Source: an uncultured Prochlorococcus sp.
GTDB lineage: Bacteria > Cyanobacteriota > Cyanobacteriia > PCC-6307 > Cyanobiaceae
Length of the DNA: 64,000 nt
Assembly (NCBI GenBank): GCA_902623195.1
Contig: CACNSV010000003.1
Coordinates: forward strand, 1-64,000
Reading direction: 5' to 3'
Part shown: one piece after another, positions 1-64,000 of the stretch
How the letters are laid out: every line of letters begins with the position of its first letter
How positions within the stretch are numbered: position 1 is the stretch's first letter
The notes under the pieces: model-generated
What the model was told of the DNA's origin: nothing
The model's input: the letters and a program-made list of their open reading frames with translations, nothing else
Database searches by the model: none
Translations under genes and position numbers: made by a program

Positions 1-2
1 GT

Positions 3-173
3 AGGATAGATAAAAAAAATTTAAGATCTTTGAAGACTCCTATTTACACAAGCAGCAGAAAATGGGACGGTATAAATTTTGTCCGGCAATCTTTAAAAAA
101 TTGGTATTTAAGAAGATTAATGCGAAGAGGCTACTCGATAAAAAAGATTTATAAAAAATATTATAAAAATTAG
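3..173 (+). CDS. C-terminal fragment of an unrecognised protein
   Basis: The window opens inside an open frame that gives 56 residues before a TAG at 171-173. The fragment is very basic (many K and R, including the pair LRRLMRRGY) with scattered aromatics. It has no membrane segment and no motif I recognise. It runs toward the convergent acetyltransferase gene and stops 7 bases before that gene's end. The open frame and clean stop in AT-rich sequence suggest a real gene end, but the 5' part lies outside the window, so no function is proposed. Confidence 0.45.
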   Translation, partial: RIDKKNLRSLKTPIYTSSRKWDGINFVRQSLKNWYLRRLMRRGYSIKKIYKKYYKN

Positions 174-180
174 CAAATAT

Positions 181-711
181 TTAATTTGCATACCAAAAAG
201 CGCATTTTGTACCTTTTGGCTCTAATGTCCAACCTTGATTCTTATAAAACTTTATGACTCCTGCGTCTGCAAAAAGAGTAACTTTTGAAATCCCAGTAGC
301 TTTTAATTTATTCAATAAATATTTCATTAATATTTTACCTAAACCAAGACCTTGATACACAGGATTAATAGCTACATCCCAAATAGTTGCCTCTAAAATA
401 CCATCACCGGTACATCTTGCGAATCCTACTAGTCTTGGGAATTTCTCATCATGTCGCCAAACCCCAACAACAAGGACACTAAACTCAAGTGCTCTTTTAA
501 CTCTTCGCATCGGTCTTCTGCTCCATCCCACAGTTTGCAGTAATTGATCAAGTTCAATTAAATCTAGTTCTCGAAATTTACTGCATACATAAATACCATC
601 ATCATTTTTAACTTTGAAGTCAAATGAATCTAAACCATATTTTTCTAAAAGGATAGCTTTATCTAAAACATTAGATTGTTTTATTGATGATCTATTATTT
701 CTTAAAATCAT
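181..711 (-). CDS. GNAT-family N-acetyltransferase, plant NSI-like
   Basis: This 176-residue protein is predicted to transfer acetyl from acetyl-CoA to an amine, probably a protein N-terminus or lysine. The GNAT core is in the C-terminal half: LVGFARCTGDG near 95-104, WDVAINPVYQGLGLG at 111-125 (the acetyl-CoA pyrophosphate loop), then LFADAGVIKFYKNQGW. This order and wording resembles the chloroplast NSI/GNAT group of plants, which acetylates plastid proteins. The first 60 residues are a less conserved extension. The ATG overlaps the stop of the upstream ABC transporter in a TAATG junction, so the two are probably translationally coupled. The family call is firm; the substrate is inferred only from resemblance. 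Confidence 0.85.
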   Translation of the reverse strand: MILRNNRSSIKQSNVLDKAILLEKYGLDSFDFKVKNDDGIYVCSKFRELDLIELDQLLQTVGWSRRPMRRVKRALEFSVLVVGVWRHDEKFPRLVGFARCTGDGILEATIWDVAINPVYQGLGLGKILMKYLLNKLKATGISKVTLFADAGVIKFYKNQGWTLEPKGTKCAFWYAN

Positions 712-2492
712 TAGAAATCAGCAAATCCCTTTTCTTGAAGTTCTGAGAGCTGAAAATATAAACCTTTTTTTTCTCTAAGTTCTTCATGTGTTCCTTGTTC
801 TACAAGAGCACCTCCCTTGAGAACTAAAATTTTATCTGATTTTTCAATAGTTGCTAATCTATGTGCTATTACTAACGAGGTTCTATTTTCTAAGATATGT
901 TGAAGATCTTTCTGAAGAGTAGCTTCTGTTGTAGGGTCCATAAATGCAGTTGCTTCATCCATTATTAAAATACTAGGGTTTCTTATTGCGACACGAGCTA
1001 CAGATAATAGTTGTCTCTCTCCAGAAGAGAGATTCCCACCTCTTTCTCTTAAGGAGGTTTGAAGTCCATTTGGTAGTTTTTTTAGTAACTCGTTTAATCC
1101 AAGTTTCTTGCAAAGAATTTCTAAATCTTTATCTTCAATAACAGAACTCAATTTTAGATTTTGAGCAACATTGCCACTAAAAATAAATGTATCTTGAAGA
1201 ACAACTCCCAACATATTTCTCAAATCTATTAGAGGAATATTTTTGATATTAATATCATCTATCAAAATTTCTCCTTTTTGTGGCTCATATAATCTACAAA
1301 GTAACCTTATTAAGGTAGTTTTACCTGAACCTGTTGGACCAACGAAAGCGATGCGCTCTCCGGGATTAACCTTAAAAGACAAATCTTTAATTACATAATC
1401 ATTTTTTTTATAAAAAAAAGATACATTTTTAAATTCAATTTTACCCTTAACATTTAAATTTTTCATTACATATTTATTTGAAAGTGGATCATTAATTTCA
1501 ATTTCTTCATCTAATAATTCATTAATTCTCTCAATAGCAGTAAGTCCTCCTTGAATCTGAGTAAATCTCTCGGCTAACTGCCTTAAAGGTTCAAATAGTC
1601 TTTGCGAATAAAGTATAAAGGTAGTTAAAGTTCCTAATCCAATGTTTCCTGATGTTACTAAATAACCTCCAATTGCCAATACGAAAGATACTGCTGCGAG
1701 TGAAATCCATTCAATAAATGCAGAGATGCTGCTGTCATAAAAAATTGTGCCATCTACAGCTTTTCTATAAGATTCTCCAGTTCTACTAAATTTATTACTA
1801 TTAATTTCCTCTCGACTAAACATTTGTACGACCTCAAGTCCCTGTAAATTTTCTTGAAAATCGGAGTTAAGCTGTGACAACTCCTCTCTGACTTGATAAT
1901 TAGCTCGTCTATAGCGTTTTTGTAGCCAAATAATGAAGTAAGAGACAGGTATTTGAGTAAGAAGGAGAATTATGGCTAAACCTTTATCTATTGATAGCAT
2001 TGTTAATGAAATAACGATTAAGCTAACAAAATCTGCAATTACTCCTACTGCTCCACTTCCAAAAACCTCTGATAAAGCATCAACATCATTAGTTAACCTC
2101 GTTAGTAACTTACCCACTGGCATTTTGTCGTGAAATCTCAGAGATAAGGAAATCGAATGGGTAAATAATTCTCTTCTTATTCTTGCAGTTAATTTCTGTC
2201 CTACCGCCTGTATATTATAAGTCTGATAACCCTGTAAGATCAGCCTTAAAAGGACAGAAACAAAAAGGCTTAATATTATTAAATTTATTGATTGCCCAAT
2301 AAAAGTTTTACTTAGCCATACATCTGAAGTTTCATTCTTCAAAATTGTAATAGCTTGACCAACAAGTAGGGGCTGGATCGCTCCCGCAAAAGCGACCGGA
2401 ATAAGGATAATAATAATAAGATATAAGGTCCTTTTATCGTGAGTTATGTATCTACCTAATTTCTTTATTCTTTTAAAATCCTTCAAAAACAT
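711..2492 (-). CDS. ABC exporter, fused membrane and ATPase domains
   Basis: A 593-residue half-transporter of the MsbA/multidrug exporter type. It should homodimerise in the membrane and export a lipid or drug-like substrate using ATP. The N-terminal ~320 residues form a six-helix membrane domain. The C-terminal ATPase shows Walker A GPTGSGKTTLI, the Q-loop region LGVVLQDTFIFSG, signature LSSGERQLLSVAR, Walker B ILIMDEATAFMD and the H-loop VIAHRLATIEKSDKI, all intact. It lies 16 bases after hisG and overlaps the GNAT gene by one base, so hisG, this gene and GNAT look like one transcription unit. The substrate cannot be read from the sequence. Confidence 0.92.
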   Translation of the reverse strand: MFLKDFKRIKKLGRYITHDKRTLYLIIIILIPVAFAGAIQPLLVGQAITILKNETSDVWLSKTFIGQSINLIILSLFVSVLLRLILQGYQTYNIQAVGQKLTARIRRELFTHSISLSLRFHDKMPVGKLLTRLTNDVDALSEVFGSGAVGVIADFVSLIVISLTMLSIDKGLAIILLLTQIPVSYFIIWLQKRYRRANYQVREELSQLNSDFQENLQGLEVVQMFSREEINSNKFSRTGESYRKAVDGTIFYDSSISAFIEWISLAAVSFVLAIGGYLVTSGNIGLGTLTTFILYSQRLFEPLRQLAERFTQIQGGLTAIERINELLDEEIEINDPLSNKYVMKNLNVKGKIEFKNVSFFYKKNDYVIKDLSFKVNPGERIAFVGPTGSGKTTLIRLLCRLYEPQKGEILIDDINIKNIPLIDLRNMLGVVLQDTFIFSGNVAQNLKLSSVIEDKDLEILCKKLGLNELLKKLPNGLQTSLRERGGNLSSGERQLLSVARVAIRNPSILIMDEATAFMDPTTEATLQKDLQHILENRTSLVIAHRLATIEKSDKILVLKGGALVEQGTHEELREKKGLYFQLSELQEKGFADF

Positions 2493-2508
2493 TTAAATTA
2501 ATTTTTAT

Positions 2509-3141
2509 TTAATTACATGATTCTATTGCCAAAATAACATCTCGGAGAGGTGTGTTGTCTAGCCTTAAAGATAGAGGATTAGCAATTAAACGGGCAGTTG
2601 AATAATAGATATCTTCAATCTTAATTAAGCCATTTTCTTTTAAAGTTTTACCAGTAGCAACTAAATCAACTATTGCTTCAGCCATCCCAGTGATAGGACC
2701 CAGCTCTACGGAGCCTGTAAGATGAACTATTTCTACTGGCATATTAAGTTTTTCAAAGTAAGAACGCGCAGTTTTAACAAACTTGCTTGCAACATTGCAG
2801 TTGGCTGGTAAATCAGTCGGTTTGGAATAACCACTATTCTTTTTAACAGCTAAAGACATATGACATCCACCAAATCCTAAGTCTAATAATTTAGCAACTT
2901 TAGAGTCAGATTCTTGAAGAACATCATATCCCACTATTCCAAGATCGGCTTGTCCATAGCTTACGTATACAGGGACATCTCCATTTCTAACCAACAAAGC
3001 TTTTGCCTTCCCACATTTTGAATAAATAGTTAAAGATCTATTATCCATTAATAAAGCTTCAGTAAAATCTAAGCCAACTTTTTTAAATATAGAAATAGAA
3101 TCTTTTAACAGAGCTCCTTTTGCTAAAGCTATAGTAATCAT
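2509..3141 (-). CDS. hisG: ATP phosphoribosyltransferase, short form
   Basis: HisG catalyses the first step of histidine synthesis, joining ATP and PRPP. At 210 residues it is the short form, lacking the C-terminal regulatory domain of the ~300-residue enzyme; short HisG proteins normally need the HisRS-like partner HisZ, which is not in this window. Seen directly: [16 protein letters not shown] at the N-terminus, [20 protein letters not shown] in the middle, and the PRPP-binding segment [14 protein letters not shown] near the end. It is first in a probable operon with the ABC exporter and GNAT gene and is divergent from gloB (46-base gap, room for back-to-back promoters). Confidence 0.95.
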
Positions 3142-3187
3142 AGACTCCTTTATTTTTCTTCTAAGATTTCCTAATTCTAAATTAATA

Positions 3188-3931
3188 ATGACAATAAATA
3201 AAGAAAAAGGAATATTTGGGATACCCGTTCTTGACGATAATATTATTTGGATCTGGGAAGAAAATACATCTGCTATTGTTATAGATCCAGGTATTGCTGA
3301 ACCTATTATTAATTGGATAGAGAATAGAAATCTTAAATTAGAATATATTTTGCAAACACATCACCACCATGATCATATTGGAGGAACTCAAGAATTATTA
3401 AGAAAATGGCCAAATGTTAAAATTATCGCCTCAAAAAAAGACAAAAAACGGATCCCTCTTCAAAACATCTCGGTATGTGATGGAGATCGGATCAAAATAT
3501 TAAATAAAGAGTTCAAAATTATTGAACTGAAGGGACATACAAGTACACATATATCCTTTTACTCTAAAGATTTTGACAATCCAATTTTATTTGTTGGAGA
3601 CACATTATTTTCAGGAGGTTGTGGAAGAATCTTTGAAGGTACCAATCAAGAAATGTACAATTCACTAAAAAGAATATTATCTTTGCCAATAAATACGATC
3701 ATTTATTGTGCTCATGAATACACAAAATCAAATCTTTTATGGGCACTAGATATTTACCCAAATGACAAATTAATTAAGAAAAAACTTGAAGAAACTAAAA
3801 AGAAAATCTTGGCAAAGAATTTAACTATCCCAACAACTTTAAAAGAAGAAATGAATATTAATCTTTTTTTAAGAGCAAAAAGTCTAAATGAATTTAGTTA
3901 TTTGAGAGCTAAAAAAGACTCTTGGGTATAG
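3188..3931 (+). CDS. gloB: Hydroxyacylglutathione hydrolase (glyoxalase II)
   Basis: A metallo-beta-lactamase-fold hydrolase that releases lactate and glutathione from S-lactoylglutathione in methylglyoxal detoxification. The binuclear metal motif [10 protein letters not shown] spans residues 57-66. Further ligands appear in [12 protein letters not shown] (His about 117), [17 protein letters not shown] (bridging Asp) and [10 protein letters not shown] (the His of the C-terminal glyoxalase II segment). At 247 residues it has normal family length, and the C-terminal HAGH domain ends in LRAKKDSW. The start is an ATG 46 bases from divergent hisG. ridA follows 24 bases downstream on the same strand, so the two metabolite-damage genes may be co-transcribed. 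Confidence 0.93.
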
Positions 3932-3955
3932 ATTATTAGAACAAGTTAAAAAGTA

Positions 3956-4348
3956 ATGTCTTCTCAAATTCCTATAAAAACTGATGCAGCACCAAATCCA
4001 GTTGGACCATATAATCAAGCTATTAAAGCTGGAAACTTTGTTTATTGTTCTGGTCAAATTGCTATCAATCCTAATAGTAATAAGATAGATTGTTTAGGAG
4101 ATATTAAGGAAGAGACAACTCAAGTGTTAAATAATTTAAAAGCAGTTTTAACTGCTAGTGGAGCGAGTCTTGAAGACGTTATTAAAACAACTATATTTCT
4201 CACAGACTTGAATAATTTTCAAATAGTAAATGAAATCTATTCTGAGTTTTTTCAAAACGAACCTTCTCCTGCTAGAGCTTGTGTGGAAGTATCTTCTTTA
4301 CCTAAGGGTGTATTAATTGAAATTGATTGTGTAGCATACATTCACTAA
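3956..4348 (+). CDS. ridA: RidA/YjgF enamine/imine deaminase
   Basis: A 130-residue RidA-family protein, which hydrolyses reactive 2-aminoacrylate-type enamines and imines released by PLP enzymes. Family features visible are APNPVGPYNQAIKAGNFVYCSGQI at the start (shown in parts: APNPVGPYNQAI, then YCSGQIA), the central VLNNLKAVLTASGAS, and the C-terminal PSPARACVEVSSLPKGVLIE with the arginine that binds the substrate carboxylate. Length is typical, and the protein should form a cytoplasmic trimer. It sits 24 bases after gloB. Confidence 0.93.
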   Translation: MSSQIPIKTDAAPNPVGPYNQAIKAGNFVYCSGQIAINPNSNKIDCLGDIKEETTQVLNNLKAVLTASGASLEDVIKTTIFLTDLNNFQIVNEIYSEFFQNEPSPARACVEVSSLPKGVLIEIDCVAYIH

Positions 4349-4432
4349 CCTCAAAATTTATGTAGAAAGTTATTATTTGTGCCAATTTTGCACCATAGTT
4401 GTTTAGATTAAAACCTGACTGAGGCTTTATCT

Positions 4433-4660
4433 ATGACAACAGCAAATTTAAATATAGATGAATTAGAAGCTGGTTATCCATTATTTTGTAAAGCGCTTAG
4501 ATTATTAATTTTAAAGGGTCGAACAATTAAAGAGATTCAAAGAACTGTATGTTGGGGACATCTTGAAACACTTAATAGATGTTTACCAGGGAGATATAAG
4601 GCTCCATCCTATTTAATGGCTTTAATTAAAAGAGATATTGAAAAACCTGATAAGTATTAA
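4433..4660 (+). CDS. Small conserved cyanobacterial protein (DUF3136-like)
   Basis: A 75-residue soluble protein with no catalytic motif. A central segment, ELEAGYPLFCKALRLLI, is followed by GRTIKEIQRTVCWGHLETL and CLPGRYKAPSYLMALIKRD. The pattern resembles the DUF3136 family of marine cyanobacteria as I remember it; I could not search. The middle has a helix-turn-helix flavour (TIKEIQRTVCWGHLETLNR) and three cysteines. It runs convergently into the last gene of the carboxysome operon with an 8-base gap. The 84-base leader holds a short inverted repeat (GTGC...GCAC). No function is claimed. Confidence 0.75.
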   Translation: MTTANLNIDELEAGYPLFCKALRLLILKGRTIKEIQRTVCWGHLETLNRCLPGRYKAPSYLMALIKRDIEKPDKY

Positions 4661-4668
4661 TTTATTTA

Positions 4669-4914
4669 CTATGAAATCAAATTTGTAAATTTCTCATTAA
4701 TCTTTATTGTAAATTCTCTTTCTTTTATTGTAATTTCTTCCAAATTTGGAAATATTGTTATACTCACAAACTTAGATCCGAAACTAATATTTGGATAAAT
4801 TTGATTTTCTTTACACAAAGAATCAATTTCTTTCATAAATTTACTGGACTGCTGGTAATTATCAAATTCGAATCTCCTTTCTAATCTCAAAGGTGATTTT
4901 CTTTCTTCCCACAT
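4669..4914 (-). CDS. Pterin-dehydratase-like Rubisco assembly factor (acRAF-like)
   Basis: An 81-residue protein with the pterin-4a-carbinolamine dehydratase fold, at the 3' end of the cso operon 83 bases after csoS4B. Alpha-carboxysome operons commonly carry such a protein, known as acRAF, which helps form I Rubisco fold or assemble. The fold pattern is visible: ERRFEFDNYQQSSKFMKEID, then a strand-rich C-terminus FVSITIFPNLEEITIKEREF. The catalytic His-His-Pro of true dehydratases is replaced by IYP at 39-41, so dehydratase activity is not expected. A genuine PCD lies at 63680-63967 for comparison. The chaperone role is inferred from position and published homologues. Confidence 0.82.
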   Translation of the reverse strand: MWEERKSPLRLERRFEFDNYQQSSKFMKEIDSLCKENQIYPNISFGSKFVSITIFPNLEEITIKEREFTIKINEKFTNLIS

Positions 4915-4997
4915 TTATTTTTTTTAATCAAACTTATCTTAAATCTAAAAGAGATTTTGAACAAACTGATAATGTAAAAGTTTTGCTTAATTAAGCT

Positions 4998-5246
4998 TTA
5001 AGAATCCCAAAAATCAATAATTCCTCCGATAGTTAGATCTGTAATTGTATCTGGATTATTAGGGCATGCAAATCTAGCAGCTGTTCCAGTTGTAGTAAAG
5101 ACCCAATTTCCTTCTCTTGCCCCAACCGGATCAACTGCAACTAATTTTTTGCCTTTATTATTTTGCAAAATCCTCAAATGCATATGACCCAATCCTTCAA
5201 CTCTTTGAGTACATACCAGTTTTCCTAAAACTCTCATTATTTCCAA
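4998..5246 (-). CDS. csoS4B: Carboxysome vertex protein CsoS4B
   Basis: An 82-residue pentameric shell protein of the CcmL/EutN family that caps icosahedral vertices of the alpha-carboxysome. Seen: MRVLGKLVCTQRVEGLGHMHLR, here given as VLGKLVCTQRVEGLGH, then VAVDPVGAREGNWVFTTTG and LTIGGIIDFWDS. The first codon is TTG, preceded by GAGGAG at a suitable distance; the encoded MEIM start matches the conserved MEVM/MEIM N-terminus of homologues, so I prefer TTG at 5246 over the in-frame ATG at 5237. It follows csoS4A by 14 bases. Directly after the stop is the palindrome GCTTAATTAAGC (4985-4996), a weak hairpin. Confidence 0.93.
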   Translation of the reverse strand: MEIMRVLGKLVCTQRVEGLGHMHLRILQNNKGKKLVAVDPVGAREGNWVFTTTGTAARFACPNNPDTITDLTIGGIIDFWDS

Positions 5247-5260
5247 AATAACAATCTCCT

Positions 5261-5518
5261 CTACTTTTGGATATTATTTGGATCCCAGTGATCAATAATT
5301 CCAACGATTGTTAAGTCACTTGGATAAGATTTACTACCAGCAGCTTCCCTTGCCGCAGAGCTTCCTACACAAATGACCCAATCCCCAGGTTTGCATCCAA
5401 CCGAATCTACAGCAACTTTATTACTAGAACCATCTAGAACAACTTGTAAATGTTTATGTTCAAAACCAGGGATTCTATTTGTTGAAACAAGTGGTTTTAT
5501 CACTTTGCAAATAAGCAT
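5261..5518 (-). CDS. csoS4A: Carboxysome vertex protein CsoS4A
   Basis: An 85-residue EutN/CcmL-family pentamer forming vertices of the alpha-carboxysome shell, paralogous to CsoS4B. Motifs are VIKPLVSTNRIPGFEHKHLQ, VAVDSVGCKPGDWVICVGSS and LTIVGIIDHWDPN. The ATG lies 2 bases after the csoSCA stop, so translation is probably coupled. Only a few pentamers are needed per particle, which fits placement late in the operon, far from the promoter. Confidence 0.94.
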   Translation of the reverse strand: MLICKVIKPLVSTNRIPGFEHKHLQVVLDGSSNKVAVDSVGCKPGDWVICVGSSAAREAAGSKSYPSDLTIVGIIDHWDPNNIQK

Positions 5519-5520
5519 AA

Positions 5521-7050
5521 TTAATGAGCCTCCGTTGTTTTTTTATCTAAAGACATGCTAATTATTTGAGCAGAATCAGTTTTGTCTCTATCTCTTATGG
5601 TGAGACAGGTATGTAACAAACCTTGATCCACTAAATCTTTATATCTAATTGATATTGCATTATTAACCCTATCACAATCTTTCATCGCTCTTTCTTTTGC
5701 TCCAGGAACTTTTCCTGAATAATCAAACCTAATTACTATAGGAATTGGTAAATCTTCTGAGACATTTAAACCTGAAAAGATTTTTATACCTACATCTAAA
5801 TCAGGGGCGCCTTCCTCGACAGTATCTAAATGAGCGAAATAGGTAAGGTTTCTTAAATGAACTTCTTTAAAACCTATACCTACACCTATGAATCTCTCAG
5901 CATGTCCAATATCTTCGTATGATCCCTTGTGAAATGACTTAACATAATCAATCTGAGAAATATTATTTTTAATTATTTTAAAAATGAACTTTTCCATTCC
6001 GGTAAGTTGATTCTCAGATGAATAGTTAGAAATATGATTACAAATTTCTCTCTCTGAAGCCTCTTCGGATTTATCTATTGTTGAATTATAAATATCTAAA
6101 GTTGAAATTGTATGTTCTAAACTAATCCCTCCTTCTTTTGAATTTAAATGAATTTTTAGAGCATCTGTATCTGTATCTAGGCCAATAAGCATTAAATCCA
6201 CAGATGCGCCACAACAAAAGCTATTTTCAACAGACTCTTTGAATGCTAATAATTTATTAAGTCCTTCTTGAGCTGCCAATTCATCATTACTCCCGTGGGC
6301 AGCACAACCCTGATGAAGAGGATCAACAGAGCTAAAGTGATAAGTAACTATTTTTAAATATCTCGTATCTTTACTAGCAAGATTGGGCAAACCTTCTCTG
6401 TATCTTTTATGCTCTGTTTTAATCCATCTATTAACAGTATTCTCAACATCAAAAAGGGCTCCAGCATGCGATCTTCTTCTTACAGAACTAAATGGAATTC
6501 TCAGTACATAAGCAACAGTATGAGCAAGTCTTCCGTCAGAGCAAGGTGTTATATCTAAAAGATGAAAACCACAATCTATGAGAAACTTCTCAAAATCTTT
6601 GGCCTCAGTGCTACCTGCTGCACCACATAAAGGATCATTTTTGAAAAAATCATCACTAAATTTTTCATGCTGTTTAAAAACACACCATGCATATAAACCT
6701 CTCATATCGAGAGGTTTAACCCAAGACTTATCTAAGATATGGGTGGGTAAATCTATTCCTAAATTTTTTTGAGATATTTCTTGGGCATTTTCAAGAAAAT
6801 CTTCATTATGTTGAATATAAGCAATTTCCTTTAATGTAGAAACAATATTGTCAAAGCTTCTTTTTGTCTTTTTCTCATATTCATAAAGTTTATTATTTTG
6901 AATAGTGTTACTTAGAGCATGTTTCTCATTAGATATATTTATTAATTTATTTTTATCGGGGACCGTTTTAATATTTTGAGAGAATGATTTCAATGGTGCC
7001 GTAGGTCCCAAAGTGAAGTTCTTGGCTTTAGCCAATCCTCTTAAAACCAT
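5521..7050 (-). CDS. csoSCA: Carboxysomal carbonic anhydrase CsoSCA
   Basis: A 509-residue shell-associated carbonic anhydrase (formerly CsoS3) that makes CO2 from bicarbonate inside the carboxysome. Zinc ligands of the beta-type site are visible: C170 with the Asp-Arg dyad D172/R174 in ITPCSDGRLAHTVAY, H238 in VTYHFSSVDPLHQGC and C249. The remainder is an N-terminal helical region and a C-terminal domain that lost its zinc site, as known for the family. It starts 7 bases after csoS2. The N-terminal ~60 residues are basic and disordered-looking, consistent with a tail that docks to Rubisco or shell, though that role is inferred from homologues. Confidence 0.95.
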   Translation of the reverse strand: MVLRGLAKAKNFTLGPTAPLKSFSQNIKTVPDKNKLINISNEKHALSNTIQNNKLYEYEKKTKRSFDNIVSTLKEIAYIQHNEDFLENAQEISQKNLGIDLPTHILDKSWVKPLDMRGLYAWCVFKQHEKFSDDFFKNDPLCGAAGSTEAKDFEKFLIDCGFHLLDITPCSDGRLAHTVAYVLRIPFSSVRRRSHAGALFDVENTVNRWIKTEHKRYREGLPNLASKDTRYLKIVTYHFSSVDPLHQGCAAHGSNDELAAQEGLNKLLAFKESVENSFCCGASVDLMLIGLDTDTDALKIHLNSKEGGISLEHTISTLDIYNSTIDKSEEASEREICNHISNYSSENQLTGMEKFIFKIIKNNISQIDYVKSFHKGSYEDIGHAERFIGVGIGFKEVHLRNLTYFAHLDTVEEGAPDLDVGIKIFSGLNVSEDLPIPIVIRFDYSGKVPGAKERAMKDCDRVNNAISIRYKDLVDQGLLHTCLTIRDRDKTDSAQIISMSLDKKTTEAH

Positions 7051-7057
7051 TTTTTAG

Positions 7058-9334
7058 TTATCCTCTTGCTCCACCAGAGAAGGTTACAAGCTGCCCTTCT
7101 CTAGTATTACCACTTGATCCAGTGATGAGAAAATCAGGCTCTTTCATTTTGTCGTTTCTTTTTATTTCCATTGGAGGCATTGCACTTGTAAAACCTGCTC
7201 TAGATGGATTTCTCCTTCTTGATGAAGCCCCTTCGGTTCCTGTAACGCGATCTCCTCTATCCCAGTCATCACCAGTAATATTAAGACCAGCAGATTGTCC
7301 TTCACCTGTAATGCGAGAAAGCGCTCTCTCTTTTGATATATCTACATCTTCAATATCTTGCTTTGGTTTCAAAGAATTTAATTTATTTTTATCGAATCTG
7401 AATTGTTCAGTTCCTGTAACTTTATCTATTGCCATATCAAAGGGACCTGTAATATTTGATCCACTTTCGTACTGATTACCTGTTACTGAATCACGTGATT
7501 TTTCAGAATACCTATCTCTAGAGGGAGAATTAACTGAGAAATCATCCCAAGTATTATGTTTTACTTTTTCATTATTTGCATAAGATTGAGTTAAATTTTG
7601 ATTAGAGCAATTGGAATTTAACTGATCTCCTCCGACATAAGGCGTTCCTGTAGGATTTAAACAAGCTCCTTTAGTCGCTCCAGTCATTTGCCCTCCAATT
7701 CCAGGCTGTTTTCCAGTAAGGCGAGCATTCGAACTATTTCCTAGATAAATTTTACCTTTTCCTCTTAACTCATTTTTTGCATTTGAATCACAATTATTTT
7801 CAAGTTGTTCTACACCTGCATATGGAGTACCAGTAACATTTTTACAAGTTCCAGGCTCATCACCCGTGACATTATTGGATCTTCCGGTCATAGTTCCACT
7901 AATGTAATTATTATTTTGAGAAATACTTAAACCTACCTTTCTAGGTTCTGGTGAAGGCTTTGACCCGCAGAAACTCTCAAATTGCTGTGATCCAATATAT
8001 TCATCTCCAGTAACATTTTTACAACTACCGCTTTCATTACCTGTCATTCGTTCTGATCTGCCAACTCCAGTTCCAGTAACTAAGTTTCCATTGAGAGTAT
8101 TATAAGAACCAACTTTCTCATAAGATTTGCCATCAGGTAATGGATCTGAACCAAGATACTGATCACCTGTTAGCTGATGAGCAGAACCACTCTCATCTCC
8201 AGTAACAAGAGCTGATCTCCCTGGCAATGAACCAGAGACATGCTGACCATCTAAAGTTTTACTATGTCTTATTTTTGAAGGAGTTTTACTTACACCTCCA
8301 CAATAATCTTGAGATAAGTTTGCGGAAGTATATTCTGTACCAGTAAGGTTCTTGCATGTCCCAGGTTCATTTCCAGTAACTAAACTTGATCTACCAACTT
8401 CATTTCCAGTTACTTTATTACCTGAAGTAGTTGAACTTACATTAATTTTTGCAGGCTGAGCATAATTTAATTCTGAATTACAAAATTCATTAATAACTTC
8501 CGTTCCTAAATATTGAGTTCCGGTAATATCTCTACAAGTGCTTGACTCGTTTCCTGTCGTTTTTGAGGATCTATTAGCTTGAGTACCTGTAACAGTTTGA
8601 CCTGAATTTGTTCCACTTTCACCAACTTTCCAATGAGCATCTGCTTTTTGTTTAGCGCCATTTCTATTTGGACCACAAGGTCGACATTTCCCATTACCTT
8701 TTATAGATGAAGCGCCAGTTTTGCTTCTCAATTCACGCACTCTCAATGCAATTTCCTTACTAGAAAGGTCAGGATCACCTCTTCGTGCTAATGAGGCAGC
8801 ACTTGGATTTTGCTTTATAGCTGATTTACCATGCTTAGACTGTGCCTCTCTTCTAGCTAAAACAATATCTCTACTTGTATTAGCGATTACTTTTTTCTTT
8901 GGTCCTATCCTTCTTTTTTGATTTACCTTTTTCACAGACAAAGAGGTTTCAACTTTTACGGGAGTCTCAGCTTTGCTATCAACTAAATTTACAGAAGTTT
9001 CATTATTCTTTTTTGAGACAGATTCTGACCTTGTTCTATCAGAGGAATTCATTGCTGGTTTACCATGAGTTGATAAGGCCTTCCTTCTTTGAAGAACAAG
9101 TTGTCTACTTGTAAGAGTGGAGTTTTTTTGAGGTATATGACGTTTCTTTACAGGATTATTATTTTTTGAAACTACAGAAGACTTTTTTACGACAACAGCA
9201 GGACTTATTCTTGCATCTGATGCAGAGCGAACTCTATCCTGTTTAGTGCTTGAATTAGCTAGTGACTTTTTTCCTCCATCACTCATAGCAATTCTTCGTT
9301 CTAAAGCAATTTGTCTACTTGTTTTTTTTGTCAT
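7058..9334 (-). CDS. csoS2: Carboxysome scaffold protein CsoS2
   Basis: A 758-residue, largely disordered repeat protein that links Rubisco to the shell. Four N-repeats (SRQIALERR at 6-14, SRQLVLQRR at 76-84, SRDIVLARR at 154-162, SKEIALRVR at 192-200) bind Rubisco in studied homologues. Six M-repeats (about 244-576) carry the VTG...VTG...TGT pattern. The C-region (615-758) ends with the conserved TFSGGARG peptide. Five M-repeats have a cysteine pair exactly 18 residues apart; repeat 3 lacks both. A CxxC (217-220) marks the N/M boundary. I chose ATG 9334 because the longer frame starts at a TTG buried in an intergenic hairpin. Confidence 0.95.
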   Translation of the reverse strand: MTKKTSRQIALERRIAMSDGGKKSLANSSTKQDRVRSASDARISPAVVVKKSSVVSKNNNPVKKRHIPQKNSTLTSRQLVLQRRKALSTHGKPAMNSSDRTRSESVSKKNNETSVNLVDSKAETPVKVETSLSVKKVNQKRRIGPKKKVIANTSRDIVLARREAQSKHGKSAIKQNPSAASLARRGDPDLSSKEIALRVRELRSKTGASSIKGNGKCRPCGPNRNGAKQKADAHWKVGESGTNSGQTVTGTQANRSSKTTGNESSTCRDITGTQYLGTEVINEFCNSELNYAQPAKINVSSTTSGNKVTGNEVGRSSLVTGNEPGTCKNLTGTEYTSANLSQDYCGGVSKTPSKIRHSKTLDGQHVSGSLPGRSALVTGDESGSAHQLTGDQYLGSDPLPDGKSYEKVGSYNTLNGNLVTGTGVGRSERMTGNESGSCKNVTGDEYIGSQQFESFCGSKPSPEPRKVGLSISQNNNYISGTMTGRSNNVTGDEPGTCKNVTGTPYAGVEQLENNCDSNAKNELRGKGKIYLGNSSNARLTGKQPGIGGQMTGATKGACLNPTGTPYVGGDQLNSNCSNQNLTQSYANNEKVKHNTWDDFSVNSPSRDRYSEKSRDSVTGNQYESGSNITGPFDMAIDKVTGTEQFRFDKNKLNSLKPKQDIEDVDISKERALSRITGEGQSAGLNITGDDWDRGDRVTGTEGASSRRRNPSRAGFTSAMPPMEIKRNDKMKEPDFLITGSSGNTREGQLVTFSGGARG

Positions 9335-9363
9335 AGTCTTCAAATAAAAAATTCTTAAAAAAT

Positions 9364-9400
9364 CTTTCTCCAAATATCAATTTTAATTATTTGGAGAAAG
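9364..9400 (-). promoter_or_regulatory. Stem-loop between rbcS and csoS2
   Basis: Perfect inverted repeat: CTTTCTCCAAAT (9364-9375) pairs with ATTTGGAGAAAG (9389-9400); one more A-T pair (9376/9388) makes a 13-bp stem with an 11-base loop. It begins 17 bases after the rbcS stop and ends 29 bases before the csoS2 ATG on the transcribed strand. There is no run of U directly after it, so it is more likely an mRNA 3'-stabilising or processing element, or an attenuator, than a full terminator. The structure is seen directly; the role is inferred. Confidence 0.75.
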
Positions 9401-9417
9401 TTATTTAGGTGCTCTAA

Positions 9418-9759
9418 TTAGCGACCTTGGAAAACGACAAACGCTGTACCTTGACTTTGTGTATAAGCGTCATAACCGATTATTCTTACATGATGATCAG
9501 GATATGCTCGGTGGCATGCTTCTAACTCACTTACGATAAGGTTAAGATCTTTTTCACCAAAAAACGGTAATTTCCAATATGACCAATAAGTTTGCATTGA
9601 ACCACTTGGATGGACATGTTCAATAACAGGACTCCAACCTTGTGCAATTATGTATGCTATTTGATCATATATTTCATCCTGGGTCATCGGTGGTAAGAAA
9701 CCGAATGTTTCCAGGGTTGCTACCGTTGCGTAGTCGCCGACTGTGCTCTGGAAAGGCAT
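9418..9759 (-). CDS. rbcS: Ribulose bisphosphate carboxylase small subunit
   Basis: A 113-residue form I small subunit (also called cbbS), eight of which cap the Rubisco L8S8 complex inside the carboxysome. Seen: TFGFLPPMTQDEIYDQIAYI near the start (given as FGFLPPMTQDEI), YWSYWKLPFFGEKD in the middle and VRIIGYDAYTQSQGTAFVV at the end, all standard for form IA. It is transcribed after rbcL across a 76-base gap that contains a strong stem-loop, and is followed by another stem-loop before csoS2. Confidence 0.97.
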   Translation of the reverse strand: MPFQSTVGDYATVATLETFGFLPPMTQDEIYDQIAYIIAQGWSPVIEHVHPSGSMQTYWSYWKLPFFGEKDLNLIVSELEACHRAYPDHHVRIIGYDAYTQSQGTAFVVFQGR

Positions 9760-9800
9760 AATAAAAAAATTTGTAAAATGTTTTGAAATTTAAGATTCAA

Positions 9801-9827
9801 ATCAGAGGGTAAATAAAACCCTCTGAT
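9801..9827 (-). promoter_or_regulatory. Stem-loop between rbcL and rbcS
   Basis: Perfect 9-bp inverted repeat ATCAGAGGG (9801-9809) and CCCTCTGAT (9819-9827) with a 9-base AT loop. On the transcribed strand it starts 8 bases after the rbcL stop. Four of its nine pairs are G-C, which is high for this AT-rich genome. A following poly-U is absent, so readthrough into rbcS is expected. A likely role is protection of the rbcL mRNA 3' end or partial attenuation. The structure is direct; the role is inferred. Confidence 0.8.
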
Positions 9828-9835
9828 AAGAAGAG

Positions 9836-11251
9836 CTAGTTTTGAACGTCAAGCTTATCGACAGTATCGAATTCAAACTTGATTTCTTTCCAAGTTTCTA
9901 AAGCAATAGCTAATTCTGGGCTATGCTTTGCAGCTTCCATCAGAATGTCTCTACTTTCTTTTTCGATTTCCCTACCAGCGTTACGCGCTTTTACGCAAGC
10001 TTCAAGGGCAACTCTATTAGCGGCAGCTCCAGCAGCTGAACCCCATGGGTGTCCATGTGTTCCTCCACCGAACTGAAGACAAGAGTCATCTCCAAAAATT
10101 GCAAGAAGAGCTGGCATATGCCAAACATGAATACCACCAGATGCAACCGCAAATACTCCAGGCATTGATCCCCAATCTTGATCAAAGAAATTACCTCTGG
10201 ATCTATCTTCAGGAACAAATGATTCTCTTAAATTATCAATAAATCCAAGAGTTGTTTGACGATCACCTTCAAGTTTTCCAACAACAGTTCCAGTATGTAA
10301 CTGGTCACCACCTGAAAGGCGAAGACACTTAGCTAATACGCGGAAGTGAATACCATGTTTAGGATGTCTATCTATAACAGCATGCATAGCTCTATGTATA
10401 TGGAGAAGCATTCCATTATTACGACACCAGTTAGCTAGACCGGTATTTGCAGTAAAACCACCTGTTATGTAGTCATGCATGATGATGGGCATATCAAGCT
10501 CTTTAGCAAACTCAGCACGTTGATACATCTCCTCAGGAGTTGTAGCTGTACAGTTTAAGTAATGACCTTTAACTTCACCTGTCTCTTGCTGAGCAAGTTT
10601 TACTGCTTCAGCAACAAATTCAAAACGCTCTCTCCATCTTTGGAATGGCTGAGAATTAATGTTTTCATCATCTTTAGTTAGATCGAGTCCGCCTCTCAAG
10701 CATTCGTAAACAACACGACCATAGTTTTTACCAGACAAACCTAGTTTAGGTTTAATAGTACAACCAAGTAACGGTCTACCATATTTGTTAAGACGATCTC
10801 TTTCTACTTGTATACCGTTTGGAGGTCCACCACATGTCTTAATAAAAGCCATTGGGAAACGTATATCTTCCAAACGTAGATGCCTTAAAGCTTTAAATCC
10901 GAATACATTACCAACTAAAGAAGTTAGTACGTTTGTAATAGAACCTTCTTCAAAAAGGTCTAAAGGATAAGCTATGAATGCATAGAAAGATTCCTGATCT
11001 CCAGGAACATCTTCGATTCTGTAACAACGACCTTTATAAAATTCTAGGTCTGTTAACAACTCGGACCAAACTGTGGACCAAGTACCAGTAGATGATTCTG
11101 CTGCAACCGCTGCTGCAACTTCCTCTCTGGGAACACCTTCTTGACCAGTGCATTTAAAGCACGCTAATAGGTCAGTGTCTAGGGGCACATATTCAGGAGT
11201 CCAGTAGGTGTCTCTGTACTCCTTAACCCCAGCGTCATACTTCTTACTCAT
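9836..11251 (-). CDS. rbcL: Ribulose bisphosphate carboxylase large subunit, form IA
   Basis: A 471-residue catalytic subunit (cbbL) of Rubisco, fixing CO2 on ribulose 1,5-bisphosphate in the carboxysome lumen. Active-site motifs: [14 protein letters not shown] at 187-200 with the carbamylated lysine K193 and metal ligands D195/E196, [12 protein letters not shown] near 163-174, [20 protein letters not shown] and [12 protein letters not shown]. The [18 protein letters not shown]-terminus is typical of proteobacterial-type form IA, which Prochlorococcus shares. A clear ribosome site (TAAGGAG) precedes the ATG. Overall GC is above that of the neighbours, as expected for a highly conserved, highly expressed gene. 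Confidence 0.98.
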
Positions 11252-11285
11252 AGATACTCCTTAGGTTTTTATAGGGAAATTATTC

Positions 11286-11302
11286 AAAAGCCTTTTGCTT
11301 TT
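11286..11302 (-). promoter_or_regulatory. Short stem-loop between csoS1 and rbcL
   Basis: Inverted repeat AAAAGC (11286-11291) and GCTTTT (11297-11302) with a 5-base loop; a G-U and an A-U pair can extend it to about 8 bp. It starts 12 bases after the csoS1 stop and ends about 35 bases before the rbcL start. It is weaker than the two hairpins further along the operon but sits in the same position relative to the stop codon. Confidence 0.5.
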
Positions 11303-11314
11303 AATTATCTAAAA

Positions 11315-11626
11315 TTAGTCCTTTTGTCCAAGGAAATTTCCGTTACCTAAAGCAGGTTCAACTTCTCTATGAGGACGAGCAATAATGTGAGCAGCCACTA
11401 GGCCATCACCAACTCTTTCGCAAGCATCAGCACCAGCTCTAACTGCTGCGTTAACTGCTCCAGTTTCGCCTCTAACTAAAACGGTTACATAACCGCCTCC
11501 AACAAATTCACGACCAATAAGGCGAACTTCTGCTGCCTTTGTCATTGCGTCTGCTGCTTCAATTGCAGGTACAAGTCCTCGTGTCTCGATCATGCCGAGA
11601 GCGATACCCATTGTTTCTGTAGCCAT
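11315..11626 (-). CDS. csoS1: Carboxysome shell hexamer protein CsoS1
   Basis: A 103-residue single-BMC-domain protein that forms hexamers tiling the facets of the alpha-carboxysome shell. The BMC core is seen as MGIALGMIETRGLVPAIEAA, KAAEVRLIGREFVGGGYVTV (the pore-facing strand region) and a helix ending DGLVAAHIIARPH. It is the first gene of the operon, so it is nearest the promoter, in keeping with its need for thousands of copies. Only one csoS1 gene is present here, unlike proteobacterial operons with csoS1A/B/C. The upstream 320 bases carry the repeated 13-base word described separately. Confidence 0.96.
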   Translation of the reverse strand: MATETMGIALGMIETRGLVPAIEAADAMTKAAEVRLIGREFVGGGYVTVLVRGETGAVNAAVRAGADACERVGDGLVAAHIIARPHREVEPALGNGNFLGQKD

Positions 11627-11644
11627 TGCCTACTAATTACTAAA

Positions 11645-11657
11645 TGTGGAATGTTCA
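11645..11657 (-). repeat. 13-base word, copy 1, just upstream of csoS1
   Basis: TGTGGAATGTTCA on the plus strand; reading toward csoS1 it is TGAACATTCCACA, ending 18 bases before the csoS1 ATG. Identical copies are at 11876-11888 and, reversed, at 58409-58421. It overlaps the TGTTC-N5-GAACA dyad. At this position it would lie in the promoter or 5' leader of the cso operon. Confidence 0.6.
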
Positions 11658-11853
11658 TATCGAACAATGCTCTATAGAGGCCTGAAAAGTCAAGCATTTT
11701 TACCTAAAATTCGATTAATGTTTTTACTATGATACATAAGCTAAACTTATCACCCTTGATATAATTGATAATTTACTTATTACATTATTCAGTCAGAGCA
11801 TCAAAACATACAGTTGTGTTAATAAAAAATTTACATTAATTTTATTCCGTACG

Positions 11854-11901
11854 AGACAGGCCCTGTCTGCACAGGTGTGGAATGTTCAACCTTTCCTGTC
11901 T
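11854..11901. promoter_or_regulatory. Palindromic GC-richer block upstream of rdgB
   Basis: AGACAGG (11854-11860) faces CCTGTCT (11862-11868) across one base, a near-perfect dyad suited to a protein operator. A second CCTGTCT at 11895-11901 could pair with the same AGACAGG arm in RNA, with the 13-base word copy 2 in the loop, giving two exclusive structures. The block is markedly richer in G+C than its surroundings. It lies 47-94 bases upstream of the rdgB start and about 230 bases upstream of csoS1. Confidence 0.5.
11876..11888 (+). repeat. 13-base word, copy 2, upstream of rdgB
   Basis: TGTGGAATGTTCA on the plus strand, 59 bases before the rdgB TTG start and inside the GC-richer palindromic block. 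It is in direct orientation with the copy at 11645-11657, 231 bases away. Confidence 0.6.
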
Positions 11902-11947
11902 CTGTATCAAGCTGTCAGTTAAGATAAATTATATTTAATTTTACAAT

Positions 11948-12532
11948 TTGAGTAAAACAACATTAATTATCGCTAGCGGCAATCCAAATAAGGTTTCTGA
12001 AATAACAGAGATGCTTAATGTTTTAAATTTAGAGGTAAAAAAACAGCCTGATTCTCTTAGTGTTGAAGAGACTGGCAAAACATATCTGGAGAATGCTTTA
12101 TTAAAAGCAAGAGCAGCTTCTATAGAAACAAACTCATGGGCCTTGGCAGATGATTCAGGTTTAGAAGTAGATTTCTTAGAAGGTAAACCAGGAATTTTTT
12201 CAGCAAGATATGCAAAAAACAACTCTGAAAAACTAAAAAAGTTATTAAATGAGCTTGGAGATACACCTTATAGGAGTGCAAGACTTATTAGTTGCATGGT
12301 CCTATGTGATCCAAATGGCGAATTAGTTAAAGAAACTACTGGAATTTGCTGGGGAGAAATTCTTAAACAACCAAAATATCCGAACGGAGAATTTGAATCA
12401 ATTTTTTGGGTTAAAGAAGCTAATAGAGTTTATGGAGAGTTAAATGATTCTCAATTATCAAAATTAGGGAGTAGAGGAAAAGCCGCAAGAGAACTTGCTC
12501 CTTTTTTAAAAAAAGAATTAGGTTTAAGTTAA
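11948..12532 (+). CDS. rdgB: Non-canonical purine NTP pyrophosphatase (HAM1/RdgB)
   Basis: A 194-residue house-cleaning enzyme that hydrolyses dITP, ITP and XTP to the monophosphates, keeping deaminated purines out of DNA and RNA. Motifs: IIASGNPNKVSEITEML at the start, ALADDSGLEVDFLEGKPGIFSARYA (shown as ADDSGLEVDFLEGKPGI) in the middle, and LGSRGKAARELAPFLKKEL at the end. The start is TTG at 11948: an in-frame TAA at 11936-11938 rules out anything further upstream, and the encoded SKTTLIIASGNP fits the family N-terminus. It lies between csoS1D and csoS1 but on the opposite strand, ending 3 bases from csoS1D. Confidence 0.93.
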   Translation: MSKTTLIIASGNPNKVSEITEMLNVLNLEVKKQPDSLSVEETGKTYLENALLKARAASIETNSWALADDSGLEVDFLEGKPGIFSARYAKNNSEKLKKLLNELGDTPYRSARLISCMVLCDPNGELVKETTGICWGEILKQPKYPNGEFESIFWVKEANRVYGELNDSQLSKLGSRGKAARELAPFLKKELGLS

Positions 12533-12535
12533 ATA

Positions 12536-13303
12536 TTAATAATTAGATATTTGTTCTATCGCATTAATTGAAGCTGCTGCAGCCTCCTCAACATCGCCTT
12601 CTTTACCAGCTAAAGTTAATCTTCCAAAGGCCCCAACAGCTTTAACATCAACAACAGTTATGTTTGAAGCTTTTTCTGCTTCATTAGCAGCTTTTAAAAC
12701 ATAACCTGCAGGCTCAGTTTCAAGAATAAACATACTCATACCTGATTGAATCATTGAACCACTTCTATTTTGTCTATTAATTAGAACTGAATGATCAGGG
12801 GTTATCGCTCTAATAATTTCAGTCCAACTTGTTGTAGGTTTTGTTCTTTTTTTTACCTCGCTCCCAATAGCATCAAGAACAACATCTCCAGAATGTAAAA
12901 CAGTACTTTGGTCCTTATGATAGAGGGCAAATGAACCAAATTCTCTTTCCACAATCATCTGTCCCAGTCGAACATTACTAGCTTTTAAAGCTATATCGGT
13001 AACCCTATGTATTGCCATCCCAGGAGAAACTTCCATCCATAGGCATGAATCTCCAGGAATTGGCAAAAACCCTCTACTGACTGTTCCCATATATGCTGCC
13101 AACTGCGGCTGCAGAGAATCAAGGAAAACATACGTTCTTAATTCAATCTGTTCAACTTGACTAGCTTGCCTAGAAACTAAAGACTTTTCTGAGTCGGTAG
13201 TTATAAATCCACCAGCATTAGCCTGAGACTGAATCTCAGAGCCTGTAACTACAGCACGTTTATTCTTTCGGTCTACCCTATTTAAGCTAGATGTTGGTTC
13301 CAT
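12536..13303 (-). CDS. csoS1D: Tandem-BMC carboxysome shell protein CsoS1D
   Basis: A 255-residue protein with two fused BMC domains that forms pseudohexameric trimers, stacked face to face, with a large gated pore thought to pass RuBP and 3-PGA. The first BMC domain runs from about residue 50 (VEQIELRTYVFLDSLQPQLA) and the second from about 150 (DHSVLINRQNRSGSMIQSG...AANEAEKASNITVVDVKAVG, quoted in parts). The first ~45 residues are a polar extension. It is separated from the main cso operon by rdgB on the other strand, so it must have its own promoter in the 98-base gap shared with the divergent unknown gene at 13402. Confidence 0.94.
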   Translation of the reverse strand: MEPTSSLNRVDRKNKRAVVTGSEIQSQANAGGFITTDSEKSLVSRQASQVEQIELRTYVFLDSLQPQLAAYMGTVSRGFLPIPGDSCLWMEVSPGMAIHRVTDIALKASNVRLGQMIVEREFGSFALYHKDQSTVLHSGDVVLDAIGSEVKKRTKPTTSWTEIIRAITPDHSVLINRQNRSGSMIQSGMSMFILETEPAGYVLKAANEAEKASNITVVDVKAVGAFGRLTLAGKEGDVEEAAAASINAIEQISNY

Positions 13304-13401
13304 TCATGAGACTATAACTTATTATCGATCCGTTTTTCTATTAAATTTACTTGCATAGTTTCCATAAACCGATAACTTCAATTTAAATAGGCATCAAAAT
13401 C

Positions 13402-13770
13402 ATGGCATCTTCTCAAGAAAAATCAATCAGTTCTTCAATAGGAACTCATGATTTAAGCTCAGAAAAAACCCTAGGCTTAGTTAGTTTAAGCTTGATGCAG
13501 AAATTGTCTCAAAAAGATCCTACATTTAGCTGGCTAATAGATGAAAATAATGAGAGTAAAAACCTAAATAATCTTAGGTATAGACTTGAATTAACAGAAT
13601 TAGCAATAAAGACAGGTGCTCCATTAAGTACTTCAGAAGTTTCTATCTTAATGGGGGCTAAACCAGGCAAATCTAAGGTTGAAAGAGGAGGTTTATTAGC
13701 TACAAAAATCTCAAGAAATGTTTGGAAAATTACTAAGCTTAACGATGAAAATAATTATTGGAGAAATTAA
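13402..13770 (+). CDS. Conserved picocyanobacterial protein of unknown function
   Basis: A 122-residue soluble protein that I do not recognise with certainty. The first 25 residues are Ser-rich and polar. The rest looks helical, with LTELAIKTGAPLSTSEVSIL resembling a winged-helix or HTH segment, followed by LMGAKPGKSKVERGGLL and SRNVWKITK. It is divergent from csoS1D (98-base gap) and 159 bases upstream of chlN on the same strand. Position between carboxysome and chlorophyll genes suggests, but does not show, a regulatory link. Confidence 0.75.
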   Translation: MASSQEKSISSSIGTHDLSSEKTLGLVSLSLMQKLSQKDPTFSWLIDENNESKNLNNLRYRLELTELAIKTGAPLSTSEVSILMGAKPGKSKVERGGLLATKISRNVWKITKLNDENNYWRN

Positions 13771-13929
13771 AATGACAATCTTTTTAGATTAAAAATTTAT
13801 TCATTTGCGTTTTTAAACATTCATATAAGTTTTATAAATCTATTCAATTTGTAAGAGAACTTAATCAATTACTTTCTTTAAATTAAAAAATTATGCATGC
13901 TTTAGAAATAAGCTCTCATAACTTATTGA

Positions 13930-15189
<1,260 letters not shown>

Positions 15190-15196
15190 CAAAATT

Positions 15197-16771
15197 ATGG
15201 AATTAACTCTTTGGACATATGAAGGCCCACCTCATGTTGGTGCTATGCGTATAGCATCCTCAATGAAAGATTTACACTACATACTTCATGCTCCGCAAGG
15301 AGATACTTATGCAGATCTACTTTTTACTATGATAGAAAGAAGAGGTAAAAGGCCTCCAGTAACTTACACAACTTTTCAGGCAAGAGACTTAGGTGGTGAT
15401 ACTGCAGAATTAGTAAAAAGAAATATTTCAGAGTCTGTGGAGAGATTTAAACCAAAAGCACTTTTGGTCGGTGAAAGTTGTACGGCAGAATTAATACAAG
15501 ATCAACCAGGAGCCCTTGCAAAAGGGATGGGATTTGATATTCCAATTGTCAACTTAGAATTACCCGCCTACAGTAAAAAAGAAAATTGGGGTGCTTCAGA
15601 AACTTTTTATCAATTAATTAGAACTTTACTAAAAGAGGCTGCTAATGAAAAAAGCAAAATAAGTCCACAGAGGTGGAAGGAACTGGGTCGAAGACCAAAA
15701 GTGAATTTATTGGGACCAACCCTTCTTGGATTTAGATGTAGAGATGATGTAATAGAAATTCAAAGAATCCTCTCTGAGCAAGGTATAGATACAAATGTAG
15801 TTTCTCCTCTTAATTCAAGTCCAGATGATATCAAAAGATTAATAGATGCAGACTTAAATATCTGTTTATATCTTGAAATTGCAGAAGCATCATGTGAGTG
15901 GCTTAAACGAAATTTTGGAATGGAATATACCACTACTATCCCAATAGGAATTGAGAATACAATTAATTTTATTAATGAAGTACACAATAAATTAGATCTT
16001 CCACTAACAAATAAAGAAGAGTTAGAAAACAAATCGAAACTTCCATGGTATTCAAAGTCAGTTGATTCCAATTATTTAACAGGCAAAAGGGTTTTTATTT
16101 TTGGAGATGGAACTCACGCAATTGCAGCAGCGAAAATAGCTAAGGAGGAGCTTGGTTTTGAGGTAGTAGGCTTAGGGACTTATAGCAGAGAGATGGCAAG
16201 AAAAGTTAGAGGAATCGCGAAAGATTTAGACTTAGAAGCACTCATAACAAATAATTACCTTGAAGTTGAAGATGCAATAAAAAAGACATCTCCTGAACTA
16301 GTTTTAGGAACCCAAATGGAAAGACATAGCGCCAAAAGGCTGGGTATACCATGCGCAGTTATAAGTACGCCTATGCATGTCCAAGATGTTCCAGCAAGAT
16401 ATAGCCCTCAAATGGGATGGGAAGGCGCAAATGTAATTTTTGATGACTGGGTACATCCATTAATGATGGGACTGGAAGAACATTTAATTGATATGTTCAA
16501 ACATGATTTTGAATTTGTTGATGGACACCAAAGTCATTTAGGACACACAGCAGTTAAATCTCAAAATAATGAGGATAAAAATCAAACAGAAAATATCGAG
16601 TCTGGGGTTAATGAAATAATTTGGACGGACTCGGGAAAAGCAGAATTAACGAAAGTTCCATTTTTTGTCCGAGGTAAAGTAAAAACAAATACTGAAAAAT
16701 ATGCCTTATCGAAAGGGCTTGCAGAAATTAGTGATGAAACGCTCTATGATGCAAAAGCATTTTTCAGCTGA
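15197..16771 (+). CDS. chlB: Dark-operative protochlorophyllide reductase subunit B
   Basis: A 524-residue partner of ChlN in the catalytic heterotetramer. The unusual aspartate cluster ligand is present as D36 in [12 protein letters not shown], completing the 3-Cys/1-Asp NB-cluster. Other family segments: [39 protein letters not shown] and the C-terminal helical domain [19 protein letters not shown]...LYDAKAFFS. It follows chlN by 7 bases. The low-conservation segment about 440-480 (Asn/Gln/Lys-rich) is the usual linker before the C-terminal domain. Confidence 0.97.
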
Positions 16772-17846
<1,075 letters not shown>

Positions 17847-17861
17847 GTTAAATTCTTAATA

Positions 17862-18872
17862 TTATTTTAGACCAACCAATTTCATAGATAAATCCCAAGT
17901 CTTCTGAGAAAGTTGACTATCAATTATTCTTTTTGAAAGTTTCTGAGAAAATACCTTCCCAACTAATTTTTGTCTATTTCCCCAGCTCCAATGAACTCCT
18001 GACTGAAATAGATCACTATCTGTTGCAACTGAAGCAACCCTTTGACCAGCTAATTTTTCGGTGACGTATCCTCTAGTAATGTATTTCTGAAATAGAGGAA
18101 ATAGTAATCTAAATATCCAAGGAGTATTTCTAAACAACTTACTGTTAGCAACACAACCTGGATAAAGGGAATTACATATAATTTTTTCAGGAGGATATCT
18201 TTTTGCTAATTCTTGAACAGTTATCATATTGCATAACTTACTATCTTTATAGGCTTTCCCAGGTTTAAAATTTTTTCCATTTGCCATACTTATAGGTGAG
18301 AGAAAGCCTCGTTCAAAACCAGCTAAATCTCCTAAGTCAGCAGGTGCTGGAATGGGAATTTTCCCTCCTAATTCAATGTAATTTGCGGTCACAGTTCCCA
18401 GAATGGTGATTCTGGAAGTAAATGAAATATTCTTTCCATTCAAATTAATATCTTTATCAGAGTTAATTAAATCATTAATTAAAAGATTAATTAATAAAAA
18501 GTGACCAAAATGATTAACTGCCATTGAATTTTCAAAACCCTGAACAGATCTCTCTGGGCGCCTCAAACGTGGTTTATAGACTGCCGCATTACAAATAAGT
18601 ATTTTCAACGCATCTTTAAATTTTGTAGAAATTTCTTGGGCACCTTCCCTAACTTTATTTAAATCTGACAAATCAATTTCAATAAAACTAATTTTATTTA
18701 AATCATCTCGACTTAAAAAGCCTGAGGCTGCATCGAGAGCTCTTTTATTCGAACGATTAATTGCAACTACCTTCCAACCAGAAGTAATTAAGGGTTTAAG
18801 GGTATTTAACCCTACTCCAGAGGTAGTCCCTGTAATAAGAACAACTCCTTGTTTCAACTTTTCCACGTGCAT
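17862..18872 (-). CDS. por: Light-dependent protochlorophyllide oxidoreductase
   Basis: A 336-residue NADPH-dependent, light-driven enzyme (LPOR, also called pcr) that performs the same reaction as ChlLNB. It is an SDR-fold protein: dinucleotide motif TGTTSGVG at 15-22, NAAVYKPRLRRPERSVQGFE with the LPOR insertion, and the catalytic YKDSK at 208-212 inside GKAYKDSKLCNMITVQELAK. Start is ATG 18872. Being oxygen-insensitive, it backs up the oxygen-sensitive ChlLNB; the two systems are encoded tail to tail here. Confidence 0.96.
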   Translation of the reverse strand: MHVEKLKQGVVLITGTTSGVGLNTLKPLITSGWKVVAINRSNKRALDAASGFLSRDDLNKISFIEIDLSDLNKVREGAQEISTKFKDALKILICNAAVYKPRLRRPERSVQGFENSMAVNHFGHFLLINLLINDLINSDKDINLNGKNISFTSRITILGTVTANYIELGGKIPIPAPADLGDLAGFERGFLSPISMANGKNFKPGKAYKDSKLCNMITVQELAKRYPPEKIICNSLYPGCVANSKLFRNTPWIFRLLFPLFQKYITRGYVTEKLAGQRVASVATDSDLFQSGVHWSWGNRQKLVGKVFSQKLSKRIIDSQLSQKTWDLSMKLVGLK

Positions 18873-18922
18873 TAATCCTCACTAACACTTTCGATAATAC
18901 AAATTAAAAATTTTCAATTGCA

Positions 18923-19282
18923 TTAACGCCATATTACTCTCATAACGTCACGAGATATCATTTGATCTTGATCCTTCATAAATCTTTGCTGACCTTGATG
19001 TGATAATAAGTTGTCAAATCTTTTTGTTAATTTCTTAAATCTATCTTTTTCGTAAAAATAAGAATCTTTTATTTCTTTTAGTCTTGATAACCTTATTTGA
19101 GTGGTGTTTCCTATTTTAATCAAACTTATAAATGCTAATAAAAATAAACAAATTTTTAATAATAAATAAGTTGTAGTTAGAAGATCTTTTTCTTTTTTTG
19201 AGACTATATTTTTTTTTCGAAATTCATCGTTATTTAAGTTATTTATTATTTTTGAATCTTCAACATATTTATTTAAATTCAT
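18923..19282 (-). CDS. Bitopic membrane protein with coiled coil, unknown
   Basis: A 119-residue protein upstream of por on the same strand (50-base gap). Layout: charged cytoplasmic N-terminus (1-~40), one hydrophobic helix (TTTYLLLKICLFLLAFISLI), then a charged helix likely to form a coiled coil (LSRLKEIKDSYFYEKDRFKK) and a C-terminal DQDQMISRDVMRVIWR that looks conserved. The true start is probably ATG 19282; a TTG exists three codons upstream. The topology resembles FtsB/DivIC-type division proteins, but this is a resemblance of layout only. No function is assigned. Confidence 0.65.
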   Translation of the reverse strand: MNLNKYVEDSKIINNLNNDEFRKKNIVSKKEKDLLTTTYLLLKICLFLLAFISLIKIGNTTQIRLSRLKEIKDSYFYEKDRFKKLTKRFDNLLSHQGQQRFMKDQDQMISRDVMRVIWR

Positions 19283-19513
19283 ATTATGCAAAAAATTAAA
19301 AATTTAAAAAAATTTATTTATATCTTTAGTATTAACATATAAATATTAAAAGCCAAATTTAACAAATTTAAATTTTGAAAAATATGATTAAATTAAAAAT
19401 TTTTAATTTTTGTATTTTTAAAATAGAAAATTACATTCAATCATTTAACAGGCATTTATAAAATATACTTAAAATTACTAGAGAAATTTTTAAACTACCC
19501 TATATAACTAATT
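19283..19513. other. Extremely AT-rich intergenic region
   Basis: About 230 bases between two divergent genes with almost no G or C and many A/T runs. The sequence contains no plausible gene; the longest ATG frame (from 19384) gives about 23 residues and lacks an SD. It must contain promoters for both neighbours, but with this composition -10-like hexamers occur everywhere, so I place none. Confidence 0.5.
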
Positions 19514-20218
19514 TTGATTTATAAGAAGAAAGCATTGATTATTTCGACCGTTAAGTCATCAGGTCATCAACAAATGTCTATTGATATTGATTTATTAAAC
19601 AAAACTATTTCAAATAATAATATTCTTTTTACTTTAAGATTTTACTTATGGGAAGGTGATTGGATTTCAATTGGATTTCACCAAAAGAATTACCCTGAAC
19701 ATTGGAAGGATTTGAAAGAAAAGGGATTAATTAATATAGTTAGAAGGCCCTCAGGTGGTGGAGCAGTTTTGCACTCTGGAGGCATTACTTATGCCTTAAC
19801 TTTTAAGAAACCTGAATATAAGAAATTCAGTTATCAATTTGTAAATATTTGGCTAATAAAAAGTTTCGCTTTGTTAGGTATTACTTTAAAAAATGGATCT
19901 GTCAAAAAAGGGAGCATCAAGGAAAATTGTTTTGGTACAAATTATATTTCTGACCTAGTAGATGAAAATGGAAATAAAAGAATAGGTAGCGCTCAGTATT
20001 GGAAAAAGGGTTCATTTCTACAACATGGAGAGATACAATTAAATCCACCATTTGATTTATGGACAAAAATCTTTGGCCAAATACCCCCTCAACCTTTTGG
20101 TCTGAAATTAAGTAATGAGAAAATTATAAAACACTTAGAAAACTCTTTTCTAGAAAATTATTCTGATTCATCCACAGAAAATATTTTTTTAAAACCTTTT
20201 GAAATTTCTAAATATTAA
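19514..20218 (+). CDS. Lipoate-protein ligase A-like protein
   Basis: A 234-residue member of the biotin/lipoate ligase fold, predicted to attach or transfer a lipoyl or octanoyl group to lipoyl domains. Seen: RRPSGGGAVLHSGGITYALT at 77-96 (the RRxxGGGxVxH motif), and RIGSAQYWKKGSFLQHGEI with the lysine before RIGSAQ that forms the acyl-AMP contact. The frame opens at TTG 19514; the next start-like codon is ATG 19574, giving MSIDIDLLNK, which is also plausible and close to typical N-termini. It overlaps the convergent protease-like gene by 4 bases. Lipoate ligase or octanoyl transferase cannot be separated from sequence alone. Confidence 0.82.
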   Translation: MIYKKKALIISTVKSSGHQQMSIDIDLLNKTISNNNILFTLRFYLWEGDWISIGFHQKNYPEHWKDLKEKGLINIVRRPSGGGAVLHSGGITYALTFKKPEYKKFSYQFVNIWLIKSFALLGITLKNGSVKKGSIKENCFGTNYISDLVDENGNKRIGSAQYWKKGSFLQHGEIQLNPPFDLWTKIFGQIPPQPFGLKLSNEKIIKHLENSFLENYSDSSTENIFLKPFEISKY

Positions 20219-21435
20219 ATATCACCTTTACTCTTCATTAATTTGATTATCTTTGGTAATTCAATTCCTAAAGGATACTTACTTTTCGATTTAATCTTAT
20301 TCAAGATTTCATTAGAAATATTAAAACCTAACTTATTAAGAACAAACAAACCAATATTTTTCCTATCTAAGAATCCCATTGGGATTCCATAAGGATTTGT
20401 TATTAAAATTAATCCTTCATTAGTTTTTTCAATTTTTTCGATAATTTGCCAAAGAGGAGTATTCTCAAAAATGCTTGGGAAGTTATTAATTGATTTATTA
20501 AATTCACTTACTATTTTTAAATCCCATTTTTTAATTGGAATATTCTTCAAAACATCGACGGAAATAAAACCATCCCATCTACCATTTTTAGTTATAAAAA
20601 AATAACTATCTAAATTATTTTCATCTTTTATCAATCTATTAAACTGTCTTAAGGTTAGATCAAATTCAATTTTTCTTATCGGTTTTAATTTTAATTCATT
20701 AATATTCTTAGATTTTAAAATTTTTTCAATTTTTAAATATTGATTATCAGATTTTGAGATATTTATTCCAAATATTGATAATAAACATAATATTAATCCA
20801 TAATAAAAATTTAAACTAAATAGTAAAAAAACACCAATCGTAAGAAAAAGTATTGATAATAAAAGAGTAAATTTATTTAAAAGGATTCTACCTTTATTCC
20901 TGTTGCCAGAATAATACCAAATTACACTTTTGAGAAAATTACCACCATCCAAAGTGCCCACTGGTATTAAATTAAATATTCCAAGAAATAAATTTAAAAC
21001 TCCAACTCTAGTAATTATATTTATGAAAATTTGCTCTTTAGTTTCACTAAGATTACTAATTAAAAATAAAAAGATCGAGGTAAGAAAACATAAGAGAGGT
21101 CTTACAAGAGATATTTTTATATTACCTAATGCATTTTGACAATATTCTTCTATTTGTAAAACTGCGCCAAGGAAAAAGAAGGTAATATTTTTAATTTTTA
21201 CTCCTTCACTAATGCAAATATATGTATGAAAAATCTGATGGAATATTATTGAGCATAATAAAAGAAATGATGTGAAGAAACCTATTATCCAGGCCTCTTG
21301 TTTATTGAATATATCACTTGATGTTAGATTAATTTGATCACTTATACTCCATGAGAATAAGAAAAGGAGAACGATCCAATAAGGATGAATTTTAAAAGGC
21401 ACTCCCCATATTTTTAAAACTTGCCAGCCTCTCAA
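20215..21435 (-). CDS. Site-2 protease homologue lacking catalytic Glu, with CBS-like tail
   Basis: A 406-residue membrane protein of the M50 (S2P/RseP-like) family with an N-terminal hydrophobic half (~1-225) and a C-terminal CBS-pair-like domain (~245-380). The zinc motif HExxH is HQIFH at 66-70: codon 67 reads CAG, so the catalytic Glu is Gln. The next family motif, usually AGPxxS, is VRPLLC. The third, NLIPVGTLDGGN, with the LDG metal ligand, is intact. Zinc might still bind, but hydrolysis is not expected. It may be a pseudoprotease that senses ligands through its CBS domain. Neighbours give no hint. Confidence 0.85.
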   Translation of the reverse strand: MRGWQVLKIWGVPFKIHPYWIVLLFLFSWSISDQINLTSSDIFNKQEAWIIGFFTSFLLLCSIIFHQIFHTYICISEGVKIKNITFFFLGAVLQIEEYCQNALGNIKISLVRPLLCFLTSIFLFLISNLSETKEQIFINIITRVGVLNLFLGIFNLIPVGTLDGGNFLKSVIWYYSGNRNKGRILLNKFTLLLSILFLTIGVFLLFSLNFYYGLILCLLSIFGINISKSDNQYLKIEKILKSKNINELKLKPIRKIEFDLTLRQFNRLIKDENNLDSYFFITKNGRWDGFISVDVLKNIPIKKWDLKIVSEFNKSINNFPSIFENTPLWQIIEKIEKTNEGLILITNPYGIPMGFLDRKNIGLFVLNKLGFNISNEILNKIKSKSKYPLGIELPKIIKLMKSKGDI

Positions 21436-21500
21436 AAATAAACTCCGTTATAGTTATTAATAAGTTCATTCTACCCATTAAAAAAAATTATAATTTGAAA

Positions 21501-22148
21501 ATGTTGGAAGCTAAAACTCTTGTAAAAATTTGCGGTATAACTTCTGTTGATCAAGCACTCCAGATTGCTAAGCTAGGTGCTGATGCAATAGGAGTAATTT
21601 CAGTAAAAGAATCGCCCAGATATGTCTCACCTCAGAAAAAAAAAGATATTTTTAGAAATCTTAAAGAAAATTTTCCACAGGTAAAAAGAGTTTCTGTAGT
21701 AAAAAATATACCTCTAGAAATGATTTCCATAAATTCTTTTGAATTTGAGAATGTCATACAGCTTCATGGAGATGAAGATCTTTCATATTCCAAAAAACTT
21801 CGTAGAAAATTACCTCAAATTGAACTATGGAAAGCGTTTAGGATAAAAGATAGAGAAAATATTAGAGAAATTGAGCTTTTTTCTGATTTCATTGATACTA
21901 TACTTTTAGATTCTTGGAACGAAAAAACATATGGAGGATCAGGAATAAGAATAAATTCTAGTTATCTAAAAGAATTAAATTTCAGCAAGCCTTGGTTACT
22001 CGCAGGTGGAATATCTATTGATTGGCTACAACAAATTCTTATTGACATCAAACCAGATGGTATTGATGTCTCAAGTAGTATTGAAAGCTCCCCAGGGATA
22101 AAAGATTTAAATAAAACAAAGAAACTTTTAGATCTAATTAAAGGATAG
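21501..22148 (+). CDS. trpF: Phosphoribosylanthranilate isomerase
   Basis: A 215-residue TIM-barrel enzyme of tryptophan synthesis that rearranges phosphoribosylanthranilate to CdRP. Seen: LVKICGITSVDQALQIAKLG at the start with the catalytic Cys, VIQLHGDEDLSYSKKL in the middle, LLDSWNEKTYGGSG with the general-acid Asp, and LLAGGIS...DGIDVSSSIESSPGIKDLNK at the phosphate-binding end. The ATG at 21501 is preferred; a TTG two codons earlier extends the frame but adds nothing conserved. It is divergent from the protease-like gene (65-base gap). Confidence 0.95.
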   Translation: MLEAKTLVKICGITSVDQALQIAKLGADAIGVISVKESPRYVSPQKKKDIFRNLKENFPQVKRVSVVKNIPLEMISINSFEFENVIQLHGDEDLSYSKKLRRKLPQIELWKAFRIKDRENIREIELFSDFIDTILLDSWNEKTYGGSGIRINSSYLKELNFSKPWLLAGGISIDWLQQILIDIKPDGIDVSSSIESSPGIKDLNKTKKLLDLIKG

Positions 22149-22178
22149 TAGGTTATTTATAAAATTTTAAAGCCAAAA

Positions 22179-22907
22179 CTAATTACAAGATAAACCACCA
22201 GGTTGATTTTTAACAAGTTCAAAGAATTCTTGTTTAAGACTAGGATCATGTCTAAAATCACCTCTTACTATAGAATTAATCATACTTGTATTAGGCTCTT
22301 TAACACCTCGCCAACACATGCAATAATGTTTTGCTTTAACAAGAATTGCAAGACCTTTTGGTTCACATAGACGTTCGATTTCATCAGCCAAAATCATAAC
22401 GGCCTCCTCTTGTATATGTGGTCTTGAAAATACCCAATCAGCAACTCTTGCAAATTTTGAGATGCCAATAACCTTGTCACCCGGCTTAATTCCAATCCAA
22501 CAATCTCCAATTATTGGGACCATATGATGTGAGCAAGCAGAACGAACACTTATAGGTCCAAGAGTGTATATTTCATCTAAATTTTTAGCATTTGGAAAAT
22601 CTGTAACAGTAGGTCTTTTATGATATCTACCTTTGAAGACTTCTCTAAGATACATCTTTGCAACCCTTTCTGCAGTCTCTTGTGAATTATGATCATTTTC
22701 AATATCAATAACTAAAGACTTTAATAAATCCCTTACTTTAGAAGCAACCTCTTTTTGCAAATGCTCTAATTCTCCAGGATTAATAAAATCTGAAATATTG
22801 TCATTTGCGTGGAATCTCTTTTTTTGAAGTATTATTCTGTTTCTAATTACATCAGAAATTTTTTTATCTACTTCTTTTTTAATATTTTCACTTGGAGTGA
22901 TAGTCAT
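22179..22907 (-). CDS. folE: GTP cyclohydrolase I
   Basis: A 242-residue enzyme converting GTP to dihydroneopterin triphosphate, the first step to folate and pterins. Zinc-binding residues are seen in SACSHHMVPIIGDCWIG (Cys and His) and HYCMCWRGVKEPNT (the second Cys). The N-terminal ~50 residues are a charged extension with little conservation; the catalytic core begins near KEVASKVRDLLKSL. Length is slightly above the bacterial norm owing to that extension. It is convergent with trpF (30-base gap). A pterin dehydratase gene is also in this window at 63680. Confidence 0.96.
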   Translation of the reverse strand: MTITPSENIKKEVDKKISDVIRNRIILQKKRFHANDNISDFINPGELEHLQKEVASKVRDLLKSLVIDIENDHNSQETAERVAKMYLREVFKGRYHKRPTVTDFPNAKNLDEIYTLGPISVRSACSHHMVPIIGDCWIGIKPGDKVIGISKFARVADWVFSRPHIQEEAVMILADEIERLCEPKGLAILVKAKHYCMCWRGVKEPNTSMINSIVRGDFRHDPSLKQEFFELVKNQPGGLSCN

Positions 22908-23049
22908 GAATAATTATTTAAATCTTGAAAATTTATTAATACTTTATATATAAAAGTTTAAATGCACTAAGTAACTATATCACATTAGTGGGTTACTCAT
23001 AGGTAAATTAGTAGCAACAAATTCCTCGAAATAATACTTTTAAAAAAAT

Positions 23050-23757
23050 TTAGAAAGCTCCAGTCGCAGGCATAAGAGTAAGATCCTCAATCAGCTGAGA
23101 TTTAGGTTGCTCAGCAATAAAAAGAATAGTTTCTGATACTTTATCGGAAGACAGCATTGAATCTTTATTAAAATCAGAATTTACAAATTCAGAGTCCCAA
23201 AGTGGAGTATTTACAGAACCCAAAGTGATAGTACATGCTCTTATAGAATTTTTTCTTTCCTCTTCTCTTAAACATTTTGTGTAGCTAGCCAATGCAGCCT
23301 TTGAGACACAATATGCCCCCCAATTGGGGAACGCATTATTTGCAGCATGACTGCTAACATTAATAATTAAACCACCTTTAATTCTCATTAAAGGAACTAT
23401 ACATGCACATATTTGGAAAACACTTGTAAGATTTACTTGAATTATTTCTTGCCACTTATCTAGCGGCATACTTACCAATTCTCCATTAAAAGCAAACCCA
23501 GCATTATTAATTACAACTGTTGGACATCCATAACTTTTAATACATTGATTTAAGTGTTGATCGACCTTGTCAGATTGTGACAAATCAACTGCCAATATAT
23601 TAATTTGAACACCAGTATTTGATAACTCATTTTTTAGATCATGGAGTTTTTGTATATCTCTAGCTAACAAAATTAAATTCCAACCTGCTTTAGCGAAAGT
23701 CTGGGCAGTTGATCTTCCTATGCCCTTTGTTGCTCCTGTAATAAGTGCTAATTTCAA
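23050..23757 (-). CDS. Short-chain dehydrogenase/reductase
   Basis: A 235-residue classical SDR. NAD(P)-binding TGATKGIG at 7-14, NNAG in VINNAGFAFNGEL, and the catalytic Ser and YxxxK in NVSSHAANNAFPNWGAYCVSK. The first codon is TTG (no in-frame ATG before conserved sequence). It follows accA by 23 bases and so belongs to the ado-aar-accA run, which suggests a lipid-related carbonyl substrate, but the sequence does not define one. FabG-like reductase is one possibility. Confidence 0.87.
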   Translation of the reverse strand: MKLALITGATKGIGRSTAQTFAKAGWNLILLARDIQKLHDLKNELSNTGVQINILAVDLSQSDKVDQHLNQCIKSYGCPTVVINNAGFAFNGELVSMPLDKWQEIIQVNLTSVFQICACIVPLMRIKGGLIINVSSHAANNAFPNWGAYCVSKAALASYTKCLREEERKNSIRACTITLGSVNTPLWDSEFVNSDFNKDSMLSSDKVSETILFIAEQPKSQLIEDLTLMPATGAF

Positions 23758-23780
23758 TTTAATAATAGATGATTAATAAA

Positions 23781-24767
23781 TTAATCTTGAATCTCTTCAA
23801 GATTAACAGATTCAATAAATTTTCCTAAAACTCTAAATTTAGAATATCTTTTTTCCAACAATTCTTCATTTGTCATTTTAAGTAATTCATCCAAATGCTT
23901 TTCTAAAGAACTTTTAAGTGTTTCTCCTGCCTGAAGAGGAGCCCAATTATTACCACCTGCTGGTTCCGGTAAAACCTCATCAATAATTCCCAACTTTAAT
24001 AAATCTTGTCCAGTAATTTTTAATGCTGATGCTGCTTCTGGCGCCTTAGCAGCATCTCTCCACAAGATTGAAGCACATGCTTCAGGACTGGCAACTGTAT
24101 AAACACTATGTTCGAACATTAATAATTTATCTGCCACCCCTATACCTAAAGCTCCTCCAGAACCGCCTTCTCCAATCACAGTAGCAATAATTGGAACTTT
24201 AAAACCAAACATTTCTCTTAAATTTCTAGCGATAGCTTCACCTTGTCCTTGTTCTTCTGCTGATAGGCCTGCATAGGCTCCAGGAGTATCAATAAAAGTT
24301 AATATTGGCAATTTAAATCTATTTGCATGTTTCATTAATCTTAAGGCTTTCCTGTATCCTCCAGGTTTAGCCATCCCAAAATTTCTGATCACATTTTCTT
24401 TAGTATCGCGACCTTTTTGATGGCCTAATAATAGTACTGATCTATTGTTAATTAAACCAATACCACCAATTAAAGCCATATCATCTCCACCGTTTCTATC
24501 TCCATGTAGTTCAATCCAATCTTCACAAAACATCTGTATAAAATCAAAAGTACTTGGTCTTTGAGGATGTCTTGCTACTTGTATTTTTTGCGATGGGGTA
24601 AGAGATTTAAAAATTTCTTCCCTTCTTCTTGTTGCGAGAGTCTCTAATTGAAGAAGTTGTTGACTAACATCAACTTCTGAGTCACGCGCGAGTTCTCGAA
24701 TTTGTTCAATTTGTTTTTCAAGCTCTACTAAAGGTTTTTCAAAATCCAGAAGAAATCGTCTCGGCAT
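23781..24767 (-). CDS. accA: Acetyl-CoA carboxylase carboxyltransferase alpha subunit
   Basis: A 328-residue subunit of the carboxyltransferase that moves CO2 from carboxybiotin to acetyl-CoA, the committed step of fatty-acid synthesis. Seen: [20 protein letters not shown] at the start, [40 protein letters not shown] and [20 protein letters not shown] in the crotonase-fold core. It follows aar by 6 bases; ado-aar-accA order is well conserved among alkane-producing cyanobacteria and links malonyl-CoA supply to use of acyl-ACP. Confidence 0.97.
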
Positions 24768-24773
24768 AATTAA

Positions 24774-25814
24774 CTAAACAGGTAATGGATTAATATGTTT
24801 ATCTAGTCCTATTGCTGAAAATCCATGTTTTTCAGAAGCTGCTCCAATAAACTCCATTTTCTCAAGTGTAATATTATTTCTACCCCAACTAAAATTAGTG
24901 TGACATTTTTCAAATTCTAAAATCATTGCTTCTGCAAAGCAAGCAAACATTTCTCTTTGAGGATTTTCCATTTCTGCTAATTCCATCATATTCCAACCAA
25001 TATCATTAAAAAACTTAACAATACCTCCCTTTAAGATATGAATATCATTTCCCTTAAATTTTTCATCAAGATTTTTAGGATAACCTCCATCAATCATTAA
25101 ACAAGGCTTTTTAAGCCTGGAAATATCAATTTCCATTGTTTTAGGCATACTTGCCACCCAAACAACGATATCAGCGAGAGGTAAAGCTTCGTCTAAAGTC
25201 TTGACCTCTCCTCCATTCAACTCCTTTTGGAGTGCAATAAGTGGTTCTTGTTGTCTAGCTACCATAAGCAATTCACCTATACCTGTTTTTTTTGTCAGCC
25301 ATCTACATACCGCACTACCAATATCACCAGTGGCTCCAATAACTGCAACACGTGATTTATTAATATCAATACCAACTTTTGGAGCATTTATTTCAAGTTG
25401 TCTACATATAACCCATGCAGTATGTGTATTACCTGTTGTAAATCTTTCCCACTCTAAAGATGTATTCCTAATCTGTTTATGCTGTAGCAAATTAAAATTT
25501 TCAAAAATAATTGATGTAAAGCCTCCTAATGCGGTAATGTTAATACCTTTCTTTTGAGCTAATTCCATAGCATTAAGAACTTTTCTTCTTGCCGTCTTAA
25601 ATCTAGAGAGCATCTCAGGAACAAAACATGAATCAATATATGAGCCCTCTATTGTAATGCCTACAGCACTCTTAACTTCGACATTTTCTACAAGTTGAGG
25701 TGGTGCCATGCACCACACATCCAAATCGCCCTCCGCAATATGATCAAAGCCTAAAATTGAAGCTTTTCTTTTTGCATCTGCAAAACTTGTGGAGTGCCCA
25801 ATTAGCCCAAACAT
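24774..25814 (-). CDS. aar: Long-chain acyl-[acyl-carrier-protein] reductase
   Basis: A 346-residue enzyme that reduces fatty acyl-ACP to the aldehyde with NADPH, feeding aldehyde-deformylating oxygenase for alkane production. The nucleotide motif is [18 protein letters not shown] near 155-170. The catalytic cysteine that carries the acyl thioester is C292 in [17 protein letters not shown]-terminal [18 protein letters not shown] is characteristic. It lies 99 bases downstream of ado and 6 bases before accA on the same strand. Confidence 0.97.
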
Positions 25815-25913
25815 TTAGACTTTTATGAAATAAAACTTACGCTATGAACAATAGCATATGGCTATTTCTAAAGTGAATAAAATTTTAAATAAAAATATTA
25901 AAGAATTTATTTG

Positions 25914-26666
25914 TTAAACAATCGCAGCCATAGCCATTCTAGCTATTTCCCTATTATCAAGGCCCATCTCAAGTAAAGCATCTTGATATGCAATCATAAA
26001 CTCTTCCATAAGTTCTTCTTTATCCATAGATAGTATTGCGGCATCGTCTGCAACTTGATCTAACATTTTTTTTATTAAAGGTAAATTTGCTTTATTAGCA
26101 GCTATTAATTCATTTTTACAAGTATGTAAATTTTCTTTTAGCCATTTCTCACCGTAATTCAAGTGTAAATATTCATCATTTACAACCCCTTGAGTTATTT
26201 TTTTTGCGAATGGATCTGCAACTCTTATATATACATGATAAGCAGAGATAGCAAAAGCTTCGATTAATATCGCTTGTATAAGTAAACATGTTGTAAGGTT
26301 TTCATTTTCTAAAGCTGTTTGAAAATTTCCATGTAATTTAGAGAAAAATTCTTTTGCAAAAACCATATCCGCTTCAACACTTAAATTTTTACCACAAGCA
26401 ATAAAACCTCTTTTGTGCTTTAATTCCATCTTCGCAAGTTTAGTTAATTCCTCACTATCTTTAGGTAGAAGAGATGCAATAGAAATGTAATTATCATAGG
26501 CCTCTTGTTCTCCTTCGATAACAATCGCGTTAATTCTGCTGTAAGCATCTTTGTAAGCATCAGTTGTAAAATCAGGAAGATTTCCTGAATTTTCAACAAC
26601 TTGAGGCTCTACATTAGGTTTTTTATTAGATTCTAGAGTTTGCATGTTGGTAAAGCTTTTGTTCAT
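25914..26666 (-). CDS. ado: Aldehyde-deformylating oxygenase
   Basis: A 250-residue ferritin-like di-iron enzyme that converts Cn aldehydes to Cn-1 alkanes and formate, making pentadecane and heptadecane. Iron ligands are evident: EGEQEAYDNY, AKMELKHKRGF (ExxH), LLIEAFAIS and VVNDEYLHLNYGE (DExxH). The first ~30 residues are a variable extension; ATG 26645 is an alternative start giving a length nearer the usual 230-245. It heads the ado-aar-accA run and is 117 bases from the end of the upstream creatininase-family gene on the same strand. Confidence 0.97.
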   Translation of the reverse strand: MNKSFTNMQTLESNKKPNVEPQVVENSGNLPDFTTDAYKDAYSRINAIVIEGEQEAYDNYISIASLLPKDSEELTKLAKMELKHKRGFIACGKNLSVEADMVFAKEFFSKLHGNFQTALENENLTTCLLIQAILIEAFAISAYHVYIRVADPFAKKITQGVVNDEYLHLNYGEKWLKENLHTCKNELIAANKANLPLIKKMLDQVADDAAILSMDKEELMEEFMIAYQDALLEMGLDNREIARMAMAAIV

Positions 26667-26783
26667 TATGCAATGAGTTTACACAATTATAATGAAAATA
26701 TGTAGATATCATGAAAATAGTTTCAATTTTTAAACCACTTCCAAAAACGAACAATAAAAAATTTTTATTTAAACAGTCGCGCT

Positions 26784-27575
26784 CTATTCATTTGGCCAGT
26801 CAGAAGACATTAATCCAAGGAACATTTTATACCAATGTTTCACTAATAGGTTTCTTAAATCATTTCCCAGCTTTTCATTTGCCCCTCTACTATCACCAAT
26901 AACACCTGATTTACTTAAATCATTTGTCATCCAAGCAGTAGGAGAATCCCCTTCAAGACTCCATCCTTCTGGTATATTTTGAGAAAAGCCTTCAAAAGGT
27001 CGCTCAGGTCCAACAAACTCTGGTTTAATAGCTAGCATCAAACTGGTTTCTGCTAGAGAAGCATGAAGACCATTATTTATTTCATTCTGAGGCAAAAGAT
27101 CACTTAAACCTTTGATTCCACTCCAAATAAAACAAGGAAAAATGTTTAGATCAGGAGCAACTTTTCTTAGTTCTCTCGCTGCTGTATTTAAAAGCGATAT
27201 TTGACCACCATGCCCATTTAATAATATTAATCTTTTAAAACCCATTTCAGAAAGTTGTTTACCTATTTCGAGAATTATTGATGTTATTAAATTTGATGAT
27301 AAAGATAAAGTACCATCAAAGCTTAAATGTTCCGGAGAGAAGCCGATATATTGAGTAGGTATTTTCAAGAGTGGTAATTCACCAGGCAAAATATTTAAAA
27401 CTTCATTTAAAATATCATCAACAAAAATGCCATCTGTTGCTAATGGAAGGTGTGGACCATGCTGCTCAACTGCACCAAATGGCCAAATGATGGTTGATCT
27501 TTTCTGTAAAGCAACCTTACTTATTTCTGTAGAAGATAAATATTCGTATTGATTACGTATTGATTTATGGTTCAT
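26784..27575 (-). CDS. Creatininase-family amidohydrolase
   Basis: A 263-residue metal-dependent hydrolase of the creatininase/FAPy-deformylase (ArfB) fold. The metal site shows as FGAVEQHGPHLPLATDGIF (Glu, His, Asp ligands) near 33-50, ILLNGHGGQISLLNTAARE in the middle and GLHASLAETSLMLAI with the last His and Glu. The actual substrate is unknown; in bacteria the family includes creatininase, formamide hydrolases of flavin and pterin pathways and mycofactocin peptidases. It is divergent from the S1-domain gene with a 29-base gap. Confidence 0.88.
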   Translation of the reverse strand: MNHKSIRNQYEYLSSTEISKVALQKRSTIIWPFGAVEQHGPHLPLATDGIFVDDILNEVLNILPGELPLLKIPTQYIGFSPEHLSFDGTLSLSSNLITSIILEIGKQLSEMGFKRLILLNGHGGQISLLNTAARELRKVAPDLNIFPCFIWSGIKGLSDLLPQNEINNGLHASLAETSLMLAIKPEFVGPERPFEGFSQNIPEGWSLEGDSPTAWMTNDLSKSGVIGDSRGANEKLGNDLRNLLVKHWYKMFLGLMSSDWPNE

Positions 27576-27604
27576 TTTATAGATTTCTAAGGAATTACCT
27601 TAGA

Positions 27605-28861
27605 ATGTGTAAAAATTTATCTAGTTTTATTTTACCTATGAAGGGAGTAAGTAATAATAATGCCCCAAAGAATATTAAATCTAAGGGCAATCAAAGTGAA
27701 TTGAAGAAACCTTTACAAGTTCTTCAATTGAATAAAAAAAGCTCTAAGAATGATACATCTAAAAATTCTTCTATGAATAAGAAACCCTCTAGTAATTCTG
27801 ATGTATCGAACACAACTCAGCAAAAGGATTATGAATTAGAAAGTGAAATATTAAATACAAATTCATTAGAGAAAGAAACTCAATATAAAAATCATAAACA
27901 ATCTAATCTAAGCTTTGATAACCTAGAAAAACCTCAGTTTCCAATTGTAGAAAATAAAATATATGAAGACGAAATAATAGTTGATGAATTTGACTTTGAT
28001 GAAGATCAATTTTTAGCAGCACTTAATGAAAATGAACCAATTGGTCTTACGGGAGAAACTATAAAGGGAAAAATAATTGCACTAGAAAGCGATGGACTAT
28101 ATATAGATATTGGAGGGAAAGCTCCTGGTTATATGCCTAAGAAAGAATGTGGACTAGGAGTCATAACAAATTTTAAGGAGAAATTTCCAATTGGTTTAGA
28201 AATGGAAGTCTTAGTAATAAAAGAGCAAAATGCGGATGGAATGGTTACGGTAAGTGCAAGAGCATTAATTTTAAGAAAAAGTTGGGATAAAGTTAGTAAG
28301 ATTTCCCAGAGCGGAGAATTAATAGATGTTTTAGTAAATGGCTTTAACAGGGGAGGATTAACTTGCGATGTTGAGGGATTAAGAGGCTTTATTCCAAGAT
28401 CTCAATTAGAAGATGGAGCAAATTATCAATCACTTGTTAATAAAACGCTGAAAGTAGCTTTCCTAGAGGTAACTCCAGAATCAAAAAAATTAGTCCTTTC
28501 GGAGAAAAAAGCTTCATTATTACAAAAATTTGCAAATCTTAAGTTAGGACAATTAATCGAAGGTAAAGTTCTAGCTGTAAAGCCTTACGGATTTTTCATC
28601 GATTTAGGGGGCGCTAGTGGATTACTTCACCAATCATCATTAACAAAAGGTAACATAAGGGACTTAAGAGAAATTTTTGTAGAGGGAGAGTTTGTTAAAG
28701 CTTTAATTATTGAGATTGATCGAGAAAAAGGAAGAATTGGTTTAGATACAGCTTTGTTAGAAAATTCTCCAGGAGAATTATTAATAGAAAAAGAAAAAGT
28801 TATGAAAGAAGCAAATGAGAGAGCGCAAAAGGCACAAGCTCTATTTCAAGGGAAAGATTAA
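27605..28861 (+). CDS. S1-domain RNA-binding protein (ribosomal protein S1 homologue)
   Basis: A 418-residue protein with three S1 domains: GETIKGKIIALESDGLYIDI (about 155-220), GELIDVLVNGFNRGGLTCDV (about 235-305) and GQLIEGKVLAVKPYGFFIDL (about 320-390). Before them is a ~140-residue low-complexity segment rich in Asn, Lys, Ser and then Asp/Glu. Cyanobacteria carry a second, shorter S1 (Rps1b/Nbp1) besides the main one; this probably matches it and would bind mRNA leaders. The frame is open from TTG 27560, but that would overlap the divergent gene; ATG 27605, preceded by AAGGA, is preferred. ATG 27638 is also possible. Confidence 0.85.
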   Translation: MCKNLSSFILPMKGVSNNNAPKNIKSKGNQSELKKPLQVLQLNKKSSKNDTSKNSSMNKKPSSNSDVSNTTQQKDYELESEILNTNSLEKETQYKNHKQSNLSFDNLEKPQFPIVENKIYEDEIIVDEFDFDEDQFLAALNENEPIGLTGETIKGKIIALESDGLYIDIGGKAPGYMPKKECGLGVITNFKEKFPIGLEMEVLVIKEQNADGMVTVSARALILRKSWDKVSKISQSGELIDVLVNGFNRGGLTCDVEGLRGFIPRSQLEDGANYQSLVNKTLKVAFLEVTPESKKLVLSEKKASLLQKFANLKLGQLIEGKVLAVKPYGFFIDLGGASGLLHQSSLTKGNIRDLREIFVEGEFVKALIIEIDREKGRIGLDTALLENSPGELLIEKEKVMKEANERAQKAQALFQGKD

Positions 28862-28866
28862 TAAAA

Positions 28867-29772
28867 ATGATATCTTCAAAAACAAATAGCTATCAATTAG
28901 ATCTTAAAAGTTCTGATTGGGAATTAGATTTTTATTCAAGACCAATAATTGAGAAGAACGGGAAAAAAAGATGGGAACTGATAATTACATCAACAAAAAG
29001 TTTTGAATCACCAGAGATTTTCTATTGGAATAAAATATGCCCTGCCAATAAGGTTAATTCTATTTGGTTGACTAGTGCCTTAAGAGAAGCAATTATTGAT
29101 GCTGAAGTAAAAGGTTGGAGAAAACCTGAAAAAGTTAGATTTTGGAGATCTTCTATGAAATCGATAATAAAAAAATCTCTTGAAAACTTAAAGCTTGAGG
29201 CTTTAGCAAGCAGAAGAACATACAATTTATTTGAACGGTTAAATCATTTCGAAAATAACATCTATCCCAAAGAGAAGGGATTTGTTAAAGGGGTTTTAGC
29301 TCCTAATTTTACAGCTCAAATATTAAATGAACCTAAACCTTTGCCTGAAGCCGTAAGAGGAGAATCATTAACATTTTCTGAGATATCAATCAGAGATCTT
29401 AGAACAGCAGAGTCATGGCCTATAGAGTTTGGTGACATTTTTCCTGTAGAAGAGCATATCAAGGATGATCATCTTATTCCAGGTCTAAGACTATTTAGTA
29501 AAGATAGGGCTATTGCGCTTGCAGCATGGTTTAGTAGTCTTGAACCAGTAAAGCTTCTTATTGATAAAGATAGACTTATACTTGAAGCACTAGAAAATGA
29601 TAAATGGTTAGTTACTGATTTACCTCATTATGAAGCCCAAGAACTTCTTCAGAAATTTATGACATCCAAATCAAACAGTCTTGGTTATCAATTTATTTCA
29701 ATTCAATCTACACCTTACATTGAAAAGTTTGCAGGCTTTTGGATGCTTAAAGATATTGAATTGATAAATTAA
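28867..29772 (+). CDS. Tab2/Atab2-like RNA-binding protein (DUF1092)
   Basis: A 301-residue soluble protein of the Tab2/Atab2 family. In algae and plants the homologues bind psaB or other photosystem mRNA leaders and aid translation of photosystem proteins. Seen: WELDFYSRPIIEKNGKKRWE near the start, VRFWRSSMKSIIKKSLENL, LPEAVRGESLTFSEISIRDL and the ending FAGFWMLKDIE, typical of the family. It starts 5 bases after the S1-domain gene, so two RNA-binding proteins are probably co-expressed. The family call is from motif memory; the role in this organism is inferred. Confidence 0.83.
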   Translation: MISSKTNSYQLDLKSSDWELDFYSRPIIEKNGKKRWELIITSTKSFESPEIFYWNKICPANKVNSIWLTSALREAIIDAEVKGWRKPEKVRFWRSSMKSIIKKSLENLKLEALASRRTYNLFERLNHFENNIYPKEKGFVKGVLAPNFTAQILNEPKPLPEAVRGESLTFSEISIRDLRTAESWPIEFGDIFPVEEHIKDDHLIPGLRLFSKDRAIALAAWFSSLEPVKLLIDKDRLILEALENDKWLVTDLPHYEAQELLQKFMTSKSNSLGYQFISIQSTPYIEKFAGFWMLKDIELIN

Positions 29773-29780
29773 AAAATAAA

Positions 29781-30566
29781 TTGAATAGTAACTTAAATCA
29801 GAATCGATTGTATTCAAGTAGCAAATTCCAAAAAAGTTTTACTTTTGTAGATAATATCAAAATTAATTATTATTTATCCCCATTATTAAAAAAAAACAAC
29901 TTCATTCATGCTTTTTTTACAAAGGAAAGTTCAAAATTTGATATAAATTCTCAGGGAGAAAAACTAATGCGAAATAAATTCAATAATTGTTTTATCAATC
30001 AAATTAATGGAAATAATATTACTTTTACAAGTAAATTTAATTCTCAGAGAATTATTTATGCTGATGGTTTAATTTGTGATAACAAAAATCAAAATTTATG
30101 GATCTATACAGCTGATTGCATGCCAATCTTATTTGCAGATAAAAAACAAAGAAGAATTGCAGCTATTCATTGCGGAAGAAAAGGATTAGAAAAAAATATA
30201 ATTCCTAAAGCAATTAAATATTTTGAGATTAAAGGATCTTCAAGAAAAGATATTTTAGTTGCTATTGGACCATCAATATCAGGAAATAATTATTTATTAG
30301 ATAAAAAAACTTTTTATAATTTTTTTTCCGTAACTAATCGATATTTAATTCAATTAAATAAAAATATAAATAAAATAAATAACTATGAATCAATTCCATT
30401 AGACATAAAAAAGTATGCATTTTTACAATTAATAAATGAAGATATAGATCCAAATAACATTGATATATCTAACAAATGTACATATTCCCTTTCTAAAGAA
30501 TTTCATTCATGGAGAAGATCAAAAAACTACAAAAGGCAGTGGAGTGTAATCTGCTCTTCCATTTAA
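29781..30566 (+). CDS. YfiH/laccase-domain family protein with altered metal site
   Basis: A 261-residue member of the YfiH (DUF152, PgeF) family, whose enzymes act as zinc-dependent purine nucleoside phosphorylases or peptidoglycan-editing factors. Two of three metal ligands are kept: Cys in YTADCMPILFA (113) and His in IAAIHCGRKGLE (130). The first ligand, His of the usual QVHG, is Asn76 here (NQINGNN; codon AAT at 30006-30008), and GWRG is GRKG. Activity is therefore uncertain. Start is TTG 29781, 8 bases after the Tab2-like gene; the next in-frame ATG would remove conserved sequence. Confidence 0.8.
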   Translation: MNSNLNQNRLYSSSKFQKSFTFVDNIKINYYLSPLLKKNNFIHAFFTKESSKFDINSQGEKLMRNKFNNCFINQINGNNITFTSKFNSQRIIYADGLICDNKNQNLWIYTADCMPILFADKKQRRIAAIHCGRKGLEKNIIPKAIKYFEIKGSSRKDILVAIGPSISGNNYLLDKKTFYNFFSVTNRYLIQLNKNINKINNYESIPLDIKKYAFLQLINEDIDPNNIDISNKCTYSLSKEFHSWRRSKNYKRQWSVICSSI

Positions 30567-30946
30567 TTTATGCAATTTTTCTCTTTTGAGTTATTAAAAG
30601 TATTTAGTAATTGAGTCATTTCAGTATCATCATCGACTCTAAAAATTTTTGCTATTAATCTATTAGCATTAGATCCATATGGTTTTATTTTTACTTTTGT
30701 CCCTCTTGGAAAATTTTCTTTCAAAATCTCAGTAGCTTGTTCCTTATCATTTTCATTAATATCTATGCAATATAAGCTCAAGTATAAAGATCTATTTTGA
30801 TCACCTACTAAAATAGTATTAGTATCATTTATTTGTAAAATTTCTGCAGAATATGCATTAATAGGGTAAAGAAAAAGGAATACAAAAATAAATATTATTT
30901 GAAGAAGTTTTATCAATCCAACACTATCCCTAATTTTAAAAATCAT
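30563..30946 (-). CDS. Secreted SNase-like small protein, degenerate
   Basis: A 127-residue protein with a hydrophobic signal-type N-terminus (LIKLLQIIFIFVFLFLYPI ending NAYSAEI) and a mature part of ~95 residues. The pattern SLYLSLYCIDINENDKEQA, LKENFPRGTKVKIKPYG and NRLIAKIFRVDDD resembles the staphylococcal nuclease/TNase-like barrel, but the catalytic Arg of the usual VRLxGID is Ser and the YGR box is reduced to NR. So nuclease activity is doubtful. ATG 30946 is the preferred start. It overlaps the convergent YfiH-like gene by 4 bases. Confidence 0.6.
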   Translation of the reverse strand: MIFKIRDSVGLIKLLQIIFIFVFLFLYPINAYSAEILQINDTNTILVGDQNRSLYLSLYCIDINENDKEQATEILKENFPRGTKVKIKPYGSNANRLIAKIFRVDDDTEMTQLLNTFNNSKEKNCIN

Positions 30947-30976
30947 CAAATTTTAGAAAAAATTATTATAAATAAT

Positions 30977-32788
30977 TTATGCAATATTTTCACAATTTAC
31001 ATATCCAACCATTTGGGCGTTGCTCTTCCCTGGAGGAACCATGGGATAACAATTTTCTCCTCTCCTTACACGTACATTTACTAGTACTGGTCCTTTAAAA
31101 TCCAAGGCAGATTTTATTCCATTATTTAATTGATCTCTCTCCGTCACTAAAATGCCTTTTACTCCAAAAGCTTCAGAAAGTTTTATAAAATCAGGTTCTC
31201 CACAACTCATATCAGATGCAGAATATCTTTCCTCATAAAAACTTTCTTGCCATTGTCTTACCATTCCTTGCCATCGATTATTTATTATAAATATTTTCAC
31301 ATTTAATCCATACTGAGATAAAGTGCCTAATTCTTGTATATTCATCAAAATACTTGCGTCTCCAGCAATACATATTACTTCAGAGCTTGGGTAAGCAGCC
31401 TTTACACCCATAGCTGCAGGCAATCCAAATCCCATTGTGCCTAAGCCGGCACTACTAATCCATTTTCTTGGTCCATTTCTCAAGTATTGTGCTGCCCACA
31501 TCTGATGCTGACCCACATCTGTAGTGACAAATGCATCAGGAGCATAATCTCTTATTTTTATTAACACTTCCTGCGGATAAATTTCACCATCTCCAGGAGG
31601 AGTAAACAAAGGATGTTTATTCTTCCAGAAATTGATCTTATCTAACCAGATTTTTGTATTACTTTCCGAGGGATTTTTTTTGTAAATATCATTAATCTTT
31701 GAGAGTGCCTCTGAGACATCTGAGACTATTGCTACTTCAACACGTCTATTTTTGTTTACTTCTGCTGGATCAATATCAATATGTATTACTTTTGCATTTG
31801 GGGCAAAAGTATCTAATTTTCCAGTAACTCTGTCATCAAATCTTGCTCCAACCGCGATAAGGAGATCACACTCTGTGACAGCAAAGTTTGCGTAAGCAGT
31901 TCCATGCATACCCAACATCCCAACAGATAAATCATCTCTTTCATCAAAGACTCCTTTGCCCATAAGAGTTGTAGTGACAGGAATTTGAAAATTTTTTGAT
32001 AAAGTTTGCAATTGTTCATGAGCGCCTGAAGCGATAGCTCCTCCCCCTACGTAGAGCAATGGTTTTTGAGAATTTTTAATTAATTCAACTGCTTTATTAA
32101 CATCGTCCTCATTTATTTCACCTAACCTTTTGAAGCCATTTGGTATCGCTTCACAAGGCAAAACTTTTTTATAGTTAAATAATTCCTGTCCAACGTCCTT
32201 TGGTATATCAATTAAGACAGGGCCTGGCCTACCTGATGAAGCGACAAAAAATGCTTGAGAAACTACCATTGCGATATCAGAAGGATTCCTAATTACCCAT
32301 GAATGTTTCACTATTGGAAGAGTTATACCAAATATGTCAGTTTCTTGAAAAGCGTCTGTTCCAATTGCAGGTCTAGGAACTTGCCCGGTAACAACAACAA
32401 GTGGAACTGAATCCATTTGAGCAGTAGCGATGCCAGTTACGAGATTTGTTGCCCCAGGACCAGAAGTTCCGAAACAAACGCCTACTTTACCGGTGGCTCT
32501 CGCATATCCATCTGCAGCATGAGATCCACCTTGTTCATGTCTCACCATATAATGTTTTAACCATCCTTCATTCTCTGCTTTATGTACCGCATCATATATT
32601 GGGAGAATTGCACCTCCTGGATAACCAAAAATAACTTTTACACCATGAAGTCTGAGAGAATCCATTAGTGCTTCAGCACCAGTAATCCACTTAGGATTTT
32701 CATCATCAGAATCTCCTTTTTGTATAGGTGTTGAAGCAAGCGTCAATGAAGTAGATAAATCTATATAAATAGTAGGCTTATTTGTCAA
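30977..32788 (-). CDS. ilvB: Acetolactate synthase large (catalytic) subunit
   Basis: A 603-residue thiamine-diphosphate enzyme that makes acetolactate or acetohydroxybutyrate for valine, leucine and isoleucine. Seen: FGYPGGAILPIYDAVHK, the cofactor-activating Glu in VRHEQGGSHAADGYARATG, FGTSGPGATNLVTGIA, and the ThDP motif GDASILMNIQELGTLSQYG...NNRWQGMVRQWQ. The frame starts with TTG 32788 with no in-frame ATG before residue 42, well inside conserved sequence, so TTG is likely. The regulatory subunit gene (ilvN) is not adjacent. Confidence 0.96.
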   Translation of the reverse strand: MTNKPTIYIDLSTSLTLASTPIQKGDSDDENPKWITGAEALMDSLRLHGVKVIFGYPGGAILPIYDAVHKAENEGWLKHYMVRHEQGGSHAADGYARATGKVGVCFGTSGPGATNLVTGIATAQMDSVPLVVVTGQVPRPAIGTDAFQETDIFGITLPIVKHSWVIRNPSDIAMVVSQAFFVASSGRPGPVLIDIPKDVGQELFNYKKVLPCEAIPNGFKRLGEINEDDVNKAVELIKNSQKPLLYVGGGAIASGAHEQLQTLSKNFQIPVTTTLMGKGVFDERDDLSVGMLGMHGTAYANFAVTECDLLIAVGARFDDRVTGKLDTFAPNAKVIHIDIDPAEVNKNRRVEVAIVSDVSEALSKINDIYKKNPSESNTKIWLDKINFWKNKHPLFTPPGDGEIYPQEVLIKIRDYAPDAFVTTDVGQHQMWAAQYLRNGPRKWISSAGLGTMGFGLPAAMGVKAAYPSSEVICIAGDASILMNIQELGTLSQYGLNVKIFIINNRWQGMVRQWQESFYEERYSASDMSCGEPDFIKLSEAFGVKGILVTERDQLNNGIKSALDFKGPVLVNVRVRRGENCYPMVPPGKSNAQMVGYVNCENIA

Positions 32789-32857
32789 CTTTTGCCTACT
32801 ATTTAAATTAATGTCAAAAATTAACCTTAATAATTAGAATCAGAATTTAAATATTAA

Positions 32858-34033
32858 TTATAAAATACCCAATTTATGCAATGGTCCTGATCCGGAAATA
32901 ATTTCAATAAAAAGAATTAGAAATATTATCATCGCCACCCTACCATTCCATACTTCAGAACTATTATTCCAGCCCCATTGCCACTTCTCTTGAGGATAAA
33001 GTTTTACCTTGGCTGGCAATTGAGAGGCTTGATCTAAATTCACTATTGGTTCTTCTAAACATGAAATAACTAAATCTTTTAAACCATTTATAAAAGTAGA
33101 GTTAATATTAAGTGCCTTTACTCTTCTGAAATTTTTAATACCAGCACTCTCTGCTAATTCTTTATACTCAATATCAATTTCTTGAAGCGTTTCAATATGT
33201 TCTCCTACGAAACTGATTGGAACTACAATTAAATCTTCTATCTTTGATCGCCCAAGATCCTCTAAGACATCTTCAGTATAAGGTTTTAACCACTCTTCAG
33301 GGCCAACTCTACTTTGATAAGAAAGCGTGGAGGGATTACTAAAGTTTAAAATTTTTTCAAGTTCTTTGACAATTAAATTTGAACAGTCTTCAATTTGTTT
33401 TTTATATGGATCACCCGCTTCCTCAACATAACTTTTCGGTACACCGTGTGCGGTAAAAAAGATATGAGCATCAGAGGGCTTTTCACATAGAAGGATTTGC
33501 TCTGAAATTAATTCAACCATAGCTTTTATATAACCAGAGTGATTAAACCAGCTCCTGATACATCTTATTGGTATTTTCTTAAATTCTTCATCATTATCTC
33601 GTAACTTTTTAAGTTCTCTAAAACTTGATCCACTGGTACTTATTGAAAAATGAGGATATAAGGGGAGGACTACAACCTGATCTATTCCATCTGCTTTAAT
33701 ATCAGCTATTGCAGATTCTGTAAAAGGATGCCAATATCTCATAGCTATATAAGTTGTTGCATCAAGTCCACTTTCTCTTAATTTACTCTGCAATTCTCTT
33801 GCTTGTTGTTCAGTAATTCGCCTTAGAGGTGATCCGCCGCCAATTGATAAATATGCTTCTTGTGATTTTGTACTCCTGAGAGTACTAATTAACCACGCTA
33901 GTGGTTTCTGAAAAAATGGGATTGGTAATCTTATTATTTCTGGATCCGAAAATAAATTATATAAAAAAGGACCTACATCTTTAATTCTTTCAGGGCCTCC
34001 TAGATTCATTAATAGGACACCAACTTTTTCCAT
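32858..34033 (-). CDS. hemH: Ferrochelatase with C-terminal chlorophyll-binding helix
   Basis: A 391-residue enzyme inserting Fe2+ into protoporphyrin IX to make protohaem. Catalytic segments: [20 protein letters not shown], the active-site His in [20 protein letters not shown], and [19 protein letters not shown]. After the ~320-residue catalytic core comes a linker and a Hlip/CAB-type membrane helix, [20 protein letters not shown] (Glu-Asn-Arg chlorophyll-binding motif), as in cyanobacterial and plastid type II ferrochelatase. The tail is thought to bind chlorophyll and carotenoid and link haem and chlorophyll supply. It is divergent from the recombinase gene (66-base gap). Confidence 0.97.
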
Positions 34034-34099
34034 TTAACTTTTAAAGAGATTGAAAAAAGACATCAAAAACGTCATTATTAGAATAATTATATAGGTATA

Positions 34100-35263
34100 A
34101 TGAATATAATTCATGAAATAAATGTTATAAATAAAAATTTTCTAATCAAAGGAAGCAAACTAAAAATAGAAAAAAGGGGCGGCAAACTTAATATTAGGGG
34201 TTCATTACCTTCAAAAGAAAATAAAAATATTAAAAAAGTACAGCGCATATCATTGGGTATTAATGCAGATTATTATGGTTTAGAGGAAGCTAAAAAAAAA
34301 TTGCAGCTTATTGATTTACAAATAGAACTTGATCAATTTAAATGGGAAAACTGGATCACTTCCTCAACTCAAAATGACAATAAAACATACGAATTATTTA
34401 TAAAAAAAATCAATGAATTTGAAATACAATTTTTTAAAGATTACAGAAATGATCATTTAAATAGTGCAAGAAAATCGACCTGGAATAGTTCTTATAAACC
34501 TTATTTCAAAAGAATGATTTCTTTGTATCAAAAAAATGATAATAAAGATATCAATAATATATTCTTTAGTACTTTGAAATCTTACAAAGAAGGATCAAGA
34601 AGTAGAAAACAATGCGGAACATCTTTGAAAGTATTTGCAGAGTTTTTAGAACACAGTCTCCCTTCAGAATGGAAATCTTTATCTAGAGGATATGGAATAA
34701 AAAAAGCCAGCTTTCGTAATTTACCTGATGATGATTTAATTGAACAACTTTGGGAGAATATCCCTAACAAAGAATGGAAATATGTATTTGGTCTCATGGC
34801 CACTTATGGATTAAGAAATCATGAAGTTTTTTTCTGTGATTTAAGTGCACTAAAAGATAGTGGAGATAAAATTCTTCGAATTTTACCAACTACGAAAACA
34901 GGTGAGCATCAGGTTTGGCCTTTTCATCCAAAATGGGTAGATTTATTTGAATTAAGTTCTTTAGGACACGATCCTACTTTATTACCAAAAATTAATAGAG
35001 ATTTGAGAAAAACAACTCTTCAAAATATAGGGAAAAGGATTACAGATCAATTCAATAGATATAGCTTAAATATAAGACCATATGACCTACGTCATGCCTG
35101 GGCCGTGAGAACTATTTTTTACGATTTACCAGATACCGTGGCTGCAAGAATGATGGGTCATTCAGTGAGTTTACATACTCAAACTTACCATCATTGGATA
35201 ACAAAAAGAGATCAGCAAAAAGCAGTAAATAATGCATTATTAAAATTTGCTGGGAAAGACTAA
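34100..35263 (+). CDS. Lone tyrosine recombinase (phage-integrase family)
   Basis: A 387-residue DNA-breaking and rejoining enzyme. An arm-type N-terminal domain (about 17-75) precedes a core-binding region and the catalytic domain. Catalytic residues: R239 in YGLRNHEVF, K266 in PTTKTGEHQ, R331 in RPYDLRHAWAVR, H354 in MMGHSVSLHTQ and nucleophile Y363 in TYHHW. The first His of HxxR is Tyr328. No excisionase, phage, tRNA or repeat is next to it; neighbours are hemH and cobO. It could act in dimer resolution, or be a remnant or trans-acting integrase for elements elsewhere. Confidence 0.88.
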   Translation: MNIIHEINVINKNFLIKGSKLKIEKRGGKLNIRGSLPSKENKNIKKVQRISLGINADYYGLEEAKKKLQLIDLQIELDQFKWENWITSSTQNDNKTYELFIKKINEFEIQFFKDYRNDHLNSARKSTWNSSYKPYFKRMISLYQKNDNKDINNIFFSTLKSYKEGSRSRKQCGTSLKVFAEFLEHSLPSEWKSLSRGYGIKKASFRNLPDDDLIEQLWENIPNKEWKYVFGLMATYGLRNHEVFFCDLSALKDSGDKILRILPTTKTGEHQVWPFHPKWVDLFELSSLGHDPTLLPKINRDLRKTTLQNIGKRITDQFNRYSLNIRPYDLRHAWAVRTIFYDLPDTVAARMMGHSVSLHTQTYHHWITKRDQQKAVNNALLKFAGKD

Positions 35264-35300
35264 ATTCATGTTAAAAAGAAAATAAGCTTTTAATATTTTT

Positions 35301-36002
35301 ATGGCAGATAAAGACCAATCTGATCTTAATAACATAAACAATTTAGATGAGGAAGCAAATAGATTAGGTATGGGAGGTAATTTATCTCCAGAAGTAGATG
35401 AGAAACTTTATAAAGAGAGAATGCAAAAAAGGAAAGAAATTCAATCTAAAAGAATAAAAGAGAGAAATTCAGAAAAAGGTCTAGTTATCGTTTTTACTGG
35501 AAATGGTAAAGGGAAAACTACAGCAGCTCTTGGGATGGGGATAAGAACATTAGGACATGGTTACAAAGTTGCAATTATTCAATTCATAAAAGGAACCTGG
35601 ACAATTGGCGAAAAAAAAGCATTTGAAAAATTTTCAAATAAGATTGAATGGAGATCTTTAGGGGCTGGATTTACATGGGAGACCCAAAATAGAAATAAAG
35701 ATCAATTTTTAGTTAATAAAGCATGGGAAACAGCGAAAAATTATATGAGAAATAAATCCTATAAGTTAGTAATTCTTGATGAAATAAATATTGCAATTAA
35801 ATTAGGTTATATCGATTCAAAAGAAATTATTACATCTATTTCAGACCTAAATATGAATAAAAATTTATGTCACGTAATTTTAACTGGGAGGGGAGCATCT
35901 AAAGAGATCATAGAATTTGCAGATTTAGTTACTGAAATGAAATTAATAAAGCATCCTTTTAGAGAACAAGGAATAAAGGCCCAAGTTTGCGTTGAATATT
36001 AA
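35301..36002 (+). CDS. cobO: Corrinoid adenosyltransferase
   Basis: A 233-residue CobO/BtuR-type enzyme that adenosylates cob(I)yrinic acid a,c-diamide or related corrinoids using ATP. The P-loop is VFTGNGKGKTTAALGMGIR, followed by IIQFIKGTWTIGEKKAFE, the signature GAGFTWETQNRNKD and VILDEINIAIKLGYID. The first ~55 residues are a charged, helical extension that is part of the family's N-terminal helix. It is 37 bases after the recombinase gene. Prochlorococcus makes pseudocobalamin; cobK in this window belongs to the same pathway. Confidence 0.94.
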   Translation: MADKDQSDLNNINNLDEEANRLGMGGNLSPEVDEKLYKERMQKRKEIQSKRIKERNSEKGLVIVFTGNGKGKTTAALGMGIRTLGHGYKVAIIQFIKGTWTIGEKKAFEKFSNKIEWRSLGAGFTWETQNRNKDQFLVNKAWETAKNYMRNKSYKLVILDEINIAIKLGYIDSKEIITSISDLNMNKNLCHVILTGRGASKEIIEFADLVTEMKLIKHPFREQGIKAQVCVEY

Positions 36003-36194
36003 AATACTCACAAAATTTTTATTTCTTAATTAAAAAGCTAACCATAAGATTTAATTTTCATGACAGATTATTTCCCTACTAAGTGATTTAAATAATTATG
36101 AATTAATTTAAAAATGTTTAAAGAAGCATTTAAAAAAGATTAAAATAGAAAATCTGCATATTTCTTGCTACTGTCATACAAGTATGAATTTGGT

Positions 36195-36899
36195 ATGACT
36201 TACAAAAGAATTCTTCTAAAACTTAGTGGTGAAGCTCTAATGGGAGAAAGACCCTATGGTATTGACCCCGCTATAGTCCAATCAATTGCTGAAGATGTAT
36301 CCAAGGTGGTTGAGAATAATGTTCAATTGGCGATTGTTGTTGGAGGAGGCAATATTTTTCGAGGTTTAAAAGGATCAGCAGATGGAATGGATAGGGCTAC
36401 CGCAGATTATGTTGGAATGTTAGCCACAGTTATGAATGCAATATCTCTCCAAGATGGACTTGAAAGAGCTGGTGTGGAAACAAGAGTACAGACCGCTATA
36501 GAGATGCAAGAAATCGCAGAACCCTACATAAGAAGAAGAGCGATTAGGCATCTTGAAAAAGGGAGAGTTGTTGTATTCGGCGGTGGTTGCGGTAATCCAT
36601 TTTTTACAACAGACACAACAGCTGCATTACGAGCAGCTGAGATAAATGCAGAGGCAGTGATGAAAGCTACAAAAGTTGATGGAGTTTATGATAAAGATCC
36701 AAATGTTTTTAATGACGCGAAAAGATATACTACTCTTAATTATCAACAAGTTCTAAGTGATGAAATTGCTGTAATGGATAGTACTGCCATAGCACTTTGC
36801 AAAGATAACAACATTCCAATTGTAGTTTTTGATATTTTTAAGAGAGGTAATATTTCAAAGGCAGTGGCAGGCGAACCCATAGGTTCACTAATCAGTTAA
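36195..36899 (+). CDS. pyrH: UMP kinase
   Basis: A 234-residue amino-acid-kinase-fold enzyme that phosphorylates UMP to UDP, hexameric and allosterically regulated by GTP/UTP in bacteria. Seen: [60 protein letters not shown] and [20 protein letters not shown]. The frame is open from TTG 36165, but ATG 36195 starts directly at the conserved [14 protein letters not shown] and is preferred. frr follows 21 bases downstream, the classic pyrH-frr pair. Confidence 0.96.
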
Positions 36900-36920
36900 T
36901 TCAATTTAAAAAAATTAATT

Positions 36921-37469
36921 ATGAATGAAAAAGAAATCCAATCAAACATGAATAAAAGTATTGAAGCAACTCAAAGAAGTTTCAATACTATTCGTACAGG
37001 CCGAGCCAATGCATCTTTATTAGATAGGATTAGTCTTGAATACTACGATGTAGAAACTCCATTAAAGTCTTTAGCTTCTATAACAACTCAAGATTCTCAA
37101 ACAATTTCCATACAACCCTTTGACATATCTTGTTTACAAGCAATTGAAAAAGCAATTTCTATTAGTGACCTTGGTATGACGCCAAACAATGATGGAAAAA
37201 CAATTAGAATTAATGTGCCTCCTCTTACAGAAGAAAGAAGGAAAGAATTTTGCAAGCTTGCCTCAAAGTATGCTGAAGAAGGCAAGGTAGCTCTAAGAAA
37301 TATTAGAAGAGAAGCTATCGATAAAGAAAAAAAAGAAGAAAAAGATGGCTCAATCTCACTTGATGAATCTAGAGATAACCAACAAAAAATACAAAAAATA
37401 ACAGATCAATTTATCGCATTAATTGAAAGTAAACTTGCTGAGAAAGAAAAAGAAATTTTAAAAGTTTGA
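36921..37469 (+). CDS. frr: Ribosome recycling factor
   Basis: A 182-residue tRNA-shaped protein that, with EF-G, splits post-termination ribosomes. Seen: [20 protein letters not shown] near residue 20, [20 protein letters not shown], and [20 protein letters not shown] with [19 protein letters not shown] in the helical domain. Length is standard. Its TGA stop overlaps the TTG start of the next gene in a TTGA junction. Confidence 0.97.
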
Positions 37470-38593
37470 AATTATTTGATGTGATTATTATAGGTGGAGG
37501 ATTATCTGGCTCATCCACAGCTGCTCATTTATCAAATAAAGGATATTCAGTTTTAGTTCTTGAAAAATCAAGCCATAAAAGCATAATTCCATGCGCGGGT
37601 GGAATGGCTGCAACCATGAGAAACTTTTTACCGATTGATATTGAGAAAGCGATAGAAACTGAAGTTAAAAGAGTTCACTTTACTTATGAATCAAAAGATA
37701 AAGTAATTGCAGAGCTGTCAGGCGTATCTCCATTTTTGATTGTTAAAAGAGAGGTATTAGATAATTTATTAATAGATAAAGCGGAAAGCCAAGGAACTTT
37801 ATTTATAAATTCTGTCAAAGTAAAAAGTCTAGAGAAGAGGAATGATAGCTGGGAAATTAAATGTAGTGATGAAAGTTATAAAGCTAGATTTTTAGTAATT
37901 GCAGACGGATCAGATTCTCATTGGTCAACTCATCTCAAACTTGGTCCTAAGCGACCTCGATACGCACAAACTGCTGCGATAAGATTAAACGGCCTAGGAA
38001 ACTTGTCAAAAAATTCTGTTAGATTCGACTTCGGATCTATTAAATATGGATTTTCATGGGCATTTCCATTAAAACAATCTATAAACATCGGTATAGGTAC
38101 ATTTATCGGTAATTATCAAATAAATAATAAATATCTAAGTAAAAGGATTATTAATTATTTTGGATTTAATACCGACGATTATAAAACTATTTATAAAAGA
38201 TTAAGAATTTGGAACGGTTTTTATAATCTGCATATTGATAGAGCTTTGGTTGTAGGAGATGCTGCCTCCCTATGTGACCCTTTCTTAGCAGAGGGTATAA
38301 GGCCTTCATTATTAAGCAGTTTTTATGCTGCTGAATCAATTCATGATTGCCTATCAAATAATGACTATGATTTATCTAATTATTCCAAAATCATGCAACT
38401 TAAGTGGAGTAAATCAATGGCTTGGGGTAAAAGGATTGCTGAAGTCTTCTATAGATTCCCACAAACTGGCTATAGATTAGGTGTTAAACGTAAAACAGCA
38501 CCAAAAAGGATAGCTCAAATATTATCAGGTGAAATGAGTTATTCTGATATCGCTCAAAGGGTAATAAAAAGACTGTTATTTCAAAATTCTTAA
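37466..38593 (+). CDS. Geranylgeranyl-reductase-family flavoprotein
   Basis: A 375-residue FAD-dependent oxidoreductase related to ChlP-type geranylgeranyl reductases. The Rossmann motif is [19 protein letters not shown], with [10 protein letters not shown], the second FAD motif [20 protein letters not shown] and [14 protein letters not shown]. It is shorter and more divergent than true ChlP and probably acts on another isoprenoid or lipid; the substrate is not readable. The start is TTG overlapping the frr stop by four bases, implying coupled translation. Confidence 0.85.
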
Positions 38594-38630
38594 AATAAAT
38601 TTTTTATAAAAAAATTAATAATTATAAAAC

Positions 38631-39635
38631 TTATAGCTTTATTAGCTTTTCATTACTAATCTCACTATATCTATTTACCAGTAACTTCTCTAGTTCCTCA
38701 ATTGCTTTACTAAAACCAGTAATACCCTCACTCAACTTTTCGCTAGCCATTTGGTCCTCAAGCATATTTAATCTAAAATCTCTTTCTTCAAATACATACT
38801 CTGGGGAATTATCTGAAATAAATTCCTTATCTAATTTCTTAATCAACTTTTCATTTTGATCATTAAGCTCTTGGAGCAATTTGGGAGAAATAGTAAGCAA
38901 ATCACACCCCGCCAATTCTTTAATCTCCTCAATATTCCTAAAACTTGCTCCCATTACTTCTGTTGCGAATCCCTTTTCCTTAAAATAATTAAATATCTTT
39001 GTAACTGAAATAACTCCTGGATCCTCATTTCCAGGAAATGATATTCTTCCGGTTTTTGCTTTATGCCAGTCTAAAATTCGACCAACAAATGGAGAGATAA
39101 GAGTTACTTTTGCATTTGCGCATGCAACTGCCTGGCAAAAATTGAAAAGCAAAGTAAGATTACAACTTATTCCCTTTCTCTCTAATATTTCTGCAGCCTT
39201 AATTCCCTCCCATGTCGAAGCAATTTTAATTAAAATCCTACTTTTATCAATCCCATAGTTTTTATATTGCTTGATAATTTTTATAGCCTTTGATACCGTT
39301 GCATCGGTATCAAAACTCAATCTAGCATCAACCTCAGTAGATACTCTTCCTGATATAATTCCTAAAATCTCTTTTCCAAAAAGAACAGATACTTGATCAA
39401 TTGCTTCTCTGACAAACTCTTTTTGTTTACATTCTCCGGGATATAATTTTTTTGAATTTTCCAAAGCTTTATCTATTAATTTCAAATAGTTTGGATTTTT
39501 TGCTGCCGCTAATATAAGAGAGGGATTGGTAGTTGCATCTCTTGGTTTAAATTTTTTAATAGCATCTAAATCGCCTGTATCTGCAACTACAGTAGTCATT
39601 GATGATAATTGTTCTAATACTGATTTCATTGACAT
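38631..39635 (-). CDS. tal: Transaldolase
   Basis: A 334-residue TalB-type transaldolase of the pentose phosphate pathway, which transfers a dihydroxyacetone unit from sedoheptulose 7-phosphate. Seen: [20 protein letters not shown], the Schiff-base lysine in [40 protein letters not shown] and [16 protein letters not shown]. Length matches the class I subfamily. In marine picocyanobacteria cyanophages carry a shorter talC homologue; this is the host-type long form. It is convergent with the flavoprotein gene (37-base gap). Confidence 0.96.
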
Positions 39636-39713
39636 AACTATTATCTATTTTTAACTTAGCTCTTTATCAAATTGAAATCACCCTAAAATTTGTTTTTTTA
39701 ACTAAAAAATCGA

Positions 39714-41471
39714 TTAATTTAAAGGTTTATTAACAATTAATGCATTCTGTGTAGCTGATGGGGGTATTTTTTCCAGAACTATCAGGCTCTCAATGATTTC
39801 TTTTGCTACAGGAACTGCAACTGTTGATCCATAAGCATAAGGTTTGTTAGGTTCATCAATTAATACAAAGACGAGATACTTAGGTTTATCAACTGGTAAT
39901 ATCGCAACAAAACTACAAGCTATCCCCGAATAAATTCCACTTATTGCTTTTTGAGCAGTTCCTGTTTTTCCAGCAATTCGGTATCCATTTATTTTTAGAT
40001 TAGATCCACTCCCTTCCTTTACCACTGTTTCCATCCAATTAAGAATGACTTTAGAAACATTCTCTGAAAAGAATTTATTTCTCTCTAGATCACTACTGTT
40101 TCTCTGAAATTCAAAAGTAACATGGGGGGATACTTCATATCCTCCGTTCGCTAAGGCTGCATGTAATTGAACTAATTTCAAAGGAGAAATTGAAAAACCT
40201 TGACCATAAGATGCTACTGCTTGGTGAATCGGTTGATTAACAAAAATCTCTCTAGACTTTATTTGTCCAGGGGTAGATTCAAATAAATCAGTTTCAATTC
40301 CTTCATCTAAACCAATTTTTTTAAACCAATTCCAATGGGTTATTGGCTTTAAATTTCGCATTATTTTTACCATACCAACATTACTTGAGACTTGAAGAAC
40401 TTTTGGATAATTAATATAGCCATTACCCTTTTTATTCCAATTGGATAGTGCCCAGCCTCCAACATTGATTTGACCATTATCTAAGACAAAGCCATCCTTT
40501 TGGATAACTTTTTCTTCTAAAGCAAAAGCAAGATTTATAGGTTTAAAAGTAGATCCAGGTTCAAACAAATCTTGCAGATACCATCCTTTAAATACTTTTT
40601 GATCATATTCCCAAAATCTTTGAGGATCATAAGAGGGAACAGATGCAAGCGACAATATTTCGCCATTATTAACATTCATAACTATTGTCAAACCTTTTTT
40701 TGCATTCCAATTCTTTACTTGTTTGGTAAGAACATTAAATGCAATTTTTTGCAATCTTGAATCAAGTGTTAATTTAATTTTTTTATCATCATTAGATAAA
40801 TCTAATGGACCTTTACCATCAGGTAATAGAAAACCTTTACCGTCTTTTTTAAAAATATTACTTTTTTGGATAATTTGAATTTTATCCTCCAAAAACAACT
40901 CTAAACCAGATGATCCCTTTCTCTCATCATTGACGAAACCAACTATATTTGAGAATGTATTTCCTTGTGGATAAAATCTTTTAGATTGAATCTCTAAATC
41001 TATCCCACTTATATTTAAATTTCTTATATTTTTTGCTTGTTCTTCATTCAAATTATCAAATAATCTAACCCCATCTCTTGTATTTTTAAATTTATTAAAT
41101 AGTAATTTCTTATCAAGATTTAATATTGGCGCAAGTTTAATAACAACCTCTTCAATAGTTCTTCTTTGATTAGATTTATCACCAGGGAACCTAAAGTATT
41201 TGGGGTGTCCCCATAACTCGTATTGAATTTTATCAAATGCTATTAATCTATTATTTCTGTCTACAATTTGTCTTCTAGTTTTTAGAACATTCGTTCTTTT
41301 CATCTGTCTTGCTAATGCTTCATTTTTTAATTTTGAAGCATTGAAAACTTGGAGGTAAACTAATTTAGATAATAAACCAAGTATTAAAATTAAAGAGGTA
41401 ATATAAATTGATTTAAAACGAATTGAGCCAAGGGGAATTAGCTTTACGATTTTTTTTCTTCTTTTATCCAT
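39714..41471 (-). CDS. ftsI: Septal peptidoglycan transpeptidase FtsI (PBP3)
   Basis: A 585-residue class B penicillin-binding protein that cross-links peptidoglycan at the division septum. One N-terminal membrane anchor (about 19-42, IYITSLILILGLLSKLVYLQ) is followed by the dimerisation domain and a transpeptidase domain with SxxK in FEPGSTFKPINLAF, SxN in VSSNVGMVKIM and KTG in IAGKTGTAQKAI, all intact. It starts 11 bases after the bitopic protein proposed as FtsL, repeating the ftsL-ftsI order of many bacteria. Confidence 0.96.
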   Translation of the reverse strand: MDKRRKKIVKLIPLGSIRFKSIYITSLILILGLLSKLVYLQVFNASKLKNEALARQMKRTNVLKTRRQIVDRNNRLIAFDKIQYELWGHPKYFRFPGDKSNQRRTIEEVVIKLAPILNLDKKLLFNKFKNTRDGVRLFDNLNEEQAKNIRNLNISGIDLEIQSKRFYPQGNTFSNIVGFVNDERKGSSGLELFLEDKIQIIQKSNIFKKDGKGFLLPDGKGPLDLSNDDKKIKLTLDSRLQKIAFNVLTKQVKNWNAKKGLTIVMNVNNGEILSLASVPSYDPQRFWEYDQKVFKGWYLQDLFEPGSTFKPINLAFALEEKVIQKDGFVLDNGQINVGGWALSNWNKKGNGYINYPKVLQVSSNVGMVKIMRNLKPITHWNWFKKIGLDEGIETDLFESTPGQIKSREIFVNQPIHQAVASYGQGFSISPLKLVQLHAALANGGYEVSPHVTFEFQRNSSDLERNKFFSENVSKVILNWMETVVKEGSGSNLKINGYRIAGKTGTAQKAISGIYSGIACSFVAILPVDKPKYLVFVLIDEPNKPYAYGSTVAVPVAKEIIESLIVLEKIPPSATQNALIVNKPLN

Positions 41472-41482
41472 TTATTTAAAAA

Positions 41483-41839
41483 TTAAAAACCTTTCTGATA
41501 TATTCCATCATCAAAACCTCTCTTAATCTCTTTAAATACTGATGAAATAAAATTTATCCTCTCTTTTTCTCTTGTTTTTATTAAATAAATTAGATCATCT
41601 GGGTTAGTTCTCTTTATATTATCTTTATGATCGATTTCATTTAAAAAGTATTGTTCAGTTTTAGATATATATTCAATGATATTATTATTTTTTTCCCTTA
41701 ATTCAATCATACTTGAATAAAACATTGTCCATTTCCTTTGATTATTTAGAGAAATAAAAGATAAAAGTAAAATTAAAATAATAATTGATATGTTTAAACG
41801 ATTGATTATTTTGAAATAGATCTCCGACTTTATATACAT
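41483..41839 (-). CDS. Bitopic membrane protein, candidate FtsL
   Basis: A 118-residue protein with a short basic cytoplasmic tail, one membrane helix (about 14-34, LNISIIILILLLSFISL) and a ~80-residue charged, helical outer part likely to form a coiled coil (ELREKNNNIIEYISKTEQYF). Size, topology and position 11 bases before ftsI match FtsL, the FtsI/FtsW activator, whose sequence is poorly conserved. A TTG two codons upstream of ATG 41839 is an alternative start. The identification rests on layout and synteny only. Confidence 0.72.
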   Translation of the reverse strand: MYIKSEIYFKIINRLNISIIILILLLSFISLNNQRKWTMFYSSMIELREKNNNIIEYISKTEQYFLNEIDHKDNIKRTNPDDLIYLIKTREKERINFISSVFKEIKRGFDDGIYQKGF

Positions 41840-41987
41840 CTTCAATTTTTTAATTTGATATCTATTAGTTCTTTAAATAAGTAAATAAGAATGAATAACT
41901 TCATAACTCACTATTTTTAAAAATAAAAAACTTATAAGTCAAATAAACACTTATCAAATTTATTTGCAAGTTTATTCAAGAAATATA

Positions 41988-43340
41988 CTAAGTTCTTAAT
42001 AAAAATAGATTTAGAAATGTTAGTCCATTCCAAAAAGAATGCATAACAATTGATGAAGATAATCTTCCCGAAATTAATCGAGTTGTAGCCAAACCTATAC
42101 CAAGTACAAATAAAGGAGGAAATTCATTTAAACTTAAATGAGCTAGTGCAAAAACAAATGAGGATATTAATATACCAAAAGTTTTACCGTAATCTCTAGT
42201 CAAGACTGGTAATAAAACACCCCTAAAAATAATTTCCTCAAATAACGGAGCAATAAAGGTAGTAGTCAAAAATAATAATACAAAAGCAAAATAATTATTA
42301 TTATTTAAAACTATTTCTAAAAGTGGATTACTTCCAGCTTGATTCTCAACAATTAAATTCATTATTAATGAAGTTAAAAGAACAAAGGGTATTATCATAA
42401 TCCATCCTTTAAATCCTTGATAGATTGATTCTTTTATAGGTTTAATTCTGAATTGAAAGTAATCTTTTTCAAGATTAAATGATTTATCAAGATTTTTTAT
42501 TTGCCTATAAATTATATAAAGGGGCGGGATAGCCATAAATAAATATCCAAGAAATATTCTTAAAGACTGCGTAATTTCATATGGAAGATTTTTCGAAAAA
42601 ACATCAACTAAAGTTATAGATATTAATGGAGAGATAACTTCACCAAGTACAACAAAACCACCAGCCACTAAAAGAATCATATCTAACGAATTAAGATCTA
42701 AAGATTCATAATCTGCCCAATTTATAGCTTTCAACTTTATTATTCTAAATGATGATTTTAATACTAAAAGTGAACCAAATAAAATTGATAGTAATGGAAT
42801 TATTCTAATAATTATTAATTTTAAAAACATAAATTGAGCCAACCTATTAGTAATTATTGCGCTCTTATTAAGATTAAATTTTTCACTTACTAAATTAAAT
42901 AAGTATTTATCATTTTTTAGATCATTAATTACTTCATTAGGGAGTTTGTAGGATTTACTTAAATAAGAATTATAGAGATTTTCAGATATATTTATATAAG
43001 TTGGATTATCAAATTTATCAAAGTAAGATTGATCAATTTGCTTATCAGGATCTTGCAAAAGTAACCAAATTAATTTGCTCCTCTCTGTAAGTTCATTAAA
43101 TGATATTTTTAAAAGAGAATTTTTCATTTCCTCTCTTACTGAATTAGGGAAAAATATTTTTAAATTTTCTGGGACAGCGGGCATCGCTAGCTCAGAAATT
43201 TCAATTTCTTTTTGAGAGATATCAAATGAAATAGATGGTCTATTTAAGCTTTCTTTAAGTCCTTGTTGCCATACAAAAAAAGTAATAATTAAAGATGCTA
43301 TCGCCAAAAATATTTTTACAGTCGAATTCTTTTTATTCAT
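41988..43340 (-). CDS. CPBP (CAAX/Rce1-like) intramembrane protease
   Basis: A 450-residue polytopic membrane protein. An N-terminal signal-type helix (FLAIASLIITFFVWQ) and a ~160-residue soluble segment precede about eight hydrophobic helices. The CPBP motifs are in the last third: FEEIIFRGVLLPVL (EExxxR), FALAHLSLNEFPPLF (FxxxH) and SSIVMHSFWNGLTFL (HxxxN/D), so the catalytic set is complete. The family includes prenyl-protein and bacteriocin-immunity proteases; the soluble insertion of ~120 residues near the start is the unusual part. The substrate is unknown. Confidence 0.88.
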   Translation of the reverse strand: MNKKNSTVKIFLAIASLIITFFVWQQGLKESLNRPSISFDISQKEIEISELAMPAVPENLKIFFPNSVREEMKNSLLKISFNELTERSKLIWLLLQDPDKQIDQSYFDKFDNPTYINISENLYNSYLSKSYKLPNEVINDLKNDKYLFNLVSEKFNLNKSAIITNRLAQFMFLKLIIIRIIPLLSILFGSLLVLKSSFRIIKLKAINWADYESLDLNSLDMILLVAGGFVVLGEVISPLISITLVDVFSKNLPYEITQSLRIFLGYLFMAIPPLYIIYRQIKNLDKSFNLEKDYFQFRIKPIKESIYQGFKGWIMIIPFVLLTSLIMNLIVENQAGSNPLLEIVLNNNNYFAFVLLFLTTTFIAPLFEEIIFRGVLLPVLTRDYGKTFGILISSFVFALAHLSLNEFPPLFVLGIGLATTRLISGRLSSSIVMHSFWNGLTFLNLFLLRT

Positions 43341-43436
43341 ATATTAAATTTAAAAATTTTATTTGTTTTATCGATCATCATACTTAATTTAATCATGCCA
43401 TGAGATGATTAAGTTTAGTCATAAAAAATTAGATTA

Positions 43437-44756
43437 ATGCCAATGCGTTTATTTTTAGTGAGACATGGTTTAAGTAGTTTTAATAAAAAAGGCTTAATTC
43501 AAGGAAGAATTGATGAATCTTATCTTACGGATGAAGGATATAAGCAAGCAACATTAACGGGAAATATTTTAAATGAAATAAAGTTTGATCAAATATATTC
43601 TTCTCCTTTAAAAAGAGCAGCAGAAACTGCGAAAGAAGTAGAAAAATGTTTCAAAGAAAATTTTAATATTCATTTTGATAAAAATTTACTTGAAGTTGAT
43701 CTTCATAAATGGTCTGGATTAACAAGTAAAGATATTGAAAGCAAATACAAAGATTCTTATTTAGTTTGGAAAAATGATCCGGAGAGATTAGAACTCAAAA
43801 ATAAAGATAATAAAACTTATAAACCTATCCAAGATTTATTTGAACAAGCAGAAGTATTTATTCGAAATTTACGAGAAGAAAATAAAAGTAATAAAAATCA
43901 AAACATTTTAATAATTGCTCATAATGCAATTTTACGATGTTTAATTCTTTACTTATTAAATAAACCAAATAAAGGTTTTAGAAAAATAAGGCTAGATAAT
44001 GCATCAATATCCATAGTTAATATTTCTATATCATCAAATTCTTTTAATGCTCAAATTGAGTGTCTTAATCAAACTGCCCATTTGAATCAAAAAATACCAA
44101 AAAAAATTGGAGATTCAAGAATAATACTTGTGCGACACGGAGAAACGAATTGGAATAAAGAAGGTAGATTCCAAGGTCAAATTGATATCCCCCTTAATGA
44201 AAAAGGTAAAGAACAAGCCTCTAAAGCATCTGAATATCTAGAGGATATCAAATTTACAAAAGCCTTCTCAAGTTCTATGAAAAGACCTTATGAAACAGCA
44301 AAAATAATTCTTAAAAAGAATGATATCCAAATAGAAAAGATTGACAAATTGGTAGAGATAAGCCATGGACTATGGGAAGGGAAATTAGAGGAAGAAATCA
44401 AAAAGACATGGCCAGAAATGCTAAAGAACTGGCATGAGGAACCTGAATCTGTAACTATGCCCGAAGGAGAATCAATTAAACAAGTTTCTGATAGGGCTAT
44501 CTCTGCCTGGAATCTTATTTGTAACTCACAACAAGAAAAAGACACTAGCTTATTAGTGGCTCATGATGCTGTGAACAAAACATTAATTTGTCATATTTTA
44601 GGTTTAAGTTATTCAGACATATGGATGATAAAACAAGGAAATGGTGGGATTACTGTTATTGATATCTTTAAGAATAAAAATTATGTTTTAAGCTCGGTCA
44701 ATATAACAAATCATTTAGGTCAAATTATAGACTCCACAGCTTCAGGAGCTCTCTAA
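43437..44756 (+). CDS. Two-domain histidine phosphatase (phosphoglycerate-mutase-like)
   Basis: A 439-residue fusion of two histidine phosphatase domains. The first has LFLVRHGLSSFNKKG (RHG at 9-11), SSPLKRAAETAKEV and IIAHNAILRCL. The second, from about residue 223, has RIILVRHGETNWNKEGRFQG, SSSMKRPYETAKIIL, EISHGLWEGK and LVAHDAVNKTLICH. Both keep the catalytic His pair. Double-domain proteins of this kind are annotated as phosphoglycerate mutase in cyanobacteria, but cyanobacterial members studied include phosphoserine phosphatase, so the substrate is open. ATG 43443 is an alternative start. Confidence 0.87.
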   Translation: MPMRLFLVRHGLSSFNKKGLIQGRIDESYLTDEGYKQATLTGNILNEIKFDQIYSSPLKRAAETAKEVEKCFKENFNIHFDKNLLEVDLHKWSGLTSKDIESKYKDSYLVWKNDPERLELKNKDNKTYKPIQDLFEQAEVFIRNLREENKSNKNQNILIIAHNAILRCLILYLLNKPNKGFRKIRLDNASISIVNISISSNSFNAQIECLNQTAHLNQKIPKKIGDSRIILVRHGETNWNKEGRFQGQIDIPLNEKGKEQASKASEYLEDIKFTKAFSSSMKRPYETAKIILKKNDIQIEKIDKLVEISHGLWEGKLEEEIKKTWPEMLKNWHEEPESVTMPEGESIKQVSDRAISAWNLICNSQQEKDTSLLVAHDAVNKTLICHILGLSYSDIWMIKQGNGGITVIDIFKNKNYVLSSVNITNHLGQIIDSTASGAL

Positions 44757-44848
44757 GTATTTAATAATTACAAATAAAATATAATTTTCTTTATGAAAGC
44801 TTTAATAAAAACTAAATTTTTAAAAAGGCTTTAATTACTTATACAAAT

Positions 44849-45559
44849 TTAAAAAAATCCGAAAGTTCTTAAGGGCCAAAATCTAAAATAAGCTTTGCCG
44901 ATAATCTCATCTTTATGCAGAAATTTACTACCAGGCCAGTATCGCCCATCCCAGCTGTTTCCTCTATTATCTCCTAGTACTAAATAATGATCTTTAGGTA
45001 CTTTTAAATCTCTAAATCGGCCACAATCGTTAAATAATGATTCATCACACTTTTTTACTAAATATGGTTCATTGAGCTTATTTTGATTTACAAACACCTC
45101 TCCAAATTGATTAACACTCACTACCTCGCCAGATAATGCAACAATTCTTTTTATATATGCATCACAAGCACGATCACCAATACCAGGAATAATAGACATT
45201 GGAGGCAAACTCATAAAAAAACAATATGAATTATTTGGTAATGGTTTAGATCTAAATTTAATCAACTTTTTATCAAAGGAGAAAGGTGAATTAAATACAA
45301 CTATATCCCCCCTTTTAAGTTCTCTATTTTTAATAGAAAATTTTTCTATTAAAATTCGATCATTTATTTGTAACTCAGGTAACATTGATCCTGATGGAAT
45401 ATATCTAGGTTCAAGAATAAAAGTTCTACAAGAAGAAATTATAAAAGTAAGGAATAAAAGTGGTAACCATTCATTAACTATTTCCATATTTGAACCTTTA
45501 AAGAAAGATTTAAAATCTCTCAAAAAAAACTTTTTAAATTTGAAATGATTTTTTTTCAA
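44849..45559 (-). CDS. lepB: Signal peptidase I
   Basis: A serine-lysine protease that removes signal peptides of exported and thylakoid-lumen proteins. One membrane helix (WLPLLFLTFIISSCRTFIL) precedes the catalytic Ser in PRYIPSGSMLPELQINDRIL, the catalytic Lys in DAYIKRIVALSGEVVSV and the GDNRGNSWDGRYWP box. The frame opens with TTG 45559 (236 residues, with a very basic 24-residue cytoplasmic tail); ATG 45487 would give 212 residues starting just before the helix. Either is possible. Confidence 0.93.
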   Translation of the reverse strand: MKKNHFKFKKFFLRDFKSFFKGSNMEIVNEWLPLLFLTFIISSCRTFILEPRYIPSGSMLPELQINDRILIEKFSIKNRELKRGDIVVFNSPFSFDKKLIKFRSKPLPNNSYCFFMSLPPMSIIPGIGDRACDAYIKRIVALSGEVVSVNQFGEVFVNQNKLNEPYLVKKCDESLFNDCGRFRDLKVPKDHYLVLGDNRGNSWDGRYWPGSKFLHKDEIIGKAYFRFWPLRTFGFF

Positions 45560-45635
45560 AATATTTTTATCAAATTACTTAAAAATAATAGCTCTAAAAA
45601 AATAAATAGCTCAAATATTATGAGTTAATAATACC

Positions 45636-46184
45636 TTAAATAATTGTTTTCGTTTTTTTTAAAACTTTAAAACTTTTCTTTTTATTTGGAGTACATTTCT
45701 TAATAAGTTCATCAACGACATCATAATCTCTCCAACCATTTATTTGAACAGTTCTTCCTTCTAAGCCTTTACTAGTTCTAAAAAATTCAGCAACATCCTC
45801 TAATTGACTTGCGGCGATCTGTTGAATACTAACGATATTACTTTGCATCCCATTTGCTACTGGAACACATAACAATTTACCATCATATTCTCCACAATCA
45901 TGCATATCTAAAACCCCTATTGGTCTAGCTTTTATTAGACAACCTGCAAATGTTGGTTCATCCATAATTATCATTGCATCAAGAGGTGCTCCATCATCTG
46001 CCAATGTATTTGGAATAAAACCATAATCGAATGGGTATCTTACAGAGGAATGTAATATTCTATCCAAGGACATAATTCCTGCATCTGAACAATATTCATA
46101 TTTATTTCTACTACCAGCGGGTATTTCAACTATTAAATTGACTATACCTTTCTTGGGTGAGGGGGGTATTGCACTAATATCCAT
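45636..46184 (-). CDS. Family I inorganic pyrophosphatase orthologue with lost active-site residues
   Basis: A 182-residue protein clearly homologous to the standard cyanobacterial pyrophosphatase. Many active-site residues remain (E20, K28, E30, R42, Y50, Y54, D64, D69, D96, D101, K103, K139 in this numbering). But the usual DGDPLD is DGAPLD (Ala66, codon GCA) and the usual YK is SK (Ser138). The Asp corresponds to E. coli D67, important for water activation, and the Tyr to Y141. Catalysis is likely weak or absent. The start ATG 46184 encodes MDISAIPPSPKKG; longer starts overlap the upstream gene. A second, intact enzyme is at 60928-61515. Confidence 0.88.
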   Translation of the reverse strand: MDISAIPPSPKKGIVNLIVEIPAGSRNKYEYCSDAGIMSLDRILHSSVRYPFDYGFIPNTLADDGAPLDAMIIMDEPTFAGCLIKARPIGVLDMHDCGEYDGKLLCVPVANGMQSNIVSIQQIAASQLEDVAEFFRTSKGLEGRTVQINGWRDYDVVDELIKKCTPNKKKSFKVLKKTKTII

Positions 46185-46419
46185 CTTTTTTAACCATCTC
46201 ATTATAAAAACCAGTTCTTGGGAGAAATGGTCTTTCAAAAAAAACACTAATAGCTGGTAAAAACAATGTCATGAAAGCTAGAATAAAACCAATTAAGTTA
46301 GAGGATACATCCTTAATACTTAAAGGATCATCATCATCTTTTCCAAATTCATCTCTATTAGAAATAAATGGAGATCCTTTAGAAATATTGTTGGCAAACT
46401 GCTTTGGATTGGTATCCAT
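46174..46419 (-). CDS. Small membrane protein of unknown function
   Basis: An 81-residue protein with an acidic N-terminal half (DEFGKDDDDPLSIKD) and one hydrophobic helix (SSNLIGFILAFMTLFLPAIS) followed by FFERPFLPRTGFYNEM. It overlaps the pyrophosphatase-like start by 11 bases in another frame, a spacing seen in genuinely coupled genes. Not recognised. The acidic front and single helix resemble small photosynthesis-associated proteins, but nothing specific supports that. Confidence 0.65.
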   Translation of the reverse strand: MDTNPKQFANNISKGSPFISNRDEFGKDDDDPLSIKDVSSNLIGFILAFMTLFLPAISVFFERPFLPRTGFYNEMVKKDGY

Positions 46420-46530
46420 TAAGAGTTTATTATTTTGCTTAATTAAAGTTAAGATTAATTCTTAACACTTACATTTTACAATCAAGGTGAAAATAAATCA
46501 AAATTCTCAAAAATTAGACTTTTTGTAAAA

Positions 46531-46881
46531 TTATTTTTCTTCAAGAAGATCCCTAATTAATTTTAATTCTTGAAGTATTTGTAAAAGAACATTTTGTGTA
46601 GCTGAAGAAGGAGAATTTAGCACTTCAACAGTGACTTCTTTTATTCTAAGGATATCTTTTGCAAATCTCGCTATTTCATTAGGATGAAACATTAAGGGAT
46701 CTTTTTGATCAGTTCTATATTCAGGATTTAATTTTCTTGGATTAAAATTTGGATTCAAATTTCTAACATCAGTATTTGTGTATCTGTAAACAGATGCTCT
46801 TGATCTATTAAGAAATTTTTGAACTTCATCAATACCAACCAACTCCTCTGAACTAGAAATATTAGATTCTATATTTTCCAT
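46531..46881 (-). CDS. Small HTH-type protein of unknown function
   Basis: A 116-residue soluble protein with a MerR/excisionase-like helix-turn-helix near the N-terminus (GIDEVQKFLNRSRASVYRYT at about 16-35), a central segment FNPRKLNPEYRTDQKDPLMF, then FHPNEIARFAKDILRI and a C-terminal helix QNVLLQILQELKLIRDLLEE that could dimerise. It may be a DNA-binding regulator; I cannot name the family. It is 111 bases upstream of the small membrane protein on the same strand, and divergent from proS. Confidence 0.68.
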   Translation of the reverse strand: MENIESNISSSEELVGIDEVQKFLNRSRASVYRYTNTDVRNLNPNFNPRKLNPEYRTDQKDPLMFHPNEIARFAKDILRIKEVTVEVLNSPSSATQNVLLQILQELKLIRDLLEEK

Positions 46882-47062
46882 AGCTTTCTTTAAAATCCAT
46901 TTGTATTAAAAATAAACTTTGTTAAAGTTTAATTTAAGTCTTGTTATTGAAAAAGTTAGCAGATAGGTAAGTGCAATTCCATGCGCCTTTAGGGACTCAA
47001 GACACTTTAAAATTTTTTAAACCATAGATTGATAAAATTAATATACTTTCATAAATCTATTG

Positions 47063-48853
47063 ATGCGCATCACCTCTTTCCCTATAACAACACTTCGTGA
47101 TGCCCCATCAGAAGCAGAAATAATTTCACATAAATTATTATTGCAAGGTGGGTACATTAGGAGAGTAGGCTCTGGCATTTACGCATATATGCCTTTGATG
47201 TTAAAAGTCATTGAAAAAATATCATCAATCATAGATAAAGAACTTATTAAAATCGGATGTTCCAAACTTCTTTTACCTCAACTACATCCTTGTGAATTAT
47301 GGAAAAAATCAGGTAGATGGGAAGGTTATACTGCTGGTGAAGGAATAATGTTTAATCTAAAAGATAGACAAGAAAGGGCTTATGGCTTAGCTCCAACTCA
47401 TGAAGAAGTTATTACAAATATTGCTTCTGAAATCATAAATTCATATAAGCAGCTACCTCTTTGCTACTACCAAATCCAAACAAAATTCAGAGATGAAATT
47501 CGTCCGAGATTTGGTCTAATGAGAGGTAGAGAATTTATTATGAAAGATGGATATTCTTTTCATGATTCTGAGAACGATTTAAAAAATTTTTATAAGAAAA
47601 TGGAAAAATCTTATGAAAATATTTTTAAAAATTGCGGTTTAGAAACTATTGGAGTAGATGCAGATAGTGGAGCTATTGGAGGAGCAGCATCCAAAGAATT
47701 TATGGTTACAGCTTATTCCGGTGAAGATTCTATTTTATTCACGAAAAGCGGTTCTTATGCTGCAAATCTAGAAAAAGCAGTCTCTTTTCCTAAAGAAAAC
47801 AAACCTCTAATTAATTTTGATCAAGAATTAATTAAAACTCCTAACCAAAAAACTATTGAAGATATATGCAAATGCAATAATCTAGATTCAACTCAAATTG
47901 TAAAAGTAATACTTTATTTAGGAGAATTTGAGGATAAATCTAAATTACCAATCGCTGCTTGTGTTAGGGGTGATCAATTTGTTAATGAAATAAAGATTTT
48001 TAATTTATTAAATGAGATTTATGACTCAAATTTAATTAATTTATCAATTATTGAAAATAATTCATCTATTAAAGAAAATTTATTAGACCCTCCAATAGGA
48101 TATTTAGGACCAGATATTAGTGATGAGATTATTAACCAAAATTCCACATGGGAAAAGCGATGGATGAGGATTGTTGATTATTCCGCAAGTAAACTAGAAA
48201 GTTTCATTAGTGGAGCTAATCAAGTGAATTTTCACAAATATTTCAAATCATGGAAATCTTTAGATAATACTTTTATTACTTCTGACATAAGAAATGCTCA
48301 AGAAGGTGACTTTATATCCTTTGATAAAAAAGAAACCTTAATCGAAAAAAAAGGTATTGAGATAGGTCATATATTTCAACTAGGTCAAAAGTATAGTGAG
48401 AAATTGAATGCAAAATTTTCTAATAGTAATGGAGGATTAGAAAATCTTTGGATGGGTTGTTACGGTATTGGAGTAACAAGATTAGCTCAAGCAGCAATTG
48501 AGCAAAATCATGATAAAGATGGGATTTGTTGGCCTATTCAGATTGCTCCATTTAACGTAGTTTTAATTCCAACTAATTTTAAGGATTCCATACAAAGAAA
48601 TTTATCAGAAGAAATTTACATTGAGTTCCAGAAAAATAATATTGATGTTTTACTCGATGATCGTGATGAACGTGCAGGTGTTAAATTCAAAGATGCTGAT
48701 TTAATAGGTATACCTTTCAGAATAATTATTGGTAGAGATGCTATCAATAACGAAGTAGAGTTAGTTTCTCGTTCAAAAAAAAGTAATATAAAGGTATCAA
48801 TGAATAATATTTTAGAATTGTTTATCAATGAATCAAAATTAATGTACAATTAA
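47063..48853 (+). CDS. proS: Prolyl-tRNA synthetase
   Basis: A 596-residue class II aminoacyl-tRNA synthetase with the bacterial editing domain. Seen: motif 1 region LLLQGGYIRRVGSGIYAYMP, motif 2 FRDEIRPRFGLMRGREFIMK, the INS editing domain between about 220 and 400 (KVILYLGEFEDKSKLPIAAC), motif 3 WMGCYGIGVTRLAQAAIEQ and the anticodon-binding domain with DDRDERAGVKFKDADLIGIP. A TTG precedes the ATG directly; the ATG at 47063 starting MRITSFPITTLRDAPSEAE is the natural start. Confidence 0.97.
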   Translation: MRITSFPITTLRDAPSEAEIISHKLLLQGGYIRRVGSGIYAYMPLMLKVIEKISSIIDKELIKIGCSKLLLPQLHPCELWKKSGRWEGYTAGEGIMFNLKDRQERAYGLAPTHEEVITNIASEIINSYKQLPLCYYQIQTKFRDEIRPRFGLMRGREFIMKDGYSFHDSENDLKNFYKKMEKSYENIFKNCGLETIGVDADSGAIGGAASKEFMVTAYSGEDSILFTKSGSYAANLEKAVSFPKENKPLINFDQELIKTPNQKTIEDICKCNNLDSTQIVKVILYLGEFEDKSKLPIAACVRGDQFVNEIKIFNLLNEIYDSNLINLSIIENNSSIKENLLDPPIGYLGPDISDEIINQNSTWEKRWMRIVDYSASKLESFISGANQVNFHKYFKSWKSLDNTFITSDIRNAQEGDFISFDKKETLIEKKGIEIGHIFQLGQKYSEKLNAKFSNSNGGLENLWMGCYGIGVTRLAQAAIEQNHDKDGICWPIQIAPFNVVLIPTNFKDSIQRNLSEEIYIEFQKNNIDVLLDDRDERAGVKFKDADLIGIPFRIIIGRDAINNEVELVSRSKKSNIKVSMNNILELFINESKLMYN

Positions 48854-48889
48854 AATTACATTTTGGAGAGATTCTATTAGGAGAAAATT

Positions 48890-49327
48890 ATGTTTTTTGC
48901 AAGAATAAATTTATCATTTAGTAAATTTATAATGAAAGCCTTATCAATTTGCATTGCATTTGTTATTTGTTTCGGACTATCACTTTCCCCTTCCTATGCC
49001 GCTCAGTCAACGATGTCTGGCGATTATGCTAAAGATACTATATCTGTAGTAAAAGCACTAAAAGGAGCTATAGAGACACCAAAAGACGCATCTAATAAAG
49101 AGGAGGTAAGAGAAGAATCTCTATCATTAATAACAGATTATATTTCTAGATATAGGAATAGAGGTTTAGTAAATAAAACACAATCATTTACGACAATGCA
49201 AACTGCTCTAAATGCAATGGCAGGTCATTATAAGAATTTTGCAAGCAGGCCTCTTCCTGAAAAACTTAAGGAAAGACTAAATAAAGAATTATCTCTTGCT
49301 GAGAAAATGGTTCTTAGAGAAAGTTAA
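48890..49327 (+). CDS. psb27: Photosystem II assembly protein Psb27
   Basis: A 145-residue lumenal factor that binds CP43 and protects PSII during assembly and repair. A signal peptide (ALSICIAFVICFGLSLSP, cut after SYA) precedes a four-helix mature part: DYAKDTISVVKALKGAIETP, YISRYRNRGLVNKTQSFTTM, ALNAMAGHYKNFASRPLPE and RLNKELSLAEKMVL. No lipobox cysteine sits at the cleavage site, so it should be a soluble rather than lipidated form. The start ATG 48890 has AGGAGA at 48879-48884, a good ribosome site; ATG 48932 is the alternative. Confidence 0.94.
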   Translation: MFFARINLSFSKFIMKALSICIAFVICFGLSLSPSYAAQSTMSGDYAKDTISVVKALKGAIETPKDASNKEEVREESLSLITDYISRYRNRGLVNKTQSFTTMQTALNAMAGHYKNFASRPLPEKLKERLNKELSLAEKMVLRES

Positions 49328-49406
49328 TACAAATCATTTACTTTTTTCAATGAAAGCAATTTTTTTGAATATATTGAATATTGCTGTTAAAAAAAAATTT
49401 CTTTAA

Positions 49407-50720
<1,314 letters not shown>

Positions 50721-50739
50721 AATCAATAAATTTATTATT

Positions 50740-51744
50740 ATGTCAGAAATACCCCTCTCAAAAAAAATTGACCTTGTTGGGATAGGAAATGCAATTGTAG
50801 ATATTATTACAAATATTGATGATGAATTCTTAGAGAGGAATTTTTTAAAAAAGGGGTCAATGAATTTAATAAATTTAGAGAATTCAGATAAAATTCTAAA
50901 AGATTGCAAAATTATAAAGCAAATTTCCGGTGGTTCTGCCGCGAACACAGTTGTATCACTCGCTAATTTAGGGAATAATGTGGAGTTTATTGGCCGAATT
51001 AAGAATGATAAATTTGGCAATTTTTTTTCAAAAGATATCAAAGAAAGCGGGGCCATATTTAATTCAAAATATGCTGAAACAAGGGAATCAAGTGCACACT
51101 CTATAATTCTGATTACACCTGATGCTCAGAGGACGATGTGTACTTATCTGGGAGCATCCACAGAATTTGAGCCTAACAATATCAACTATGAGTCCATCAA
51201 AAGAAGCAAATACTTATATCTAGAGGGATATTTATGGGATAGCGAATTAGCTAAACAAGCCTTTATTAAAGCAGCAAAAATTGCAAAAGAATCAAATACT
51301 AAAATCATACTTTCTCTCTCGGATTCATTTTGCGTTGATAGACACAGAGAAAGCTTCTTGAATTTAATAAATGATTATGTGGATATATTATTTTGTAATG
51401 AAGAGGAAATAAAAAGCCTTTTTAAGTCAACTGATTTAGAACAATGCAAAACTGTGATTAAATCTTTATGCGAAATAAGCGCAATTACATTAGGAGAGGA
51501 AGGATCATTAATTGTTAATAAAAATAAAACAGAATTAATAAAACCTTTTCTTTTTGGCAAGGCTATTGATACTACAGGTGCAGGAGATATTTTTGCAGGA
51601 GGTGTTATTCACGGTTTGATTAACAACCTTTCATTAAATGAGTGCGGTCAAATTGGTTCAATTTGTGCGGGTCATATAGTTACTCAAATAGGTTCTAGAT
51701 CAAATATTAATCTAACAAAATTAATAAGCGAAAATATTAGTTAA
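50740..51744 (+). CDS. PfkB-family carbohydrate or nucleoside kinase
   Basis: A 334-residue ribokinase-like enzyme. The family signatures are visible: near the start DLVGIGNAIVDIITNIDDEF and ISGGSAANTVVSLANLGNNV (motif 1), then DTTGAGDIFAGGVIHGLINN (motif 2) with the catalytic Asp. The sequence resembles adenosine kinase-like members, and the link to purA (19 bases upstream, same strand) favours adenosine as substrate, but ribose or another sugar is possible. It overlaps convergent cutA by 8 bases. Confidence 0.9.
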   Translation: MSEIPLSKKIDLVGIGNAIVDIITNIDDEFLERNFLKKGSMNLINLENSDKILKDCKIIKQISGGSAANTVVSLANLGNNVEFIGRIKNDKFGNFFSKDIKESGAIFNSKYAETRESSAHSIILITPDAQRTMCTYLGASTEFEPNNINYESIKRSKYLYLEGYLWDSELAKQAFIKAAKIAKESNTKIILSLSDSFCVDRHRESFLNLINDYVDILFCNEEEIKSLFKSTDLEQCKTVIKSLCEISAITLGEEGSLIVNKNKTELIKPFLFGKAIDTTGAGDIFAGGVIHGLINNLSLNECGQIGSICAGHIVTQIGSRSNINLTKLISENIS

Positions 51745-52048
51745 TTGAATTTTTGATCCATTGAAAATAAGAATCTTCTGAATCAAATATTTTATAAATT
51801 AATTCAGGGACTTCATAAGTTATCTTTTCCTTAAGAATTAGAGTAAGTTCTTTTAAATTTTCAGGTAGACTTTTTATAGTAATTTCAAATTCTATATTTT
51901 CTTCAATATTCCCTTGCCATTTGTAAATTGATTTTATTTCTTTAATAGAAACGCATGCAGCTAACTTCATTTCTATAAGTTCTTTAGCTGTTTGTTCAGC
52001 CGCTAATCGATTAGGAACTGTAGTTATCAATAGTAATAATTTATTCAT
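51737..52048 (-). CDS. cutA: Divalent-cation tolerance protein CutA
   Basis: A 103-residue trimeric, PII-fold protein linked to copper and divalent metal tolerance in enterobacteria, with unclear function elsewhere. Seen: LLLITTVPNRLAAEQTAKEL, KLAACVSIKEIKSIYKWQGN and YEVPELIYKIFDSEDSYFQW, which are the family hallmarks. Length is typical. It follows cobK by 14 bases on the same strand. Confidence 0.93.
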   Translation of the reverse strand: MNKLLLLITTVPNRLAAEQTAKELIEMKLAACVSIKEIKSIYKWQGNIEENIEFEITIKSLPENLKELTLILKEKITYEVPELIYKIFDSEDSYFQWIKNSIN

Positions 52049-52062
52049 AAAATTAAAAAGCC

Positions 52063-52851
52063 CTATTTCTTAAGTTGAATAATTTTATTTATTAAATCAT
52101 TATATTTTGAAAAATTAAGAGATTTGGTTTGTTTTTTTGGCCTTTGTAAAAGGAAAAGTTTAATATTACTTTTCAAACAAATTTCGTCCCATATAATCTG
52201 TGAGTAACCGCCTGAATCTCTGCAAAGTATATAATCTATGCTCCAATATTTGCATAAATAATATTCTAAATTTCTTTTTGAATTATTGGGATTTAATATT
52301 GCTAATCTAGAGTGCTTTATACATGATGAAAACCCCTTAGAAATACTATGAGGTGTTGCAAGTATTCTTGCAAATATGTTTGCACCTATATCAGAATAAA
52401 ATCTAGCTACTTCAGGTAAGGCCCTTGAACCAATAGCTAAAAGTAAATTTTTATTTTTTATAGCGTCATGAGGCATATCTTCAAATTTAGAAATAATATC
52501 AACATTTGATTTATATTGATAAACCCTCTCAAATCTAAAAATTGGTAGTGAAACATCACTACATGCACTGCTCAAGCTCTTTGAAATATTAATTGCAAAT
52601 GGATGAGTAGCATCAATTACAAGATTAATTCGGTGTTTTAATATAAAATATTTAATTTCCTCTTTATTTTTAAGTCTTCCCGTAAAGATGTGTAACTTAC
52701 TATTTAATGGATAAACATTACTTGCTTTATAGCTAACAACACTTATAAATACTACATAGTCAAGTTTTATTAATCTTTCAGCAAGGATTGGTCCATCAGC
52801 TGTTCCTGAAAGGATCCAAACATTTTGGTAGCATTTTTTTTGATTCTGCAT
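52063..52851 (-). CDS. cobK: Precorrin-6A reductase
   Basis: A 262-residue NADPH-dependent enzyme of corrin ring synthesis (CobK/CbiJ). Seen: VWILSGTADGPILAERLIKL at the start, INLVIDATHPFAINISKSLS in the middle, and LLAIGSRALPEVARFYSDI and CRDSGGY in the C-terminal half. The ATG at 52851 is preferred over the adjacent TTG at 52854. It is divergent from ssb (28-base gap). With cobO it supports a complete cobalamin pathway in the genome. Confidence 0.92.
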   Translation of the reverse strand: MQNQKKCYQNVWILSGTADGPILAERLIKLDYVVFISVVSYKASNVYPLNSKLHIFTGRLKNKEEIKYFILKHRINLVIDATHPFAINISKSLSSACSDVSLPIFRFERVYQYKSNVDIISKFEDMPHDAIKNKNLLLAIGSRALPEVARFYSDIGANIFARILATPHSISKGFSSCIKHSRLAILNPNNSKRNLEYYLCKYWSIDYILCRDSGGYSQIIWDEICLKSNIKLFLLQRPKKQTKSLNFSKYNDLINKIIQLKK

Positions 52852-52879
52852 CAATATATCTTTAAATAAAAAAGAAAAA

Positions 52880-53335
52880 ATGAATCATTGTTTAATTCAA
52901 TCTGTAATTAAGACTAATCCTCAAATGCGCTATACAAAAGATAATCAGACACCAATTGCAGAAATGATCGTAGGTATAAAAGGATTACGCAATGATGATC
53001 CAATTAACGATCTTAAAGTTTTAGGTTGGGGTAACATTGCTCAAGAAATGGTTGCCCAATTGAAAGAAGGACATAGTATAGTTCTTGAAGGAAGTCTAAG
53101 AATGAATTCCGTAACAAGAAAAGATGGAACAAAGGAAAAACAGGCTGAACTAACAGCTTCAAGGATTCATCATATAACTAATAGAGAGATTGACTCAAAT
53201 GAAATCAGCTCAGATTTGAGTCAAATTAGTAGGAAAGAAACTAATGATGATATAGGACAAAAAGAAAATAGCTCTGAGAATTCTAATTGGAATAGTTCTC
53301 CGCTTGTTCCGGAAGTTGATGAGATTCCCTTTTAA
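52880..53335 (+). CDS. ssb: Single-stranded DNA-binding protein
   Basis: A 151-residue OB-fold protein of replication, repair and recombination. The OB domain (about 1-110) includes IAEMIVGIKGLRNDDPINDL, VLGWGNIAQEMVAQLKEGHS, VLEGSLRMNSVTRKDGTKEK and LTASRIHHI. The tail is Asn/Ser/Glu-rich and ends EVDEIPF, the acidic tip that recruits partner proteins such as PriA, whose gene is also in this window. Cyanobacterial SSBs of this type lack part of the canonical aromatic pattern. Confidence 0.93.
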   Translation: MNHCLIQSVIKTNPQMRYTKDNQTPIAEMIVGIKGLRNDDPINDLKVLGWGNIAQEMVAQLKEGHSIVLEGSLRMNSVTRKDGTKEKQAELTASRIHHITNREIDSNEISSDLSQISRKETNDDIGQKENSSENSNWNSSPLVPEVDEIPF

Positions 53336-53523
53336 GACTTATTATTTTTACAATTATATTCTTTAGCACGTAAAATAAACCTACTTATTTCTCTTTCAAG
53401 AGTAGCAAGTTCAATACGCAACTCTGACCATTTCCCATTATCAATGTTTTTTAAAATCCATGATCTATCATTATCTAACATAGAAAGTAAACTTTCTATT
53501 TTTTTAAAATTTTCTTCTTTCAT
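53332..53523 (-). CDS. Small charged helical protein, unknown
   Basis: A 63-residue protein, almost wholly predicted helical (ESLLSMLDNDRSWILKNIDN, LATLEREISRFILRAKEYN). It overlaps the 3' end of convergent ssb by 4 bases and is divergent from the DUF2854 gene (38-base gap). It has an ATG and no long overlap with another gene, so it is likely real. Not recognised; no motif beyond the amphipathic helices. Confidence 0.6.
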   Translation of the reverse strand: MKEENFKKIESLLSMLDNDRSWILKNIDNGKWSELRIELATLEREISRFILRAKEYNCKNNKS

Positions 53524-53561
53524 AATATTTTGAATACATTATAAAATAAACATTACCAAAA

Positions 53562-54089
53562 ATGAAGAACTCTTATTCTCCCGCTAATATAATAACTGTA
53601 ATAGGTGGTTCATTATCATTTATAGGAATGACTGCTTTCTTTACAGAATCAGTTAACTTAAGTGTTCCAACATTTTTTTATGGGGTTCCAATTTTATTAA
53701 TTGGTTTAGCTCTAAAGACCAGTGAAGTAGCTCCTGCACAATTAATAAACAAAGAAGTTTTTCAAATAGATAAATTTAAAAGGCCAAAAGAAATAACTGA
53801 ACTAGTTAAAGATGTAACTAAATGGAGATATGGGATACAACATCTTGAATCATCTTTAAAAGTTTTAAAATTATGGAATGAAGAAAATCCCCCGAAACTC
53901 TTAGAGCTCGAAGAGATAACCAAAGATGATAGAAACGGTATAAAAATGCATTTTGAAATAAATTCCGTACCAATTGATGATTGGTTAAAAAGACAAGATA
54001 GATTAAATAGATTTTTTGCTAAAGGTCTTGAATCAGAATTTATTATCAACGATAATAAAAAAGAATTAGATTTAATCCTTTTTTATTGA
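53562..54089 (+). CDS. DUF2854 membrane protein
   Basis: A 175-residue protein with two N-terminal membrane helices (IITVIGGSLSFIGMTAFFT and VPTFFYGVPILLIGLALKTS) and a soluble C-terminal part with TKWRYGIQHLESSLKVLKLW and WLKRQDRLNRFFAKGL. This layout matches DUF2854, found across cyanobacteria and plastids, as I remember it. The function is unknown. It precedes argB by 51 bases on the same strand. Confidence 0.8.
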   Translation: MKNSYSPANIITVIGGSLSFIGMTAFFTESVNLSVPTFFYGVPILLIGLALKTSEVAPAQLINKEVFQIDKFKRPKEITELVKDVTKWRYGIQHLESSLKVLKLWNEENPPKLLELEEITKDDRNGIKMHFEINSVPIDDWLKRQDRLNRFFAKGLESEFIINDNKKELDLILFY

Positions 54090-54140
54090 ATTTTGCAAGA
54101 TAGGTTTTTCTAAATTTAATACTTATAACTTTCTTCTAAA

Positions 54141-54992
54141 ATGAATGATTCACAAAGAGTATCAATATTAAGTGAGGCGCTTCCATATATACAAAGTTTT
54201 TCTGGAAGAAAAATTGTAATAAAGTATGGAGGTTCAGTAATGGAACAAGATAAGCTGAAAAAGGCTGTATTTAGAGATATTGCCCTTCTTGCTAGTGTTG
54301 GAGTGAGACCAATAGTAGTACATGGTGGTGGACCTGAAATTAATAATTGGCTAATTAAATTAAAAATAAAGCCAAAATTTGAAAACGGTCTTAGGGTTAC
54401 TGATGAAAAGACAATGGAAATTGTTGAAATGGTATTAATGGGTAGAGTAAATAAGCAAATTGTAAGAGGTATTAATGAAACGGGTGCTACATCGATAGGA
54501 CTTTCTGGACTAGATGGCAATTTAATTCAGGCAAGAAAGTTAAAAAGTAACATTCATGGTTTTGTAGGAGATATATCTAAAATAAATTCAAGTATTTTAG
54601 ATCCTCTCATTGATAAGGGATATATTCCTGTAATTTCAAGTATAGGATCTAGTAATAATGGAATTTCATTAAATATAAATGCTGATTATGTTGCAGGTGA
54701 AATTGCCGCATCAATTAATGCAGAGAAGCTAATCCTTTTAACCGATACCCCAGGAATATTAAAGGATATTAATGAACCCAAAAGTCTTATTAGAAATTTA
54801 AATCTAAAACAAGCTAGAAAATATATTGAAGAAAATATTATTTCTGATGGGATGAAGCCAAAAACAGAATGTTGCATAAGAGCTATAGCCCAAGGTGTAA
54901 AAGCGACACACATAATTGATGGAAGAATCGAACACGCTTTACTCCTAGAAATTTTCACTGATACTGGAAAAGGTACAATGATAAGTGCTTAA
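54141..54992 (+). CDS. argB: N-acetylglutamate kinase
   Basis: A 283-residue amino-acid-kinase enzyme, the controlling step of arginine synthesis. Seen: [80 protein letters not shown] and [19 protein letters not shown]. An N-terminal helix precedes the kinase core, as in the hexameric, arginine-inhibited enzymes that bind PII in cyanobacteria. PII control is known from relatives and not shown here. The next gene starts 3 bases after its stop. Confidence 0.96.
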
Positions 54993-54995
54993 TTC

Positions 54996-56099
54996 ATGAC
55001 TGAATATGAGCAAGTTATAAATAAAGCAGAACTTGCATTAAATAATGGAGAGTATAACTATTGCATTAAATTATTAAGTCCGCTTTTAGAAATATTTGCA
55101 ACTTCAACTAATGAGGGAGTAAAAATCAGAATGATCCTAATTACATCATTAAGCGGTATAAATAGACAAGAAGAATCTATAAAATTATGTAAAGAACTTA
55201 GAAAGTCTATATATCCTCATGTTAGGGAGGAAGCCAAAGCTCTTTTACAAATATTAGATTCTCCTAATCTTAAAATCCCTGATAATTGGAATGTAAAATT
55301 TGAAGATTCTATTTTTGATAAAGAATTTAAACAAACTACAGTACAAAATAAATATTCTGAAAAAGATCAAAAATATATAAAAATATCTGACCAACCAACA
55401 GGAGAAACGAAACCATTTCAAAAAGGTTTCATTTTTGTCTTTTTAAGTATATTTATATTAATTATTTTTCTGTTAAGCGGCTGTGTAAGAATTGAAAATA
55501 ATTTAGATCTCAGAGGAATTGACTCTATAAATTATGATTTAAGAATTGATAGCAAATATCTTAAAAAAATCCCTTGGCAATTAAATTTCGAGCGTGAACT
55601 TAAAGAAATAAACCCGAGCAAGGAAATTTTTATAGATGATGATATATTTCTATTGAAGAAAAAGGGTCTGAATATAAAAGAAACTGAGAATAATATAAAT
55701 AAAATTCTAAACATAGCATCAGCAAATATTTCAACAAATTTAAAAGATATAAAGATAGATAAGTTTGAAAAAAATTACATTTTAGGGAAAAAGTACTTCT
55801 ATGAAATCAAATTAGATCTTTCAGAACTTGAAAATTTGAATGATTTAGAGATATTCATAAACATCATAAATCCATCAAAAGCTTTGTTAAATAAAAATAA
55901 TAAACATATAAATATTGATAAAAATAAGATTACTTGGAAAATAATACCAGGGGAAATTAACCAAGTTGAGTTTTCTTTTTGGTATTGGAACAGATCATTA
56001 ATTTGGTCATCAGCAATTCTTTTATTGATTCTATTTGCTTATTACATTAGAAAGAAAAGATATGAACTTGGTTCAAATCTTCCTCAATTACCTTCATAA
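54996..56099 (+). CDS. TPR-like plus DUF3153 fusion membrane protein
   Basis: A 367-residue protein in two parts. Residues 1-140 are helical and resemble a TPR-type repeat (QVINKAELALNNGEYNYCIK, ESIKLCKELRKSIYPHVREE). A hydrophobic helix with a lipobox-like end (FLSIFILIIFLLSGC, Cys163) follows, then a ~170-residue DUF3153-like domain (IENNLDLRGIDSINYDLRI) and a C-terminal helix (SLIWSSAILLLILFAYYI) with a basic tail. Stand-alone DUF3153 proteins begin like the second part, so this looks like a fusion in which the lipobox has become internal. Translation is probably coupled to argB. Function unknown. Confidence 0.75.
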   Translation: MTEYEQVINKAELALNNGEYNYCIKLLSPLLEIFATSTNEGVKIRMILITSLSGINRQEESIKLCKELRKSIYPHVREEAKALLQILDSPNLKIPDNWNVKFEDSIFDKEFKQTTVQNKYSEKDQKYIKISDQPTGETKPFQKGFIFVFLSIFILIIFLLSGCVRIENNLDLRGIDSINYDLRIDSKYLKKIPWQLNFERELKEINPSKEIFIDDDIFLLKKKGLNIKETENNINKILNIASANISTNLKDIKIDKFEKNYILGKKYFYEIKLDLSELENLNDLEIFINIINPSKALLNKNNKHINIDKNKITWKIIPGEINQVEFSFWYWNRSLIWSSAILLLILFAYYIRKKRYELGSNLPQLPS

Positions 56100-56101
56100 A
56101 T

Positions 56102-58384
56102 TCATATCTCAACAGGATTGATATCAATAATTAAAAAGATATTTTGAGGAATTAATTTCCATAATTTTTCTCTATCCGGCATTGGGATATCAGTATTTTC
56201 AGGTCCATGTATTAATATTTGCCATCTATATTTATTCCCAATTTTTGAAACCATGCTTGGAGAGGGACCAATCATTTCCCAATTTTTTTGCACACAAAAT
56301 GGCATGATAAAACCTGCTAAATTTTTTGCTACTTGTTCAGTTAATTCATAACTAAAACCTGCTATTTTTAGAAGGCATACCTTACAAAAAGGAAATAAAT
56401 TTGATGTTTTTCTTATCTGCAAATTATCGTACAAAAAAGATTCATAATCTCTTTTTCTTAAATACGAAATCACTGGATGATTTGGCTGATAGGTTTGAAA
56501 GATTACTTCACCATCCTTATCAGCCCTTCCTGACCTTCCTGCTAATTGAAGAAATAGTTGAAGAGATTTCTCTTCAGAAGATAAATCTGGACGATGTAGA
56601 AGCCCGTCTGCTGCTAAAACTACCGAAAGTGTAACGTTCGGCATATCTATTCCCTTCGCAATCATTTGAGTACCGACTATTACATCAGCATCCCCTTTAG
56701 CAAATTCATTCAGAATTTTCCTATGACCATCTTTACTAGATGTAGTATCTCTATCAAATCTTAGGAGTCTTAATTGTGGTAATTCATTATTTAGAAATTC
56801 CATTACTCTCTGAGTACCAATACCAAATGGTTTAAAGGCTGTTGAATTACACTCTGGGCATGAATGGATAAAAGTTCTCTTAAATTCACACCAGTGACAA
56901 CTCAACCATCTCCCCCCTTTCTCTCCTACATGAACAGTTAAAGCAGTATCGCAGTTTGGGCAATTTACGACATAACCACAATTCCTACAGCTGAGAAAAC
57001 CACTATATCCTCTCCTAGGAACAAGAATTATTGCTTGTTCATTTTTGGGCTTCAACTTTGAAAGAGAATTTAATAATTCACTGCTTAAAATTTTCGTATT
57101 TCCCCTCTTGAATTCATCTCGCATGTCTATAACTTTTATCTCAGGGATTTTGGTAGATGATATCCTTTCAGGCATTCGCATTATTTTCAATTTTTTTTCA
57201 AGATTTGCTCTTTTCCAAATTAATAATGAAGGTGTTGCTGTCCCAAATATAATTTTGATATTTTCCATTTTAGATCTGTCAATAGCAACTTCTCTTGCGT
57301 CATAACAAGGCATTGGATTTTCCTGTTTATAAGAATTATCATGCTCCTCGTCTAATATGATCATTCCCAAATTTTTTATTGGAAGAAAAATTGAAGATCT
57401 AGTCCCAATTACTATGAGAGGTTCACTAGTATTTAAGATTTCACGCCAAACTTGCTGTCTATACTTTGGAGAGCAATTACTGTGATATTCAAATACATTT
57501 TTTTTAAATTTATCAGCGAATCTATCTATTAATTGAGGAATCAAGCCTATCTCTGGAGCCAATATGAGGATACTCTTATTTAAAATCAATTGACTTTCAG
57601 CGATTCTTAAATAAACTTCAGTCTTTCCAGATCCCGTCTCTCCCCAAATTAATAAAGTTTCTCCATATTTCATATCTTCAATTCCTCTAATCACCTTTTT
57701 TTGCTGATCTGTAAGTATTGGAATAATTCTTTTTAAAGAGCTACTTTTATAGGAATTTAAAGAAATATTATTTATTTTTTGGCGTTTTAGTTTCATTAAT
57801 AATCCCTTATTAATTAATGAATTAATTTGTTGCGAATTAAAACCTAGTTTTAGTAATTCGCTCTGCCATACCCCCTTATTACTTTTTATTTTTTCTAATA
57901 ATAAAGATTGTTTACCTGTTAATTTATATTGTGATTCACCTCCATCGTTATTAAGAGTAATCCAATTTTTCCTGGATATCTCTGATTTTATTTTTGATTT
58001 TCCGATCCAGCCAGGGGGAAATGCCGTTTTGAACATTTTTAATTCACTTACTCGATAAAAAATGGCCATCTGCTCTATCCATTCTCTCCACCAGGGCTGG
58101 AAAACTTTTTTCTCAATAATCTTTTCGATAGATAAATATTTAAATGTAACTGCTGAATTACTTTTTAAACCATTCTGATAATTTGCATTTTTTTGAAAAA
58201 TATTCTTTTCTACTACTAATCCATTTACTAAACGGCCTTTAATTCTGACCAATACAATATCACCGATATCCACACCCAGATATTTATCATCAAGATAATC
58301 AAATCTATTGCTGTATCTACCAAAATCAAGCAAAACACTTAATTTGTAAAGCATCGAAGATTGATTATTAGTTGCGAGCTTCAA
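56102..58384 (-). CDS. priA: Primosomal helicase PriA
   Basis: A 760-residue 3'-5' helicase that restarts stalled replication forks. The N-terminal DNA-binding domain (about 1-110) is followed by helicase motifs: Walker A WGETGSGKTEVYLRIAE, DEEH box MIILDEEHDNSYKQENP, and VPRRGYSGFLSCRNCG. The zinc-binding cysteines CRNCGYVVNCPNCD and CHWCEF...CPECNS are complete (eight Cys). The C-terminal motifs GTQMIAKGIDMPNVTL and QLAGRSGRADKDGE are intact. It is longer in its N-terminal half than some homologues because of a charged insert. Its start faces the sigma-factor control region. Confidence 0.96.
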   Translation of the reverse strand: MKLATNNQSSMLYKLSVLLDFGRYSNRFDYLDDKYLGVDIGDIVLVRIKGRLVNGLVVEKNIFQKNANYQNGLKSNSAVTFKYLSIEKIIEKKVFQPWWREWIEQMAIFYRVSELKMFKTAFPPGWIGKSKIKSEISRKNWITLNNDGGESQYKLTGKQSLLLEKIKSNKGVWQSELLKLGFNSQQINSLINKGLLMKLKRQKINNISLNSYKSSSLKRIIPILTDQQKKVIRGIEDMKYGETLLIWGETGSGKTEVYLRIAESQLILNKSILILAPEIGLIPQLIDRFADKFKKNVFEYHSNCSPKYRQQVWREILNTSEPLIVIGTRSSIFLPIKNLGMIILDEEHDNSYKQENPMPCYDAREVAIDRSKMENIKIIFGTATPSLLIWKRANLEKKLKIMRMPERISSTKIPEIKVIDMRDEFKRGNTKILSSELLNSLSKLKPKNEQAIILVPRRGYSGFLSCRNCGYVVNCPNCDTALTVHVGEKGGRWLSCHWCEFKRTFIHSCPECNSTAFKPFGIGTQRVMEFLNNELPQLRLLRFDRDTTSSKDGHRKILNEFAKGDADVIVGTQMIAKGIDMPNVTLSVVLAADGLLHRPDLSSEEKSLQLFLQLAGRSGRADKDGEVIFQTYQPNHPVISYLRKRDYESFLYDNLQIRKTSNLFPFCKVCLLKIAGFSYELTEQVAKNLAGFIMPFCVQKNWEMIGPSPSMVSKIGNKYRWQILIHGPENTDIPMPDREKLWKLIPQNIFLIIDINPVEI

Positions 58385-58408
58385 AACTTTTTCTTAGTAT
58401 TGGATTGT

Positions 58409-58421
58409 TGAACATTCCACA
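58409..58421 (-). repeat. 13-base word, copy 3, upstream of priA
   Basis: TGAACATTCCACA on the plus strand, which is TGTGGAATGTTCA on the minus strand, 24 bases before the priA start and about 290 bases before rpoD. It is identical in all 13 positions to the two copies flanking the csoS1/rdgB control region, 46.5 kb away. Confidence 0.6.
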
Positions 58422-58599
58422 AAGTGTTTTTGCACATTGTACGCATTTAGTTCTGAGGGAAGACATGAAGCTTTGATCATTGAATTAAACATTCAATTTT
58501 GATCTGCCAGTCTGAGAAAGCCCTAAACTTTTTGCCTTAGGTAATTTATAACACTAATTAATTTTTTCAACATTTTCCAAGCACTTTAACTTTTAAAAC

Positions 58600-58629
58600 C
58601 TTTGTGAATAGATGAACTTCACCACAAAG
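58600..58629 (+). promoter_or_regulatory. Inverted repeat in the sigma-factor leader
   Basis: CTTTGTG (58600-58606) and CACAAAG (58623-58629) can form a 7-bp stem with a 16-base loop; a competing shorter pairing GTGAA/TTCAC overlaps it. It ends 83 bases before the rpoD ATG. It could be an operator or an RNA leader element. Structure is direct; the role is not established. Confidence 0.45.
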
Positions 58630-58712
58630 CTAACTTTTGCTACTAAATGTACGGAATAGCCGTAATTAAAGTTTTATTTAGTTAAATTCACCCTAGAAAG
58701 GAGTACAACACT

Positions 58713-59891
58713 ATGTGTCCAATAGCTACAGAGTCTAAAAATCCTAAATCACGTTCTAAGAAAAAAATAAATAAGAAAACTGATTTGACTTCAGTAAACC
58801 ATGTGGAAAGTGTAAAAAATGTAGCAGGAGAAGCAACTAATCAAATATCTGAGAGTGAAAAAGTTTCTTTGGATAGCAGTGATTATAGCCTTACAGATGA
58901 AGAAGCAAAAAATCTCGGTAACATAAAACTTGGACCTAAAGGAACTTATACAGAAGATTCAATTAGAGTTTATTTACAAGAAATTGGAAGAATTAGATTA
59001 CTAAGACCAGATGAAGAGATTGAGCTGGCACGAAAAATAGCAGATTTACTTCAACTCGAAGAATTAGCAACACAATTTGAATCTGAGAAAGGATATTTTC
59101 CCTCAGTAAGAGAGTGGGCCGAACTAATAGATATGCCACTTTCAAAATTTAGAAGAAGGTTACTACTCGGAAGAAGAGCAAAAGAAAAAATGGTTCAATC
59201 TAATCTGAGACTAGTTGTTTCCATAGCTAAGAAGTATATGAATAGAGGTTTATCTTTCCAAGACTTAATTCAAGAAGGGAGTTTAGGACTCATAAGAGCC
59301 GCTGAAAAGTTTGATCATGAAAAAGGTTATAAATTCTCAACCTATGCTACATGGTGGATTAGGCAAGCGATCACAAGAGCGATCGCAGACCAAAGTAGAA
59401 CTATCAGATTACCAGTACATTTATACGAAACCATTTCAAGAATAAAAAAAACTACTAAAGTTTTGAGTCAAGAATTTGGAAGAAAACCTTCTGAAGAAGA
59501 AATAGCAGAAAGCATGGAAATGACTATTGAAAAATTAAGATTCATCGCAAAAAGCGCACAACTTCCCATATCTCTTGAAACCCCCATTGGAAAGGAAGAA
59601 GATTCAAGACTAGGAGATTTCATAGAGGCTGATATTGAGAATCCTGAGCAAGATGTCTCTAAAACTTTACTAAGAGAAGACTTAGAGGGTGTTCTTGCGA
59701 CTTTAAGTCCAAGAGAAAGAGATGTACTAAGACTTAGATATGGAATAGATGATGGCAGGATGAAAACATTAGAAGAAATAGGCCAAATTTTTGATGTTAC
59801 AAGAGAACGAATTAGACAAATAGAAGCAAAGGCATTAAGAAAATTAAGGCACCCAAACAGAAACGGAGTTTTAAAAGAATATATAAAATAA
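58713..59891 (+). CDS. rpoD: Principal RNA polymerase sigma factor (RpoD/SigA)
   Basis: A 392-residue sigma-70 group 1 factor. An N-terminal Lys/Ser-rich region (1-~70) precedes region 1.2 ([20 protein letters not shown]), region 2 ([20 protein letters not shown], then [20 protein letters not shown] for -10 recognition), region 3 ([20 protein letters not shown]) and region 4 ([20 protein letters not shown]) for -35 binding. Completeness of region 1.2 and the strong match in 2.4 favour the principal factor over alternative group 2 sigmas. ATG 58713 has a strong SD 9 bases upstream. Confidence 0.95.
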
Positions 59892-59939
59892 TACCGATAG
59901 ATTTATCTTCATTAAGTTGCTAAATAATAACTTTAAATG

Positions 59940-59968
59940 TTTACTTATTTCTTTTAATCTTAAGTAAA
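59940..59968 (+). promoter_or_regulatory. AT-rich inverted repeat before hemC
   Basis: TTTACTTA (59940-59947) and TAAGTAAA (59961-59968) form an 8-bp, mostly A-T stem with a 13-base loop, ending 12 bases before the hemC ATG and 48 bases after the rpoD stop. It could limit ribosome access to hemC or mark the end of the rpoD message. AT-only stems are common by chance here. Confidence 0.3.
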
Positions 59969-59980
59969 GATAATATTTTA

Positions 59981-60931
59981 ATGACTAAAACAAATCTAAG
60001 AATAGCAACAAGAAGAAGTAAGTTAGCCATGGTGCAAACTTTATGGGTTAAAGCAGAACTAGAGAGAAATATCCCTGATATAGAGATATCAATAGAAGCC
60101 ATGGCAACTCAAGGAGATAAAATACTTGATGTTGCACTAGCTAAGATTGGAGACAAAGGGCTATTTACGAAAGAACTTGAAGCTCAAATGCTATTAGATA
60201 AAGCCGATATAGCTGTTCACTCTCTTAAAGATTTACCTACAAACTTACCAGATGGGCTCACCTTAGGATGTATTACAGAAAGAGAAAACCCTTCAGATGC
60301 TTTAGTTGTTAACAAAAAGAATGAGATTTATCAATTAGAAACTTTGCCTTCCGGATCCATTGTGGGAACAAGCTCATTAAGAAGACTTGCTCAATTAAGG
60401 TTTAATTTTCCCAATCTTGTATTTAAAGACATCAGGGGTAATGTTGTAACTAGACTTGAAAAGTTAGATTCTGGAGAATTCGATTGTATTATTCTTGCCG
60501 CAGCAGGTTTAAAAAGATTAGGATTTGAATCAAGAATTCATCAACTAATTTCAAGTGAAATTTCACTGCATGCAGTGGGTCAGGGAGCTTTAGGGATTGA
60601 GTGCAAAAAAGATGATAATAAAATTATAAAGATCATAAATGTTTTGAATCATGAGGAAACAAGTAAGAGATGTTTAGCGGAAAGATCATTCTTACGAGAA
60701 TTAGAAGGAGGTTGCCAGGTTCCAATAGGTGTTAACAGCGAAGTAAAAAATGATTTAATTTGTTTAAAAGGTATGGTTGCTTCTATTGATGGTAAAAGAC
60801 TTATTAAAGATTATTCAGAAGGAAATATTAATGAACCTGAAAAAATCGGGAAAATGTTAGCTAATAAACTTAAAAGTAAGGGAGCAGATGAAATACTTAA
60901 TGAAATATTCGACAAATATCGCCAAAATTAA
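59981..60931 (+). CDS. hemC: Porphobilinogen deaminase
   Basis: A 316-residue enzyme that polymerises four porphobilinogens into hydroxymethylbilane for haem and chlorophyll. Seen: [78 protein letters not shown] and the dipyrromethane-cofactor Cys in [18 protein letters not shown]. Length is normal. It follows rpoD by 89 bases. It overlaps the convergent pyrophosphatase by 4 bases. Confidence 0.97.
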
Positions 60932-61515
60932 TCAATTAAACTTGGCTCAATATCTTTTTTATATCTCATCTCACAATCTTCAATCACTTTAATAGCTTCT
61001 TCAATTCCAAGAAAACCATTTACTTTACATGTACCTGGCTTTTTTAAATCTTTATAATGTTCCCAATAGTAAGTAGTTTCTTTAATCCAATGAGGGCCTA
61101 AATCTTCAAAAGATTTTATATGTTCCATTCTTTTATCATCTGATAAAACAGCGATTATTTTATCATCAACTTCTCCACCATCATCAAACTTCATAACACC
61201 AATAATTCTGGCTTCAACAATGGAACCTGGAATCAAAGGTTCTGTAACAGAGACAATTTCAATATCTAAGGGGTCACCATCCTCATCCCATGTCTTTGGA
61301 ATACACCCGTATGCGAATGGATAAGCTAATGATGAATAACCGACCCTATCGAGCTTTAAATGTCCTGTTTCAGTAATTAGTTCATATTTATTTATTGTAT
61401 TAGAATTTAATTCGACTATTGTATTAACTATCAATTTAGTTTCATCTGTAAAAGCATTTAATATATGTAATAAATTAGGGGTACTTTTACTTGGTGGTTG
61501 ATTAAGATTAGCCAT
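60928..61515 (-). CDS. ppa: Family I inorganic pyrophosphatase, intact
   Basis: A 195-residue soluble pyrophosphatase that hydrolyses PPi released by biosynthesis. All key residues are seen: [20 protein letters not shown] with Glu, Lys, Glu, [20 protein letters not shown] with Arg and the Tyr pair, [11 protein letters not shown] with all three Asp, [14 protein letters not shown], and [10 protein letters not shown] with Tyr-Lys. Its N-terminal ~28 residues differ from the cyanobacterial type. It is probably the working enzyme of this cell, in contrast to the altered copy at 45636-46184. Confidence 0.94.
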
Positions 61516-61589
61516 ATTCTATAGAAATTGTTTTATTTTACAATCTTATATGATTCAAAAAACTTTAAAAGTTATGATTCAAAATATAT

Positions 61590-63089
61590 CTAATTTAATA
61601 AACTAATTTTTTTTTCTAAATAGGAGATGAAATATTTTGGTGATAATTCTAATTTTGTCACATCTTTTACTAATTCCATTGCATTTAAAGATCTTCCATA
61701 CTTATGTACATTTTCTTTAAGCCAGTCAATAATTAACTTATAAGATTGATTTGCAATTAAGTTATCAATTAATCCAAGATCATCTTCTAACTTGCTTGTT
61801 ATTTGTGCACTTATTAAATGTCCAATTAAATAAGAGGGGAAATAGCCAAAAGCTCCTTCACTCCAATGAACATCTTGCAAACATCCCAACTTATCATTAG
61901 GTGGCCTAACACCTAAAAGCTTTTCATACCTATTATTCCACTCAAATGGTAAATCTTCAGGATTTAAATCCCCCTCAATTAACTCAATTTCTAACTCGGT
62001 CCTTATGAGTATATGTAAACCATAACTAAGTTCATCAGCTTCAACTCTATTCAAACCAGCTTTAAAAATATTCATTGATTTCCACAATTCCTCATAATTT
62101 TTTAGAGGACACCCTTTTTCACTAAAAAATTTAAAGAAACTTTGAGAAAAAGCTTTAGATTTAACAATTCTATTCTCCCAAAATAATGATTGGCTTTCAT
62201 GTACAGCCATGGATGTTGCTTGACCTAAAGGCCAAGCAAACCATTGATGACTCTGAGAAGGTAAACCTTGTTCATATACCGAATGCCCCCATTCATGAGC
62301 AGTTGCTAAAAAACTTGAGAATGGTTCACCTTTGACAAACCTGGTTGTTACTCTAAAATCTTTTGGGCCCAATGTTATGGAAAACGGGTGAGGGGATTCT
62401 GCTACAGCAACCAAATTTTTATCTCTTCCAAAAACATCAAGTAATTTCTCAGAGAGATACTTCTGAGAATTATGGTCTAAATCCCAATTATCTTTCTTGA
62501 CTTTTTTAGTGTTCTTTAACATTAATGGTACAGCTTCTTTAATAGGATTAAAGATTTTAAATAACCATTCTTTGGAGATATCAGGCTCATAAGGTTGAGC
62601 TAATGTTTCCCATGGAGTTAATTCATTTGAAATTTGCTTAGCTTCTTCAATACGCAATTTGATAAGTTCTTTGAAGCATGGCAGGAATATTTTATATTCT
62701 GAATTTTCTTTAGCTTGCTGCCAACTTTCATAACCACGTGATTTTGCTCTAGCTAGATGTTCAACTAAAATTGGATCAATTTTTTTCTGTCTATCAAGTT
62801 CTTTTTTTAAAAGTTCAATATTTTTCATTTTTGAATTAAATTGAATCTCATCAATTACGTCAATTCCTTTTAATTCTGTCTCAGCTGAAATTATCAAATC
62901 AGATAAAATATTGGAAGAAGTTCTTTCATGAAGAATTTTTGCCAAATATGTTAATTGATCGGCTCTCCAAGAAGCACCTTTTCTAGGCATTATTGTATTT
63001 TGATCCCAATAAAGAGTATTTTGTATAGAGCCTAAAATTTGCGTTTCATTCAAATAAGCACCTAACCTATTCCAAGCTTTCTCCTCCAA
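61590..63089 (-). CDS. M32 (Taq-type) metallocarboxypeptidase
   Basis: A 499-residue zinc carboxypeptidase of the M32 family that trims C-terminal residues from peptides. The metal site is FLATAHEWGHSVYEQGLPSQ (HExxH), with the third ligand in SMAVHESQSLFWENRIVKSK. Other family blocks are TTRFVKGEPFSSFL and VEADELSYGLHILIRTELE. The start is TTG 63089 with AGGGAGA just upstream; the next ATG is after conserved sequence. Protein turnover or peptide recycling is the likely role. Confidence 0.93.
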   Translation of the reverse strand: MEEKAWNRLGAYLNETQILGSIQNTLYWDQNTIMPRKGASWRADQLTYLAKILHERTSSNILSDLIISAETELKGIDVIDEIQFNSKMKNIELLKKELDRQKKIDPILVEHLARAKSRGYESWQQAKENSEYKIFLPCFKELIKLRIEEAKQISNELTPWETLAQPYEPDISKEWLFKIFNPIKEAVPLMLKNTKKVKKDNWDLDHNSQKYLSEKLLDVFGRDKNLVAVAESPHPFSITLGPKDFRVTTRFVKGEPFSSFLATAHEWGHSVYEQGLPSQSHQWFAWPLGQATSMAVHESQSLFWENRIVKSKAFSQSFFKFFSEKGCPLKNYEELWKSMNIFKAGLNRVEADELSYGLHILIRTELEIELIEGDLNPEDLPFEWNNRYEKLLGVRPPNDKLGCLQDVHWSEGAFGYFPSYLIGHLISAQITSKLEDDLGLIDNLIANQSYKLIIDWLKENVHKYGRSLNAMELVKDVTKLELSPKYFISYLEKKISLLN

Positions 63090-63190
63090 AAGTTTCTCCC
63101 TACAAATCTATATAATAAAGCTATTTTTTATAGTCAGCGAGTGATATAAAAACTATATTTTAGAGAATAACTTAAAAATTTTTCTAATTA

Positions 63191-63670
63191 ATGGAACAAG
63201 TTATTTCATCAATAAAAGTAATTTCCAAAGGCCAGGGATTTACAGACATCACTTATGCAGTCGAGGAATTTATTAGAGAAAATAATTATGTTAATGGTAT
63301 ATTAATTTTAAACGTACTTCACACTAGCTGCAGTTTGATATTAAATGAGAATGCAGATCCAAATGTTCTTTATGACCTAGGTAAATACATTGAATCAATA
63401 GTTCCATATAACTCCTATAAAGACTTAAACATTCAATCTAAAGAAATATACTATAAACACTTTCAAGAGGGTGAAGATGATATGCCTGCTCATATAAAAA
63501 CAGCTTTGACAAACAACTCTTTATCATTGAGCTTTCAGAATGAAAAGCTTATTATCGGAATTTGGCAAGCTATTTACTTATGGGAGCATCGCTCTGAGAA
63601 AAAAGAACGCATAGTAAATATTCATGCAATTGGTGAAAAAATAAACAGAAACTATAATGAAAATAATTAA
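63191..63670 (+). CDS. YjbQ/UPF0047 family protein
   Basis: A 159-residue member of the YjbQ (UPF0047) family; some homologues have weak secondary thiamine-phosphate synthase activity. Seen: VLHTSCSLILNENADPNVLY, YKHFQEGEDDMPAHIKTALT with the conserved His/Glu/Asp metal-type cluster, and LIIGIWQAIYLWEHRSEKKE. Length is about 20 residues longer than many homologues owing to the C-terminus. It is 10 bases upstream of the pterin dehydratase gene. Confidence 0.9.
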   Translation: MEQVISSIKVISKGQGFTDITYAVEEFIRENNYVNGILILNVLHTSCSLILNENADPNVLYDLGKYIESIVPYNSYKDLNIQSKEIYYKHFQEGEDDMPAHIKTALTNNSLSLSFQNEKLIIGIWQAIYLWEHRSEKKERIVNIHAIGEKINRNYNENN

Positions 63671-63679
63671 TTTATTGCA

Positions 63680-63967
63680 ATGAAACCATATCTTTTAAAA
63701 GAGGAAGAGATTAAAAAATTAGAAGCTAAAATTCCCGGTTGGGAAATTCATTCAAATTATATTGAAAGGAATATTATCTTTCAGAATTTTGTAGATGCTT
63801 TCTCTTTTATGACTAAAGTAGCTCTGCTTGCAGAAAAATATAATCACCACCCAAATTGGTACAATGTCTATTCACAAGTCAGAATTAAATTATCTACTCA
63901 TGACTTAGGTGGGATATCAAACTTAGATCATATCCTTGCATCAGAGATAAATATATTACTTAAATAA
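63680..63967 (+). CDS. Pterin-4a-carbinolamine dehydratase
   Basis: A 95-residue enzyme of the PCD/DCoH family that dehydrates 4a-hydroxytetrahydropterin. The full signature E-x3-H-H-P-x5-Y-x9-H-x8-D is present from residue 52 (EKYNHHPNWYNVY at 52-64, then His74 and Asp83), so catalytic residues are intact. It contrasts with the acRAF-like relative at 4669-4914, which lacks the His-His-Pro. It follows yjbQ by 10 bases. With folE it may support pterin metabolism; the physiological pterin is not known from sequence. Confidence 0.93.
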   Translation: MKPYLLKEEEIKKLEAKIPGWEIHSNYIERNIIFQNFVDAFSFMTKVALLAEKYNHHPNWYNVYSQVRIKLSTHDLGGISNLDHILASEINILLK

Positions 63968-64000
63968 ACACTTTTTTTAATAGTTTTAAAAGTAGATATT

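Follow-up and report, generated by a model that had tools for sequence, protein, structure and literature searches.

Does a site-2 protease (S2P) homologue that carries glutamine in place of its catalytic glutamate persist as a working membrane protein, or does the substitution mark a sequencing change or a gene in decay? The question is raised by a gene on the minus strand (positions 20215–21435) of a 64,000-nucleotide stretch of an uncultured Prochlorococcus sp. (contig CACNSV010000003.1, positions 1 to 64,000), hereafter the window. We find it probable that the protein is a CBS-type (group III) S2P whose general-base glutamate disappeared in the common ancestor of the HNLC branch (high-light Prochlorococcus), and that selection has since maintained the protein in the membrane in a form that does not cleave.

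A site-2 protease homologue with glutamine at the catalytic position

The gene encodes 406 residues, in line with a preliminary description of the locus, which gave the open frame and left its strand unstated; the start is TTG. The plus strand contains stops throughout 20215–21435, and the TTG start is common to 161 of 173 near full-length copies in the genus. The protein matches the M50 family PF02163 (E 8.9e-13, 48.5 bits; cut-off 27.2); no NCBIfam family reaches its cut-off, and the Pfam scan finds no PDZ domain, a trait of RseP and group I S2Ps. In place of HExxH, residues 66–70 read HQIFH (21226–21240, minus strand), with CAG as codon 67 (21235–21237), exactly as the preliminary description had reported. 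Both zinc-ligand histidines and the aspartate are present. Specifically, the LDG motif, said to be kept, lies within NLIPVGTLDGG at residues 155–165 (20941–20973, minus strand), where D163 (20947–20949) of TLDGG is the third zinc ligand. The next helix of site-2 proteases carries the motif AGPxxN/S, which is absent here: residues 109–116 read SLVRPLLC (21088–21111, minus strand), with V-R-P-L-L-C at 111–116. With the catalytic HExxH replaced, the protein is an M50 homologue and not a member of the family in the catalytic sense.

The surroundings of the gene are stable. A divergent gene on the plus strand (21495–22148), which we take to be trpF and to encode a phosphoribosylanthranilate isomerase-like protein, lies beside it in 13 of 13 loci examined. 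A convergent plus-strand gene (19514–20218), presumably lipoate-ligase-like, is found in 11 of the 13; the contigs of the remaining two (L073, L074) stop within the gene. In most family genomes asked, chlB is found within a few kilobases, which supports orthology. Between a reductase-like gene (17862–18872) and the lipoate-ligase-like gene, in or adjoining a stretch of 16–20% GC, there is also a 122-residue open reading frame with a TTG start (18923–19291, minus strand), in which one hydrophobic segment can be seen by eye.

Predicted structure of the protein

The AlphaFold model of the window protein (60 rows) has a mean pLDDT of 88.5 and shows seven helices of at least 14 residues at positions 20–241. 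It can be superimposed on mjS2P (PDB 3b4r) with a Z score of 14.6 and an rmsd of 3.7 (215 residues, 26% identity), a relationship also found by profile (E 1e-31), and the S2P membrane layout is therefore kept, as had been claimed. In the profile alignment R112 falls on the Gly of the mjS2P sequence IAGPLVS. The match to SpoIVFB (PDB 8vjl) has a Z score of 12.3 and an rmsd of 13, indicating that the two domains are placed differently.

The C-terminal segment, about residues 243–374 (20314–20709, minus strand), matches CBS-pair folds with Z scores of about 10–11 and MJ1004 by sequence profile (E 4e-4). The fold search thus confirms the CBS-like tail of the preliminary description, for which the Pfam sequence match falls below cut-off (E 0.16). 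For nucleotide sensing by this CBS pair, likewise suggested there, the predicted fold is the one feature that might speak; no canonical ribose-binding signature was seen by eye in the tail.

Gln67 is fixed in the clade of the window

The gene is present in 206 of 266 genomes of the window's genus and in 83 of the 87 near-complete ones, and the region of residue 66 was compared in 184 sequences, one per genome. Gln67 occurs in ten: the window, G024, G256, G257, G262, G264, G026, G263, G265 and G083. The proteins of G024, G256, G257, G262 and G264 are 83–98% identical to that of the window over the parts covered, and those of G026 and G263 are 58% identical. G265 combines Gln67 with Val for the first His (V66), and G083 is placed elsewhere in the tree from the window's clade. 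Each of the five close relatives, and two genomes further away, accordingly have Gln where Glu would have pointed to a change in one strain; a strain-specific change is rejected, since Gln is clade-wide. Compensation by E77 was considered and rejected as well: other genera, too, most often carry Glu at that position, and in G265 and G083 it is occupied by Gln.

For Gln, the six closest genomes, all of the window's clade, use CAG, and G026, G263 and G265 use CAA. The ChlB tree unites G026, G263 and the six close genomes in one clade (96/85) that brings together HNLC1-like and HNLC2 genomes. The earliest branches of the S2P tree are the Gln lineages, with G026/G263 apart from the six close genomes and the Glu clade nested; the data do not reject a topology that constrains the Gln genomes to a single clade (p-AU 0.13 with G265, 0.18 without). 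Given the ChlB clade and the unrejected constraint, the simplest account is a single Glu-to-Gln event in the branch of the six close genomes and G026/G263.

The branching order of the S2P tree would suit a different history, in which the genus as a whole started out with Gln, acquired together with G112R, and the main high-light clade later recovered Glu. We regard this as very improbable, for the two results just given stand against it, the branches are long and a dead site is unlikely to be restored. Even less probable, to the point of being negligible, is a sequencing or assembly artefact. Single-cell or metagenome assemblies do predominate, and the G024 copy has frameshifts, but the same codon is found in independent assemblies and Q67 recurs across projects. 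In particular, the G026 copy is identical to L329 of Prochlorococcus marinus bv. HNLC2, itself identical to L050, and the G256 copy matches the single-cell genome AH-287-E15. CAG in six genomes of the clade, reached by a G-to-C change that is a transversion, also argues against an error, and the independent records refute an artefact for Q67.

Two records are irregular in themselves. The G024 copy (L072, G024:C1:399680-400898), the nearest to that of the window, has frameshifts and several stops in a one-contig assembly and looks like an assembly error. In L332, which comes from the single-cell record HOT208_60m_813I02, the stretch with the best match does not reach the active site, and the copy is possibly frameshifted.

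Catalytic residues are lost repeatedly

Catalytic-residue loss extends well beyond Q67 to many Prochlorococcus lineages, a recurrence that the preliminary description missed and that favours its pseudoprotease reading. At least one of H66, E67, H70 and D163 has been lost in 19 of the 184 genus sequences, and 165 retain all four. H66 is replaced by Tyr in G231, G090 and G223, the Tyr being common to G231 and G090; H70 is replaced by Arg in G069, G029, G039 and G022; and D163 is replaced by Asn in 2 of 179 sequences (G111, G140). The minimum number of changes on the tree within the genus is 3, 2, 4 and 2 at positions 66, 67, 70 and 163, respectively. The losses are thus repeated and independent, and the sequences suggest about 10 lineages with such a loss in the genus. 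In a second small-genome genus (g2, L401–L412), the first His is lost in 11 of 12 copies (Arg in 8, Tyr in 2, Cys in 1), among them L412 with CELGR and LNGG, while the twelfth has HELGH but LDGS; the GP of AGPxxS is retained in 12 of 12.

Orthologues and a second M50 protease served as controls. The outgroup comprised 40 orthologues from 21 other genera, g2 included; the 37 outside g2, from 20 genera, keep H, E, H and D in every case. RseP, the other M50 protease, was compared in 71 rows, including three from g2 and a second piece of the G026 gene. H, E and H are kept in 67 of 67 genus genomes examined, and the Asp wherever it is covered (19/184 versus 0/67, Fisher's test, p 0.003, without correction for relatedness). 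Whether a second active M50 protease accompanies the gene, a point raised by the preliminary description, can be answered to the extent that 16 of the 19 lesioned genus genomes have an intact RseP; RseP was not found in the window's own genome (G000, 77% complete), G069 or G256. In the HNLC2 scaffold, a frameshift or stop that is probably an assembly error divides the RseP gene (L350, L353; G026:C1:318240-319233).

Other motif changes are older than Gln67

In AGPxxS, the Gly is conserved in 40 of 40 outgroup rows; on the tree, 178 of 179 genus rows have Arg and one has Lys. R112 is found in 181 of 182 genus sequences covering the position, those with HExxH included. Similarly, LPLDGG has become mostly GSLDGG and HELGH mostly HE[VI][FL]H in the genus, again also in copies that carry Glu, indicating that none of the three changes is a consequence of Gln. 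The loss of AGPxxS noted in the preliminary description is therefore real (VRPLLC in the window) but not tied to Gln, being genus-wide and older. R112 itself (AGA/AGG; 21100–21102 in the window) puts an almost unvarying charge within a membrane helix throughout the genus, at a motif that is otherwise catalytic.

The gene is under purifying selection

Pairwise GY94 maximum likelihood gives an omega of 0.09–0.20 for Gln pairs against 0.09–0.14 for Glu pairs; the near-identical pair L022–L012 (omega 0.26) was left out as uninformative. The membrane and CBS halves have omega in similar ranges, and g2 pairs have values of 0.08–0.19. The dN/dS check called for in the preliminary description therefore gives no sign of relaxed selection, the values in Gln pairs being low and much like those in Glu relatives. 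A pseudogene is rejected for the window copy by its open frame and low omega. Of the 43 positions that are invariant in the outgroup and whose residue the genus retains, 19 are entirely unchanged within the genus. A permutation test did not show the four catalytic columns (11 changes in all, against a mean of 1.6 per column) to be significantly less conserved than the other columns invariant in the outgroup (P 0.20), nor than charged, aromatic, Gly and Pro columns only (P 0.09). This result and the 165 copies with all four residues weigh against extending inactivity to the whole genus. A catalytic residue has thus been lost clade-wide from a gene under purifying selection, which is the mark of a pseudoprotease. 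The earlier choice of a membrane pseudoprotease over a sequencing change or decay holds up on the relatives' Gln and the low dN/dS, with the loss of catalysis inferred from SpoIVFB E44Q.

Two further explanations have to be weighed, and we consider each of them unlikely. The gene could be decaying, with a dispensable protein accumulating lesions ahead of deletion; several lesions do lie on terminal branches, and the family is missing from part of the genus, though from few of the near-complete genomes. Against decay are the open frames and the low omega of lesioned pairs in both the HNLC clade and g2, the 19 unchanged positions, and the retention of the gene by streamlined genomes. To much the same degree of doubt, the protein could still be a zinc protease of weak or altered activity, with the water held in place by Gln or by some other residue, or an enzyme active under certain conditions. 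This would agree with the retention of all three zinc ligands in the window protein and of HExxH and LDG in most genus copies. However, the same substitution abolishes the activity of SpoIVFB, as stated in the excerpt of PMC11486902, and zinc ligands are lost outright elsewhere (Y66, V66, R70 and N163, and R66 in g2).

A possible role in binding without cleavage

SpoIVFB E44Q is completely devoid of proteolysis and still co-purifies with Pro-sigmaK, and its structure is superimposable on that of the wild type (PMC11486902, in excerpt). From this behaviour, the window protein would be expected to bind and not to cut. Specifically, the Q67 protein would perform no cleavage, yet its cleft would admit a transmembrane segment or pro-sequence. 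Catalytic inactivity in the window's clade is well supported, and inactivity throughout the genus may be put forward as a hypothesis. At the membrane, the protein could hold or tether a regulator or an earlier substrate, and the CBS pair could serve for docking or as a switch. RbcR is the one candidate partner that can be named, a speculative one taken from Synechocystis Sll0528; a tethering role of the kind that the binding of RbcR by Sll0528 suggests would need no cleavage. Six of the 10 genomes asked, two close Gln relatives among them, have one LysR-type gene each, which may encode RbcR and which in G026 is in two pieces; the search did not find it in the window's incomplete genome, and these counts speak against RbcR as the partner.

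A broader scenario, which we offer tentatively and would not rate as high as even odds, is a change of job from cutting to binding in small-genome Prochlorococcus. It would be marked by the genus-wide Gly-to-Arg change in the AGP motif (high-light genus) or by Arg, Tyr or Cys in the zinc site (g2). The catalytic residues would then have become dispensable, with about ten losses, one of them a Glu-to-Gln change that forms a natural substrate trap and was fixed in the HNLC branch of the iron-poor ocean, and the cleft and CBS pair would serve as a membrane tether for a regulator. In a single-copy gene of abundant ocean phototrophs, the fold is kept and catalytic residues are repeatedly dropped, so that binding may have been separated from cutting in nature. 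This suggests an important non-proteolytic role for cyanobacterial CBS-type S2Ps.

Comparison with known systems

Pseudoproteases are known among the rhomboids, as iRhoms. Among the matches listed in our literature search, no S2P pseudoprotease was found in bacteria and none in Prochlorococcus, and no paper joined site-2 protease, cyanobacteria and CBS domain. Bacillus subtilis SpoIVFB is, as a group III protease with an S2P core and a CBS domain, built like the window protein, with one CBS domain in place of a pair. Its E44Q form (PDB 8vjm) carries the same Glu-to-Gln change as Q67, but the natural form of SpoIVFB is active, whereas Gln is the natural state of the window protein. The membrane core is also shared with mjS2P of Methanocaldococcus jannaschii (MJ0392), which differs in having the catalytic HExxH and AGPLVS against HQIFH and VRPLLC; full-length mjS2P has a CBS domain, truncated for the crystal (PMC11486902, in excerpt).

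RseP, a group I S2P of the same genomes, belongs to the M50 family too, with HExxH mostly as HEMGH and an intact LDG, but is a separate gene without CBS and is unaltered in every genus genome examined. Synechocystis Sll0528, a putative orthologue of the window protein, is a cyanobacterial S2P with a regulatory role. It binds the LysR regulator RbcR, whose regulon is lowered when Sll0528 is lost (excerpt of PMC12014562); unlike the proposed pseudoprotease, it is an active protease, the recombinant form of which cleaves beta-casein (excerpt of PMC4284730).

A known parallel is EGY3, which is of a different subfamily from the window protein, plant-only and located in the thylakoid, and which is likened here by its published description. 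EGY3 is an S2P homologue counted as proteolytically inactive, yet retained and conserved (excerpt of PMC9355673). An S2P pseudoprotease is thus already known from plants, and the Prochlorococcus protein would, on the sequences at hand, add a bacterial case.
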